Positions 1-64,000 of a stretch of 64,000 nucleotides of DNA are shown piece after piece (the stretch's first letter is position 1; every line of letters begins with the position of its first letter). The DNA comes from Spiroplasma endosymbiont of Asaphidion curtum (GTDB lineage Bacteria; Bacillota_I; Bacilli_A; Mycoplasmatales; Nriv7), in NCBI RefSeq assembly GCF_964031085.1, contig NZ_OZ035001.1, positions 682,001 to 746,000 of the forward strand. Reading direction: 5' to 3'. The notes beneath the pieces are model-generated. The model saw nothing but the letters and a program-made list of their open reading frames with translations. It did no database searches and was not told the origin of the DNA. The position numbers and the translations under genes are program-made.

Positions 1-1279
1 ACCCATTATTTTCATAAAGAAAATTTAATAATTTACGATGTCTTAAACCTTCTTCAACAATACTAGTATCTATAATTTCATTTTTAACTTTTTCTGGTGT
101 CACCTTATAAACCTTAGCAAACTCAATAATTTCTTGTTCTACCTCATCATTATTAACTTGAATATTTTCTTGTTTTATAATTTCTTCTAAAATTAAATAT
201 TTAGTAATTTTATCTTTAGCATTGGCTCGCAACTCTTTTTTAATATCTAATTCAGTTAATTTAGTTAACTTCAAATATTGTTTTAAATTAATATTTTGTT
301 CTTTTAACTTTTGCTCAAACTCACCTTGAAGATTTAATACTTCTTTATCAATAACTGATTCAGAAATATGAATCGTTGCTGTTTTAGAAATTTCTAATAA
401 TAAATTATTAATAAACTCCTCTTTAATTTTTTCTTTATTTTGCTTAATCAAATTTTCTTTAATAAAATTTTTTAATTGTGCTAAATCTTCAACACCATCA
501 ATATTAGCATCTTTTGCTAAATCATCATTAATTTCTGGAACAATCTTATTTTTAACTTCTTTAATCTTAACTTTAAAAGTCACTTCTTTTCCTGCTAAAT
601 CTGGTTGTAAATAATCTTTAGGAAACAACACAAGTAAATCCTTTTCTTCACCAGTTATCAATCCAATCATTTGTTCTTCAAAACCAGGAATAAACTTTTT
701 TGAACCAATTTCTAAATTAAAATTTTCAACTTTTCCACCAGCAAAAGACTCACCATCTTTAAACCCTTCAAAATCAAAAATAACAACATCACCATTAGCA
801 ATCTTATCTTCTTTAATTTCTAAAATAGCTGATTTTTCTTGTAATTGAATAAGTGCTTGATTAACATCCTCATCATTAACAATATTTGCCATTTTCTCAA
901 TTTTTATATTTTTATATTTTTCAACTTCAACTTTCGGTTTTAAATCAAATTCAAAAGAAATAATATATTTTTTCATTGACAAAGTATCAATATCTCAACT
1001 TGGCTGATTAAAAGGTTGCAATGGATCATTTTGTAATAAAGCAAATTGTCACGCTTTACCAGCTGCAACACCATGAGCCTCATTCAAAATTTCTGCATCA
1101 CTTAAATATTTTTCTACCATCTCTTCTGGCACTTTGCCTTTACGAAAACCTGGTATTTGTAAACGGGCTTTCAACTTATTTGTTGCCTTTTTAATAATAT
1201 CTTTTCATTCTTTTAATTCAAATTCAACAATATATTTTCCTTTATTTTCTTCAATATTTTTTTTACTTGTAAATTTCAT
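1..1279 (-). CDS. tig: trigger factor, partial (C-terminus beyond window)
   Basis: Ribosome-associated chaperone and FKBP-type prolyl isomerase that meets nascent chains at the exit tunnel. Read with UGA as Trp, the minus frame is open from ATG at 1279 to the window edge (about 426 residues). Visible parts: the N-terminal ribosome-docking signature GFRKGK near residues 45-50; a central FKBP-like segment with GDVVIFDFEGFKDGESF (about residues 160-180); then a long charged helical C-terminal domain typical of the family. An AGGAGG ribosome site at 1286-1291 fixes the start. The last residues lie outside the window. Identification is strong from domain order and the GFRKGK signature. Confidence 0.95.
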
Positions 1280-1371
1280 CAAATATCCTCCTATATTTCA
1301 ACTATTTAATTATACCCTTGATTAATTACTAAATGCAATTAAACTTTAGCAAATATCTCAACAATAAAATC

Positions 1372-2124
1372 TTAAAAAATTTGTTCTTTCTCAATTTGTA
1401 ATAAGAATCTTTGGGTAAGAACAACATCAACCTTTAAATTTTGACAAATCTGTTCTAACTTACATTTATCATCACCTTGCATAATTCGTGCTTTATAAAA
1501 AATAGCACTAACTACCGCAGTAAGTTCCACCATTAACGGTAAGTTAGGATACTGACTATATCAATAATTTTCTCATAAATATCAACAAACCTGTTCTAAA
1601 CTAGGATTATCATTATAAATAAAATTACTTAAAATAGTTTTAACTTTTTTAGTACATTCATCAAGATGAAATTCAGAAATCAATATCGGATTAATAAAAT
1701 ACTGACCATGTGTTTTTTGAACAAAAAACACCTCATCAATATCTTGTCTCTTTAAAACTATTAACAAATGCGTTTTATTTTCATTTTTAAACAAAGAATT
1801 TTTTAAATAATCTCGTAATGTTGATAATATTTTCCTAGCATTTTGCTGTTCTAAAAAATTAAATGCTACTAAATGAATTTCCTCATCAAAAGGATTATTA
1901 ATAATTTCTTTAATTGTCTCTAAATCTCATTGCTTAATATTTGGTTTTTCTTTTGTTAACTGTTGAATTTCATCATAAAATTTAATAATTTGCTGTTCAT
2001 ATTTTTTCGGTATATAAGGTAAATCTAATTCAAATTTTAACTTAACTTTCGCTTGCTCATAGTTTTCATTAGCAATTAACTGTTCAATTTCCTTAATAAA
2101 AAAACTATAATATTCATTATTCAT
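1372..2124 (-). CDS. conserved Mollicutes protein, DUF3196-like
   Basis: A 250-residue protein, continuous in one minus frame when UGA is Trp, starting MNNEYYSFFIKEIEQLI and ending LLQIEKEQIF. It is rich in helical, acidic/lysine segments, with no membrane span or signal peptide. The N-terminal pattern (paired helices, KVKLKFELDLPYIP) recalls the DUF3196 family of Mollicutes (MG237-like, TPR-like fold); this is from memory, not a search. It is cotranscribed in orientation with trigger factor downstream, with about 90 bases between them, and follows tRNA-Arg upstream. Function unknown. Confidence 0.75.
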
Positions 2125-2155
2125 TAAAATTATTCACCAACATTTTTATTTTAAA

Positions 2156-2232
2156 TGGCGCCCATGAAGAGACTTGAACTCTTGACCCTGCGCTTAGAAG
2201 GCGCATGCTCTATCCAACTGAGCTACATGGGC
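2156..2232 (-). tRNA. tRNA-Arg (anticodon TCT)
   Basis: The reverse complement folds as a cloverleaf: acceptor GCCCATG pairing with CATGGGC, D-arm AGCTCAGTTGGATAGAGC, anticodon loop CTTCTAA (TCT, reads AGA/AGG), T-arm with GTTCAAGTC, discriminator G and an encoded CCA. AGA is the dominant Arg codon in such AT-rich genomes. Confidence 0.97.
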
Positions 2233-2323
2233 ATATTTATACTACATAAAAAATAATAACATTATTAGCTTTAAACTGCAATTATTTTAAATAAAATTAA
2301 TATTCAATAAATTCTTTAAATAT

Positions 2324-3405
2324 GCTGAATTATACTTGTAAGTGCAAGTAAATAAAATTGCAAAAAATCTCATATAAAAATTTCATGATGCTAAGTTTAT
2401 TTTAGAAAAAACAAAGCAAGGAGTTTTTATATGGGTTACAAACATCTTGGCATATATGAAAGAATTTATATTGAGAATCAATTGAAGTTTAAAGTAAAAA
2501 TTAGTGAAATAGCTAAAAATCTTAATCGAAGTATTAGTACTATTATTCGAGAAGTCAATAGAAATAAAGATAGTAATCATTATTTTTCATTAATTGCACA
2601 AAATAAAGCAGAAAACAGAAAACAATCACATGTTTATTTTCATAAGTTTAAAAATAGAGAATTAGTAAAATATGTACAACAAAAATTACTATTAGGTTGA
2701 TCGCCTGAACAAATTTATGGCAGAATTAAAAATTTTCATAAAGAATGAATTATTAGTTTTAAAACAATTTACAATTGAATTTATTCTGGATTACTTGAAA
2801 AAGTTACTAATAAAAATTTAAGAAGAAAAGGTAAGAAACGAAAATCTCAAGAAAATCGCGGTAAATTTAATGGTAAATCAATTAAAGAACGAAATATTAA
2901 TGTTAATAATCGTATAACTGTTGGTCATTGAGAAGGTGATACTGTAGTATCATCACGAGGTAAAAGTAAATCATGTTTAATAACTTTAGTTGAAAGAACA
3001 TCAAGATTTACTTTAGCAATGTTAGTTGAAAATAGAACTACTAAAGTTGTTAACGAAAACATTAGCCATTATTTATCAATTCTTCCAAATAATCTTGTTA
3101 AGACTATAACATTTGATAGGGGTAAAGAATTTTCTAATTGACAACAACTTGAAAAAAATTTAAATGTGAAAATTTATTTTGCTAATGCGTATTCGCCTTG
3201 ACAAAGAGGTACTAATGAAAATACTAATGGTTTAATTAGAGAAAAATTTCCTAAAAAATTTAATTTTTCAAATACTACTAAAAATGCAGTTCATAAATTT
3301 ATATTGTCTTTAAACCAAAGACCAAGAAAAATACTAAATTATCTTTCACCAATCGAATATTTGGTTAGAAAAATAATTTAGTTGCACTTAACTTTACAAT
3401 TTGGC
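2324..3405 (+). mobile_element. IS30-family element, copy 1 (complete, 1082 bp)
   Basis: The reference copy for this family in the window. Left end GCTGAATTATACTTG, right end (inverted) GCCAAATTGTAAAGTT; the two share an imperfect inverted repeat of about 30 bp centred on AAGTGCAA(G/C)TAAAT. The flanks show ATAT on both sides, a possible 4-bp target duplication. One transposase gene fills the element. Confidence 0.93.
2431..3381 (+). CDS. IS30-family transposase
   Basis: A 316-residue transposase with several UGA tryptophans; stopping at UGA gives an artificial 89-residue fragment. N-terminal HTH (ISEIAKNLNRSISTIIREV, about residues 25-43). The catalytic core shows the DDE triad of the family: D in HWEGDTVVSS, D in TFDRGKEFSNW, and E in RGTNENTNGLIREKFPK. 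ATG is preceded by AGGAG at a normal distance. Protein sequence is nearly the same in all full copies here, implying recent transposition. Confidence 0.94.
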
Positions 3406-3437
3406 ATATAATAAAATATTAATATTTAATTTTACAA

Positions 3438-3478
3438 AAATGTTGATAGAAATTATTTTTCAAATTCTACCAACATTT
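3438..3478 (-). terminator. intrinsic terminator after deoxyribosyltransferase gene
   Basis: Inverted repeat 3438-3451 with 3465-3478 (14-bp arms, one mismatch, 13-nt loop), followed on the minus strand by a T-rich stretch. It lies about 30 bases past the 3510-3998 stop codon. Confidence 0.7.
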
Positions 3479-3509
3479 GCTTATTCATTTGTAAAAATAA
3501 TTAATATTT

Positions 3510-3998
3510 TTAAATTCCTTCAATTTCTTTAATTTTTTTAATTGCTTCTTGATAATTTTTAACCTTAAAAATTTTCTTTTTACTAATATCATTGTATTGT
3601 AAACTACCTGATATCATCTCATTAATACCATATCCAGGAATTTCAGCAACATCAATATTTGATTGATACAACCTAAAATCACTATAAACACATATTAAAT
3701 ATTTTTCTTCCTTCAAACATTGTTCAAAGGCAAAACCATATTCCATATATGTTCCACTATCACGACCATCAATATCAAATATTACATATTTTGATTTTTT
3801 AATCTCTTCATAATCTTTTTTAAATATCTCTTTATTTTTTGGCGTAGAATTTTCATTATTAAAACTAAACTCAATCGGATTTAAAATTTCAAAATTATCA
3901 CCTAATTGTTTTCTTAGATTTATTCCTTCTACTTTTCTTTGATTTTGTTCTGCTTCACTAAATAATGGTCCTGCATTATAAACAAATATTTTTTTCAT
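3510..3998 (-). CDS. nucleoside 2-deoxyribosyltransferase family protein
   Basis: A 162-residue cytosolic enzyme. It is predicted to exchange bases between deoxynucleosides (or hydrolyse deoxynucleoside monophosphates), a salvage step used by mollicutes that cannot make purines or pyrimidines. Sequence support: N-terminal VYNAGPLFSEAE (nucleotide-binding loop), DIDGRDSGTYMEYGFAF near residues 75-91, containing the Asp and the expected catalytic Glu in the GTxxExG context, and a C-terminal substrate-loop region. Length fits the family (150-170). The gene stands alone between two IS30 copies, with its own terminator and an upstream perfect palindrome that could be an operator. Exact substrate cannot be assigned. 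Confidence 0.85.
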   Translation of the reverse strand: MKKIFVYNAGPLFSEAEQNQRKVEGINLRKQLGDNFEILNPIEFSFNNENSTPKNKEIFKKDYEEIKKSKYVIFDIDGRDSGTYMEYGFAFEQCLKEEKYLICVYSDFRLYQSNIDVAEIPGYGINEMISGSLQYNDISKKKIFKVKNYQEAIKKIKEIEGI

Positions 3999-4038
3999 TC
4001 TTATTGTCCCTTTCCAAATACTTATCTTTTAATATTAC

Positions 4039-4061
4039 TACGAAAGTGTAACACTTTCGTA
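4039..4061. promoter_or_regulatory. perfect 11-bp inverted repeat, candidate operator
   Basis: TACGAAAGTGT and ACACTTTCGTA flank a single central base, 40-62 bases upstream of the deoxyribosyltransferase start. A one-base centre suits a dimeric repressor site better than a hairpin terminator, and no T-run follows on either strand. Confidence 0.5.
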
Positions 4062-4135
4062 ATAATATTATATTTAAAATATTATTGGGAAAATTACCAA
4101 TTTATGAGCAAAAAATCCAAAATTATTATTTAATT

Positions 4136-5217
4136 GCTGAATTATACTTGTAAGTGCAAGTAAATAAAATTGCAAAAAATCTCATATAAAAATTTCATGA
4201 TGCTAAGTTTATTTTAGAAAAAACAAAGCAAGGAGTTTTTATATGGGTTACAAACATCTTGGCATATATGAAAGAATTTATATTGAGAATCAATTGAAGT
4301 TTAAAGTAAAAATTAGTGAAATAGCTAAAAATCTTAATCGAAGTATTAGTACTATTATTCGAGAAGTCAATAGAAATAAAGATAGTAATCATTATTTTTC
4401 ATTAATTGCACAAAATAAAGCAGAAAACAGAAAACAATCACATGTTTATTTTCATAAGTTTAAAAATAGAGAATTAGTAAAATATGTACAACAAAAATTA
4501 CTATTAGGTTGATCGCCTGAACAAATTTATGGCAGAATTAAAAATTTTCATAAAGAATGAATTATTAGTTTTAAAACAATTTACAATTGAATTTATTCTG
4601 GATTACTTGAAAAAGTTACTAATAAAAATTTAAGAAGAAAAGGTAAGAAACGAAAATCTCAAGAAAATCGCGGTAAATTTAATGGTAAATCAATTAAAGA
4701 ACGAAATATTAATGTTAATAATCGTATAACTGTTGGTCATTGAGAAGGTGATACTGTAGTATCATCACGAGGTAAAAGTAAATCATGTTTAATAACTTTA
4801 GTTGAAAGAACATCAAGATTTACTTTAGCAATGTTAGTTGAAAATAGAACTACTAAAGTTGTTAACGAAAACATTAGCCATTATTTATCAATTCTTCCAA
4901 ATAATCTTGTTAAGACTATAACATTTGATAGGGGCAAAGAATTTTCTAATTGACAACAACTTGAAAAAAATTTAAATGTGAAAATTTATTTTGCTAATGC
5001 GTATTCGCCTTGACAAAGAGGTACTAATGAAAATACTAATGGTTTAATTAGAGAAAAATTTCCTAAAAAATTTAATTTTTCAAATACTACTAAAAATGCA
5101 GTTCATAAATTTATATTGTCTTTAAACCAAAGACCAAGAAAAATACTAAATTATCTTTCACCAATCGAATATTTGGTTAGAAAAATAATTTAGTTGCACT
5201 TAACTTTACAATTTGGC
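4136..5217 (+). mobile_element. IS30-family element, copy 2 (complete)
   Basis: 1082 bp with both inverted ends intact. AATT abuts both ends, a probable 4-bp target duplication. Differs from copy 1 by isolated substitutions only (for example GGGGC for GGGGT in the second-Asp region, silent). Confidence 0.93.
4243..5193 (+). CDS. IS30-family transposase
   Basis: 316 residues in table 4, same protein as the 2431-3381 copy; HTH and DDE residues all present. Judged intact. Confidence 0.93.
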
Positions 5218-5223
5218 AATTTT

Positions 5224-5588
5224 CTAATCCCAAGAAGTAAACTTTTGTAAATATTCTCTAATTGCTTGTTTTATATAAGATGTGCCATAGTGTTCAAAAT
5301 ATTTCTTCTTAAAAGCACTATCTCAGCCCCCATACATCGCATTACCACCAATAAGTGAATAAGATTTATACCAACAAATATTTTCAATAATAATTTCCTG
5401 AATCTGCTTTTTTTCTAAAAGCAAGGTATCAACTGATTGACCACAATTAGCATAATATTTTATTATCTGATCATTTTCCTTACTAAAACGAATTGCCATG
5501 GCTGGTTCACCAAAAAGTTTTTGAATATTATTATCTTCCATGTAGTTTTCACGATAAATAATTCCTTTATTTTTAGTAAAATTAGAAT
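5224..5588 (-). pseudogene. unrecognised gene, 5' end cut off by an IS fragment
   Basis: An open minus frame ends at TAG 5224-5226 and runs upstream without interruption into the IS5-like fragment at 5589, so its native start is lost; an internal ATG at 5541 (MEDNNIQKLFGEPAMAIRF) could be used but has no good ribosome site. About 120 residues remain, ending YLQKFTSWD, soluble in character, with GGNAMYGGWDSAFKKKYFEH near the C-terminus. I do not recognise the family. It is bounded by IS30 on one side and an IS remnant on the other. Confidence 0.5.
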
Positions 5589-5765
5589 AGACTTGGTACA
5601 TAACTATAACTAGCTTAATTCAAAATTATATATTCCTGAAATTAAGTTAAATCGTAATCCAAATCTTCTAATCTTATTGCGATAACGATAAACTAGTATT
5701 TTAAATCTTTTTAATCTAGCAAAAACATGTTCAATGACAATTCTAACTTTACTTAAAAAGCTATT
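5589..5765 (-). mobile_element. fragment of second IS5-like element (AGACTTGG ends)
   Basis: Begins AGACTTGGTACATAACTA and matches the better preserved copy at 25398-25794 almost base for base. On the minus strand it encodes the transposase C-terminus (RLKRFKILVYRYRNKIRRFG...). Cut at 5765 by a 144-bp-type MITE. Confidence 0.8.
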
Positions 5766-5840
5766 AGACTTGGTACATAACTATAACATTTTGCACCGAC
5801 CAAACTATAAAATTCACTTTCATCTTTATATTTATCTAAT
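5766..5840. mobile_element. 144-bp MITE, left half (split copy)
   Basis: Matches the first 75 bp of the MITE at 14318-14461. It is interrupted by the IS5 cluster 5841-8275; its other end is at 8276-8319, with roughly 25 bp lost at the break. Confidence 0.75.
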
Positions 5841-6246
5841 AGACTTCTTGCATTACTTATTTATTAAACAAAATTCCTATAAAATATATTTAAAATAGAA
5901 ATTATAAGGAATTTAAGATTATGAAATTTGATAAATTTAATTTTATTAATGATAAAGAATTATTACGATTAACTGGAATAAAGCAAAGTACTTTTAATAA
6001 AATGTTAAATATTTTAAAAGAAGCTGAGTTAAAAAAGTTTAAAAGAGGTGGTAAAAATAATAAATTATCATTAGAAAATAGATTATTGATGACTTTATCA
6101 TATTGACGAGAATATCGTACTTATTTTCATCTTGGTAAAAGTTTTGATATTAGTGAAGCTAGTTGTTATCGAAATATTAAGTGAATTGAAGATATTTTAA
6201 TCAAACATCCTGATTTTCAACAACTTGCTGGTAAAAAAGCATTAAT
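5841..6246 (+). mobile_element. IS5-family element, 5' fragment with truncated transposase
   Basis: Left terminal repeat AGACTTCTTGCATTACTTA plus the first 326 bases of the transposase gene (ATG 5921), cut where an inverted IS5 copy begins at 6247. Not functional alone. Confidence 0.85.
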
Positions 6247-7332
6247 AGACTTCTTGCATTACTTATTAAAATAATTACAAATTATTTGTAAATAAAAAAT
6301 ACTATATAATAGTAATTTCTAACTTTTATTAGGTTAATACTTATGGATTTTATTAAATGTGTAAATTTTGACACAACAAAAAATTATTTTATTATTTAAA
6401 TTTAATTTTAAATAAATATTTTATGTTATCTATAATTGCAAATTATAAATTGAAGCAATTAAATTAAATCTTAAACTAAATCGTTTTCTACGATTACGAT
6501 ATTTTTCAGTAATAATTTTAAATTTTTTAAGAATAGCAAAAATATTTTCAATAATAATTCTCATTTTTGAAATTAATTTATTATTATGTTTTTGTTCTTT
6601 ATTTAAAGGGTTTTTCTTTGTTTTTTTCTTAGGTATTAGAACATTACTATGAATTTTTTGTATTCCTTGATAACCATTATCAACTATTAATTTAGTATTT
6701 TTTAAAATTGGGATTTTTGATTCTTTAAATAAACAAAAATCATGCTTTTTACCGAGAGAAAAATTTGTTGCAATAATTATTTTGCTTTCTTTTTCAATAA
6801 TTACTTGTGTTTTAATAGTGTGTTTTTTCTTTTTTCCTGAATAAGATTGTTTTTGTCTTTTTTGGGCGTTGAATGGGTGTTTCTGTAGCATCAATAATAA
6901 TTGTTTTATCATTAAAATAATCATTTATTAATGCTTTTTTACCAGCAAGTTGTTGAAAATCAGGATGTTTGATTAAAATATCTTCAATTCACTTGATATT
7001 TCGATAACAACTAGCTTCACTAATATCAAAACTTTTACCAAGATGAAAATAAGTACGATATTCTCGTCAATATGATAAAGTCATCAATAATCTATTTTCT
7101 AATGATAATTTATTATTTTTACCACCTCTTTTAAACTTTTTTAACTCAGCTTCTTTTAAAATATTTAACATTTTATTAAAAGTACTTTGCTTTATTCCAG
7201 TTAATCGTAATAATTCTTTATCATTAATAAAATTAAATTTATCAAATTTCATAATCTTAAATTCCTTATAATTTCTATTTTAAATATATTTTATAGGAAT
7301 TTTGTTTAATAAATAAGTAATGCAAGAAGTCT
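6247..7332 (-). mobile_element. IS5-family element, complete but probably inactive copy
   Basis: 1086 bp with both terminal repeats. Two indels versus the family: three extra bases in the 3' noncoding part (near 6285) and one A missing from the frameshift run at about 6864, leaving A6 instead of A7. Confidence 0.87.
6430..7252 (-). pseudogene. IS5-family transposase, slippery run altered to A6
   Basis: N-terminal half (MKFDKFNFINDKELLRL..., HTH_Tnp_4-like) begins at 7252; C-terminal half (SYSGKKKKHTIKTQ..., DNGYQGIQ, catalytic Glu in IIENIFAILKKF) ends at 6430. In other copies a -1 shift on A7 joins them; here one A is gone, so a +1 shift would be needed and normal production should fail. 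Confidence 0.8.
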
Positions 7333-8275
7333 ATTATTTAAATTTAATTTTAAATAAATATTTTATGTTATCTATAATTGCAAATTATAAATTGAAGCAA
7401 TTAAATTAAATCTTAAACTAAATCGTTTTCTACGATTACGATATTTTTCAGTAATAATTTTAAATTTTTTAAGAATAGCAAAAATATTTTCAATAATAAT
7501 TCTCATTTTTGAAATTAATTTATTATTATGTTTTTGTTCTTTATTTAAAGGGTTTTTCTTTGTTTTTTTCTTAGGTATTAGAACATTACTATGAATTTTT
7601 TGTATTCCTTGATAACCATTATCAACTATTAATTTAGTATTTTTTAAAATTGGGATTTTTGATTCTTTAAATAAACAAAAATCATGCTTTTTACCGAGAG
7701 AAAAATTTGTTGCAATAATTATTTTGCTTTCTTTTTCAATAATTACTTGTGTTTTAATAGTGTGTTTTTTCTTTTTTCCTGAATAAGATTGTTTTTGTCT
7801 TTTTTTGGGCGTTGAATGGGTGTTTCTGTAGCATCAATAATAATTGTTTTATCATTAAAATAATCATTTATTAATGCTTTTTTACCAGCAAGTTGTTGAA
7901 AATCAGGATGTTTGATTAAAATATCTTCAATTCACTTGATATTTCGATAACAACTAGCTTCACTAATATCAAAACTTTTACCAAGATGAAAATAAGTACG
8001 ATATTCTCGTCAATATGATAAAGTCATCAATAATCTATTTTCTAATGATAATTTATTATTTTTACCACCTCTTTTAAACTTTTTTAACTCAGCTTCTTTT
8101 AAAATATTTAACATTTTATTAAAAGTACTTTGCTTTATTCCAGTTAATCGTAATAATTCTTTATCATTAATAAAATTAAATTTATCAAATTTCATAATCT
8201 TAAATTCCTTATAATTTCTATTTTAAATATATTTTATAGGAATTTTGTTTAATAAATAAGTAATGCAAGAAGTCT
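7333..8275 (-). mobile_element. IS5-family element lacking its right end
   Basis: Left terminal repeat at 8275 and the whole coding region are present, but the distal ~145 bp with the right terminal repeat is missing: it stops at the AAT-rich point where the 6247-7332 copy abuts it. Confidence 0.85.
7372..8195 (-). CDS. IS5-family transposase (two frames, -1 frameshift)
   Basis: Frame A starts at 8195 and encodes the HTH region through IIIDATETPIQRPKK; slipping -1 on the seven-A run gives RQKQSYSGKKKKHTIKTQ... and the rest of the DDE domain (DNGYQGIQ; Glu in IIENIFAILKKF), about 274 residues. The gene looks intact although the element has lost one terminus. Confidence 0.85.
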
Positions 8276-8319
8276 ATTATCAAAATAGTAGATAAAATTA
8301 AAGGTTATGTACCAAGTCT
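8276..8319. mobile_element. 144-bp MITE, right half (split copy)
   Basis: Ends GGTTATGTACCAAGTCT, the right terminus of the MITE whose left half is at 5766-5840. Confidence 0.72.
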
Positions 8320-8363
8320 AATGAAAAATTATTAATTTTATTAATTTTAACTAATATTTTTAC

Positions 8364-8438
8364 TTACTTAAATCTATTATATTTATTTGTTACAGCATTA
8401 CCTTTATAATTAATTCAACTATCATCATTTCTATTATT
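8364..8438 (-). pseudogene. ISLre2/UPF0236-type transposase, C-terminal scrap
   Basis: Encodes NNRNDDSWINYKGNAVTN and the following KYNRFK stop, a near copy of the C-terminus of the longer remnant at 12233-12697. Cut by a solo IS5 end at 8439. Confidence 0.65.
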
Positions 8439-8587
8439 AGACTTCTTGCATTACTTATTAAAATAATTACAAATTATTTGTAAATAAAAAATACTATATA
8501 GTAATTTCTAACTTTTATTAGGTTAATACTTATGGATTTTATTAAATGTGTAAATTTTGATACAACAAAAAATTATTTTATTATTTA
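8439..8587 (-). mobile_element. solo IS5 right end (149 bp)
   Basis: Right terminal repeat and 3' noncoding part only, stopping in the AAT-rich insertion hot spot where IS30 begins. Confidence 0.85.
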
Positions 8588-9669
8588 GCCAAATTGTAAA
8601 GTTAAGTGCAACTAAATTATTTTTCTAACCAAATATTCGATTGGTGAAAGATAATTTAGTATTTTTCTTGGTCTTTGGTTTAAAGACAATATAAATTTAT
8701 GAACTGCATTTTTAGTAGTATTTGAAAAATTAAATTTTTTAGGAAATTTTTCTCTAATTAAACCATTAGTATTTTCATTAGTACCTCTTTGTCAAGGCGA
8801 ATACGCATTAGCAAAATAAATTTTCACATTTAAATTTTTTTCAAGTTGTTGTCAATTAGAAAATTCTTTACCCCTATCAAATGTTATAGTCTTAACAAGA
8901 TTATTTGGAAGAATTGATAAATAATGGCTAATGTTTTCGTTAACAACTTTAGTAGTTCTATTTTCAACTAACATTGCTAAAGTAAATCTTGATGTTCTTT
9001 CAACTAAAGTTATTAAACATGATTTACTTTTACCTCGTGATGATACTACAGTATCACCTTCTCAATGACCAACAGTTATACGATTATTAACATTAATATT
9101 TCGTTCTTTAATTGATTTACCATTAAATTTACCGCGATTTTCTTGAGATTTTCGTTTCTTACCTTTTCTTCTTAAATTTTTATTAGTAACTTTTTCAAGT
9201 AATCCAGAATAAATTCAATTGTAAATTGTTTTAAAACTAATAATTCATTCTTTATGAAAATTTTTAATTCTGCCATAAATTTGTTCAGGCGATCAACCTA
9301 ATAGTAATTTTTGTTGTACATATTTTACTAATTCTCTATTTTTAAACTTATGAAAATAAACATGTGATTGTTTTCTGTTTTCTGCTTTATTTTGTGCAAT
9401 TAATGAAAAATAATGATTACTATCTTTATTTCTATTGACTTCTCGAATAATAGTACTAATACTTCGATTAAGATTTTTAGCTATTTCACTAATTTTTACT
9501 TTAAACTTCAATTGATTCTCAATATAAATTCTTTCATATATGCCAAGATGTTTGTAACCCATATAAAAACTCCTTGCTTTGTTTTTTCTAAAATAAACTT
9601 AGCATCATGAAATTTTTATATGAGATTTTTTGCAATTTTATTTACTTGCACTTACAAGTATAATTCAGC
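8588..9669 (-). mobile_element. IS30-family element, copy 3 (complete)
   Basis: 1082 bp, both ends intact, inserted at the junction between a solo IS5 end and a truncated IS30. Confidence 0.92.
8612..9562 (-). CDS. IS30-family transposase
   Basis: 316 residues in table 4, HTH plus complete DDE core, same as other copies; judged intact. Confidence 0.92.
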
Positions 9670-10072
9670 ATTCTGCCATAAATTTGTTCAGGCGATCAAC
9701 CTAATAGTAATTTTTGTTGTACATATTTTACTAATTCTCTATTTTTAAACTTATGAAAATAAACATGTGATTGTTTTCTGTTTTCTGCTTTATTTTGTGC
9801 AATTAATGAAAAATAATGATTACTATCTTTATTTCTATTGACTTCTCGAATAATAGTACTAATACTTCGATTAAGATTTTTAGCTATTTCACTAATTTTT
9901 ACTTTAAACTTCAATTGATTCTCAATATAAATTCTTTCATATATGCCAAGATGTTTGTAACCCATATAAAAACTCCTTGCTTTGTTTTTTCTAAAATAAA
10001 CTTAGCATCATGAAATTTTTATATGAGATTTTTTGCAATTTTATTTACTTGCACTTACAAGTATAATTCAGC
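9670..10072 (-). mobile_element. IS30-family element, 5' fragment
   Basis: Left end and first 98 or so codons of the transposase (ATG 9965), cut just after the ATGGCAGAAT region by the full IS30 copy. Encodes only the HTH part. Confidence 0.88.
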
Positions 10073-10361
10073 TAATAAAATAATTTTTTGTTGTGTCAAA
10101 ATTTACACATTTAATAAAATCCATAAGTATTAACCTAATAAAAGTTAGAAATTACTATATAGTATTTTTTATTTACAAATAATTTGTAATTATTTTAATA
10201 AGTAATGCAAGAAGTCTAATAAAATAATTTTTTGTTGTGTCAAAATTTACACATTTAATAAAATCCATAAGTATTAACCTAATAAAAGTTAGAAATTACT
10301 ATATAGTATTTTTTATTTACAAATAATTTGTAATTATTTTAATAAGTAATGCAAGAAGCCT
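10073..10361 (+). repeat. two tandem solo IS5 right ends
   Basis: 10073-10217 and 10218-10361 are near-identical 145-bp IS5 3' ends in direct repeat, each beginning (T)AATAAAATAATTTTTTG and ending GCAAGAAG(T/C)CT. This is what remains after an IS5 copy enters the AAT site of another and the inner coding part is lost. Confidence 0.85.
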
Positions 10362-10364
10362 AAT

Positions 10365-10534
10365 AAAAACAAATCTACAACAAACTACCACATTGAGGAT
10401 TTACTTTTGGAATTACATCCAATTATAATGGTTCAATGACCGATTTAATTTATCAAGGAGGCAACATGCTGACTAATATAAGCGATGCTAATTTATCTTC
10501 AGAAATTTTAAAATACTTACTTTCAAAAAGATAA
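10365..10534 (+). pseudogene. 3' remnant of an unrecognised gene
   Basis: An open plus frame encodes NKLPHWGFTFGITSN, then YNGSMTDLIYQGG and NLSSEILKYLLSKR before TAA at 10532. It has ordinary codon use and one UGA Trp and starts abruptly at the IS5 end, so it is the C-terminus of a disrupted gene. It converges on ffh and shares the terminator at 10560-10599. Confidence 0.5.
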
Positions 10535-10559
10535 TCATGACATAAAATAAATAAAAATA

Positions 10560-10599
10560 AAAGAATTTCTAATCCTTAGTTAAGAATTAGAAATTCTTT
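10560..10599. terminator. bidirectional terminator between gene remnant and ffh
   Basis: Arms 10560-10575 and 10584-10599 (16 bp, one mismatch), A-rich before and T-rich after, so it can act in both directions. Confidence 0.75.
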
Positions 10600-11938
10600 A
10601 TCTTTTAAACTTATTAAAATCTGGCATTCTTCCTGATTTAATTTGTTTTGCCATTGCATCAACACTTTTTTTAGCTTTTTCAAATTGATTTATTAAATTA
10701 TTAAATTCTTTTTCATTTCGTCCCGAACCTCTAACAATCCGATTTTTTCTTTTTAAATGTTTTAAAAGTCGTGGATCTCTTCGTTCTTTTTTAGTCATTG
10801 AATCTAATAATGCTCTTGTAACTAATAGTTTACTTTCAGCACCTTCAATTTTGGCATCACTAAGATTATTAACTCCGGGAATCATTTTAATTATTCCCGA
10901 AAGTTTACCCATCTTTGACATTTGTTTCATTTGATTAGCTAAATCATCTAAATCAAATTGTCCCATCATCATCCGATTCATTGTTTTCTGAATTGATCTT
11001 TCATCAACAACATCTTGAGCTTTTTCAACTAAACTTTGAACATCACCCATCCCTAAAATTCGGTCAGCCATTCTTTCAGGATAAAAAATATCTAATGCTT
11101 CAACCTTTTCTCCGGTACCAGCAAACATAATCGGAATTTTAGTTAAATGACTAATAGAAAGTGCTGCCCCACCACGAGCATCACCATCTAATTTAGAAAG
11201 AATTGTTCCTGTTAAATTAAGATATTGATGAAACCGTTCAGTAACATTAATTATTTCTTGTCCTGTCATCGCATCAACAACAATAATAATTTCTTGGGGA
11301 TTAATATTTTGTTTTAAATTAGATAATTCATCCATTAATACGCTATCAATATGCAATCTTCCTGCTGTATCAACAATAACAACATCAAACTTATTTTCAA
11401 ATGCATAATTAAGAGCATTGTTAGCAATTTTAACAACATCCTTTTCATCATCCAATGAAAATAAAGGAATGTCTAATTGCTTACCTAACGATTTTAACTG
11501 TTCAATGGCTGCTGGTCGATACACATCACAAGCAACTAATAAAGAATTCTTATGATACTTTTTTCGTAATAAATTTGCTAACTTAGCTGTTGTGGTTGTT
11601 TTTCCACTTCCTTGTAATCCAACCATCATAATAACTGTTGGTCGTTTATTAAGATTCAATAAATGTTCTTTATGTCCCATAATACGAATTAACTCATTAT
11701 GAACAATTTTAATTAACATTTGTTCAGGTTTTAAACCTTCAAGAATAAACTCTCCCTTCGCTAGATCACGAACATTATTAACAAATTCTTTTACAACATT
11801 AAAATTAACATCAGCCTCTAATAAAGCAAGTTTAATTTCACTTAAAGTAGCTTCCATATTTTGCTCTGTTAAAGTTGATGCCTTAATATTTTTCTTGATA
11901 GCTTTAGTAATACGATTCGCCAAAAAATCAGTAAACAT
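10598..11938 (-). CDS. ffh: signal recognition particle GTPase Ffh
   Basis: SRP54-type GTPase (446 residues, full length) that binds signal peptides and 4.5S RNA and hands ribosomes to FtsY at the membrane. N domain from MFTDFLANRITKAIKK; G domain with P-loop GLQGSGKTTTTAKLA (about residue 105), DVYRPAAIEQLK, DTAGRL, TKLD-like SKLDGDARGGAALS; C-terminal M domain with methionines (MNRMMMGQFDLDDLANQMKQ, MTKKERRDPRLL) and the RNA-binding GSGR segment. Upstream, a TATAAT-like -10 lies at about 11982-11987 on the minus strand. It overlaps the terminator hairpin at its stop codon. Confidence 0.98.
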   Translation of the reverse strand: MFTDFLANRITKAIKKNIKASTLTEQNMEATLSEIKLALLEADVNFNVVKEFVNNVRDLAKGEFILEGLKPEQMLIKIVHNELIRIMGHKEHLLNLNKRPTVIMMVGLQGSGKTTTTAKLANLLRKKYHKNSLLVACDVYRPAAIEQLKSLGKQLDIPLFSLDDEKDVVKIANNALNYAFENKFDVVIVDTAGRLHIDSVLMDELSNLKQNINPQEIIIVVDAMTGQEIINVTERFHQYLNLTGTILSKLDGDARGGAALSISHLTKIPIMFAGTGEKVEALDIFYPERMADRILGMGDVQSLVEKAQDVVDERSIQKTMNRMMMGQFDLDDLANQMKQMSKMGKLSGIIKMIPGVNNLSDAKIEGAESKLLVTRALLDSMTKKERRDPRLLKHLKRKNRIVRGSGRNEKEFNNLINQFEKAKKSVDAMAKQIKSGRMPDFNKFKR

Positions 11939-12232
11939 TTTTATACCCCATTTTATTTATAAATTTTAACTTCGCTAATAATTATATCATATGTAGCAAG
12001 AAATTTATAAATATATAGAAAGAGAGGGTCGCGTTTAGTTTTCTTAGGTATTGCTTTTAAGAAGTAAAACAATCAGCTAATTATATTATTTAATTACTAA
12101 ACTAACCATACCTTTCTTGTTATTGTCATTTTTATTCATTACCATTTTATCATATTATTGAATTTTCACACAATAAAAATTATTAATTATTATTAAATTT
12201 TAACTAAATATATATTAATTTTATATTTTTAC
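11939..12232. other. intergenic region upstream of ffh
   Basis: AT-rich with no convincing gene. Holds the ffh promoter side and, at 12027-12052, one half of a 26-bp inverted repeat whose partner is at 50087-50112. Confidence 0.5.
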
Positions 12233-12697
12233 TTACTTAAATCTATTATATTTATTTGTTACAATATTACCTTTATAATTAATTCAACTATCATCATTTT
12301 TATTATTATATTTATTTCATAATGAAGTTTTATATATTTCTTTTCTGATTTCTATTTCTGAATTAATATTTTCATTAATATAATGCAATACATTTAATTT
12401 GTTTAAATTTGCCATTCTTAAATGTAATAGGTTATTTAAATTCTTATGATTATATATTTTTGCTCCATATCCTAATTGTTGTTTTATTAAATGTGATACA
12501 TCACTTTCAATGCTACAACCGATATTTCATTCTAAATTTTGATGATGAATACCATGCTTATTATTATTGAAATAATTACTCGCCTTTCTTAAAATTGTTT
12601 TAATATCTTTATTTAATTCATTTTTAACAACATTACGAATGTTTTTGATTAATTCTTGATGATTTCCATCCTTATATAATTTAATTCAACTATTTAG
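12233..12697 (-). pseudogene. ISLre2/UPF0236-type transposase, C-terminal fragment
   Basis: One open minus frame of about 155 codons without a start, ending KYNRFK stop at 12233. It contains GCSIESDVSHLIKQQLGYGA followed by NLNNLLHLRMANLNKL, which resembles the conserved GCSAEGHVSHV...RLSSRPMGW...MARLR region of ISLre2 transposases. The N-terminal two thirds are absent; an N-terminal fragment of a similar gene is at 60307-60606. Confidence 0.65.
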
Positions 12698-13000
12698 CCT
12701 ACCCTTGGAACTAATTTAATAGCGTGTATATTTTTAGGAAATCCACCCATTCATTTTTTTATTGCAAAATGAAACAAATTGCTATAGCTAATAGGGTGTT
12801 ATCTATTAACTGGTAAACTTCTTTTGCTTATGGCGACCACCCACAATTTATCGTGTTTTAATACATACCAACATTATTAACTCACTTGTATTTAATTTTC
12901 AAAGAACAAATTTTTAACACCTTATAAAATAAAAAGACAATCATTACTGACTGTCTTAATACTTATTCAAATATTTGCCCACCTAACAAAACTTTATGCG
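12698..13000. repeat. 303-bp repeat, copy A
   Basis: Roughly 95% identical to 47945-48247 in the same orientation. Both copies begin CCTACCCTTGGAACTA and end CTTTATGCG. Contains an imperfect hairpin (AAGACAATCA/TGACTGTCTT) at about 12932-12956 that may be a terminator. The minus strand has a broken coding look (KHDKLWVVAISKRSLPVNR, then a stop). No function recognised. Confidence 0.75.
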
Positions 13001-13691
13001 CCCGGCAGATATACTTGTAAATATTCTGATTTAAAAAAAATTATTAATTCTTTGCGAAAACGTTTTTATCGTGATGGTATTAAGAATATTAAGTACTTGG
13101 CAAGTTCGAAATATGGTTCTCGTACACAGGAGCCCCCATTATTACGTCTGTTTCTTCGGTCTCCCTTGTGAATTTGGATATTCAGTTGACCGGAGAGGTC
13201 TCTAAATTGGGTAATTCGTACTTTATTAGTGAATTGGTTGATCGGATTTGAGGAAAAGGTATGCATAAAATTGGTCGGGTTAATTATCAGAGTGCTGGTT
13301 ATGTTGCTCGTTATATTTTAAAAAAAGCTAATAAATTAGCTTATGAAGAGTTAGGTATTGAACCCGAGAAGTTGTTTATGAGTAAAGGTATTGGTAAAAA
13401 GTATTTTGAAGATAATTTTGAAGATGTTTATCAATATGATGTTATTAATTTGAGTATTGATAAAGGTTTGTTGAAACTTCAACCTCCGCGTTATTTTGAT
13501 CGTCTTTATGAAAAACAGAATGCTGAACATTTAGAAGCTATAAAAAAAATCGCATTGTTAATGCGAAATTTAAATTGATTGCTTCTGTTCAAGAATCCGG
13601 TGTAGGATATGTTAACTTGCTTGGTAATAAACAACATATCCTTCATGAAAGAATTAAAGCTTTAAAGCGTATTGTTAAGGATAAAAAGTAG
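13001..13691 (+). pseudogene. SpV4-like microvirus replication initiator (VP4), frameshifted
   Basis: Pieces of one protein in shifting plus frames: YSDLKKIINSLRKRFYRDG...LASSKYGSR, then PHYYVCFFGLP (histidine motif), then NSYFISELVDRIWGKGMHKI, VNYQSAGYVARYILKKANKL (tyrosine/lysine nickase motif), FMSKGIGKKYF and PPRYFDRLYEKQ, and after a poly-A shift at about 13540, NRIVNAKFKLIASVQES to ...RIVKDKK stop 13691. Order and motifs match gokushovirus VP4 rolling-circle initiators. At least three frame changes make it nonfunctional. The first ~100 residues are missing. Confidence 0.8.
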
Positions 13692-13740
13692 TACCTTTTT
13701 TTCCTTAGGTTTATTATTACATATAAGGAGGTAATTTAAA

Positions 13741-13863
13741 ATGGCATTTCGTAAAAAAGTTAAAAATACTAAGGCACATCGTCGTTATTTGACTACTACG
13801 GCAAAAACTGTTCGTGCCGCTAATTTGTTTCGTGCCACATCTCGTGGTGAAATAAGATTCTAG
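13741..13863 (+). CDS. small basic DNA-binding/packaging protein, microvirus type
   Basis: A 40-residue, strongly basic protein (MAFRKKVKNTKAHRRYLTT...) ending NLFRATSRGEIRF, the pattern of the gokushovirus J-like DNA-binding protein, whose C-terminus reads N(L/P)xxRxxRGGIRL in relatives. AAGGAGG lies 7 bases before ATG. It follows the Rep remnant by 49 bases, the order expected in a SpV4-like genome. Open reading frame intact; whether expressed is unknown. Confidence 0.8.
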   Translation: MAFRKKVKNTKAHRRYLTTTAKTVRAANLFRATSRGEIRF

Positions 13864-13984
<121 letters not shown>

Positions 13985-14010
13985 CGTTTTAAAAAAATAT
14001 CGTCTTAAAA

Positions 14011-14044
14011 AAAGAAATTATTTTATTAAAATAATTTCTTTTTT
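14011..14044 (+). terminator. strong intrinsic terminator ending the microvirus remnant
   Basis: Perfect arms AAAGAAATTATTTTA and its complement (15 bp) followed by six T. Confidence 0.85.
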
Positions 14045-14047
14045 GTG

Positions 14048-14146
14048 TATAATTTACATATGAGAAAGGAATTAACGATACTAATTCCTTCCCTGGTATA
14101 TTGTACCATCTGTTCCTTTCTCTTGCAAAGTAGAAAGGAGTTTTTT
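14048..14146 (+). promoter_or_regulatory. promoter and switching leader with alternative helices
   Basis: TATAAT -10 at 14048-14053. Segment A (14062-14071, GAGAAAGGAA) can pair with B' (14083-14090, AATTCCTT, 8 bp) or with D (14113-14122, TTCCTTTCTC, 10 bp). D can also pair with the Shine-Dalgarno AGAAAGGA at 14132-14139 (8 bp). A small TGGTA/TACCA hairpin sits between (about 14094-14108). The geometry is that of a translational riboswitch or leader attenuator: A-B' pairing frees D to hide the ribosome site, A-D pairing exposes it. No known riboswitch class recognised. Confidence 0.6.
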
Positions 14147-14332
14147 ATGTCAAAATTTGGTATTAAAGACATTATTATGTTTTTAAAAGTTTTTGGAATT
14201 TCATCATTATTTTTTGTTGCCGGAATTGTTATTTGTCTTATAGGACATACTCATTTAAGAATTGGTTGACCGGCTTATGTGATTATTTCAGCAATGCTTA
14301 TTAGTGCCGGAATTATTAGACTTGGTACATAA
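14147..14332 (+). pseudogene. small membrane protein, C-terminus replaced by MITE
   Basis: Starts MSKFGIKDIIMFLKVFGISS after AAAGGAG; two hydrophobic helices (about residues 8-30 and 42-57). Native coding sequence runs to the MITE at 14318; the last residues (RLGT) and stop codon come from the MITE, giving 61 residues. I do not recognise the family. Its unusual leader suggests it is regulated by a ligand or by translation. Confidence 0.6.
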
Positions 14333-14461
14333 CTATAACATTTTGCACCTACCAAACTATAAAATTCACTTTCATCTTTATATTTATCTAACATTTGTGC
14401 TTCACCTAGAAAATAATATTATCAAAATAGTAGATAAAATTGAGGGTTATGTACCAAGTCT
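14318..14461. mobile_element. 144-bp MITE, intact copy
   Basis: Perfect 16-bp terminal inverted repeats AGACTTGGTACATAAC, the same ends as the second IS5-like element (25398-25794). Other full copies: 50337-50480, 51776-51919, 60607-60750. No transposase; presumably moved in trans. Confidence 0.88.
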
Positions 14462-14539
14462 TTAAGAAAAAGAAAATGTTGAGTGATTACTATAAAAATT
14501 TATTAATTAACAAAAATTCACGAAAAGGATTTGATCAAT

Positions 14540-14971
14540 ATGAAAAAATTACTAAGCATTTGGGGTGCAGTTATTTTAACTGCAATCGGAACGAGCAATG
14601 TTATTGCTTGTGATGGAGAAAAACCAAAAGAAAACAATAAACCAGTTGATGAAACACCAACTACAAAAATATTACAAAAAGCAACAGACCAACAATTTGC
14701 TGACGAAATTGCAAATATAATTAACAAGAACAAATATATTTTTGTAATAGATGATGATTCAAAAAAACGGAAAGAAATTATAAAAACACTTAAGAGTTTT
14801 ATTAGAGAAATAAAAATTGAAAATACTGATACTAGCGAATTTGACAAAACAAAAATAGAATTTGAAGATATTGATTTATTTTATATGTCATCAGAGGAAG
14901 AAATAAAAAATGTTATCATTAAATACAATGATGTTGAAAGTAAAACAAAAATAAATTTATTATTTAAATAA
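14540..14971 (+). CDS. lipoprotein
   Basis: A 143-residue surface lipoprotein. Signal MKKLLSIWGAVILTAIGTSN followed by VIAC: lipobox with Cys24. The mature part is acidic and lysine-rich with DETPTTKILQKATDQQF and a helical C-terminal half; no known domain seen. A TTG codon in frame at 14531 is too close to AAAGGA (14524-14529), so ATG 14540 is preferred. Confidence 0.82.
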   Translation: MKKLLSIWGAVILTAIGTSNVIACDGEKPKENNKPVDETPTTKILQKATDQQFADEIANIINKNKYIFVIDDDSKKRKEIIKTLKSFIREIKIENTDTSEFDKTKIEFEDIDLFYMSSEEEIKNVIIKYNDVESKTKINLLFK

Positions 14972-14982
14972 AAATATTTAAT

Positions 14983-15130
14983 AGACTTCTTGCATTACTT
15001 ATTAAAATAATTACAAATTATTTGTAAATAAAAAATACTATATAGTAATTTCTAACTTTTATTAGGTTAATACTTATGGATTTTATTAAATGTGTAAATT
15101 TTGACACAACAAAAAATTATTTTATTATTT
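14983..15130 (-). mobile_element. solo IS5 right end (148 bp)
   Basis: Right terminal repeat and 3' noncoding part; IS30 starts exactly in the AAATAAT hot spot. Confidence 0.85.
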
Positions 15131-16212
15131 GCTGAATTATACTTGTAAGTGCAAGTAAATAAAATTGCAAAAAATCTCATATAAAAATTTCATGATGCTA
15201 AGTTTATTTTAGAAAAAACAAAGCAAGGAGTTTTTATATGGGTTACAAACATCTTGGCATATATGAAAGAATTTATATTGAGAATCAATTGAAGTTTAAA
15301 GTAAAAATTAGTGAAATAGCTAAAAATCTTAATCGAAGTATTAGTACTATTATTCGAGAAGTCAATAGAAATAAAGATAGTAATCATTATTTTTCATTAA
15401 TTGCACAAAATAAAGCAGAAAACAGAAAACAATCACATGTTTATTTTCATAAGTTTAAAAATAGAGAATTAGTAAAATATGTACAACAAAAATTACTATT
15501 AGGTTGATCGCCTGAACAAATTTATGGCAGAATTAAAAATTTTCATAAAGAATGAATTATTAGTTTTAAAACAATTTACAATTGAATTTATTCTGGATTA
15601 CTTGAAAAAGTTACTAATAAAAATTTAAGAAGAAAAGGTAAGAAACGAAAATCTCAAGAAAATCGCGGTAAATTTAATAGTAAATCAATTAAAGAACGAA
15701 ATATTAATGTTAATAATCGTATAACTGTTGGTCATTGAGAAGGTGATACTGTAGTATCATCACGAGGTAAAAGTAAATCATGTTTAATAACTTTAGTTGA
15801 AAGAACATCAAGATTTACTTTAGCAATGTTAGTTGAAAATAGAACTACTAAAGTTGTTAACGAAAACATTAGCCATTATTTATCAATTCTTCCAAATAAT
15901 CTTGTTAAGACTATAACATTTGATAGGGGTAAAGAATTTTCTAATTGACAACAACTTGAAAAAAATTTAAATGTGAAAATTTATTTTGCTAATGCGTATT
16001 CGCCTTGACAAAGAGGTACTAATGAAAATACTAATGGTTTAATTAGAGAAAAATTTCCTAAAAAATTTAATTTTTCAAATACTACTAAAAATGCAGTTCA
16101 TAAATTTATATTGTCTTTAAACCAAAGACCAAGAAAAATACTAAATTATCTTTCACCAATCGAATATTTGGTTAGAAAAATAATTTAGTTGCACTTAACT
16201 TTACAATTTGGC
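15131..16212 (+). mobile_element. IS30-family element, copy 4 (complete)
   Basis: 1082 bp. Left flank is a solo IS5 end and right flank is chromosomal gene debris, with no matching target duplication, so this copy marks a rearrangement point. Confidence 0.92.
15238..16188 (+). CDS. IS30-family transposase
   Basis: 316 residues; one change from the family, Gly to Ser in KFNSKSIKE (other copies KFNGKS). DDE residues kept. Confidence 0.92.
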
Positions 16213-16254
16213 GTTGATCGGCCTTTAACTAGTTATTTAGATGTGTATTTGTAA
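16213..16254 (+). pseudogene. 3' tail of a lost gene
   Basis: Fourteen codons VDRPLTSYLDVYL and stop directly after the IS30 end. Too short to identify. Confidence 0.35.
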
Positions 16255-16351
16255 AGTAATAAAATGCAAAAGCATTATTTAGCAACAGGTCTTAGTTATA
16301 ATGTTGGATTTAATATTATAAAATAAATTATTAAGGTAAGATGGGGGATAT

Positions 16352-16386
16352 ATCACTTTTGTTTTAATGACAAAAGTGATTTTTTC
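16352..16386 (+). terminator. intrinsic terminator upstream of crr
   Basis: ATCACTTTTGT and ACAAAAGTGAT (11-bp perfect arms, 7-nt loop), then a T-run. Confidence 0.85.
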
Positions 16387-16433
16387 ACATATAATTTAAA
16401 GATGTATACAATATATGAAAGGAAAATAATTAA

Positions 16434-16919
16434 ATGTTTAGTTTTTGTAATTTTTTTAAAAAAAAGCAAATTGAAGTTTTATCACCAGTAGATGGTGAAG
16501 TAATTAATATTACTGATGTTGATGATGAAGTGTTTAATGAAAAGATGTTAGGTGATGGTGTAGCATTAATTCCTGCTGCTGATGAGTTTTATGCACCGTT
16601 TGCAGGTAGGATAACCTCAGTATTTCCTACGAATCATGCTTATGGAATTCAACATTGAACAAAAGTAGATTGTTTATTACACATTGGTTTAGATACGGTT
16701 AATTTAAAAGGTAAGGGGTTTGAACCGAAAGTTAAGCAAGGTCAAAAAGTAAAGGCTAATGAATTATTAGCAGTTGTTAATTGAAGTAAAATTGCTGGTG
16801 AAATTAAATCAAACCAATCACCGTTAATTTTTTTACCTGATAGTTTAAAAGGTAAAAAAATTACTAATATTAAATTAGGTTCTGTTAAAGCTGGTGAAAT
16901 TATTGCAATAATTCAATAG
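16434..16919 (+). CDS. crr: PTS glucose-type enzyme IIA component
   Basis: A 161-residue single-domain EIIA(Glc)-like phosphocarrier: accepts phosphate from HPr and passes it to the sugar-specific EIIB. The reactive His lies in CLLHIGLDTVNLKG (about residue 83); second conserved His in NHAYGIQH. Also family-typical: SPVDGEVINI near the start and FAPFAGRI-like FYAPFAGRIT. Start ATG 16434 follows AAAGG. Odd feature: the stop codon TAG is created by the IS5 junction (T from the chromosome, AG from the IS); the original reading frame would have continued through UGA (Trp) for a few more codons. Confidence 0.93.
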
Positions 16920-18002
16920 ACTTCTTGCATTACTTATTAAAATAATTACAAATTATTTGTAAATAAAAAATACTATAATAGTAATTTCTAACTTTTATTA
17001 GGTTAATACTTATGGATTTTATTAAATGTGTAAATTTTGACACAACAAAAAATTATTTTATTATTTAAATTTAATTTTAAATAAATATTTTATGTTATCT
17101 ATAATTGCAAATTATAAATTGAAGCAATTAAATTAAATCTTAAACTAAATCGTTTTCTACGATTACGATATTTTTCAGTAATAATTTTAAATTTTTTAAG
17201 AATAGCAAAAATATTTTCAATAATAATTCTCATTTTTGAAATTAATTTATTATTATGTTTTTGTTCTTTATTTAAAGGGTTTTTCTTTGTTTTTTTCTTA
17301 GGTATTAGAACATTACTATGAATTTTTTGTATTCCTTGATAACCATTATCAACTATTAATTTAGTATTTTTTAAAATTGGGATTTTTGATTCTTTAAATA
17401 AACAAAAATCATGCTTTTTACCGAGAGAAAAATTTGTTGCAATAATTATTTTGCTTTCTTTTTCAATAATTACTTGTGTTTTAATAGTGTGTTTTTTCTT
17501 TTTTCCTGAATAAGATTGTTTTTGTCTTTTTTTGGGCGTTGAATGGGTGTTTCTGTAGCATCAATAATAATTGTTTTATCATTAAAATAATCATTTATTA
17601 ATGCTTTTTTACCAGCAAGTTGTTGAAAATCAGGATGTTTGATTAAAATATCTTCAATTCACTTGATATTTCGATAACAACTAGCTTCACTAATATCAAA
17701 ACTTTTACCAAGATGAAAATAAGTACGATATTCTCGTCAATATGATAAAGTCATCAATAATCTATTTTCTAATGATAATTTATTATTTTTACCACCTCTT
17801 TTAAACTTTTTTAACTCAGCTTCTTTTAAAATATTTAACATTTTATTAAAAGTACTTTGCTTTATTCCAGTTAATCGTAATAATTCTTTATCATTAATAA
17901 AATTAAATTTATCAAATTTCATAATCTTAAATTCCTTATAATTTCTATTTTAAATATATTTTATAGGAATTTTGTTTAATAAATAAGTAATGCAAGAAGT
18001 CT
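16918..18002 (-). mobile_element. IS5-family element (complete, 1085 bp)
   Basis: Both terminal repeats present; AAT duplicated at 16915-16917 and 18003-18005. Inserted at the 3' end of crr. Confidence 0.92.
17099..17922 (-). CDS. IS5-family transposase (-1 frameshift)
   Basis: Frame A from ATG 17922, A7 slippery run at about 17527-17533, frame B to TAG at 17099. Appears intact. Confidence 0.88.
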
Positions 18003-18033
18003 AATGAATTCATCTTTTTTATTAAAATTAGTA

Positions 18034-18657
18034 TTATTTAGAATTATTTTTTAAATAAGTGTCATATAGTTTTTCAACTTCTTCTCAGTTAATAATATCA
18101 AAAAATTTAGTTACATAAGTTTTACGATCGTTGCGATAGTCAATATAATAAGCATGTTCTCAAACATCAATACCTATTAAAGGATAGGATTTTAAAAATC
18201 AAGGATTATCTTGGTTAAAGGTGTTAAAAATTTTTAATTTACCGTTACGATCAATTAATAATCATGTTCAACCACTACCAAAGACTTGTAAGGCAGCATC
18301 ACGCATTTTTTCTTGTCATTTTTCCATTGACCCATAAGTTTCTTCAATAAGAGTTTTTAATTTACCATTACTAATTGGTTTGTCTTTAGCTAGAATACTA
18401 AAAAAGAAGTTGTGATTAATTAATCCGCCGCCGAATTGGCGAATACCAACATGGCATTCATTTGGTAATGTTAAATAGTCGCGCATTAATTGATTTAGAT
18501 CGGTAGGTTTGTTGTTATTTTCTAATTTTGCAAGAGTATTATTTAAACCATCTTCATATGCTTTGTGATGTTTGTTGTAATGATAATCCATTGTTTCTTT
18601 AGATATAATTGGTTCTAGAGCATCTAACGAATAATTTAATTCTTTTCTTTGAAACAT
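18034..18657 (-). CDS. sodA: superoxide dismutase, Mn/Fe type
   Basis: A 207-residue cytosolic enzyme converting superoxide to oxygen and hydrogen peroxide. Metal ligands are visible: His in DYHYNKHHKAYED, His in GGLINHNFFF, and Asp and His in DVWEHAYYIDY; also FGSGWTWLL, a hallmark with UGA-encoded Trp. Length is normal (about 200). Start ATG 18657 has AGGAGG just upstream. Divergent from the CPBP gene with a 98-bp shared promoter region. SOD is uncommon among mollicutes. Mn versus Fe preference cannot be read with certainty. Confidence 0.96.
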
Positions 18658-18755
18658 TTATAATTTCCTCCTTTTAATAAATTAATTATATACACATATA
18701 CTATATAAATGTATAATAATTGTATAAGAATATAAAAATGGAGTAAGGTTTAAAG

Positions 18756-19745
18756 ATGAGTTCTGAAAGTTTTTCGCATTCCCAACAATTAAAATCGCGC
18801 AAATGATATAGACCTAAGTATCAAGTTCCAAAAACTTTTGTTGATGATTTACAGGTTTATAATTATAAACTGTTTTCTAAAGTTAGTACTTGTTTATTTC
18901 TTATAACAGTTTTTATTCTTCCAATATTTTTTGATTTACTTCGGATTTATGTTTTAAATAATAATAACTATATTTTTTTATTTTTAATCCTTAATTTAGT
19001 TTCGTATGGTTTTAGTTTTGGATGATTAATGGTTGAAGATGCAAAAAAATTTATTAATAGTGGTGCATGAGCAATTTATTTATTTGTGATTTCCCAAGCA
19101 GTTAGTAGTATTTTCTTTGCTATTTTTATTAAAACATCGTCATTATTTTATGAGCAAGTTGGTAATAAAATAGAACTTACAAATGCCGGTTATGCTCTTA
19201 GTTCTTTTATACAAAGCATTACTGGATTAGTAACAATTTTTATAATTTTGTTTTTTAGTAAGCAGTTAGCAAGTAAGATTGGTAATACATTACTTTATAA
19301 TATGCTATTAGTTGCTATTGTGACTATTATTTCTTTGTTAATTATTTTTCAAATTAATGTTTTTTTTAAATTTATTAATGATGCTATTGGTGCTAAGAAA
19401 TCTGTTAATCAAATTAAAATTGAAAAGTCTTTAACTACTATTAGCGGCAAGATTGGTTTATTTATTATGGTTGTTATTACAGCACCATTATTGGAAGAAT
19501 TAGCAACTAGACATAGTATTTTTATGTTATCAAGATATCGTTGATTGGGATTTTTTATTTCTTCTTTTTACTTTGTTTGAATACATGTCCGATTGGGTGG
19601 CGATATTCAAAATATTTTTAGTTATTTAGGTTTTTCTTTGTCGTTATCATTACTATTTATTTTTAGTCGTGAAAATGTAACATATTCATTTGTAATTCAT
19701 TTAATCAATAACTTGATTAGTTATACGGTTTTGGTTGCAACTTAG
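18756..19745 (+). CDS. CPBP-family intramembrane protease
   Basis: A 329-residue multi-span membrane protein. C-terminal half carries the CPBP/Abi motifs: EELATR (EExxxR, about residue 246), His in FVWIHVRLGG and His in YSFVIHLINNLIS. Predicted glutamic-type intramembrane protease. Several hydrophobic segments before the motif. ATG 18756 follows GGAG at a loose spacing. TATAAT-like -10 at 18712-18717. The RluA gene starts one base after its stop, so they are cotranscribed. Its 3' half is duplicated at 29610-30112. Confidence 0.88.
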
Positions 19746-19746
19746 G

Positions 19747-20661
19747 ATGGTACAATTTGTTATTGATGAAAATGATGCTCATCAAACAATTATTAAATTT
19801 ATGCGTAAAACTTTTAATACTGTTCCTTTACGATTAATTTATAAGTTATTTCGTTTAAAAAAGATAAAATTAAATGGTAAAGTTATTACTGATTTGAAGT
19901 ATTATTTAAAACCTAATGATACAATTATTGTTTTAGATAATTTAACTTTCAAAGATGAAGTAAAAAAGGAATTTGCTAGTCAAATTGTTTTGACAATTAT
20001 TTATGAAGATGAATATATTTTAATTGTTGATAAACCCCATAATGTTTTAATTCATCATCCCGTGGGTGATTGTTTAGATTTAGCAGTTCGTAAGTATTTG
20101 CAAATTAATGAAAGTTATTCTTTTACTATTAGTCATGTGCATCGTTTAGATAAATTAACAAGAGGTTTAGTAATTTATGCGAAAAAGAAAATTGCTTTAA
20201 ATATTTTTCATCAATTTTGAAATCAAAATAATATTACTAAAAAATATTTAGCGTTATTAGCTACTAATAAGGAATTACCATTAGTTGTTAAAGGCTATAT
20301 ATTTCAAGATGTTATACAAGGAAAAATGGTGTTTAGTCCTAAATTAGGATTGCTAAATTGTAAAGCAGTAGTAACCAAGTTTAAATTGTTTAAAAGAGTA
20401 TTAAAGTTTAGTTGATATGAGATCCAACTTATTACGGGAAGAAAACATCAAATTAGAGCATCTTGTGAGTATTTAAAAACACCGATTGTGGGTGACATTA
20501 AATATGGTTCTAAATATAATTTAAATGATCGCATTATGCTTTTTGCTTATAAGTTAGAGTTTAAAAATTTACCAGTTCCTTTGGATTATTTAAATAATAA
20601 ACAATTTGTTTTACCAGATATTGATAAGATATTAGAAATAAATAGCAGAGAAATTAATTAA
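19747..20661 (+). CDS. RluA-family pseudouridine synthase, copy 1
   Basis: A 304-residue rRNA uridine isomerase. N-terminal S4-like RNA-binding region (PLRLIYKLFRLKKIKLNG); catalytic Asp in HVHRLDKLTRGLVIYAK (family HRLDxxTxGL); C-terminal TGRKHQIRA motif of the RluA fold. ATG 19747 is chosen, one base after the CPBP stop. Identical in the regions compared to 30114-31028. Which uridine it modifies is not decidable. Confidence 0.9.
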
Positions 20662-20700
20662 GTTTGTGATAAAATGATTTAAATTGAAGGGGAATGGCCA

Positions 20701-21060
20701 ATGTATTCAACAAGCAAAAGTTTTTTTAATACACTGTTAGGAATTATTGGAACATTTTTAGGTTCAGTTTTTCAGTTTGTTCTTATTTATTTAATAATTA
20801 AATATTATGGGGCGAAGATGAATGGATTAGTACGAACTATTATGGCAATTTCATTTACTATTGGTTTAGCTGAGAGTAGTTTAGGAATTATGGGAATTTT
20901 TTATTTGTATCATCCCTTAGCAAAGAAAGATTGAATTACTGTTAATGATATTGTTGGTACGATTAAAAATAATTATATTAAAACGGGGATAATTTATTTA
21001 TCATTAGTTATTTTTTTAGGTTTAGGGTTTTCTTTATATGCCTATTGAAATAATGTTAGT
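20701..21060 (+). pseudogene. flippase-like gene, copy 1, N-terminal part
   Basis: Same sequence as the start of the intact gene at 31068-32945 (MYSTSKSFFNTLLGIIGTFL...). Interrupted after codon 120 by a 5963-bp segment (21061-27023) flanked by AGT on both sides; the gene resumes at 27027. Confidence 0.9.
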
Positions 21061-22118
21061 AGACTTCTTGCATTACTTATTAAAATAATTACAAATTATT
21101 TGTAAATAAAAAATACTATATAGTAATTTCTAACTTTTATTAGGTTAATACTTATGGATTTTATTAAATGTGTAAATTTTGACACAACAAAAAATTATTT
21201 TATTATTTAAATTTAATTTTAAATAAATATTTTATGTTATCTATAATTGCAAATTATAAATTGAAGCAATTAAATTAAATCTTAAACTAAATCGTTTTCT
21301 ACGATTACGATATTTTTCAGTAATAATTTTAAATTTTTTAAGAATAGCAAAAATATTTTCAATAATAATTCTCATTTTTGAAATTAATTTATTATTATGT
21401 TTTTGTTCTTTATTTAAAGGGTTTTTCTTTGTTTTTTTCTTAGGTATTAGAACATTACTATGAATTTTTTGTATTCCTTGATAACCATTATCAACTATTA
21501 ATTTAGTATTTTTTAAAATTGGGATTTTTGATTCTTTAAATAAACAAAAATCATGCTTTTTACCGAGAGAAAAATTTGTTGCAATAATTATTTTGCTTTC
21601 TTTTTCAATAATTACTTGTGTTTTAATAGTGTGTTTTTTCTTTTTTCCTGAATAAGATTGTTTTTGTCTTTTTTTGGGCGTTGAATGGGTGTTTCTGTAG
21701 CATCAATAATAATTGTTTTATCATTAAAATAATCATTTATTAATGCTTTTTTACCAGCAAGTTGTTGAAAATCAGGATGTTTGATTAAAATATCTTCAAT
21801 TCACTTGATATTTCGATAACAACTAGCTTCACTAATATCAAAACTTTTACCAAGATGAAAATAAGTACGATATTCTCGTCAATATGATAAAGTCATCAAT
21901 AATCTATTTTCTAATGATAATTTATTATTTTTACCACCTCTTTTAAACTTTTTTAACTCAGCTTCTTTTAAAATATTTAACATTTTATTAAAAGTACTTT
22001 GCTTTATTCCAGTTAATCGTAATAATTCTTTATCATTAATAAAATTAAATTTATCAAATTTCATAATCTTAAATTCCTTATAATTTCTATTTTAAATATA
22101 TTTTATAGGAATTTTGTT
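21061..22118 (-). mobile_element. IS5-family element lacking its left terminal repeat
   Basis: Right terminal repeat at 21061 and full coding region; sequence departs from the family near 22118, before the left repeat. Confidence 0.85.
21241..22064 (-). CDS. IS5-family transposase (-1 frameshift)
   Basis: ATG 22064, A7 run, frame B stop at 21241. Coding region appears intact though one end of the element is gone. Confidence 0.86.
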
Positions 22119-22129
22119 TTTTGTAAATT

Positions 22130-23211
22130 GCTGAATTATACTTGTAAGTGCAAGTAAATAAAATTGCAAAAAATCTCATATAAAAATTTCATGATGCTAA
22201 GTTTATTTTAGAAAAAACAAAGCAAGGAGTTTTTATATGGGTTACAAACATCTTGGCATATATGAAAGAATTTATATTGAGAATCAATTGAAGTTTAAAG
22301 TAAAAATTAGTGAAATAGCTAAAAATCTTAATCGAAGTATTAGTACTATTATTCGAGAAGTCAATAGAAATAAAGATAGTAATCATTATTTTTCATTAAT
22401 TGCACAAAATAAAGCAGAAAACAGAAAACAATCACATGTTTATTTTCATAAGTTTAAAAATAGAGAATTAGTAAAATATGTACAACAAAAATTACTATTA
22501 GGTTGATCGCCTGAACAAATTTATGGCAGAATTAAAAATTTTCATAAAGAATGAATTATTAGTTTTAAAACAATTTACAATTGAATTTATTCTGGATTAC
22601 TTGAAAAAGTTACTAATAAAAATTTAAGAAGAAAAGGTAAGAAACGAAAATCTCAAGAAAATCGCGGTAAATTTAATGGTAAATCAATTAAAGAACGAAA
22701 TATTAATGTTAATAATCGTATAACTGTTGGTCATTGAGAAGGTGATACTGTAGTATCATCACGAGGTAAAAGTAAATCATGTTTAATAACTTTAGTTGAA
22801 AGAACATCAAGATTTACTTTAGCAATGTTAGTTGAAAATAGAACTACTAAAGTTGTTAACGAAAACATTAGCCATTATTTATCAATTCTTCCAAATAATC
22901 TTGTTAAGACTATAACATTTGATAGGGGTAAAGAATTTTCTAATTGACAACAACTTGAAAAAAATTTAAATGTGAAAATTTATTTTGCTAATGCGTATTC
23001 GCCTTGACAAAGAGGTACTAATGAAAATACTAATGGTTTAATTAGAGAAAAATTTCCTAAAAAATTTAATTTTTCAAATACTACTAAAAATGCAGTTCAT
23101 AAATTTATATTGTCTTTAAACCAAAGACCAAGAAAAATACTAAATTATCTTTCACCAATCGAATATTTGGTTAGAAAAATAATTTAGTTGCACTTAACTT
23201 TACAATTTGGC
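22130..23211 (+). mobile_element. IS30-family element, copy 5 (complete)
   Basis: 1082 bp; TAAATT is found immediately on both sides. Confidence 0.92.
22237..23187 (+). CDS. IS30-family transposase
   Basis: 316 residues in table 4; HTH and DDE core as in the other copies. Confidence 0.92.
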
Positions 23212-23551
23212 TAAATTAAATAATCCTCATTCTGATAAACAGCATTTCCCACACTAATCGGCAATTTTCTTAAACTAAAAAAGTCGTTATCATTAACAAA
23301 ATAAAGGTAGTATAAATAAGAAAACGATTCAAAAGATATCATTGATAATAATCACTAACAGTTAAAAATGGTCGATTCCACAGTGGATAAAACTTAATCA
23401 TAATAAATAATACTTCACTTAAATAAAGAATAGCAACATTACTAATACCAACAGCTCAAATTAACGATGAAAACTCTAATGGTGCTGTTTATAATTGTAT
23501 GTAAAATAATAAAGTGTTCAAACAACCAAAAAATGACTAAAAAATAATAAT
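23212..23551 (-). pseudogene. remnant of a membrane protein gene
   Basis: Minus-strand hydrophobic coding stretch (SSLIWAVGISNVAILYLSE, then FIMIKFYPLWNRPFL) that ends in a stop, while the adjacent frame reads RKLPISVGNAVYQNEDYLI to a stop at 23212: at least one frameshift. No start. Family not recognised. Confidence 0.4.
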
Positions 23552-23671
23552 AGACTTCTTGCATAACCTAGTTAATTGTTATCAAAATTATTTTAGATTT
23601 TAGAAAAATGTTTATTTTAAAGTGGTTAAATTTAAAATTTTTATTATTTTAATAGGTTATGCAAGAAGTCT
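23552..23671. mobile_element. 120-bp MITE with IS5-related ends
   Basis: Perfect 19-bp terminal inverted repeats AGACTTCTTGCATAACCTA; the first 13 bases equal the IS5 ends. AAT on both flanks. No coding capacity. Only copy seen here. Confidence 0.85.
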
Positions 23672-23744
23672 AATATATTAGTTAAAAATCAAATTAACAT
23701 TGAACGATTATATACAAAAAACATTTTATTTTCCTCTTTATTTT

Positions 23745-25331
23745 TTAAATGTTTTTTTTTACTTTCTTAACTCTTTTTTTCTTTTCTAAAATAAAATTAG
23801 GAATTGCCATTTTTATTTTTAAATTATCTTGTTGATAAATTTTCCATAACAAAAAGGAAATAATAATTGAAAAGACAACAAGAACAATAATTTCAACACT
23901 AAATACAATTCACTCACCAGTATTAGAAATAGCCCCTCCAAATAAGGATGATTTATAATATGAAACTTGAAAATCAGGATATTTTTCTTTAAGTTTATAA
24001 AGCATATCATTAGCAACAACAATTAAATTATTAGTATTAGTTTGTGAATATGTAAAAAGAAATAAACCAGCAAAAAGAATTGGCAGAAAAAAAGTATAAA
24101 ATAAGATTATTGAACCACGAGATAAATAAGATATCCTTTTAATAAGAACAAAAGATACACTTCAAATAATTATTAAAAATGTTAAACCTAAAATTGGTAC
24201 AAATTGAACAACAAAAACAGTTGGTAAATTAGGATAATAATAAATCGGTGCCAAAATTTCAATCAAAAAAGTCTCACGAATAATTTCTTGTGGTTGTCCA
24301 AGAATTTCAAGAATATTTCTAGGATTATTATGACCATAAGGAAATTTTGATAACAAATCATAAAGATTTACTAAATCTTTATTAAGAAAATTAGCAATAA
24401 TCAAAATAACTTCAATTAAAATAAATAATGAAATTAAAAAAATTGAAATTCGCAAAACATTTCAAATTGTTGGTTGTTTAAAAGAAACCCAAGTTTTTCG
24501 AAACCAATTTTGACCAAATAATAAAATTTTTTCTCGTTTATTAAAAACAAAAGAAGGCTTCACTAAATGACTAGCATAACTAGTATAATCAAAAGCAACA
24601 ATTAAAGACACCAATGTTGCTTGAATAAGAAAAACTCATCAAATACCAACTTCACTAATTCACTCATTAGTATTTCCTTTTAAATTAATTAACTTTTGAT
24701 AAAATTCTTTAAAAAGAAAATTTTTAAATCAATCAATAGCTTCAGAATGAATTTTCTTACCAGATAACACCACTAAAAATTCATGAAATTCTTCAATCTC
24801 AAAATAATAAGGATTGGGAATAATAATAATATCTTTAGCATCCTTAACTTTTACTAGTGAATTTAAAGTTGTTTCATTAGTTCATTGATATTTATATTGA
24901 CCAACAGCTAATAACGCAAAACCAACAATTGTTATAATTCAAAAAATTAATAAAACAACTACTAATGCTCTTGTTGTTTTTCATTTTTTATTTAAAAAAA
25001 ATGCTCCCCCTAAAATAATAAAAATTCCTAAAAATACTAATGAAGTTCCGGTAATTGTATAGGCAAGTTGGGTATTCATACTGGCAATTATTTTAAAATC
25101 ATAAAAATCAGATAAATATTGTAAAAGTATTTTAGTATTTTCCAAAGAAAAATTATAAGTATCTTGAAAATATTGTAAGTAATATTCTTCTCTTGCAAAA
25201 ACATTAAGATCATTAGTAAAACTTGTAACTAATGAATCATTAACCAAAACAATAAGAAAAGCAATTCCTGGTGCTAACAAAAGAATTAAAAAAAGTGATA
25301 TTAACAATGGTTTAGTTGCTTTCCCCTTCAT
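23745..25331 (-). CDS. multi-span membrane protein of unknown function
   Basis: A 528-residue protein with UGA Trp codons. Opens MKGKATKPLLISLFLILLLA (first helix), then an extracytoplasmic region with LNVFAREEYYLQYFQDTY, further helices near residues 90-115 and 120-145, a second large loop (KDAKDIIIIPNPYYFEIEEF), and about five more helices in the C-terminal half; ends in a lysine tail (KKRVKKVKKNI). It looks like a permease-type protein but I see no ABC-permease, FtsX or PTS motif. Carried inside the IS5-bounded segment. Confidence 0.7.
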
Positions 25332-25397
25332 TTCATTTCACCCAATTCTTTATTTTCTAATGTCATTATTTTACTATAAAATTATTTATTATTCATT

Positions 25398-25794
25398 AGA
25401 CTTGGTACATAACTATAACTAGCTTAATTCAAAATTATATATTTCTGAAATTAAGTTAAATCGTAATCCGAATCTTCTAATCTTATTGCGATAACGATAA
25501 ACTAGTATTTTAAATCTTTTTAATCTAGCAAAAACATGTTCAATGGCAATTCTAACTTTACTTAAAAAGCTATTATATTCCTTTTTATCTGGATTTAAAG
25601 GATTATTTTTACTCTTTTTAATTGGCAATAATGTATTTTTATGAACATTTTGCAAACCTTGATATCCTGAATCAGCAATTAATTCTAATTTTGGATTTAT
25701 AAGTGTATTTGATTTTAAAAATAACTTATAATCATGAATACTGCCATAACAAAAATCTACTGAAATAATTTTATTGTTAAATAAATCAATAATT
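25398..25794 (-). mobile_element. second IS5-like element, terminal 397 bp with transposase C-terminus
   Basis: Starts AGACTTGGTACATAACTA. The minus frame ending at 25419 encodes a DDE transposase C-terminal domain: YGSIHDYKLFLKSNTL, LIADSGYQGLQNVHKN (second Asp), IAIEHVFARLKRFKIL (Glu). Interrupted by IS30 at 25795; the 5' half is not found beyond it. Its ends match the 144-bp MITE. Confidence 0.82.
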
Positions 25795-26876
25795 GCTGAA
25801 TTATACTTGTAAGTGCAAGTAAATAAAATTGCAAAAAATCTCATATAAAAATTTCATGATGCTAAGTTTATTTTAGAAAAAACAAAGCAAGGAGTTTTTA
25901 TATGGGTTACAAACATCTTGGCATATATGAAAGAATTTATATTGAGAATCAATTGAAGTTTAAAGTAAAAATTAGTGAAATAGCTAAAAATCTTAATCGA
26001 AGTATTAGTACTATTATTCGAGAAGTCAATAGAAATAAAGATAGTAATCATTATTTTTCATTAATTGCACAAAATAAAGCAGAAAACAGAAAACAATCAC
26101 ATGTTTATTTTCATAAGTTTAAAAATAGAGAATTAGTAAAATATGTACAACAAAAATTACTATTAGGTTGATCGCCTGAACAAATTTATGGCAGAATTAA
26201 AAATTTTCATAAAGAATGAATTATTAGTTTTAAAACAATTTACAATTGAATTTATTCTGGATTACTTGAAAAAGTTACTAATAAAAATTTAAGAAGAAAA
26301 GGTAAGAAACGAAAATCTCAAGAAAATCGCGGTAAATTTAATGGTAAATCAATTAAAGAACGAAATATTAATGTTAATAATCGTATAACTGTTGGTCATT
26401 GAGAAGGTGATACTGTAGTATCATCACGAGGTAAAAGTAAATCATGTTTAATAACTTTAGTTGAAAGAACATCAAGATTTACTTTAGCAATGTTAGTTGA
26501 AAATAGAACTACTAAAGTTGTTAACGAAAACATTAGCCATTATTTATCAATTCTTCCAAATAATCTTGTTAAGACTATAACATTTGATAGGGGTAAAGAA
26601 TTTTCTAATTGACAACAACTTGAAAAAAATTTAAATGTGAAAATTTATTTTGCTAATGCGTATTCGCCTTGACAAAGAGGTACTAATGAAAATACTAATG
26701 GTTTAATTAGAGAAAAATTTCCTAAAAAATTTAATTTTTCAAATACTACTAAAAATGCAGTTCATAAATTTATATTGTCTTTAAACCAAAGACCAAGAAA
26801 AATACTAAATTATCTTTCACCAATCGAATATTTGGTTAGAAAAATAATTTAGTTGCACTTAACTTTACAATTTGGC
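25795..26876 (+). mobile_element. IS30-family element, copy 6 (complete)
   Basis: 1082 bp. Left flank is a second-type IS5 fragment, right flank a solo IS5 end; no target duplication, so rearranged after insertion. Confidence 0.92.
25902..26852 (+). CDS. IS30-family transposase
   Basis: 316 residues, as in the other copies; judged intact. Confidence 0.92.
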
Positions 26877-26878
26877 AT

Positions 26879-27023
26879 AAATAAAATAATTTTTTGTTGT
26901 GTCAAAATTTACACATTTAATAAAATCCATAAGTATTAACCTAATAAAAGTTAGAAATTACTATATAGTATTTTTTATTTACAAATAATTTGTAATTATT
27001 TTAATAAGTAATGCAAGAAGTCT
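26879..27023 (+). mobile_element. solo IS5 right end (145 bp)
   Basis: Right border of the 21061-27023 segment; AGT follows directly. Confidence 0.87.
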
Positions 27024-27443
27024 AGTGAAACTATTACTGATGATGTTATTCAAGTGATGCCGTTTTGACAATTATGAATTATTATCATATCGTTGTCATT
27101 AAAAAATTTAATTTCATTTTTCATTGTTGGTGCTTATGAAAATTTAATTCAAGCTGATAATGGTAATTATTTTAATCGGATTGTGCATTTAACTTGTGAT
27201 TTATTAGTTTTTACAGGTGTTATTTTGTGAATGTGGATTAGTGCTAGAAATGGTAATCCCAATGCTTATTTACCATTTTTAGTTTATATTTGTCATGGAA
27301 TTATTAAGTCAATTTTAATTTATATTTATGTGAAATTAAAATATCCATGATTGCAAACTAAAGAATGAACTAAAAATGATAAATTATTGCAAGAGAGTAA
27401 TTATGTTGCGGTTAAAAGTTATGCGGTAGCACTTTTTAATAAT
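27024..27443 (+). pseudogene. flippase-like gene, copy 1, middle part
   Basis: Resumes in frame with the 20701-21060 fragment (ETITDDVIQVMPFWQLW...) and matches 31425-31844, then is cut by IS5 at 27444. The remainder of copy 1 is absent. Confidence 0.88.
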
Positions 27444-28384
27444 AGACTTCTTGCATTACTTATTTATTAAACAAAATTCCTATAAAATATATTTAAAATA
27501 GAAATTATAAGGAATTTAAGATTATGAAATTTGATAAATTTAATTTTATTAATGATAAAGAATTATTACGATTAACTGGAATAAAGCAAAGTACTTTTAA
27601 TAAAATGTTAAATATTTTAAAAGAAGCTGAGTTAAAAAAGTTTAAAAGAGGTGGTAAAAATAATAAATTATCATTAGAAAATAGATTATTGATGACTTTA
27701 TCATATTGACGAGAATATCGTACTTATTTTCATCTTGGTAAAAGTTTTGATATTAGTGAAGCTAGTTGTTATCGAAATATCAAGTGAATTGAAGATATTT
27801 TAATCAAACATCCTGATTTTCAACAACTTGCTGGTAAAAAAGCATTAATAAATGATTATTTTAATGATAAAACAATTATTATTGATGCTACAGAAACACC
27901 CATTCAACGCCCAAAAAAAGACAAAAACAATCTTATTCAGGAAAAAAGAAAAAACACACTATTAAAACACAAGTAATTATTGAAAAAGAAAGCAAAATAA
28001 TTATTGCAACAAATTTTTCTCTCGGTAAAAAGCATGATTTTTGTTTATTTAAAGAATCAAAAATCCCAATTTTAAAAAATACTAAATTAATAGTTGATAA
28101 TGGTTATCAAGGAATACAAAAAATTCATAGTAATGTTCTAATACCTAAGAAAAAAACAAAGAAAAACCCTTTAAATAAAGAACAAAAACATAATAATATA
28201 AATTAATTTCAAAAATGAGAATTATTATTGAAAATATTTTTGCTATTCTTAAAAAATTTAAAATTATTACTGAAAAATATCGTAATCGTAGAAAACGATT
28301 TAGTTTAAGATTTAATTTAATTGCTTCAATTTATAATTTGCAATTATAGATAACATAAAATATTTATTTAAAATTAAATTTAAT
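27444..28384 (+). mobile_element. IS5-family element, right end removed by IS30
   Basis: Left terminal repeat and coding region; IS30 copy 7 replaces the last ~145 bp. Confidence 0.87.
27524..28349 (+). pseudogene. IS5-family transposase with extra frameshift
   Basis: Carries the A7 frameshift site, but also a 2-bp TA insertion near 28198 (AATAATATAAATT for AATAATAAATT) that breaks frame B before the catalytic Glu. Confidence 0.82.
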
Positions 28385-29466
28385 GCCAAATTGTAAAGTT
28401 AAGTGCAACTAAATTATTTTTCTAACCAAATATTCGATTGGTGAAAGATAATTTAGTATTTTTCTTGGTCTTTGGTTTAAAGACAATATAAATTTATGAA
28501 CTGCATTTTTAGTAGTATTTGAAAAATTAAATTTTTTAGGAAATTTTTCTCTAATTAAACCATTAGTATTTTCATTAGTACCTCTTTGTCAAGGCGAATA
28601 CGCATTAGCAAAATAAATTTTCACATTTAAATTTTTTTCAAGTTGTTGTCAATTAGAAAATTCTTTACCCCTATCAAATGTTATAGTCTTAACAAGATTA
28701 TTTGGAAGAATTGATAAATAATGGCTAATGTTTTCGTTAACAACTTTAGTAGTTCTATTTTCAACTAACATTGCTAAAGTAAATCTTGATGTTCTTTCAA
28801 CTAAAGTTATTAAACATGATTTACTTTTACCTCGTGATGATACTACAGTATCACCTTCTCAATGACCAACAGTTATACGATTATTAACATTAATATTTCG
28901 TTCTTTAATTGATTTACCATTAAATTTACCGCGATTTTCTTGAGATTTTCGTTTCTTACCTTTTCTTCTTAAATTTTTATTAGTAACTTTTTCAAGTAAT
29001 CCAGAATAAATTCAATTGTAAATTGTTTTAAAACTAATAATTCATTCTTTATGAAAATTTTTAATTCTGCCATAAATTTGTTCAGGCGATCAACCTAATA
29101 GTAATTTTTGTTGTACATATTTTACTAATTCTCTATTTTTAAACTTATGAAAATAAACATGTGATTGTTTTCTGTTTTCTGCTTTATTTTGTGCAATTAA
29201 TGAAAAATAATGATTACTATCTTTATTTCTATTGACTTCTCGAATAATAGTACTAATACTTCGATTAAGATTTTTAGCTATTTCACTAATTTTTACTTTA
29301 AACTTCAATTGATTCTCAATATAAATTCTTTCATATATGCCAAGATGTTTGTAACCCATATAAAAACTCCTTGCTTTGTTTTTTCTAAAATAAACTTAGC
29401 ATCATGAAATTTTTATATGAGATTTTTTGCAATTTTATTTACTTGCACTTACAAGTATAATTCAGC
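28385..29466 (-). mobile_element. IS30-family element, copy 7 (complete)
   Basis: 1082 bp, inserted between an IS5 fragment and an IS30 3' fragment. Confidence 0.92.
28409..29359 (-). CDS. IS30-family transposase
   Basis: 316 residues, as in the other copies; judged intact. Confidence 0.92.
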
Positions 29467-29609
29467 ATTTTTCAAATACTACTAAAAATGCAGTTCATAA
29501 ATTTATATTGTCTTTAAACCAAAGACCAAGAAAAATACTAAATTATCTTTCACCAATCGAATATTTGGTTAGAAAAATAATTTAGTTGCACTTAACTTTA
29601 CAATTTGGC
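29467..29609 (+). mobile_element. IS30-family element, 3' fragment (143 bp)
   Basis: Last part of a transposase gene (from FSNTTKNAVHKFILSL) and the right terminal repeat; it adjoins the second copy of the duplicated chromosomal block. Confidence 0.88.
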
Positions 29610-30112
29610 TAATTTTGTTTTTTAGTAAGCAGTTAGCAAGTAAGATTGGTAATACATTACTTTATAATATGCTATTAGTTGCTATTGTGACTATTATTTC
29701 TTTGTTAATTATTTTTCAAATTAATGTTTTTTTTAAATTTATTAATGATGCTATTGGTGCTAAGAAATCTGTTAATCAAATTAAAATTGAAAAGTCTTTA
29801 ACTACTATTAGCGGCAAGATTGGTTTATTTATTATGGTTGTTATTACAGCACCATTATTGGAAGAATTAGCAACTAGACATAGTATTTTTATGTTATCAA
29901 GATATCGTTGATTGGGATTTTTTATTTCTTCTTTTTACTTTGTTTGAATACATGTCCGATTGGGTGGCGATATTCAAAATATTTTTAGTTATTTAGGTTT
30001 TTCTTTGTCGTTATCATTACTATTTATTTTTAGTCGTGAAAATGTAACATATTCATTTGTAATTCATTTAATCAATAACTTGATTAGTTATACGGTTTTG
30101 GTTGCAACTTAG
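29610..30112 (+). pseudogene. CPBP protease gene, 3' fragment (duplicate)
   Basis: Matches 19243-19745. It retains EELATR and both His motifs but lacks the N-terminal half and the start. Confidence 0.88.
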
Positions 30113-30113
30113 G

Positions 30114-31028
30114 ATGGTACAATTTGTTATTGATGAAAATGATGCTCATCAAACAATTATTAAATTTATGCGTAAAACTTTTAATACTGTTCCTTTACGA
30201 TTAATTTATAAGTTATTTCGTTTAAAAAAGATAAAATTAAATGGTAAAGTTATTACTGATTTGAAGTATTATTTAAAACCTAATGATACAATTATTGTTT
30301 TAGATAATTTAACTTTCAAAGATGAAGTAAAAAAGGAATTTGCTAGTCAAATTGTTTTGACAATTATTTATGAAGATGAATATATTTTAATTGTTGATAA
30401 ACCCCATAATGTTTTAATTCATCATCCCGTGGGTGATTGTTTAGATTTAGCAGTTCGTAAGTATTTGCAAATTAATGAAAGTTATTCTTTTACTATTAGT
30501 CATGTGCATCGTTTAGATAAATTAACAAGAGGTTTAGTAATTTATGCGAAAAAGAAAATTGCTTTAAATATTTTTCATCAATTTTGAAATCAAAATAATA
30601 TTACTAAAAAATATTTAGCGTTATTAGCTACTAATAAGGAATTACCATTAGTTGTTAAAGGCTATATATTTCAAGATGTTATACAAGGAAAAATGGTGTT
30701 TAGTCCTAAATTAGGATTGCTAAATTGTAAAGCAGTAGTAACCAAGTTTAAATTGTTTAAAAGAGTATTAAAGTTTAGTTGATATGAGATCCAACTTATT
30801 ACGGGAAGAAAACATCAAATTAGAGCATCTTGTGAGTATTTAAAAACACCGATTGTGGGTGACATTAAATATGGTTCTAAATATAATTTAAATGATCGCA
30901 TTATGCTTTTTGCTTATAAGTTAGAGTTTAAAAATTTACCAGTTCCTTTGGATTATTTAAATAATAAACAATTTGTTTTACCAGATATTGATAAGATATT
31001 AGAAATAAATAGCAGAGAAATTAATTAA
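30114..31028 (+). CDS. RluA-family pseudouridine synthase, copy 2
   Basis: 304 residues, same as 19747-20661 in everything compared (HRLDKLTRGL, TGRKHQIRA). Two apparently intact copies of the gene therefore lie 10,367 bp apart. This copy has lost the native upstream promoter and would depend on transcription from the IS30 side. Confidence 0.9.
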
Positions 31029-31067
31029 GTTTGTGATAAAATGATTTAAATTGAAGGGGAATGGCCA

Positions 31068-32945
31068 ATGTATTCAACAAGCAAAAGTTTTTTTAATACA
31101 CTGTTAGGAATTATTGGAACATTTTTAGGTTCAGTTTTTCAGTTTGTTCTTATTTATTTAATAATTAAATATTATGGGGCGAAGATGAATGGATTAGTAC
31201 GAACTATTATGGCAATTTCATTTACTATTGGTTTAGCTGAGAGTAGTTTAGGAATTATGGGAATTTTTTATTTGTATCATCCCTTAGCAAAGAAAGATTG
31301 AATTACTGTTAATGATATTGTTGGTACGATTAAAAATAATTATATTAAAACGGGGATAATTTATTTATCATTAGTTATTTTTTTAGGTTTAGGGTTTTCT
31401 TTATATGCCTATTGAAATAATGTTAGTGAAACTATTACTGATGATGTTATTCAAGTGATGCCGTTTTGACAATTATGAATTATTATCATATCGTTGTCAT
31501 TAAAAAATTTAATTTCATTTTTCATTGTTGGTGCTTATGAAAATTTAATTCAAGCTGATAATGGTAATTATTTTAATCGGATTGTGCATTTAACTTGTGA
31601 TTTATTAGTTTTTACAGGTGTTATTTTGTGAATGTGGATTAGTGCTAGAAATGGTAATCCCAATGCTTATTTACCATTTTTAGTTTATATTTGTCATGGA
31701 ATTATTAAGTCAATTTTAATTTATATTTATGTGAAATTAAAATATCCATGATTGCAAACTAAAGAATGAACTAAAAATGATAAATTATTGCAAGAGAGTA
31801 ATTATGTTGCGGTTAAAAGTTATGCGGTAGCACTTTTTAATAATATTGATTATGTTTTAATTGCTTTATTTATTGGTTTTCGTACAGCGTCAGGGTATTC
31901 CATATATATGACAGTGGCGATAAATATGAGAGTAATTATGTTATTATTTATTACTTCGTTTAAAGACTTTTTTGGTACATGAATTTCTTATCAAGGAAGA
32001 ATTAGCTGGAATACATTTGTTAAATTTGAATTGTTTGCTTATATGGTGGCTGCTTTTATGTTTGTCGTGCAATTTATTATGTCACCATATTTTGTTAATG
32101 GCTTATATGGTGAATTGAAAGTCCAAATGCTAGCAACTGTTAGAAGTTCAAATAATCCAGAATTTGAGAATATTGCGATTAAGACTATTTTTGATACCCC
32201 ACATTTATCGTTAATATTTGCTATTAATTCAGCATTATTAATGATAAGTGAACCGGCGAGTATTTTAATTTATGGGGCGGGAAGACATCGTGAAACTACG
32301 AAGCATGCCTATATGCAAGTGGTTATTAGTTTAGTTATTAGTTTAATTTTAGGGTCAGTTTTTACATATTATTTAAAAGATGCACAGTTAACAATTTATG
32401 CTTTAGTATTATCAACAACTTTTGGTTTATTTTATCGTTGAATTTATAGTAGTAGTTATACTTGGAAATATTTAACATATAATAGTAATGCTCGGTTTTG
32501 ATGAAAAAATTTGGCAATTATTATTATTCCAATGATTTTTTCAATTGTTATTGCTTATAAATTAATTTTTTCTAATGCTTATTATCAATTTGCTAACTAT
32601 GAACAATTATCATCACAATTAGGAATTAAAGGAATTATAAAATTATTTATGTTAATTCTTGTTATTTCTGTTCCTGGGATTATATTATTGGCAGCTATTA
32701 CTGAACCTTTGCAGTTAATGGCGATATTATCGCGAAGTTCATTAACTAATTGGATTATTGTTCGTTTAAAAAAGCAATTGAAAAATAAAGATGATTTTTA
32801 TACAAAAGATGAATTAATTGCTTTTGATGATCCTGATAAAATTAAAGTTCATAGTATTGAAGCCGAAGATAAATGAAAATATAATCAGCGAATAAATAGT
32901 AAAAATGAGCAACAAGCAGTTTATACATTAACAGGTAAAAATTAA
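31068..32945 (+). CDS. flippase-like (MATE/polysaccharide exporter-type) membrane protein
   Basis: A 625-residue polytopic protein, intact version of the split copy at 20701/27024. About 12-14 hydrophobic segments; N-terminus MYSTSKSFFNTLLGIIGTFL with YLIIKYYGAKMNGLVRTIMA resembles Wzx/MurJ-like oligosaccharide flippases, where an early GxxxxGL(I/V)RT stretch is common. Hydrophilic C-terminal tail (IKVHSIEAEDKWKYNQRINS). Preceded by GAAGGGGAATGGCC at 40 bases after rluA and followed 15 bases later by the EamA gene, so likely a three-gene unit. Substrate unknown. Confidence 0.75.
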
Positions 32946-32960
32946 TTTAAGGAGAAAAAA

Positions 32961-34115
32961 ATGGGTTTACAAAAATTTAATGTTCATTTTACGAAACAAG
33001 AGTTACTTACGGGTACAGGGATTGGTGTTATCTCGGCTTTTATGTATTCATTAGCACCGTTACTAATTATTTTTTTAGATACGCGAGCATTAAATAGTTT
33101 TATTTTAGCAACAATGCAAGAATTTGTTTCTTGAATTTTAGTTGTTTGTCTTACTAATAAACCATTAAAGTTTTTAAAACAAATTTGGAAAAATGCTAAA
33201 AGTATGTTAGGAATGATTGTAATTATTGCTGGTATTTTTGGTGGTCCGATTGCGCAAGTATTGTATATTTTATCAATTCAATTGGCAGCCCAAATGAGTG
33301 CTACAGCAACAGTGTTAGTAAATATTGCCCCAATTTTTACAGCTTTATTATCAAGATTATTATTAGAAGAAAGATTATCTTTTATTGCTTGATTAGGACT
33401 ACTTTTAACATCTTTAGCGGTTATTGGTTTGGTTATTTGAGAAATTATTACTGAGTTTAATAAAACAATATTAAGTCCTGTTCCTAGTGATATTCAACCT
33501 TGAGTAAAAGCTACTTGGGCAATAATTTTGTCATTGTTAACGGCAATTTTATATGCAATTGAATCAACAATACTTCATTTTGCAATGAGTAAGTCTAAAA
33601 ATAAAATTAGTGAGAAAGATGCATTAATTTTAAAAGCGTTTAGTTCATCGTGGATAATGTTAATTTTTGTTTTACCAATAGTTTCTGTAATAGGTGGGGG
33701 TTATGGTTATGAAGGATGAGTTCAATTTAGAATTTTTGGTGAATTGAAGGGGTTAACATTTTTATTTATTATCATTTCTAGTTTTGCTATTGCAATAGGG
33801 CGAATTTTGTTTTTTCGCAGTATTAAAATTTTAAATGGTTTTTATGGAATTGCTGCTCAATTGGCGATGTTGTTATGAACACCATTGCTTTCTTTAGCAA
33901 TTTTTGGTTTATATAAAGTTACTAATTGTAATTTTGGTATTATTCAATCTAATATTTTAGATATGCAAATTAAAGATTTGTATTTGGGCGCTACGCAATG
34001 AGAATATTATCTCTTTTTAGTTCCAGTGCTTATTGGGTTAATATTGTTGCTATTTAATGAAAAATTTTTTAAAAAAGATAAGGATGTTTGAACACCTCCA
34101 ATGGAGCTGAAATAA
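32961..34115 (+). CDS. EamA/DMT-family transporter
   Basis: A 384-residue drug/metabolite-transporter protein with ten predicted helices in two halves. First-half end shows the family pattern ATVLVNIAPIFTALLSRLL then LEERLS before WLGLLLTSLAVIGLVIW. Second half IRILFFRSIKILNGFYGIAA-type helix. RBS AAGGAG, ATG 32961. TAA at 34113 lies one base before an IS5 copy. Substrate unknown. Confidence 0.85.
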
Positions 34116-34196
34116 TAGACTTCTTGCATTACTTATTTATTAAACAAAATTCCTATAAAATATATTTAAAATAGAAATTATAAGGAATTTAAGATT

Positions 34197-35020
34197 ATGA
34201 AATTTGATAAATTTAATTTTATTAATGATAAAGAATTATTACGATTAACTGGAATAAAGCAAAGTACTTTTAATAAAATGTTAAATATTTTAAAAGAAGC
34301 TGAGTTAAAAAAGTTTAAAAGAGGTGGTAAAAATAATAAATTATCATTAGAAAATAGATTATTGATGACTTTATCATATTGACGAGAATATCGTACTTAT
34401 TTTCATCTTGGTAAAAGTTTTGATATTAGTGAAGCTAGTTGTTATCGAAATATCAAGTGAATTGAAGATATTTTAATCAAACATCCTGATTTTCAACAAC
34501 TTGCTGGTAAAAAAGCATTAATAAATGATTATTTTAATGATAAAACAATTATTATTGATGCTACAGAAACACCCATTCAACGCCCAAAAAAAGACAAAAA
34601 CAATCTTATTCAGGAAAAAAGAAAAAACACACTATTAAAACACAAGTAATTATTGAAAAAGAAAGCAAAATAATTATTGCAACAAATTTTTCTCTCGGTA
34701 AAAAGCATGATTTTTGTTTATTTAAAGAATCAAAAATCCCAATTTTAAAAAATACTAAATTAATAGTTGATAATGGTTATCAAGGAATACAAAAAATTCA
34801 TAGTAATGTTCTAATACCTAAGAAAAAAACAAAGAAAAACCCTTTAAATAAAGAACAAAAACATAATAATAAATTAATTTCAAAAATGAGAATTATTATT
34901 GAAAATATTTTTGCTATTCTTAAAAAATTTAAAATTATTACTGAAAAATATCGTAATCGTAGAAAACGATTTAGTTTAAGATTTAATTTAATTGCTTCAA
35001 TTTATAATTTGCAATTATAG
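34197..35020 (+). CDS. IS5-family transposase (-1 frameshift)
   Basis: Best reference for the gene. Frame A (34197-34649, 150 residues): HTH region ELLRLTGIKQSTFNKMLNIL, LENRLLMTLSYWREYRTYFH, SEASCYRNIKWIEDIL, then first catalytic Asp in IIIDATETPIQRPKK. A7 run at 34586-34592; a -1 slip continues RQKQSYSGKKKKHTIKTQVI, LIVDNGYQGIQKIHSN (second Asp), MRIIIENIFAILKKFKI (Glu), RRKRFSLRFNLIASIYN, stop 35018. The fused product (about 274 residues) restores the IS5-typical RPKKRQ.SYSGKKKKHT motif exactly across the shift. Confidence 0.9.
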
Positions 35021-35056
35021 ATAACATAAAATATTTATTTAAAATTAAATTTAAAT

Positions 35057-36140
35057 AGACTTCTTGCATTACTTATTTATTAAACAAAATTCCTATAAAA
35101 TATATTTAAAATAGAAATTATAAGGAATTTAAGATTATGAAATTTGATAAATTTAATTTTATTAATGATAAAGAATTATTACGATTAACTGGAATAAAGC
35201 AAAGTACTTTTAATAAAATGTTAAATATTTTAAAAGAAGCTGAGTTAAAAAAGTTTAAAAGAGGTGGTAAAAATAATAAATTATCATTAGAAAATAGATT
35301 ATTGATGACTTTATCATATTGACGAGAATATCGTACTTATTTTCATCTTGGTAAAAGTTTTGATATTAGTGAAGCTAGTTGTTATCGAAATATCAAGTGA
35401 ATTGAAGATATTTTAATCAAACATCCTGATTTTCAACAACTTGCTGGTAAAAAAGCATTAATAAATGATTATTTTAATGATAAAACAATTATTATTGATG
35501 CTACAGAAACACCCATTCAACGCCCAAAAAAAGACAAAAACAATCTTATTCAGGAAAAAAGAAAAAACACACTATTAAAACACAAGTAATTATTGAAAAA
35601 GAAAGCAAAATAATTATTGCAACAAATTTTTCTCTCGGTAAAAAGCATGATTTTTGTTTATTTAAAGAATCAAAAATCCCAATTTTAAAAAATACTAAAT
35701 TAATAGTTGATAATGGTTATCAAGGAATACAAAAAATTCATAGTAATGTTCTAATACCTAAGAAAAAAACAAAGAAAAACCCTTTAAATAAAGAACAAAA
35801 ACATAATAATAAATTAATTTCAAAAATGAGAATTATTATTGAAAATATTTTTGCTATTCTTAAAAAATTTAAAATTATTACTGAAAAATATCGTAATCGT
35901 AGAAAACGATTTAGTTTAAGATTTAATTTAATTGCTTCAATTTATAATTTGCAATTATAGATAACATAAAATATTTATTTAAAATTAAATTTAAATAATA
36001 AAATAATTTTTTGTTGTGTCAAAATTTACACATTTAATAAAATCCATAAGTATTAACCTAATAAAAGTTAGAAATTACTATATAGTATTTTTTATTTACA
36101 AATAATTTGTAATTATTTTAATAAGTAATGCAAGAAGTCT
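35057..36140 (+). mobile_element. IS5-family element, inner copy (complete, 1084 bp)
   Basis: Both terminal repeats; AAT duplications lie in the host IS5 copy. Confidence 0.93.
35137..35960 (+). CDS. IS5-family transposase (-1 frameshift)
   Basis: Same as 34197-35020; A7 run at 35526-35532. Intact. Confidence 0.9.
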
Positions 36141-36287
36141 AATAATAAAATAATTTTTTGTTGTGTCAAAATTTACACATTTAATAAAATCCATAAGTAT
36201 TAACCTAATAAAAGTTAGAAATTACTATATAGTATTTTTTATTTACAAATAATTTGTAATTATTTTAATAAGTAATGCAAGAAGTCT

Positions 36288-36396
36288 AATCTAAAATAGT
36301 AGTAATATAAGGTTGAATTTGATTTTCTAATAATTTTTTATCAATTCATTTAAAGTTTTCATCATCAATTTGTTCTAATTGTTTTAGATCACCAAC
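36288..36396 (-). pseudogene. remnant of an unrecognised minus-strand gene
   Basis: Open frame encoding GDLKQLEQIDDENFKWIDKK and LLENQIQPYITTIL up to the IS5 border, with ordinary codon use. No start or family recognised. Confidence 0.35.
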
Positions 36397-36414
36397 ACAA
36401 TTGGTAGTTATGTT

Positions 36415-36420
36415 ATAATT
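36415..36420 (+). promoter_or_regulatory. -10 box for the repeat lipoprotein
   Basis: TATAAT 52 bases before the start codon; no convincing -35 at 17 bp, which is common in mollicutes. Confidence 0.5.
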
Positions 36421-36471
36421 GAGAAGGATTAAAGATTATGTATCAATTACAATGAAGGGGATTTTTAATAA

Positions 36472-37554
36472 ATGAAAAAATTGATTAGTTTATTAGCAAC
36501 AATTAGTTTAACCGTAACAACAGTGAATTCGGTTGTCGCATGTAATAATAAAGAAGACAAAGAGGAAAATAATGATTTTGGGATGACAATTAATGGCTTC
36601 AAAGGAGAAATTCATAGAATAATTAGTGACAAAAAAAATAAGCTTTATGTTGGAACAAAAATTATTAACGATGATTATGACCTTAAAGGAAAACTTTACA
36701 GTGTTGATCTTGAAAACAATAATAAAGTAACAGAAATTACTGGAATTGAAGGTTCGGTTTATAATTTATCTATTTGAAACGATAAGCTTTATGTTGGAAC
36801 AAAAAAACTCGATAGACAAGGGACTCTTTACAGTGTTGATCTTAAAGACGATAATAAAGTAACAGAAATTACTGGAATTGAAGGAGAAATTCATAATTTA
36901 TTTATTTGAAACGATAAACTTTATGTTGGAACAAAAACTGGACATGACGAAGGAAAACTTTATAGTGTTGATCTTAAAGACAATAATAAAGTAACAGAAA
37001 TTACTGGAATTGAAGGAGAGGTTGATGCTTTAATTGTTTTAAATAATAAGCTTTATGTTGGAGCAGTTGCCAAATACATTTCCAACGAGGGTAATTTTTA
37101 CAGTGTTGATCTTGAAAACAATAATAAAGTAACAGAAATTAATAACATTGTTTTAAAAGGAACAATTTTTTCGTTTGCTATTTATAATAAATTGCTTTAT
37201 ATTGGAACAACAGAAAAAAATGATGGATCGGGTAGTCTTTATAGTGTTGATCTTGAAAACAATAATAAAGTAACAGAAATTACTGGCATAAAAGGAGAAG
37301 TCTATAGATTAATTACCCAAAAAAATAAACTTTATGTCGGAACAAGAACCGGAGATTACGAAAATTACCAAGGAAAACTTTACAGTGTTGATCTTGAAAA
37401 CAATAATAAAGTAACAGAAATTGATAATATTTCAAATTTTAATGTTTATGGATTGGCAGCTATTGATGACTATATTTATATTGGAATGTCAAGTCTTGAT
37501 AGTAATATTTTAGGGGCGCATAAAGTTTTGTTAGGTAGGAAAATGTTTAAATAA
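36472..37554 (+). CDS. lipoprotein with seven tandem repeats, probable beta-propeller
   Basis: 360 residues. Signal MKKLISLLATISLTVTTVNS then VVAC lipobox (Cys24), so anchored on the outer face. After a short linker come seven units of about 45-50 residues, each with (K/Y)LYVGTK...GKLYSVDLENNNKVTEITGI; the LYVGT and LYSVDL strands recur near residues 60, 103, 146, 189, 240, 285 and 337, the last unit being divergent (YIYIGM...HKVLLG). Seven strand-rich units fit a seven-bladed beta-propeller. The repeats are also close at DNA level (AATAATAAAGTAACAGAAAT recurs), so copy number can change by recombination. Role unknown; binding or adhesion at the cell surface is an inference. Confidence 0.82.
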
Positions 37555-38219
37555 TTTTGAAAGAAAAGCAATTAAAAATTTATTACCTTTTTACTTGAAA
37601 AATAAGTAATAAAACAAAATATTTAATATTAACAAACATATTCTTAATAAAAGGTTATAAAAACAACATTAGACTTCTTGCATTACTTATTAAAATAATT
37701 ACAAATTATTTGTAAATAAAAAATACTATATAGTAATTTCTAACTTTTATTAGGTTAATACTTATGGATTTTATTAAATGTGTAAATTTTGACACAACAA
37801 AAAATTATTTTATTATTTAAATTTAATTTTAAATAAATATTTTATGTTATCTATAATTGCAAATTATAAATTGAAGCAATTAAATTAAATCTTAAACTAA
37901 ATCGTTTTCTACGATTACGATATTTTTCAGTAATAATTTTAAATTTTTTAAGAATAGCAAAAATATTTTCAATAATAATTCTCATTTTTGAAATTAATTT
38001 ATTATTATGTTTTTGTTCTTTATTTAAAGGGTTTTTCTTTGTTTTTTTCTTAGGTATTAGAACATTACTATGAATTTTTTGTATTCCTTGATAACCATTA
38101 TCAACTATTAATTTAGTATTTTTTAAAATTGGGATTTTTGATTCTTTAAATAAACAAAAATCATGCTTTTTACCGAGAGAAAAATTTGTTGCAATAATTA
38201 TTTTGCTTTCTTTTTCAAT

Positions 38220-39303
38220 AGACTTCTTGCATTACTTATTTATTAAACAAAATTCCTATAAAATATATTTAAAATAGAAATTATAAGGAATTTAAGATTA
38301 TGAAATTTGATAAATTTAATTTTATTAATGATAAAGAATTATTACGATTAACTGGAATAAAGCAAAGTACTTTTAATAAAATGTTAAATATTTTAAAAGA
38401 AGCTGAGTTAAAAAAGTTTAAAAGAGGTGGTAAAAATAATAAATTATCATTAGAAAATAGATTATTGATGACTTTATCATATTGACGAGAATATCGTACT
38501 TATTTTCATCTTGGTAAAAGTTTTGATATTAGTGAAGCTAGTTGTTATCGAAATATCAAGTGAATTGAAGATATTTTAATCAAACATCCTGATTTTCAAC
38601 AACTTGCTGGTAAAAAAGCATTAATAAATGATTATTTTAATGATAAAACAATTATTATTGATGCTACAGAAACACCCATTCAACGCCCAAAAAAAGACAA
38701 AAACAATCTTATTCAGGAAAAAAGAAAAAACACACTATTAAAACACAAGTAATTATTGAAAAAGAAAGCAAAATAATTATTGCAACAAATTTTTCTCTCG
38801 GTAAAAAGCATGATTTTTGTTTATTTAAAGAATCAAAAATCCCAATTTTAAAAAATACTAAATTAATAGTTGATAATGGTTATCAAGGAATACAAAAAAT
38901 TCATAGTAATGTTCTAATACCTAAGAAAAAAACAAAGAAAAACCCTTTAAATAAAGAACAAAAACATAATAATAAATTAATTTCAAAAATGAGAATTATT
39001 ATTGAAAATATTTTTGCTATTCTTAAAAAATTTAAAATTATTACTGAAAAATATCGTAATCGTAGAAAACGATTTAGTTTAAGATTTAATTTAATTGCTT
39101 CAATTTATAATTTGCAATTATAGATAACATAAAATATTTATTTAAAATTAAATTTAAATAATAAAATAATTTTTTGTTGTGTCAAAATTTACACATTTAA
39201 TAAAATCCATAAGTATTAACCTAATAAAAGTTAGAAATTACTATATAGTATTTTTTATTTACAAATAATTTGTAATTATTTTAATAAGTAATGCAAGAAG
39301 TCT
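38220..39303 (+). mobile_element. IS5-family element, inner copy (complete)
   Basis: 1084 bp with both terminal repeats. Confidence 0.93.
38300..39123 (+). CDS. IS5-family transposase (-1 frameshift)
   Basis: A7 run at 38689-38695; intact two-frame gene. Confidence 0.9.
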
Positions 39304-39842
39304 AATAATTACTTGTATTTTAATAGTGTGTTTTTTCTTTTTTCCTGAATAAGATTGTTTTTGTCTTTTTTTGGGCGTTGAATGGGTGTTTCTGTAGCAT
39401 CAATAATAATTGTTTTATCATTAAAATAATCATTTATTAATGCTTTTTTACCAGCAAGTTGTTGAAAATCAGGATGTTTGATTAAAATATCTTCAATTCA
39501 CTTGATATTTCGATAACAACTAGCTTCACTAATATCAAAACTTTTACCAAGATGAAAATAAGTACGATATTCTCGTCAATATGATAAAGTCATCAATAAT
39601 CTATTTTCTAATGATAATTTATTATTTTTACCACCTCTTTTAAACTTTTTTAACTCAGCTTCTTTTAAAATATTTAACATTTTATTAAAAGTACTTTGCT
39701 TTATTCCAGTTAATCGTAATAATTCTTTATCATTAATAAAATTAAATTTATCAAATTTCATAATCTTAAATTCCTTATAATTTCTATTTTAAATATATTT
39801 TATAGGAATTTTGTTTAATAAATAAGTAATGCAAGAAGTCTA

Positions 39843-42032
39843 TTATACAAAAATTCTTAATATTATTAGAAAAATGGCAAAACCAATTAAAAATTGAAAG
39901 GTATAGTAAAAAGCTGGTACTGTTTTAAACACTGGAAAAATCGCGGTTGAAAAGTTAACTGTCGCTTTTGCAATAATTGCTAATGGTCGTAAAATGGTAA
40001 TGATTTGTGACGCTGTCAGCATTCAGTTTATCATTTTGATACCAGCATTTTGAATGGCACAACCAATATCATTAAAGGTTGGTATTCATCGTCCAGAATA
40101 TTTGCAATTTGCTGGTGGAATTAAATCGTCTCATTCACCGTTATTTGAACCGTCAGGAATAAAGGCTGTGGAATTTAAGACATTAAAGTCATAAATTTTA
40201 AAATTGTAGTTAGAGATATTACCTTTGTGATAAAGTGGAAAAGTTAAGGTAAAAATATTAATACCATAACGAATATCAATATCGGTATTGAGATAATTAA
40301 TACTGTTAGTGGCCTTGCTGGTTGGCAAGGTAATCAGTTTATTGTCATAGGATTTAAGGACATTAAAATCAATTTGATAAATGCTATTGTTGTTTTTAAT
40401 GGCATTATAATTTTCTTGGTGTGTTTTTTTATCAAAAGTAAAAAAATAACTTCTTAGTAATAATTCTGAATTTCCTATAACATTTATTAAGTATTTTTTG
40501 GGATAAAAAGTAATTAACGAGCGATAAAAAAATCCAATTTGAATAAAGTAGTTCTTGTTATAATTATTTACGCCTTTAAAATCAATTTCAGTGTAAGTTT
40601 TCTCATCCATATCAAAAGTAGCATAAAATAAACTGGCAAAGAAGTTACCAAGGATTTCGTAGATTTCATCAAAAACATTTTTGTAATCGCTGTTGTTAAT
40701 ACTAGGAATGTTGTTTTTAAAATAAAGGTAAATGTCATTTCGTAAGTCAGGGTCGTATCTCAAAAAACTAAATTTAACATTAAGATAATTCAATGTTCCA
40801 AAAAGGTACTTAATTAGGTAATAATCGTTAGCATTTTCAGTGTCATATTTTCAGATTTCAGTTTCACCGTGTAATAATTGTAAATAATTATTTCCAGCAA
40901 TTAGAGTTTTGTTAAATGCCTTAATTTTAAGGACATTATCGTTGGTATCCTCTTGTTTCGGAATGACCATTTTAATCGTATTTGTTCCTTGCAATTGTGT
41001 ACTCGTTTCAATTGCAGCGAATTTAACGGTAAATGTTCTGTCAGCAACATTATCTGTTGTTAAATCAAAAGTAGCACTATCATCTAAGTAATTGTTGTCG
41101 TTATCTTTAATTTCTGTATTATAGTCGATGCCTTCAATTGCATTATTTACGCCAGTAAGATTGTTAATTGTTTCATTAAGTCTTTTTTTAATTTTTTTGA
41201 TAACTTCAATTTTGGTTGCATTTGTAGGGTCGATTATTTCTGAGTTTGGTAAAATAGTTGAAGTCTTGTGATAAAAATAGCTCTCGTCTTTAAAACCATG
41301 ATTTTTAATGGTGAATTCTTTATAGTAACCTTTTTCTAAAGTGTCAATGAAATTAAATACTGGTGTTCAATAAAGATAAGAATAATTAAATTTGTCAAAA
41401 TCACCGCGATGAATCATTAAATAATCAAGGTTATCAATAACATCATTGTATTTGTGGTTACCATCAAATTTAGTAGTTGTTATTGGTAAATCAATGTCGG
41501 TACTGTCTTTTTCAATTTCTATATTAAAATCATTTGTATTATTTAATCTATAATTGTTGGTACTACCATGCTCAAAAGTTAGTAATTCTGTTCCTTGTGT
41601 TTTAATTCTTATTGTTTTATTGGGTACACTAATCATTCAGGTATAAAAATTTAAACCCGAAGTATCTATTTTTGTTCCATAAGTATTTGTTATTTTTTGA
41701 AAGTCTTTTTGTTTAATTCTGTTATTTACAAGCTCTGCATTAAACTCTAAACTAAAAATTTTTACATTTTTTAAATTTGGTAATTGTTTATCTATATTTG
41801 CATTTATATTATCTTCTGTTCTTATCTCAACTTTTAAAAGGTCATGGTCTTGCCTTTCTGTTAAAAATCTTATTTTTTCTAAGTTTCTAATTTCAAAATC
41901 ATAAACTTTATTATTTTGTCTTTTGTTTCTAATTAGTGAATTTACTGTTGTTTTATCATTGTTAATATTTTGGGGAATAGTAAAAATGTTATTGAAACTA
42001 ATAGTTAGCACGGTAAATATTTTCATAAACAT
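39843..42032 (-). CDS. large plectrovirus structural protein (SpV1 ORF1-like)
   Basis: 729 residues. N-terminal signal (MFMKIFTVLTISFNNIFTIP), long polar, Asn/Asp/Tyr-rich ectodomain without cysteines clustered, and two hydrophobic segments near the C-terminus (about residues 670-695 and 705-727, FYYTFQFLIGFAIFLIILRI). This is the build of a filamentous-phage minor coat/adsorption protein held in the membrane before assembly. ATG 42032 is preferred over GTG 42041 because AGGAG lies at 42042-42046, too close to the GTG. Stop at 39843, two bases from the IS5 border. Confidence 0.75.
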
Positions 42033-42047
42033 TTTTATCACTCCTTT

Positions 42048-42431
42048 TTAAAATATTTTATTTTTCATTGTTCTTTTTTCTTTAATTTTTTGAATAATAA
42101 AGCGGATTAATTTTTCAAATTTAATTGCAAAATATATTGCTCCGCCTCATCAAAAAACAAATATTCCTGCTAGCATAATACCACTATTGAACTTGCCAAA
42201 GAATTTAACCATCTCTTCATTCATAAAATTGTTAAATTCGTCACTTGTTCCGGTTATTCATTTAGTATCGATTACTGTTAATGCACAAATTAATAAGCTT
42301 ATAAAGATGAAAATGATACTTAATGATACTTTTAACCACTGCTTTTTAAAAGAATTTTTAATCCTTAATCTTAATGGCGTTTTTTCTTTTGAATTATCTT
42401 TTTTAAATAATTTGCCTAAAATTTTTTTCAT
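42048..42431 (-). CDS. plectrovirus membrane protein, two helices
   Basis: 127 residues: basic start (MKKILGKLFKKDNSKEKTPL), helix VSLSIIFIFISLLICALTVI, polar middle, helix GIMLAGIFVFWWGGAIYFAI, basic tail. RBS GAAAGGAA before ATG. Fifteen bases before the large structural gene. Confidence 0.72.
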
Positions 42432-42536
42432 TTTAGTTTTCCTTTCGTGTTTAAAAATTTTTAATTTTTCATTTTCAATAACTAGTTCTGATTTCTCATC
42501 TATATGAACACTATTTCGCTTTTCTAGTTCTAAAAT

Positions 42537-42659
42537 TTATTTATTTTTTTCCATTATTATGTATTTAAGAGTATTAACACTATTTTCTAATATGACATTA
42601 ACAATTTTTAATTTGTCATTTTCTATTTCTAATTCTTGTTTTTTAGTTCATTTTTCCAT
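42537..42659 (-). CDS. small plectrovirus coiled-coil-like protein
   Basis: 40 residues, MEKWTKKQELEIENDKLKIV..., heptad-like helix. Its start overlaps the end of the upstream gene (stop 42629), typical of this phage's packing. Confidence 0.5.
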
Positions 42660-42913
42660 TTTTTTAATCTACCTTTAATCACAATAAATAAGGCAATCAG
42701 TACACAAGTAACGCCAAGAATGGTGAAGATTGGATGTTGTGAAAATGTCCGAGCCATTGGTTTAAATAGTTCTAAAATTGTTAAATTACTAGTAATAAAC
42801 TTTTGGAAATTCGCAAGGCCTTCGCTAATATAGTTTGTTAAAGTTTCAAAATGACTACCAGCCAATAATCCAAGAACAGTTATTAAGATAAAAATAATAA
42901 TTAGTTTAAACAT
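42629..42913 (-). CDS. plectrovirus membrane protein (94 residues)
   Basis: Starts MFKLIIIFILITVLGLLAGS (signal or helix), second helix TILGVTCVLIALFIVIKGRL near residue 70-88, lysine-rich C-terminus. Size and plan recall a filamentous-phage coat or assembly protein. Confidence 0.68.
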   Translation of the reverse strand: MFKLIIIFILITVLGLLAGSHFETLTNYISEGLANFQKFITSNLTILELFKPMARTFSQHPIFTILGVTCVLIALFIVIKGRLKKWKNELKNKN

Positions 42914-42915
42914 CG

Positions 42916-43200
42916 TTAGTTACCTTGTTTTATTTTTATTGGTTTTATTTGTTTTTTAGTTTTTCCTCACGCACTTAAACGCCCCTTATTTTTAACAGCA
43001 TACTGGCGTTGTTTTTCTAAATTAACTTGTTGACTACCAAATCCAAGAATAATTGCCATAAGAAATTCTACAGCAAGCGTTAAGAATAGAGGAAATATTA
43101 GTTGAATATTTGTTCCCGGTACTTCAAGACTTCAAATTAAATCAAAAACTTTATAAAGCATTTGGGCGAGAAAGTCGGCCATTTTTGCAAGATTTTCCAT
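42916..43200 (-). CDS. plectrovirus membrane protein (94 residues)
   Basis: MENLAKMADFLAQMLYKVFD, helix IQLIFPLFLTLAVEFLMAII, basic C-terminal tail (KTKKQIKPIKIKQGN). Starts three bases after the Zot-like gene stops and ends two bases before the next ATG: translationally coupled. Possibly an assembly partner of the ATPase. Confidence 0.68.
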
Positions 43201-43982
43201 TTTTTATTGTTCCTTTTCTTTCATTTTTCTTAAAAATTTGCTGAATTTATCCATTTTTAAGTATTCTAAGTCTTCTAAATCAATTGCCGTGTCAGTATAA
43301 TATTTATCTTCATAGTCAGGATTAACTTTTGAATTTAAGTAATCTCTTAAAAATGCTAGGTAAAAAGAATTGTAAGTGTTAAGTATTGGTAGAGGAATTT
43401 TTAGTTTAAAAAAATAAATATCAAGTTCAGGAATATCACGATATTTAATACGGCGACCTTTTTTGCTATTTTTCGCATCAATTAAGGTGTTTCGTCAGCG
43501 TTCATATTCTTCAATACTAGTAAAGGTGCCATAGATGACTTTTAAGTAGGGGCGAAAAATATTAACAGGTTTTTTACGAATTCCCACAATCACATTATTG
43601 GCAATATCACGAACTTTAACTCAAATATGTTTATCTCTTTGGCCGCTAGCGAGAACAATATGACCGAAATGGCGTGCTAAGGCAAAATATTCTTGGATAC
43701 CGGTTTCTTCGTTTTTGGTATTATTTTTTTCTCAATCAGTTCCTTCTAAAAATAAATTGGTTTCATCTCATAACAGTAAGGTTTTGTCTGGCAATACCGG
43801 ATAATCAAAGTCTAATAATCCCATATGCCCTAAACTTAATTTTTGGGTTTCTAGTAATGGAAAGGTTGATGCGATGTGATATTTCTTCTTTTTTAGTAAT
43901 TTTGATGCATATACTAGAAAAGCAGTTTTTCCAGTTCCTAATGAACCAATCACAATATTTAATGGTGAATTTTTTAAGAAAT

Positions 43983-45064
43983 GCTGAATTATACTTGTAA
44001 GTGCAAGTAAATAAAATTGCAAAAAATCTCATATAAAAATTTCATGATGCTAAGTTTATTTTAGAAAAAACAAAGCAAGGAGTTTTTATATGGGTTACAA
44101 ACATCTTGGCATATATGAAAGAATTTATATTGAGAATCAATTGAAGTTTAAAGTAAAAATTAGTGAAATAGCTAAAAATCTTAATCGAAGTATTAGTACT
44201 ATTATTCGAGAAGTCAATAGAAATAAAGATAGTAATCATTATTTTTCATTAATTGCACAAAATAAAGCAGAAAACAGAAAACAATCACATGTTTATTTTC
44301 ATAAGTTTAAAAATAGAGAATTAGTAAAATATGTACAACAAAAATTACTATTAGGTTGATCGCCTGAACAAATTTATGGCAGAATTAAAAATTTTCATAA
44401 AGAATGAATTATTAGTTTTAAAACAATTTACAATTGAATTTATTCTGGATTACTTGAAAAAGTTACTAATAAAAATTTAAGAAGAAAAGGTAAGAAACGA
44501 AAATCTCAAGAAAATCGCGGTAAATTTAATGGTAAATCAATTAAAGAACGAAATATTAATGTTAATAATCGTATAACTGTTGGTCATTGAGAAGGTGATA
44601 CTGTAGTATCATCACGAGGTAAAAGTAAATCATGTTTAATAACTTTAGTTGAAAGAACATCAAGATTTACTTTAGCAATGTTAATTGAAAATAGAACTAC
44701 TAAAGTTGTTAACGAAAACATTAGCCATTATTTATCAATTCTTCCAAATAATCTTGTTAAGACTATAACATTTGATAGGGGTAAAGAATTTTCTAATTGA
44801 CAACAACTTGAAAAAAATTTAAATGTGAAAATTTATTTTGCTAATGCGTATTCGCCTTGACAAAGAGGTACTAATGAAAATACTAATGGTTTAATTAGAG
44901 AAAAATTTCCTAAAAAATTTAATTTTTCAAATACTACTAAAAATGCAGTTCATAAATTTATATTGTCTTTAAACCAAAGACCAAGAAAAATACTAAATTA
45001 TCTTTCACCAATCGAATATTTGGTTAGAAAAATAATTTAGTTGCACTTAACTTTACAATTTGGC
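43983..45064 (+). mobile_element. IS30-family element, copy 8 (complete, in prophage ATPase gene)
   Basis: 1082 bp; AAAT on both flanks, proven by frame restoration of the host gene. Confidence 0.94.
44090..45040 (+). CDS. IS30-family transposase
   Basis: 316 residues, one Val to Ile change (AMLIENRTTK). DDE kept. Confidence 0.92.
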
Positions 45065-45300
45065 AAATTAATAACTTTGTTAATTTGTGTTAAATTACCG
45101 ATTTTAAAAAGAAAAATTAAAATACAACCTGCTAAAAATAAATAGCTTACAATGTTTTTAAAATAACCGTTGTAAATATATCAAATTGCTCCGCAATGTC
45201 ATAAAATTAAAAATGAGGTGCGATTCAATTCAATAAAATGGTTATTTTTTTCTATTATTCATTTGCAAAATTTCATCTTGCACCTCACTTTATTTTTTTG

Positions 45301-45546
45301 TTAGCGTACCGCTCCAAGTAATTTTTCAAACATTTTAAAGCAAATAAAGAATATTGCCAAAATAAATGGAAAAATGAATATTCAGTAGTCAGCAAAGAAG
45401 TTACCGACTTGTGGCATATTAACAGCAATAATTTCTCACATTTTAGTAAAAGCCGTTATAATTGCATTTCATAATTTAGTCATCGCGTCACTAGCTGTTA
45501 TTTTTTCTACTGTTGCAGGTGCATCGGCCAAGAAAGTTCCAATCAT
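45301..45546 (-). CDS. probable plectrovirus coat protein
   Basis: 81 residues: amphipathic N-terminus (MIGTFLADAPATVEKITASD), helix WIFIFPFILAIFFICF near residues 55-70, and basic end KMFEKLLGAVR, the three-zone layout of inovirus major coat proteins. GGGGGTG ribosome site. Directly upstream of the ATPase gene. Confidence 0.65.
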
Positions 45547-45585
45547 ATAATCATCACCCCCTTTCTTTTTAAAACATTCATCATT

Positions 45586-46669
45586 AGACTTCTTGCATTA
45601 CTTATTTATTAAACAAAATTCCTATAAAATATATTTAAAATAGAAATTATAAGGAATTTAAGATTATGAAATTTGATAAATTTAATTTTATTAATGATAA
45701 AGAATTATTACGATTAACTGGAATAAAGCAAAGTACTTTTAATAAAATGTTAAATATTTTAAAAGAAGCTGAGTTAAAAAAGTTTAAAAGAGGTGGTAAA
45801 AATAATAAATTATCATTAGAAAATAGATTATTGATGACTTTATCATATTGACGAGAATATCGTACTTATTTTCATCTTGGTAAAAGTTTTGATATTAGTG
45901 AAGCTAGTTGTTATCGAAATATCAAGTGAATTGAAGATATTTTAATCAAACATCCTGATTTTCAACAACTTGCTGGTAAAAAAGCATTAATAAATGATTA
46001 TTTTAATGATAAAACAATTATTATTGATGCTACAGAAACACCCATTCAACGCCCAAAAAAAGACAAAAACAATCTTATTCAGGAAAAAAGAAAAAACACA
46101 CTATTAAAACACAAGTAATTATTGAAAAAGAAAGCAAAATAATTATTGCAACAAATTTTTTTCTCGGTAAAAAGCATGATTTTTGTTTATTTAAAGAATC
46201 AAAAATCCCAATTTTAAAAAATACTAAATTAATAGTTGATAATGGTTATCAAGGAATACAAAAAATTCATAGTAATGTTCTAATACCTAAGAAAAAAACA
46301 AAGAAAAACCCTTTAAATAAAGAACAAAAACATAATAATAAATTAATTTCAAAAATGAGAATTATTATTGAAAATATTTTTGCTATTCTTAAAAAATTTA
46401 AAATTATTACTGAAAAATATCGTAATCGTAGAAAACGATTTAGTTTAAGATTTAATTTAATTGCTTCAATTTATAATTTGCAATTATAGATAACATAAAA
46501 TATTTATTTAAAATTAAATTTAAATAATAAAATAATTTTTTGTTGTGTCAAAATTTACACATTTAATAAAATCCATAAGTATTAACCTAATAAAAGTTAG
46601 AAATTACTATATAGTATTTTTTATTTACAAATTATTTGTAATTATTTTAATAAGTAATGCAAGAAGTCT
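45586..46669 (+). mobile_element. IS5-family element (complete) within the prophage
   Basis: 1084 bp, ATT on both flanks. Inserted between the 38-residue and coat genes, which would separate them from upstream transcription. Confidence 0.93.
45666..46489 (+). CDS. IS5-family transposase (-1 frameshift)
   Basis: A7 run at 46055-46061. One Ser to Phe change (ATNFFLGKKHD). Otherwise intact. Confidence 0.88.
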
Positions 46670-46670
46670 A

Positions 46671-46787
46671 TTATATAAAGTTTTTCTTAAATTTGTTAAA
46701 ACCACGATTAACCTTAACACGATTATATTTTTTCCTAATTAATTTTGAATTTCTTTGGGAATGCATCAGAATGTAACTTCTTGACAT
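46671..46787 (-). CDS. small basic plectrovirus protein
   Basis: 38 residues, MSRSYILMHSQRNSKLIRKK then YNRVKVNRGFNKFKKNFI: about one third Arg/Lys, probably nucleic-acid binding. Stop lies just at the IS5 border. Confidence 0.55.
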   Translation of the reverse strand: MSRSYILMHSQRNSKLIRKKYNRVKVNRGFNKFKKNFI

Positions 46788-46798
46788 TAATTTTTTCC

Positions 46799-47029
46799 CT
46801 ATCTAAATACTGATATGGTTTTTCAAAGTAGCATTAGAATAAATCACACCATAATCGCTGTTAAGAATCAAAAAGCAATGTTTGCTATTAAAAGTCAAAG
46901 TGTTTCTTGAGTTAAATCAATTTCTTTACCACAACTAATATGAGCCGGAATAGTTGTAATTTGAATAAATAAATCTCAGAAAGTTTGTTTGATTTGTTCT
47001 CAATCAAATTCTTTTAAGTTTATTGTCAT
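46799..47029 (-). CDS. plectrovirus membrane protein (76 residues)
   Basis: Seven UGA Trp codons. MTINLKEFDWEQIKQTFWDL then a helix LWLLIANIAFWFLTAIMVWF. Starts three bases after the upstream stop. Confidence 0.62.
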
Positions 47030-47032
47030 TTT

Positions 47033-47194
47033 TTATCTCCCAAAAATCATTTTTATTGGTAAATATATAATTGAAATTAATGCGAAAAGAAAAGTAATGA
47101 TAATAATTAATCCGGCAATAAACGCAACTTGTGCAGGCATTTTTTCTATCGGAACAAACAGTTTTAAAAATTCCATAATAATTTCTCAAAACAT
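47033..47194 (-). CDS. plectrovirus membrane protein (53 residues)
   Basis: Start overlaps the upstream stop (TAATG). One long helix AFIAGLIIIITFLFALISII. An internal ATG (MEFLKLF) after GAGAAA is an alternative start. Confidence 0.58.
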
Positions 47195-47415
47195 TATTTT
47201 TTATCCGCATTATTTTCTTTTGAATTAGGGGTTTTAACTCATTCTTCAAAGCGAGCAATAAACACTTTTTCGTCTTTTGTGAAATTACCAGTATTATTTT
47301 TAATGGCATTTTTATATTTAATTCGCATTTTTATTTTGGCATAAATTTTATAAGCAAAATATGCCAATAGCATGATGCTGATAATAATAAATATTAGTCC
47401 AATTGCAATATTCAT
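47194..47415 (-). CDS. plectrovirus membrane protein (73 residues)
   Basis: N-terminal helix MNIAIGLIFIIISIMLLAYF followed by a charged cytoplasmic tail. Its ribosome site AAAGGAG lies inside the end of the upstream gene. Confidence 0.6.
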
Positions 47416-47417
47416 TT

Positions 47418-47744
47418 TTAAGCTCCTTTAAAATAGTTATAATTTATATCTTTTTTGTTGTTTTCTTTTTCGGCAATGAAGAAGCCTAATAATTCTTGTC
47501 CTTTAATTAACTTGGTTTCTTGCTCTTGTTGATTAATTGAAATTACTTGATATTTACTATCTTTTATTATTCCAATACAAATCGAATTTTCATATTTTCC
47601 TTTATAAACAAATCGCTTTGGAAACCAAATACAGATTTGTTCATTAAATCACGGAATTTTTGGTGCTTTAATAAGCATTGCGTTTTGTGTTTCTTTTAAA
47701 AGATATTTCTTAGTATTTAAGAAAATGTTTTCAATGTTTTTCAT
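47418..47744 (-). CDS. plectrovirus soluble protein (108 residues)
   Basis: First gene of the block: MKNIENIFLNTKKYLLKETQ..., no membrane segment, several Lys and aromatic residues (IPWFNEQICIWFPKRF). Position and size would fit a single-stranded-DNA-binding protein, but no motif proves it. Confidence 0.55.
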
Positions 47745-47944
47745 AGTAAGTTACCTTTCTTATAGATAAACTAAGTTATATTAACTAAGTTAGTTAACTT
47801 AGTTTTTTAAACACTTATATATCGCAGATTTAAGTGTTTAACAAGCTTTGTTATTAAATTTTGTTTTTTAATTAGATAAAGATTTTAATAATTTTAAACT
47901 TAGCATACCCCTATATAGAAATTTCTACACTTTAACATCCGCAT
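47745..47944. other. plectrovirus noncoding region, possible replication origin
   Basis: No gene. Contains AACTAAGTTA three times: 47769-47778, 47783-47792 and inverted at 47795-47804, the last two forming a perfect 10-bp hairpin; then a second hairpin AAACACTTA/TAAGTGTTT (47809-47839). Repeated units plus hairpins at the upstream end of the gene block suggest origin and promoter functions. Confidence 0.55.
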
Positions 47945-48247
47945 CCTACCCTTGGAACTAATTTAATAGCGTGTATATTTTTAGGAAATCCACCCATTCA
48001 TTTTTTTATTGCAAAACGAAACAAATTGCTATAGCTAATAGGATGTTATCTATTAACTGGTAAACTTCTTTTGGTTATGGCGACCACCCACAATTTATCG
48101 TGCTTTAATACATACCAACATTATTAATTCACTTGTATTTAATTTTCAAAGAACAAATTTTTAACACCTTATAAAATAAAAAGACAATCATTGCTGACTG
48201 TCTTAATACTTATTCAAATCTTTTCCTACCTAACAAAACTTTATGCG
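47945..48247. repeat. 303-bp repeat, copy B
   Basis: Partner of 12698-13000. Here it joins the plectrovirus noncoding region to an IS30 fragment. Confidence 0.75.
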
Positions 48248-48250
48248 TCC

Positions 48251-48841
48251 TACGATTATTAACATTAATATTTCGTTCTTTAATTGATTTACCATTAAAT
48301 TTACCGCGATTTTCTTGAGATTTTCGTTTCTTACCTTTTCTTCTTAAATTTTTATTAGTAACTTTTTCAAGTAATCCAGAATAAATTCAATTGTAAATTG
48401 TTTTAAAACTAATAATTCATTCTTTATGAAAATTTTTAATTCTGCCATAAATTTGTTCAGGCGATCAATCTAATAGTAATTTTTGTTGTACATATTTTAC
48501 TAATTCTCTATTTTTAAACTTATGAAAATAAACATGTGATTGTTTTCTGTTTTCTGCTTTATTTTGTGCAATTAATGAAAAATAATGATTACTATCTTTA
48601 TTTCTATTGACTTCTCGAATAATAGTACTAATACTTCGATTAAGATTTTTAGTTATTTCACTAATTTTTACTTTAAACTTCAATTGATTCTCAATATAAA
48701 TTCTTTCATATATGCCAAGATGTTTGTAACCCATATAAAAACTCCTTGCTTTGTTTTTTCTAAAATAAACTTAGCATCATGAAATTTTTATATGAGATTT
48801 TTTGCAATTTTATTTACTTGCACTTACAAGTATAATTCAGC
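48251..48841 (-). mobile_element. IS30-family element, 5' fragment with truncated transposase
   Basis: Left end plus about 160 codons from ATG 48734; carries Ala to Thr (SEITKNLN) and Gly to Asp substitutions not seen elsewhere, so it is older than the others. Catalytic domain missing. Confidence 0.87.
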
Positions 48842-49007
48842 TTATTTAAAATTAAATTTAAATAATAAAATAATTTTTTGTTGTGTCAAAATTTACACAT
48901 TTAATAAAATCCATAAGTATTAACCTAATAAAAGTTAGAAATTACTATATAGTATTTTTTATTTACAAATAATTTGTAATTATTTTAATAAGTAATGCAA
49001 GAAGTCT
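48842..49007 (+). mobile_element. solo IS5 right end
   Basis: IS5 3' noncoding region and right terminal repeat, 166 bp. Confidence 0.83.
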
Positions 49008-49062
49008 ATTGAACAATAAAAGACACCCCGTTTAATTTTTTAAATAAACTTTTAAAAACCTC

Positions 49063-49091
49063 TTGAAACTAACATATGTCTGTGCTATAGT
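49063..49091 (+). promoter_or_regulatory. sigma-A-type promoter without its gene
   Basis: TTGAAA (49063-49068), 17-bp spacer, TATAGT (49086-49091). It now points into a 5'-truncated IS30 copy. Confidence 0.6.
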
Positions 49092-49093
49092 AC

Positions 49094-49938
49094 AAATAAA
49101 GATAGTAATCATTATTTTTCATTAATTGCACAAAATAAAGCAGAAAACAGAAAACAATCACATGTTTATTTTCATAAGTTTAAAAATAGAGAATTAGTAA
49201 AATATGTACAACAAAAATTACTATTAGGTTGATCGCCTGAACAAATTTATGGCAGAATTAAAAATTTTCATAAAGAATGAATTATTAGTTTTAAAACAAT
49301 TTACAATTGAATTTATTCTGGATTACTTGAAAAAGTTACTAATAAAAATTTAAGAAGAAAAGGTAAGAAACGAAAATCTCAAGAAAATCGCGGTAAATTT
49401 AATGGTAAATCAATTAAAGAACGAAATATTAATGTTAATAATCGTATAACTGTTGGTCATTGAGAAGGTGATACTGTAGTATAATCACGAGGTAAAAGTA
49501 AATCATGTTTAATAACTTTAGTTGAAAGAACATCAAGATTTACTTTAGCAATGTTAGTTGAAAATAGAACTACTAAAGTTGTTAACGAAAACATTAGCCA
49601 TTATTTATCAATTCTTCCAAATAATCTTGTTAAGACTATAACATTTGATAGGGGTAAAGAATTTTCTAATTGACAACAACTTGAAAAAAATTTAAATGTG
49701 AAAATTTATTTTGCTAATGCGTATTCGCCTTGACAAAGAGGTACTAATGAAAATACTAATGGTTTAAGTTAGAGAAAAATTTCCTAAAAAATTTAATTTT
49801 TCAAATACTACTAAAAATGCAGTTCATAAATTTATATTGTCTTTAAACCAAAGACCAAGAAAAATACTAAATTATCTTTCACCAATCGAATATTTGATTA
49901 GAAAAATAATTTAGTTGCACTTAACTTTACAATTTGGC
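49094..49938 (+). pseudogene. IS30-family element, 3' fragment with broken transposase
   Basis: Starts within the transposase gene (NKDSNHYFSLI). Contains an in-frame TAA (GTATAATCACG for GTATCATCACG) and a 1-base insertion (GGTTTAAGTTAGAG). Right terminal repeat intact. Confidence 0.87.
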
Positions 49939-49941
49939 TTT

Positions 49942-49983
49942 CCAAATAATTTGTAATTATTTTAATAAGTAATGCAAGAAGTC
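49942..49983 (+). mobile_element. solo IS5 right terminus (about 42 bp)
   Basis: Only the last bases of IS5, following an IS30 end. Confidence 0.75.
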
Positions 49984-50086
49984 TATTAAAATAATTTTTT
50001 ATAACAAAAATCATACATAAGAAATATATACTTAATTTGCATATTGAAATAATTTATAGTAAATGATTATTTTTTCTTTTTTAAAA

Positions 50087-50112
50087 AATACCTAAGAAAA
50101 CTAAACGCGACC
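50087..50112. repeat. 26-bp repeat, inverted partner of 12027-12052
   Basis: Perfect reverse complement of the segment upstream of ffh (core CTAAGAAAACTAAACGCGAC). The 38 kb between the pair contains both phage remnants. Confidence 0.7.
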
Positions 50113-50186
50113 ATTATTTTTAAGTGATTTGCATTTTTAAGTGATTAATGTTAATATTTTTAAGGACAATTTAAAATTTTCATTCA

Positions 50187-50331
50187 CTTATTCTGAACTG
50201 GATATGCTAGTTTTAACCAGTAGCAACCCTTTTATTTTTAAAAGAAGGTGCTTCTAGCAGGGTAAATACCAACAATAAGGGAAGGATTATATCTAAAATA
50301 TAAAACCTTCTTTTTAGTTAAAGAAGGTTTT
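50187..50331 (+). ncRNA. SAM-I/SAM-IV-like riboswitch and terminator ahead of metK
   Basis: Visible helices: P1 CTTATT (50187-50192) with AATAAG (50274-50279); P2 ACTGG (50197-50201) with CCAGT (50217-50221); core GCAACC (50223-50228); P3 CTTTT (50229-50233) with AAAAG (50240-50244); core AAGGTGC (50245-50251); small P4 GGTA/TACC (50261-50270). P2-loop TGCTAG (50205-50210) is complementary to CTAGCA (50254-50259), the pseudoknot position of SAM-I. Terminator arms 50302-50313 and 50320-50331. An antiterminator pairing AAGGGAAGG (50277-50285) with CCTTCTTTT (50306-50314) would break P1. The k-turn of classical SAM-I is absent, so the P2 arm is short. Gene context, S-adenosylmethionine synthetase, fits feedback control. 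Confidence 0.65.
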
Positions 50332-50336
50332 ATATT

Positions 50337-50480
50337 AGACTTGGTACATAACCCTCAATTTTATCTACTATTTTGATAATATTATTTTCTAGGTGAAGCA
50401 CAAATATTAGATAAATATAAAAATGAAAGTGAATTTTATAGTTTGGTAGGTGCAAAATGTTATAGTTATGTACCAAGTCT
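50337..50480. mobile_element. 144-bp MITE between leader and metK
   Basis: Opposite orientation to the 14318 copy; ATT duplicated on both sides (50334-50336, 50481-50483). It sits just after the leader terminator and before the metK ribosome site. Confidence 0.9.
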
Positions 50481-50511
50481 ATTATTTAAATAAATATTAA
50501 TGGAGGAAAGT

Positions 50512-51663
50512 ATGAGAAAAATATTATTTACTAGTGAATCTGTTAGTGAAGGACATTCCGATAAGATTTGTGATCAAATAGCTGATGCTATTTTGGATGC
50601 TTGTTTAAAACAAGACCCGCAAACAAGACTAGCTTGTGAAGTGTTTATTACTACTAATATGGTTATTATTGGTGGCGAAATTAAATCATCAGCAATTGTA
50701 AATTATGAAGCGATTGCCAGAAAAGTTATTTGTGATATTGGTTATATTGATGAAAAAATTGGTATTAATGGTAATACTTGTCATATTCAAGTATTAATTC
50801 ATAGTCAGTCACAAGATATTATTCGTGGTGTGGAACATAATCATCAATTAGCAGCAGGCGATCAAGGAATTATTTTTGGTTATGCTACTAATGAAACTAA
50901 AACTTATATGCCATTAGCCATTCAAATTGCCCACGATTTAGTACATTTGGCTTCTTCATTAAGAAAAAATCAACAATTTAAAGATGCTCGTCCTGATATG
51001 AAATCACAAGTAACGATTGATTATACTGATTGGTTGCAACCTAAGATTGATACGATTTTAATGTCAATTCAACATCATCCTGATTATAATGAAAGTGAAT
51101 TTAAAACATTTATTCATCAAAAAATTATGTTAGTTATTGCTAAGAAATATAATTTAAATTTTGATTTTAAATTTTTGATTAATCCGACAGGAAGATTTGT
51201 TGTTGGTGGGCCTTATGGTGATACTGGATTAACAGGAAGAAAAATTATTGTGGATACTTATGGTGGATATGCTCGTAGTGGTGGTGGTGCCTTTTCTGGT
51301 AAAGATGCTACTAAGGTTGATCGGGCCGCTGCTTATATGGCAAGAAAAGTCGCTAAACATATTGTTGCTTTAAATTGGGCTGATAAATGTGAAATTCAAT
51401 TGGCATATGCTATTGGTATGAAAGAACCGATTGCTGTTTATGTTGAAACATTTAATACTGAAAAGATTGCTCTTAATATAATTAGTGGTGCTATTAGTGC
51501 TGTTTTTGATTTTTCGATGCAAGGAATGATTGATTGTTTGCAGTTAATGCAACCGATTTATCAAAAAACTACCGTTTATGGTCATTTTGGTAAAGATGAT
51601 AATTTTACTTGAGAAAAATTGGATTGTTTAGAACAATTAAAAGATTATATTAAAGATAAGTAA
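50512..51663 (+). CDS. metK: S-adenosylmethionine synthetase
   Basis: 383 residues, full length; joins methionine and ATP to S-adenosylmethionine, releasing phosphate and pyrophosphate. Motifs: SEGHSDKICDQIADAILD at the N-terminus (ATP/Mg), GDQGIIFGYATNE (about residue 115), DTYGGYARSGGGAFSGKD and KVDRAAAYMARKVAKHIV in the second half. Start: ATG 50512 follows GGAGGAAAGT; the in-frame ATG at 50500 contains the Shine-Dalgarno itself and is unlikely. Preceded by the riboswitch-like leader and a MITE; followed by its own terminator. Confidence 0.97.
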
Positions 51664-51693
51664 AAATGAGAACAACTAGTTGTTCTCATTTTT
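51662..51693. terminator. metK terminator
   Basis: Perfect palindrome, AAAAATGAGAACAACT mirrored by its complement, then T-run; overlaps the stop codon. Confidence 0.9.
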
Positions 51694-51775
51694 AAAATTT
51701 AAATTATTTTCTAATATTTTTTTATTTTTTATTTTTAAAATTGTTAATAAATATGTATAGCAAGTTAAATACAAT

Positions 51776-51919
51776 AGACTTGGTACATAACCTTTAATTT
51801 TATCTACTATTTTGATAATATTATTTCCTAGGTGAATTACAAATGTTAGATAAATACAAAGACGAAAATGAATTTTATAGTTTGGTAGGTGCAAAATGTT
51901 ATAGTTATGTACCAAGTCT
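51776..51919. mobile_element. 144-bp MITE, divergent copy
   Basis: Full 144 bp with 16-bp terminal repeats; about a dozen substitutions relative to the 50337 copy. AT on both sides. Confidence 0.87.
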
Positions 51920-52080
51920 ATTTTATTTTTTGTTCTAATTTCACTGGCATATACTTTAATTGAAGCTGGAGTTGTTGGATTTATTGGTTTTAGTGGATTT
52001 ATATTTGGTGTATTTTGAATTATTAATGTTATTTTAGTAATTGTGGCAGTGATGGCGATAGTAACTAATAGTTTAGTTTA

Positions 52081-53162
52081 GCCAAATTGTAAAGTTAAGT
52101 GCAACTAAATTATTTTTCTAACCAAATATTCGATTGGTGAAAGATAATTTAGTATTTTTCTTGGTCTTTGGTTTAAAGACAATATAAATTTATGAACTGC
52201 ATTTTTAGTAGTATTTGAAAAATTAAATTTTTTAGGAAATTTTTTTCTAATTAAACCATTAGTATTTTCATTAGTACCTCTTTGTCAAGGCGAATACGCA
52301 TTAGCAAAATAAATTTTCACATTTAAATTTTTTTCAAGTTGTTGTCAATTAGAAAATTCTTTACCCCTATCAAATGTTATAGTCTTAACAAGATTATTTG
52401 GAAGAATTGATAAATAATGGCTAATGTTTTCGTTAACAACTTTAGTAGTTCTATTTTCAACTAACATTGCTAAAGTAAATCTTGATGTTCTTTCAACTAA
52501 AATTATTAAACATGATTTACTTTTACCTCGTGATGATACTACAGTATCACCTTCTCAATGACCAACAGTTATACGATTATTAACATTAATATTTCGTTCT
52601 TTAATTGATTTACCATTAAATTTACCGCGATTTTCTTGAGATTTTCGTTTCTTACCTTTTCTTCTTAAATTTTTATTAGTAACTTTTTCAAGTAATCCAG
52701 AATAAATTCAATTGTAAATTGTTTTAAAACTAATAATTCATTCTTTATGAAAATTTTTAATTCTGCCATAAATTTGTTCAGACGATCAACCTAATAGTAA
52801 TTTTTGTTGTACATATTTTACTAATTCTCTATTTTTAAACTTATGAAAATAAACATGTGATTGTTTTCTGTTTTCTGCTTTATTTTGTGCAATTAATGAA
52901 AAATAATGATTACTATCTTTATTTCTATTGACTTCTCGAATAATAGTACTAATACTTCGATTAAGATTTTTAGCTATTTCACTAATTTTTACTTTAAACT
53001 TCAATTGATTCTCAATATAAATTCTTTCATATATGCCAAGATGTTTGTAACCCATATAAAAACTCCTTGCTTTGTTTTTTCTAAAATAAACTTAGCATCA
53101 TGAAATTTTTATATGAGATTTTTTGCAATTTTATTTACTTGCACTTACAAGTATAATTCAGC
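52081..53162 (-). mobile_element. IS30-family element, copy 9 (complete)
   Basis: 1082 bp; TTAGTT occurs close to both ends in the host gene. Confidence 0.92.
52105..53055 (-). CDS. IS30-family transposase
   Basis: 316 residues with a few substitutions (for example Glu to Lys just after NTNGLIR, and GGTTGATCGTCTG at the Pro/Glu codons). Catalytic residues kept. Confidence 0.9.
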
Positions 53163-53342
53163 ATTAGTTAAAAAGAGTCAAAATTATATTTTGGCAGGTA
53201 TTTTTGGAATTTTTTCTGGTTTTATTGATGGTATTTAGTTCTTTGTGGTAAATTTGAATCTTTAGCAAGTTTTGAATCTAATATGAATTCTTAGAATATT
53301 AAATAGAAATAGTAAACTTTATTATTTATCTTGGTTTATTGC

Positions 53343-53371
53343 TTGCAAACTTGCGTTATTTTTATTATAAT
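53343..53371 (+). promoter_or_regulatory. promoter of the tRNA cluster
   Basis: TTGCAA (53343-53348), 17-bp spacer, TATAAT (53366-53371), 72 bases before the first tRNA. Confidence 0.8.
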
Positions 53372-53443
53372 TTATTTTGTTTAAGATTAGTGACAACTTT
53401 GTAGATTTAAACAACCAATTAAATATAAGTTAGTTTTACTATT

Positions 53444-53520
53444 GGACCCTTAGCTCAGTTGGTTAGAGCATCCGGCTCATAACCGGATGGCCGTAGGTTC
53501 GAGCCCTACAGGGTCCACCA
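53444..53520 (+). tRNA. tRNA with CAT anticodon (Ile2 or elongator Met)
   Basis: GGACCCT acceptor, anticodon loop CTCATAA, T-arm GTAGGTTCGAGCCCTAC, encoded CCA. The GGACC acceptor and overall sequence resemble the lysidine-type tRNA-Ile2 of Bacillus more than elongator tRNA-Met. Confidence 0.93.
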
Positions 53521-53537
53521 TTATGGTATTATTTTAT

Positions 53538-53630
53538 GGAGGTGTACCCAAGCCTGGTTGAAGGGGGCGGTCTTGAAAACCGCAAGGAGTATAAAAACTC
53601 GCAGGGGTTCAAATCCCTTCACCTCCGCCA
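53538..53630 (+). tRNA. tRNA-Ser (anticodon TGA)
   Basis: 93 nt with the long variable arm of serine tRNAs (GGAGTATAAAAACTC), anticodon loop CTTGAAA, encoded CCA. Confidence 0.96.
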
Positions 53631-53654
53631 TTAGTAATTATTAACGAAACATAT

Positions 53655-53731
<77 letters not shown>

Positions 53732-53734
53732 ATT

Positions 53735-53810
53735 GGTCCCGTGGTGTAGTGGTTAACATGCCTCTCTGTCACAGAGGAGAACGAGGGTTCAATTCCCTTC
53801 GGGACCGCCA
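53735..53810 (+). tRNA. tRNA-Asp (anticodon GTC)
   Basis: GGTCCCG acceptor with CGGGACC, anticodon loop CTGTCAC, encoded CCA. Four bases after tRNA-fMet. Confidence 0.96.
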
Positions 53811-53815
53811 GTTAG

Positions 53816-53891
53816 GGTTCGGTAGCTCAGTCGGTAGAGCACTTGATTGAAGCTCAAGGTGTCGGCGGTTCGATTCCGCCTCGAACCACCA
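53816..53891 (+). tRNA. tRNA-Phe (anticodon GAA)
   Basis: GGTTCGG acceptor with TCGAACC, anticodon loop TTGAAGC, encoded CCA; last of the five-tRNA cluster. Confidence 0.96.
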
Positions 53892-53952
53892 TTACACTGT
53901 GAATTAAGATTTAAAAAGGCATTAACTGGTTTTTTTAAAATAAATCTAATTT

Positions 53953-53986
53953 AAGTAGTTTTTGTAATTAATTACAAAAACTACTT
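53953..53986 (+). terminator. terminator of the tRNA cluster
   Basis: Perfect 17-bp palindrome halves (AAGTAGTTTTTGTAATT and complement) followed by T-rich sequence. Confidence 0.88.
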
Positions 53987-54075
53987 TTTAATTATGATAT
54001 TTCATTTTTACTAATAAAAAAGACTTTTTAACATCTTTAAGATAAAATAATAATTAGAGAAAGGAGAATAAGCTA

Positions 54076-54320
54076 ATGATTTATACAATTACTTTTAATC
54101 CAGCAATTGACTATATGATAAAAGTAGACAACTTTACTGTTGGTAATACTAATCGTTGTTATGAAGAATATTTGCAGCCCGGAGGTAAAGGTATTAACTG
54201 TGCTATTATTCTTACCCGATTGGGGATAAAAACTATTACAAGCGGATTTTTAGCTGCCAATAATAATGAGTTAATTTTACAAAAGTTAAAAGAAGAAAAT
54301 ATTCTTACTAATTTTATATT
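54076..54320 (+). pseudogene. fruK: 1-phosphofructokinase, N-terminal part
   Basis: PfkB-family kinase that phosphorylates fructose-1-phosphate made by the fructose PTS. N-terminus MIYTITFNPAIDYMIKVDNF, substrate loop LQPGGKGINCAIILTRLG (the GGKGxN signature) intact. Cut after ILTNFI by a nest of elements; removing it and one ATT copy gives LIKGMVRINVKIKS in frame at 59037. GGAG ribosome site before ATG. Confidence 0.9.
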
Positions 54321-54522
54321 AGACTTCTTGCATTACTTATTAAAATAATTACAAATTATTTGTAAATAAAAAATACTATATAGTAATTTCTAACTTTTAT
54401 TAGGTTAATACTTATGGATTTTATTAAATGTGTAAATTTTGACACAACAAAAAATTATTTTATTATTTAAATTTAATTTTAAATAAATATTTTATGTTAT
54501 CTATAATTGCAAATTATAAATT
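54321..54522 (-). mobile_element. IS5 right-end fragment at the fruK junction
   Basis: Right terminal repeat to the end of the coding region only, then a plus-oriented IS5 copy begins at 54523. Confidence 0.85.
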
Positions 54523-54602
54523 AGACTTCTTGCATTACTTATTTATTAAACAAAATTCCTATAAAATATATTTAAAATAGAAATTATAAGGAATTTAAGA
54601 TT

Positions 54603-55426
54603 ATGAAATTTGATAAATTTAATTTTATTAATGATAAAGAATTATTACGATTAACTGGAATAAAGCAAAGTACTTTTAATAAAATGTTAAATATTTTAAA
54701 AGAAGCTGAGTTAAAAAAGTTTAAAAGAGGTGGTAAAAATAATAAATTATCATTAGAAAATAGATTATTGATGACTTTATCATATTGACGAGAATATCGT
54801 ACTTATTTTCATCTTGGTAAAAGTTTTGATATTAGTGAAGCTAGTTGTTATCGAAATATCAAGTGAATTGAAGATATTTTAATCAAACATCCTGATTTTC
54901 AACAACTTGCTGGTAAAAAAGCATTAATAAATGATTATTTTAATGATAAAACAATTATTATTGATGCTACAGAAACACCCATTCAACGCCCAAAAAAAGA
55001 CAAAAACAATCTTATTCAGGAAAAAAGAAAAAACACACTATTAAAACACAAGTAATTATTGAAAAAGAAAGCAAAATAATTATTGCAACAAATTTTTCTC
55101 TCGGTAAAAAGCATGATTTTTGTTTATTTAAAGAATCAAAAATCCCAATTTTAAAAAATACTAAATTAATAGTTGATAATGGTTATCAAGGAATACAAAA
55201 AATTCATAGTAATGTTCTAATACCTAAGAAAAAAACAAAGAAAAACCCTTTAAATAAAGAACAAAAACATAATAATAAATTAATTTCAAAAATGAGAATT
55301 ATTATTGAAAATATTTTTGCTATTCTTAAAAAATTTAAAATTATTACTGAAAAATATCGTAATCGTAGAAAACGATTTAGTTTAAGATTTAATTTAATTG
55401 CTTCAATTTATAATTTGCAATTATAG
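54603..55426 (+). CDS. IS5-family transposase (-1 frameshift)
   Basis: A7 run at 54992-54998; both frames open to TAG 55424-55426. Confidence 0.9.
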
Positions 55427-56261
55427 ATAACATAAAATATTTATTTAAAATTAAATTTAAATTTTGTCGAAAACTCTTGATATTTATTGAATATACTTAA
55501 TTTTAGGTATATTTTTAATATGATAGAGGTGGATAATAATTATGGAAAAAATAATTCAAGAACTAGTAAATAATTTAACAGATGATCAATTTTTAGAATT
55601 TTATGAAAAAGTCAAACAACAAGCAGAATTAATAAAAAAACAAAAACGTTTAAATGAAATTGATCAAAAATTTAGAGCTCAAGGTATTAAATGCCCTAAA
55701 TGTGAATCTTACCATTGCGTTAAAAATGGACATAATTCAGAAGGAAAACAAAAATATTTATGTAAAAATTGCTGTGCAAGTTTTGACGCTTTTCGTAATC
55801 ATTTTATTTATTGAAGTCATTTAAATTATGAACAATGAAATTTATTGATTCAAATTTCATTGCTGGGGCAATCTAGTAAAACAATTTCTCGTTTTATTAA
55901 AACTACATTAAAAACCGCTTGATATAATCGTCAAAAATTAATGAAATCAAAACAATTAGAAAATACCCAATTAAAATTTAAAAAATTATCTGGTAAAATC
56001 CAAATCGATGAAACTTTTATTAAAGAAATCCATAAAGGAAATTTCAAACATAAAACTGATCCACGAAGAATTCACCTTGACCCATTCACAACTAATACTA
56101 AATGCTGTATTCAAATGGCAATTGATAATAATAACAATATTTATGTTAAATCCACAAACACCAAACGTTTACAAAAACAATAGACTTCTTGCATTACTTA
56201 TTTATTAAACAAAATTCCTATAAAATATATTTAAAATAGAAATTATAAGGAATTTAAGATT

Positions 56262-57085
56262 ATGAAATTTGATAAATTTAATTTTATTAATGATAAAGAA
56301 TTATTACGATTAACTGGAATAAAGCAAAGTACTTTTAATAAAATGTTAAATATTTTAAAAGAAGCTGAGTTAAAAAAGTTTAAAAGAGGTGGTAAAAATA
56401 ATAAATTATCATTAGAAAATAGATTATTGATGACTTTATCATATTGACGAGAATATCGTACTTATTTTCATCTTGGTAAAAGTTTTGATATTAGTGAAGC
56501 TAGTTGTTATCGAAATATCAAGTGAATTGAAGATATTTTAATCAAACATCCTGATTTTCAACAACTTGCTGGTAAAAAAGCATTAATAAATGATTATTTT
56601 AATGATAAAACAATTATTATTGATGCTACAGAAACACCCATTCAACGCCCAAAAAAAGACAAAAACAATCTTATTCAGGAAAAAAGAAAAAACACACTAT
56701 TAAAACACAAGTAATTATTGAAAAAGAAAGCAAAATAATTATTGCAACAAATTTTTCTCTCGGTAAAAAGCATGATTTTTGTTTATTTAAAGAATCAAAA
56801 ATCCCAATTTTAAAAAATACTAAATTAATAGTTGATAATGGTTATCAAGGAATACAAAAAATTCATAGTAATGTTCTAATACCTAAGAAAAAAACAAAGA
56901 AAAACCCTTTAAATAAAGAACAAAAACATAATAATAAATTAATTTCAAAAATGAGAATTATTATTGAAAATATTTTTGCTATTCTTAAAAAATTTAAAAT
57001 TATTACTGAAAAATATCGTAATCGTAGAAAACGATTTAGTTTAAGATTTAATTTAATTGCTTCAATTTATAATTTGCAATTATAG
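56262..57085 (+). CDS. IS5-family transposase (-1 frameshift)
   Basis: A7 run at 56651-56657; intact, since IS3 entered the 3' noncoding part. Confidence 0.9.
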
Positions 57086-57278
57086 ATAACATAAAATATT
57101 TATTTAAAATTAAATTTAAATAATAAAATAATTTTTTGTTGTGTCAAAATTTACACATTTAATAAAATCCATAAGTATTAACCTAATAAAAGTTAGAAAT
57201 TACTATTGGAATGCCCCCTATAAAGTAGACACAAAAATAAAAACATTTGTGTAAACTATAAATGAGGTGCATTTTATT

Positions 57279-57548
57279 ATGAAAAAAATTCATAGAAGTA
57301 AAGAATTAATTATTAAAATTGTTAATGAACATCTAAAAGAAGGATGTAGTTATAATTATTTAGCTGAAAAATATAATATTTCTCGCAATACTATTAGTAA
57401 TTGACTTTATAAACATAAAAATAAAAATTGAAATTTTGAAAGAAAAATTCATAAGGCAAATTATAGTGAGCTTGAATATTTAAGATTAGAAAATGAAATT
57501 CTAAAAAAGTTCCTTTCCTTCTCAAGACAACAACAAAATATAAAATAA
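57279..57548 (+). CDS. IS3-family OrfA (HTH protein)
   Basis: 89 residues: HTH YLAEKYNISRNTISNWLYKH and leucine-zipper-like YSELEYLRLENEILKKF. Slippery A_AAA_AAG at 57503-57509 allows a -1 shift into OrfB. GAGGTG ribosome site. Confidence 0.87.
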
Positions 57549-58348
57549 ATTTTATTAATTTATATAAAAATAAACACTCAATAAAAGTATTATGTAAAAT
57601 TCTTAATGTTAATCGTGCTAATTATTATAAACAAAGATTTAATAATAAAAATGATTTTAAAGAAATAAATATTATTAAAAAAATTTTTGAAAAGCATAAG
57701 AAATGTTACGGGTATAGGAGACTAAAAATTGCTATTGAGAAGGAAGCTGGATGAATTATTAATCATAAAAAATTATTAAAATTAATGAAAAATTATAATA
57801 TTAGAGCTAATTGAGTAAAACATATTCACAGAAAAAATACTTATCGTAGTTATGAAAATTTGTTAGATGCTAAATATAATTTATTACAAAGAAATTTTAG
57901 AGCTGAAAAAATTAATCAAAAATGAGTTACTGATATTACTTATATTAAAATTTATAAACAAAAAGATTTTCTTTATTTAAGTACTATTATTGATTTATAT
58001 GATAAAAGAATTATTGCATATGAAATGAGTTTTAAAAACAATACAGAGCTAGTAATGAATACTCTTTTAAAAGCTGTAAAAAATAAAAAATTAAATGGTT
58101 TAATATTACATTCTGATCAAGGAATTCAATATAGAACCACTAAATATAATAAATTTTGTGAAAATCTTGGAATACGCATATCAATGTCAAGAAAAGGTAC
58201 TCCTTTAGACAATGCAGTTATAGAAAGTTTTCATTCAATTTTAAAGAAAGAAACTATTTACAATAATATTATCAAAACAAAACACGATATGATTAATTTA
58301 ATTCATAAATGAATGAATTTTAAACAAACATATCGTGTAGAATATTAA
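57503..58348 (+). CDS. IS3-family OrfB (DDE integrase), made by -1 frameshift
   Basis: From the slip site the frame reads KKVPFLLKTTTKYKINFINL, HTH-like VLCKILNVNRANYYKQRF, YGYRRLKIAIEKEAGW, then rve core: Asp in QKWVTDITYI, Asp in LILHSDQGIQY, Glu in NAVIESFHSILKKE; ends QTYRVEY stop 58346. It looks intact, so this IS may be active. Confidence 0.87.
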
Positions 58349-59036
58349 TATCAAATGTTTTTTATTTCATGTCTACTTTTTGGGTATCGTTCCATTACTA
58401 TATAGTATTTTTTATTTACAAATAATTTGTAATTATTTTAATAAGTAATGCAAGAAGTCTAATGAGTTATTGAAAATATGAACAAAGAATTAATTAACAA
58501 AAATTCAATTATTACTTCTGATATGCAAAAATTATATTTTTTAGTAGCAAAACAAACAAATTCTACTTTATGTGTAACTAAAACAACAATTAATCCTGAA
58601 GCTAGTTATCGTAACTTAAATAAAATCAGTAAATTACAATCTAGTCTTAAAGAAGCCTTAATTCATTATCATGGTTTAGGTTTTACTAATATTCAAAATT
58701 ATTTAAATCTCTGAAAATGAAAATACCAACATAAGGGTTTAACTCCAAACCAACAAACAGCGGTATTATATTTTAATGTATAAAAAAGTTAAAGTAAAAA
58801 TAGTAATTTTACATAAAAGCATTTTAAAATTATCAAGTTGATGATTCTTTTTATTTTATCAAGAGTTTTCGACAAAATTAAAAAATTTAAATAATAAAAT
58901 AATTTTTTGTTGTGTCAAAATTTACACATTTAATAAAATCCATAAGTATTAACCTAATAAAAGTTAGAAATTACTATATAGTATTTTTTATTTACAAATA
59001 ATTTGTAATTATTTTAATAAGTAATGCAAGAAGTCT

Positions 59037-59224
59037 ATTAATTAAAGGAATGGTTCGCATTAATGTCAAAATTAAAAGTCAGCAAGAAACAGAAGTTAAT
59101 GCTATAGGACCATTAGTTATTGCCAGTGATTGAGAAGCATTTATCAAACAAACTAGTAATTATCATTCTGATGATTTTGTTATTATTTCTGATAATTTAG
59201 CAAATGGAATGGACCAATCGCAAC
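59037..59224 (+). pseudogene. fruK: 1-phosphofructokinase, middle part
   Basis: Continues the 54076 reading frame: LIKGMVRINVKIKSQQETEV, NAIGPLVIASDWEAFIKQTS, DDFVIISDNLANGMDQSQ. Cut by IS30 at 59225; the kinase C-terminus with the catalytic GAGD is not in the window. Confidence 0.87.
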
Positions 59225-60306
59225 GCCAAATTGTAAAGTTAAGTGCAACTAAATTATTTTTCTAACCAAATATTCGATTGGTGAAAGATAATTTAGTATT
59301 TTTCTTGGTCTTTGGTTTAAAGACAATATAAATTTATGAACTGCATTTTTAGTAGTATTTGAAAAATTAAATTTTTTAGGAAATTTTTCTCTAATTAAAC
59401 CATTAGTATTTTCATTAGTACCTCTTTGTCAAGGCGAATACGCATTAGCAAAATAAATTTTCACATTTAAATTTTTTTCAAGTTGTTGTCAATTAGAAAA
59501 TTCTTTACCCCTATCAAATGTTATAGTCTTAACAAGATTATTTGGAAGAATTGATAAATAATGGCTAATGTTTTCGTTAACAACTTTAGTAGTTCTATTT
59601 TCAACTAACATTGCTAAAGTAAATCTTGATGTTCTTTCAACTAAAGTTATTAAACATGATTTACTTTTACCTCGTGATGATACTACAGTATCACCTTCTC
59701 AATGACCAACAGTTATACGATTATTAACATTAATATTTCGTTCTTTAATTGATTTACCATTAAATTTACCGCGATTTTCTTGAGATTTTCGTTTCTTACC
59801 TTTTCTTCTTAAATTTTTATTAGTAACTTTTTCAAGTAATCCAGAATAAATTCAATTGTAAATTGTTTTAAAACTAATAATTCATTCTTTATGAAAATTT
59901 TTAATTCTGCCATAAATTTGTTCAGGCGATCAACCTAATAGTAATTTTTGTTGTACATATTTTACTAATTCTCTATTTTTAAACTTATGAAAATAAACAT
60001 GTGATTGTTTTCTGTTTTCTGCTTTATTTTGTGCAATTAATGAAAAATAATGATTACTATCTTTATTTCTATTGACTTCTCGAATAATAGTACTAATACT
60101 TCGATTAAGATTTTTAGCTATTTCACTAATTTTTACTTTAAACTTCAATTGATTCTCAATATAAATTCTTTCATATATGCCAAGATGTTTGTAACCCATA
60201 TAAAAACTCCTTGCTTTGTTTTTTCTAAAATAAACTTAGCATCATGAAATTTTTATATGAGATTTTTTGCAATTTTATTTACTTACACTTACAAGTATAA
60301 TTCAGC
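59225..60306 (-). mobile_element. IS30-family element, copy 10 (complete)
   Basis: 1082 bp; one change in the left terminal repeat (TTACACTT for TTGCACTT, as read on plus). Left flank fruK, right flank a transposase fragment: a rearrangement point. Confidence 0.92.
59249..60199 (-). CDS. IS30-family transposase
   Basis: 316 residues, as in the other copies; judged intact. Confidence 0.92.
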
Positions 60307-60606
60307 ATTAATAAAAAATGAATTAGAATCAGGTAAAAGATATCGAGATATTATTGACATGTATCCTGAAGCAAAATTATCACCCATGACAATTTCTAGA
60401 ATATTTAAATCAGTTAAAAACGATGATAAAAGAAATGAAGTAAAAAAAATACGATTGGAAGATAAACAAATTGTTTATATTTATACTGATGATTCTTTCG
60501 CCAATACAGATAGATTTAAAAAGAAAAGGTGAAAAAAATTTAAAAGAAATAAAGATACTCAAATTAGAACTATTTCTTTTTGTACTGGTTATGATGAAAA
60601 AACACT
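60307..60606 (+). pseudogene. ISLre2/UPF0236-type transposase, N-terminal/middle fragment
   Basis: Open frame: LIKNELESGKRYRDIIDMYP, KLSPMTISRIFKSVKNDD, IVYIYTDDSFANTDRFKKKR, IRTISFCTGYDEKTL, ending at a MITE. The DD pair after VYIYT fits the first catalytic acidic residues of ISLre2. Complements, but is not contiguous with, the C-terminal fragment at 12233. Confidence 0.6.
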
Positions 60607-60750
60607 AGACTTGGTACATAACTATAACATTTTGCGCCTACCAAACTATAAAATTCACTTTCATCTTTATATTTATCTAACATTTGTACTTCATCTAGAA
60701 AATAATATTATCAAAATAGTAGATAAAATTGAGGGTTATGTACCAAGTCT
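60607..60750. mobile_element. 144-bp MITE, intact copy
   Basis: 16-bp terminal repeats as in the other copies; flanks do not match (ACT/AAT), so one side was rearranged. Confidence 0.87.
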
Positions 60751-60804
60751 AATAAATAAATGAGCTCGTATTTATTTATTAATTAACAGCAAGCTTGTAA
60801 AAAC

Positions 60805-60880
60805 CAAAATCTTGTCATATGTATATGGTTTCTACCGCATATCAAAAGTATGTGATATACCACAGATGTTTTGCACAATC
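60805..60880 (+). promoter_or_regulatory. possible degenerate purine-riboswitch-like leader
   Basis: Contains, in order, TCATAT, ATATGG, GTTTCTACC, a hairpin CGCATA/TATGTG and GATATAC, echoing the conserved purine riboswitch segments (CATAT, ATATGG, GTTTCTACC, P3, GACTATG). The P2 stem is missing, so it is degenerate or a chance match. The gene it would have controlled is replaced by IS30 at 60912. Confidence 0.3.
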
Positions 60881-60911
60881 AAGAAAAAATATTAAAAAGG
60901 ATAAAGTTTTT

Positions 60912-61993
60912 GCTGAATTATACTTGTAAGTGCAAGTAAATAAAATTGCAAAAAATCTCATATAAAAATTTCATGATGCTAAGTTTATTTTAGAAAAAAC
61001 AAAGCAAGGAGTTTTTATATGGGTTACAAACATCTTGGCATATATGAAAGAATTTATATTGAGAATCAATTGAAGTTTAAAGTAAAAATTAGTGAAATAG
61101 CTAAAAATCTTAATCGAAGTATTAGTACTATTATTCGAGAAGTCAATAGAAATAAAGATAGTAATCATTATTTTTCATTAATTGCACAAAATAAAGCAGA
61201 AAACAGAAAACAATCACATGTTTATTTTCATAAGTTTAAAAATAGAGAATTAGTAAAATATGTACAACAAAAATTACTATTAGGTTGATCGCCTGAACAA
61301 ATTTATGGCAGAATTAAAAATTTTCATAAAGAATGAATTATTAGTTTTAAAACAATTTACAATTGAATTTATTCTGGATTACTTGAAAAAGTTACTAATA
61401 AAAATTTAAGAAGAAAAGGTAAGAAACGAAAATCTCAAGAAAATCGCGGTAAATTTAATGGTAAATCAATTAAAGAACGAAATATTAATGTTAATAATCG
61501 TATAACTGTTGGTCATTGAGAAGGTGATACTGTAGTATCATCACGAGGTAAAAGTAAATCATGTTTAATAACTTTAGTTGAAAGAACATCAAGATTTACT
61601 TTAGCAATGTTAGTTGAAAATAGAACTACTAAAGTTGTTAACGAAAACATTAGCCATTATTTATCAATTCTTCCAAATAATCTTGTTAAGACTATAACAT
61701 TTGATAGGGGTAAAGAATTTTCTAATTGACAACAACTTGAAAAAAATTTAAATGTGAAAATTTATTTTGCTAATGCGTATTCGCCTTGACAAAGAGGTAC
61801 TAATGAAAATACTAATCGTTTAATTAGAGAAAAATTTCCTAAAAAATTTAATTTTTCAAATACTACTAAAAATGCAGTTCATAAATTTATATTGTCTTTA
61901 AACCAAAGACCAAAAAAAATACTAAATTATCTTTCACCAATCGAATATTTGGTTAGAAAAATAATTTAGTTGCACTTAACTTTACAATTTGGC
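60912..61993 (+). mobile_element. IS30-family element, copy 11 (complete)
   Basis: 1082 bp, inserted ahead of the tail of a lost gene. Confidence 0.92.
61019..61969 (+). CDS. IS30-family transposase, possibly impaired
   Basis: 316 residues, but Gly to Arg beside the catalytic Glu (NENTNRLIREKF; NGLIR in all others) and Arg to Lys in NQRPKK. The Gly is conserved in the family, so activity may be reduced. Confidence 0.9.
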
Positions 61994-61994
61994 T

Positions 61995-62045
61995 AATAAA
62001 AACAAAGTTAAAAAAGAGAAAAAAATTAAAATAAATAAAAAATAA
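61995..62045 (+). pseudogene. lysine-rich 3' tail of a lost gene
   Basis: NKNKVKKEKKIKINKK and stop directly after IS30; overlaps the following terminator. Confidence 0.35.
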
Positions 62046-62076
62046 AAAACTTTATCAATAAAAGATAAAGTTTTTT
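62044..62076 (+). terminator. terminator upstream of tpiA
   Basis: AAAAAACTTTATC and GATAAAGTTTTTT (13-bp perfect arms) ending in T6. Confidence 0.87.
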
Positions 62077-62102
62077 ATTGGAAATTGCTATTTTCTAGTG
62101 AC

Positions 62103-62131
62103 AACATATCCAAAAATAGATATGTTATAAT
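62103..62131 (+). promoter_or_regulatory. tpiA promoter -10 with overlapping inverted repeat
   Basis: TATAAT at 62126-62131. AACATATC (62103-62110) and GATATGTT (62119-62126) form an 8-bp inverted repeat that covers the spacer and touches the -10 box, a possible repressor site. Confidence 0.5.
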
Positions 62132-62166
62132 CAGAGAGGAAAACAATTAAGAAAGGAATTATTTAA

Positions 62167-62904
62167 ATGCGTAAACCAATTATTATCGGTAATTGAAAAA
62201 TGTATAAAAATATTAATGAAACAAAAGATTTTATTTTGCAAGTTGAACAGAAAATGATAAATCAGAATATTGATGCTGGAATTGCTGTTAGTTTTCCTTT
62301 GCTGGAAACATCTATTCGTGAGGCTAGTAAATTAATTATTAGTGCTCAAAATTGTCATTTTGAAAATGCTGGTGCATTTACAGGAGAAGTTTCACCATTA
62401 TTGTTAAAAACTATGAATGTTTCCTATGTTGTATTAGGCCATTCTGAAAGAAGAAGTCTTTTTAATGAAAGTGATAGGATTATCAATAAAAAAGTTTTAA
62501 AGGTTTTAGAAAATAATTTAAAAATTATTCTTTGTTGTGGCGAAACGGAAGAAGAATATATTAATAATCAAACAGAAGTAGTTGTTGCTCAGCAATTAAA
62601 GATAGCATTAGAAAATGTTAGTGAGAAACAGTTAGAACAAATTGTTATTGCTTATGAACCGGTTTGAGCTATTGGAACTGGGAAAACAGCAACACTAGAA
62701 GTAGCACAACGAGTTTGTCAGTTTATTCGTAAAAATATAATGGAAATGTATAATGTCGCAGTAAGTACTAAGGTTAGAATTCAATATGGTGGTTCTGTTA
62801 AACCAGATAATATTAAAGCACTTTTAGAACAACCAGATATTGATGGAGCATTAGTTGGTGGTGCATCATTGCAAGTGGATTCATTTTTGCAATTAATTTC
62901 TTAA
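62167..62904 (+). CDS. tpiA: triosephosphate isomerase
   Basis: 245 residues, full length; interconverts dihydroxyacetone phosphate and glyceraldehyde-3-phosphate. Active-site parts: IIIGNWKMYKN (Asn, Lys; Trp is UGA), VVLGHSERRS (electrophilic His), IAYEPVWAIGTGK (catalytic Glu and loop 6), YGGSVKPDN (phosphate loop). Start ATG 62167 follows GAAAGGAA. The next gene starts 28 bases after the stop with AAGGAGG, then gpmI: a glycolytic operon. Confidence 0.97.
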
Positions 62905-62932
62905 TTAATTTCTAAGGAGGAGTGTAAGTAGT

Positions 62933-63751
62933 ATGAATATTAAAGTAATTGCAATTGATATTGATGGCACTTTATTAACTGATAAAGGGAAAATATTAGA
63001 TGATACTAGGGTTGCTATTATTCAAGCACAAGAGAAAGGGATTAAAGTTATTTTAGCAACAGGAAGGGCACCTAGTGCAGCAATTTTGTATGCTCAACAA
63101 TTAAAGTTAGATGAGTATGCACAACATATTATTTGTTTTAATGGTTGTGTTATTTATGATTTAAAAACTAAAAAGAATATTTGAAATGCTCATTTAAATG
63201 AAGAAGATACAAAATATATTTATGAAATTATTAAAAAATATGATTTGAATTTTTGAGGTTATGGTTTAAAAAATTCTTCCTATACAAGAAAAAAATCTAT
63301 TGCCATTATGCGAGAAGCAAAAATAAATCCTAAATATAAGTTAAAGATTTTAAGCGATCGGCAATCATTGCCAGCTTGCTATACATTAACTATTAGTTTA
63401 GATGAATTAGAGGATAAGATTTATGAAAATTTTAAAATTGAAATTGAAGCTAATAAACGAATTAGAATAACATCATCGTCGTTAGAAAAATATCAATATT
63501 TAGAAATTATGCCAGCAAATTTTGATAAATCTAAAGCTTTAAAGTTTCTTGTGAATAAATGACATCTTAAACTAAAAAATTGTATGGGAATTGGTGATTC
63601 TTTAAATGATTATGAAATGTTACAAAAAGTTGGTTTAGGAATAATGATGAAAAATGGTCATTCAGATTTAATAAAAGTATCAACAGATATGTGTGATAGT
63701 AATAATGAAAATGGTGTTGGTAAAGCGATACTTAAATATATTTTAAAATAA
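62933..63751 (+). CDS. Cof-type HAD-superfamily phosphatase
   Basis: 272 residues. Motif I AIDIDGTLLTDKG (nucleophile Asp and acid/base Asp) at residue 8, motif II VILATGRAPS, and motif III/IV KALKFLVNKW with GIGDSLNDYEML near the C-terminus; cap domain between, as in the Cof (IIB) subclass. Substrate probably a sugar phosphate or nucleotide; its place between tpiA and gpmI hints at a housekeeping role in glycolysis but does not prove one. Confidence 0.92.
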
Positions 63752-63780
63752 TATTGATGAGAATAAAAGAAGGAAAGAGA

Positions 63781-64000
63781 ATGATGAGAACTAAAAATCC
63801 AATATTATTAGCAATTTTAGATGGCTTTGGCATTGCTCCTGAATGAGATTCTAATGCTGTTATGAAAGCTAATATGGAACATTTTAAATATTTACAAAGT
63901 ACTTATCCGTCGTTAGCAATTCACGCTTCAGGAAAGTGAGTTGGTTTACCGGACGGACAAATGGGAAACTCGGAAGTGGGACATTTACATATTGGTGCTG
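63781..64000 (+). CDS. gpmI: 2,3-bisphosphoglycerate-independent phosphoglycerate mutase, partial
   Basis: First 73 residues only. Interconverts 3- and 2-phosphoglycerate with two Mn ions. Visible: PILLAILDGFGIAPEWDSNA (first metal-binding Asp), SGKWVGLPDGQMGNSEVGHL, which contains the catalytic Ser in GNSEVGH. GGAAAGAG precedes ATG 63781. Continues beyond the window. Confidence 0.96.

Follow-up and report, generated by a model that had tools for sequence, protein, structure and literature searches.

A predicted SAM-I riboswitch of reduced architecture ahead of metK in a Spiroplasma endosymbiont

The metK locus and its leader

The window analyzed here is a stretch of 64,000 nt of the genome of Spiroplasma endosymbiont of Asaphidion curtum, and all positions given below are numbered within it, on the forward strand. 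At 50512..51663 (+) it carries metK, coding for an S-adenosylmethionine (SAM) synthetase of 383 amino acids under genetic code 4, with the Pfam domains PF00438, PF02772 and PF02773. The longest open reading frame of the gene begins at 50500, adjoining its own ribosome-binding site (GGAGG at 50502), and the start is likely the ATG at 50512 and not 50500. A consensus scan found no promoter on the + strand.

Ahead of the gene, on the same strand, lies an aptamer of the SAM-I type (50185..50281), in which four helices follow one another in the order P1, P2, P3 and P4, as had been read from the sequence alone in the original prediction, whose coordinates are correct. P1 is formed by CUUAUU (50187..50192) and AAUAAG (50274..50279), the last three positions of which, 50277-50279, double as part of an antiterminator. 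P2 (50197..50221) is a stem of 5 bp, ACUGG at 50197-50201 with CCAGU at 50217-50221, closed by a loop of 15 nt and devoid of a kink-turn. P3 (50222..50252) pairs 50222-50225 with 50249-50252 and continues up to the pair of 50233 with 50240, with bulges at A50226 and at the AA of 50245-50246. P4 (50261..50270) is reduced to 3 bp, GGU 50261-50263 with ACC 50268-50270, around a loop of 4 nt. Finally, a strand of the P2 loop, UGCUAG (50205..50210), can form six Watson-Crick pairs with CUAGCA (50254..50259) in the J3/4 segment, thus making a pseudoknot.

According to the Rfam alignment, P3 and its core strings, GCAACC at 50223-50228 and AAGGUGC at 50245-50251, make up the predicted ligand pocket, and these strings stand where they do in SAM-I RNAs, as predicted. 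The bases contacting SAM were mapped through the numbering of the Thermoanaerobacter tengcongensis aptamer; under this mapping, A6, U7, G11, C44, A45, A46, U57, G58, C59, A87 and U88 are all identical in the window. RNAfold, which ignores pseudoknots, gives an alternative fold of the aptamer, pairing 50188-50195 with 50258-50265, at -19.4 kcal/mol, vs. -17.2 kcal/mol when P1 and P2 are forced. This alternative may correspond to the ligand-free state, or else be an artefact of omitting the pseudoknot.

Downstream of the aptamer, an intrinsic terminator hairpin with a U-rich 3′ arm is predicted at 50297..50336 (+; -19.2 kcal/mol), its sequence being identical in the five available genomes of the genus of the window (hereafter g1). 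The 12-bp stem originally proposed was an underestimate: 17 pairs are predicted when the A-tract and the U-tract are included, around a GC-containing core of about 11 bp (50303-50313 with 50320-50330). A consensus terminator scan does not list this hairpin, probably because the U-tract sits inside the stem. The competing antiterminator using the 3′ strand of P1, which was also part of the prediction, is found at 50277..50314 (+; predicted -10.0 kcal/mol), pairing 50277-50285 with 50306-50314 and 50287-50292 with 50298-50303. It takes 50277-50279 from P1 and 50298-50314 from the 5′ arm of the terminator, and, because these segments are shared, P1 and the antiterminator are mutually exclusive, as are the antiterminator and the terminator.

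Relationship to the SAM-I class

The relationship of the leader to SAM-I is supported by the covariance model. Rfam family RF00162 matches it over its full length (model positions 1-108 of 108) with 40.6 bits and an E-value of 8.4e-8, computed for a region of 601 nt against 4227 Rfam families; SAM-I is the best member of its clan at 50185-50281, the lower-scoring ones having been dropped. When the whole genome of 1.31 Mb is searched with RF00162, the metK leader is the sole match (E 4.5e-8). The score is nevertheless lower than the curated cut-off of 44.4, which is why a default Rfam scan misses the element. The same occurs throughout g1, where the five genomes score from 34.0 to 40.6 bits, all of them below the cut-off, and default scans of the other four likewise miss it.

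The leader shares with canonical SAM-I RNAs the P1-P2-P3-P4 order, the GCAACC/GGUGC core, a pseudoknot joining the P2 loop to J3/4, the use of P1 in a terminator/antiterminator pair, and metK as a target. It differs from them in having neither kink-turn nor P2b, in its P4 of 3 bp, and in the score. Since two features of the class, the curated score and the kink-turn, are lacking, the element is filed as a SAM-I-derived variant and not as a canonical member.

Conservation of the leader

A SAM-I element precedes metK in all five g1 genomes, one of which is that of Spiroplasma endosymbiont of Nebria riversi (NZ_CP065193). A search for related loci with the MetK protein yielded one relative. The 153 nt comprising aptamer and terminator show 0-6 differences among them (0-3.9%), whereas the four-fold degenerate sites of metK in the same genomes have diverged by 5-18%. 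In all ten genome pairs the leader is at least about 3-fold less diverged than these sites (3.9% vs. 12.6% in the pair where the two come closest), and the 400 bases upstream of it scarcely align.

On a broader scale, 32 distinct leaders of the spiroplasma type, from several genera, were aligned with MAFFT (alignment A1). This alignment shifts the pseudoknot strand between clades and was therefore used for P1, P2a and P3 only. For these helices 99.1% of the cells are paired (100% in P1), vs. 25-60% in slid controls, and 43 cells have changed on both sides, vs. 13.6 (sd 4.4) in shuffles. In particular, four of the five pairs of the P2 stem present compensatory changes across these leaders. Together, the full-length RF00162 match and this conserved structure bear out the SAM-I identity proposed originally.

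The pseudoknot

The six pairs predicted between the P2 loop and the segment after GGUGC are kept in the five g1 genomes, and the comparison with the genus g39 adds one fully compensated pair: UGCUA-G/C-UAGCA in g1 vs. UGCUA-A/U-UAGCA in g39, where the pseudoknot in full reads (U)GCUAA(A)/(U)UUAGC(A). Furthermore, at locus L007 an A-to-G change replaces a U-A pair by U-G. Counterparts written in different letters exist in the mycoplasma-type family f8 (CAAGC/GCUUG vs. CAGGC/GCCUG).

The quantitative analysis relies on an alignment (A2) of 13 sequences from two clades, g1 and g39, with a mean column identity of 86%. The fraction of paired cells and the covariation score do exceed those of shuffles, but the covarying pairs do not (4 vs. 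3.8), so that the covariation of the pseudoknot rests on few events. Hence, its case leans equally on place, length and SAM-I counterparts, as in family f8, and on the g1 covariation. Of the covariation that the original prediction proposed to look for among metK leaders, that of P1, P2a and P3 exceeds shuffles, and that of the pseudoknot amounts to one compensated pair. Within A2 all the pairs of P4 are also kept, one of them compensated, and a wobble variant retains pairing as well. These counts on A2 replaced a comparison of own and foreign pairings between P2 loop and J3/4, in which g1 sequences had a mean of 14.5 with their own partner and 11.1 with foreign ones, 11% of the latter being at least equal; that control was unclean, given the fortuitous pairing of P2b arms with J3/4 segments of other sequences and the sharing of the pseudoknot by related clades.

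Alternative explanations

An element that scores below threshold, without kink-turn or P2b and with a P4 of 3 bp, could be a SAM-I riboswitch in decay, i.e., one under relaxed selection in a host-associated bacterium, which would no longer sense SAM and would leave metK constitutive or limited by the terminator only. Several related genera have no recognizable aptamer at metK, and in the window strain a mobile element has inserted into the leader, both of which fit such a course. The lower divergence of the leader than of the metK four-fold sites in every genome pair speaks against it, as do the mapped bases of the pocket, which are intact and which decay would hit along with P1, and the variants of relatives, which keep their pairs by wobble. 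We regard decay as improbable. Even less weight falls on a chance resemblance in AT-rich sequence beside an ordinary terminator: helices of 5-6 bp are indeed common by chance in such a region, but E-values below 1e-7 (8.4e-8 and 4.5e-8), the same place in five genomes and compensatory changes across genera refute it, leaving a probability close to nil.

The leader had been described as SAM-I/SAM-IV-like, and membership in SAM-IV (RF00634) or SAM-I/IV (RF01725), which share the core, would account for the missing kink-turn. Moreover, P2 is undivided in SAM-I/IV (PMC6890682), as it is here, where it is not split into P2a and P2b; P4 is present in both, with the same ligand core, and SAM-IV shares with the leader the core and the P2-loop pseudoknot (PK-1). 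However, SAM-IV is devoid of P4 and possesses P5 and a second pseudoknot, PK-2, while SAM-I/IV is devoid of PK-1 (PMC6890682). The window element has P4, unlike SAM-IV, and PK-1, unlike SAM-I/IV, with neither a P5 nor a second pseudoknot being seen; because PK-1 and P4 occur together, neither class fits. In the covariance search that the prediction called for, RF00162 matched and neither RF00634 nor RF01725 had any match in the genome at E≤10. Besides, the leaders of the nearest relatives (g39) lie mostly near or above the SAM-I cut-off, unlike those of g1. As far as covariance models go, membership in these two classes is refuted, and we consider it very unlikely; the SAM-I part of the original description stands and the SAM-IV part does not.

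Very probably, the leader is a genuine riboswitch of the well-known SAM-I (S-box) class, SAM binding being predicted, and it is unusual chiefly in that it has lost the kink-turn but retains a strong pseudoknot. We hold with high confidence that it belongs to this class, with a reduced architecture, and that it would shut off metK when SAM is plentiful.

A proposed series of lost modules

A kink-turn in P2 is conserved in the published SAM-I consensus (PMC2258182); a point mutation in it, A1nC, abolishes SAM binding (PMC3651934). In the window the pseudoknot strand is preceded by AUA and followed by UUUUAA, and no tandem G.A is possible at the junction of P2. Along with the missing P2b and the short P4, this agrees with the suggestion that a short P2 without kink-turn marks a reduced variant.

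The modules of relatives were identified by visual inspection of individual sequences and of alignments. The g1 leaders have lost both kink-turn and P2b, and their pseudoknot strand lies directly in the 15-nt P2 loop. The g39 metK leaders (L027, L037, L084) share with the window element the length of P2a, the GCUA/UAGC core of the pseudoknot and the base of P3, but differ in keeping the 3′ half of the kink-turn sequence (AUGA), in a longer P2 loop and in a longer P4 region; their P2b is not conserved and their pseudoknot is long. In g13, g36, g40 and g42, kink-turn and P2b are kept, the P2 loop is A-rich, J3/4 is typically UUAAAUU, and a pseudoknot cannot be traced confidently; among the g13 loci, L001, L003, L023, L036 and others retain kink-turn and P2b and have apparently lost the P2-loop pseudoknot. 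Families f3 and f8 retain kink-turn and pseudoknot, whereas most of their sequences have no P4.

Outside the order, 40 weaker-scoring SAM-I matches of the class were also read by eye, a regular-expression search for the kink-turn being imprecise, and two of them (L157 and L176) have no kink-turn GA element. L157, which belongs to another family (51.2 bits), shares with the window element a short P2 (6 bp), a 14-nt loop, the absence of the kink-turn and a possible pseudoknot (GAAG/CUUC), and differs in its full P4 and in scoring above the cut-off; its loss of the kink-turn is probably independent. Judging from these sequences, such loss is rare, though not unique to g1.

We are inclined, with some reserve, to see in the order a natural SAM-I series, with different lineages having each lost one or another of kink-turn, pseudoknot and P4, and to propose that in g1 the pseudoknot alone orients P2, so that an aptamer with a short P2 would sense SAM without needing a kink-turn. 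The pseudoknot would then perform the work of the kink-turn. If the leader is under selection without this module, beside relatives lacking the pseudoknot or P4, the series would show which parts of SAM-I are truly needed, and compact natural aptamers of this kind could provide small constructs for structural work.

A model for the control of metK

Binding of SAM to the P1-P3 core would stabilize P1. With its 3′ strand held, the antiterminator would not be built, the hairpin at 50297-50336 would form, and transcription would end short of metK. At low SAM levels, the antiterminator (-10.0 kcal/mol) could form first in the course of transcription and metK would be transcribed. The lineage has kept the 6-bp pseudoknot of P2 loop and J3/4 and has lost kink-turn and P2b. 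The same logic appears in other letters in other families; at L013, for instance, the 3′ strand of P1, AUGAUAG, complements the 5′ arm of the terminator, CUAUCAU. A SAM-sensing OFF switch acting on metK by transcription attenuation is the best reading of the locus, SAM binding and the sign of control being what we infer from it. It would add metabolite feedback control of metK to insect symbionts, in which few regulators are known.

Mobile DNA around metK

A MITE-like mobile element of 144 bp (50337..50480, +) with perfect terminal inverted repeats of 16 bp separates the terminator from the ribosome-binding site of metK. At least 40 copies, 97-99% identical, exist in the genome, and related ones in the other four g1 genomes. 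The insertion in the metK leader is unique to the window strain, the four relatives presenting an empty site, and ATT is doubled there. The element probably owes its mobility to DDE transposases, because the same terminal repeat is found beside split DDE transposase genes (DDE_Tnp_4-type elements around 5766-8319). Its main predicted hairpin leaves the ribosome-binding site outside; since the element follows the terminator and spares this site, the switch should work despite the insertion.

The window holds copies of this element at 50337-50480, 51776-51919, 14318-14461 and 60607-60750, the first two flanking metK, and no clear target duplication is seen at the other copies. The gene is also flanked by IS30-type transposase copies on the minus strand, at 48210-48734 (HTH_38; cut short) and at 52105-53055 (HTH_38 and rve).

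Distribution in the order

The original prediction knew of no SAM riboswitch described in Spiroplasma. In the literature consulted, no paper on a SAM riboswitch of metK in Spiroplasma or Mycoplasma was found, which is not proof of absence. The element is much less isolated than this suggests: RF00162 finds SAM-I in 57 of the 320 genomes of the order, 37 of them over the cut-off and in several genera. Since the standard Rfam model finds it so widely, the presence of SAM-I in the order is unsurprising and no discovery in itself; the reduced architecture is the interesting and new part.

In the genera of the spiroplasma type that were read, nearly every SAM-I match lies ahead of metK, with L011 as the sole exception; L011 (22.5 bits) and L093 (20.5 bits) are weak matches that look like chance. 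The metK leaders of several related genera (L045, L047, L048, L049, L050, L052 and L069) have no recognizable SAM-I core, so that repeated loss or replacement of the switch is probable.

In family f8, SAM-I aptamers without P4 precede open reading frames other than metK (L013, L014, L015, L016, L017, L090 and L091). These frames span 343-372 amino acids where complete, and the one N-terminal part scanned has no clear Pfam match. One genome, G130, carries three aptamers of this type within about 10 kb.
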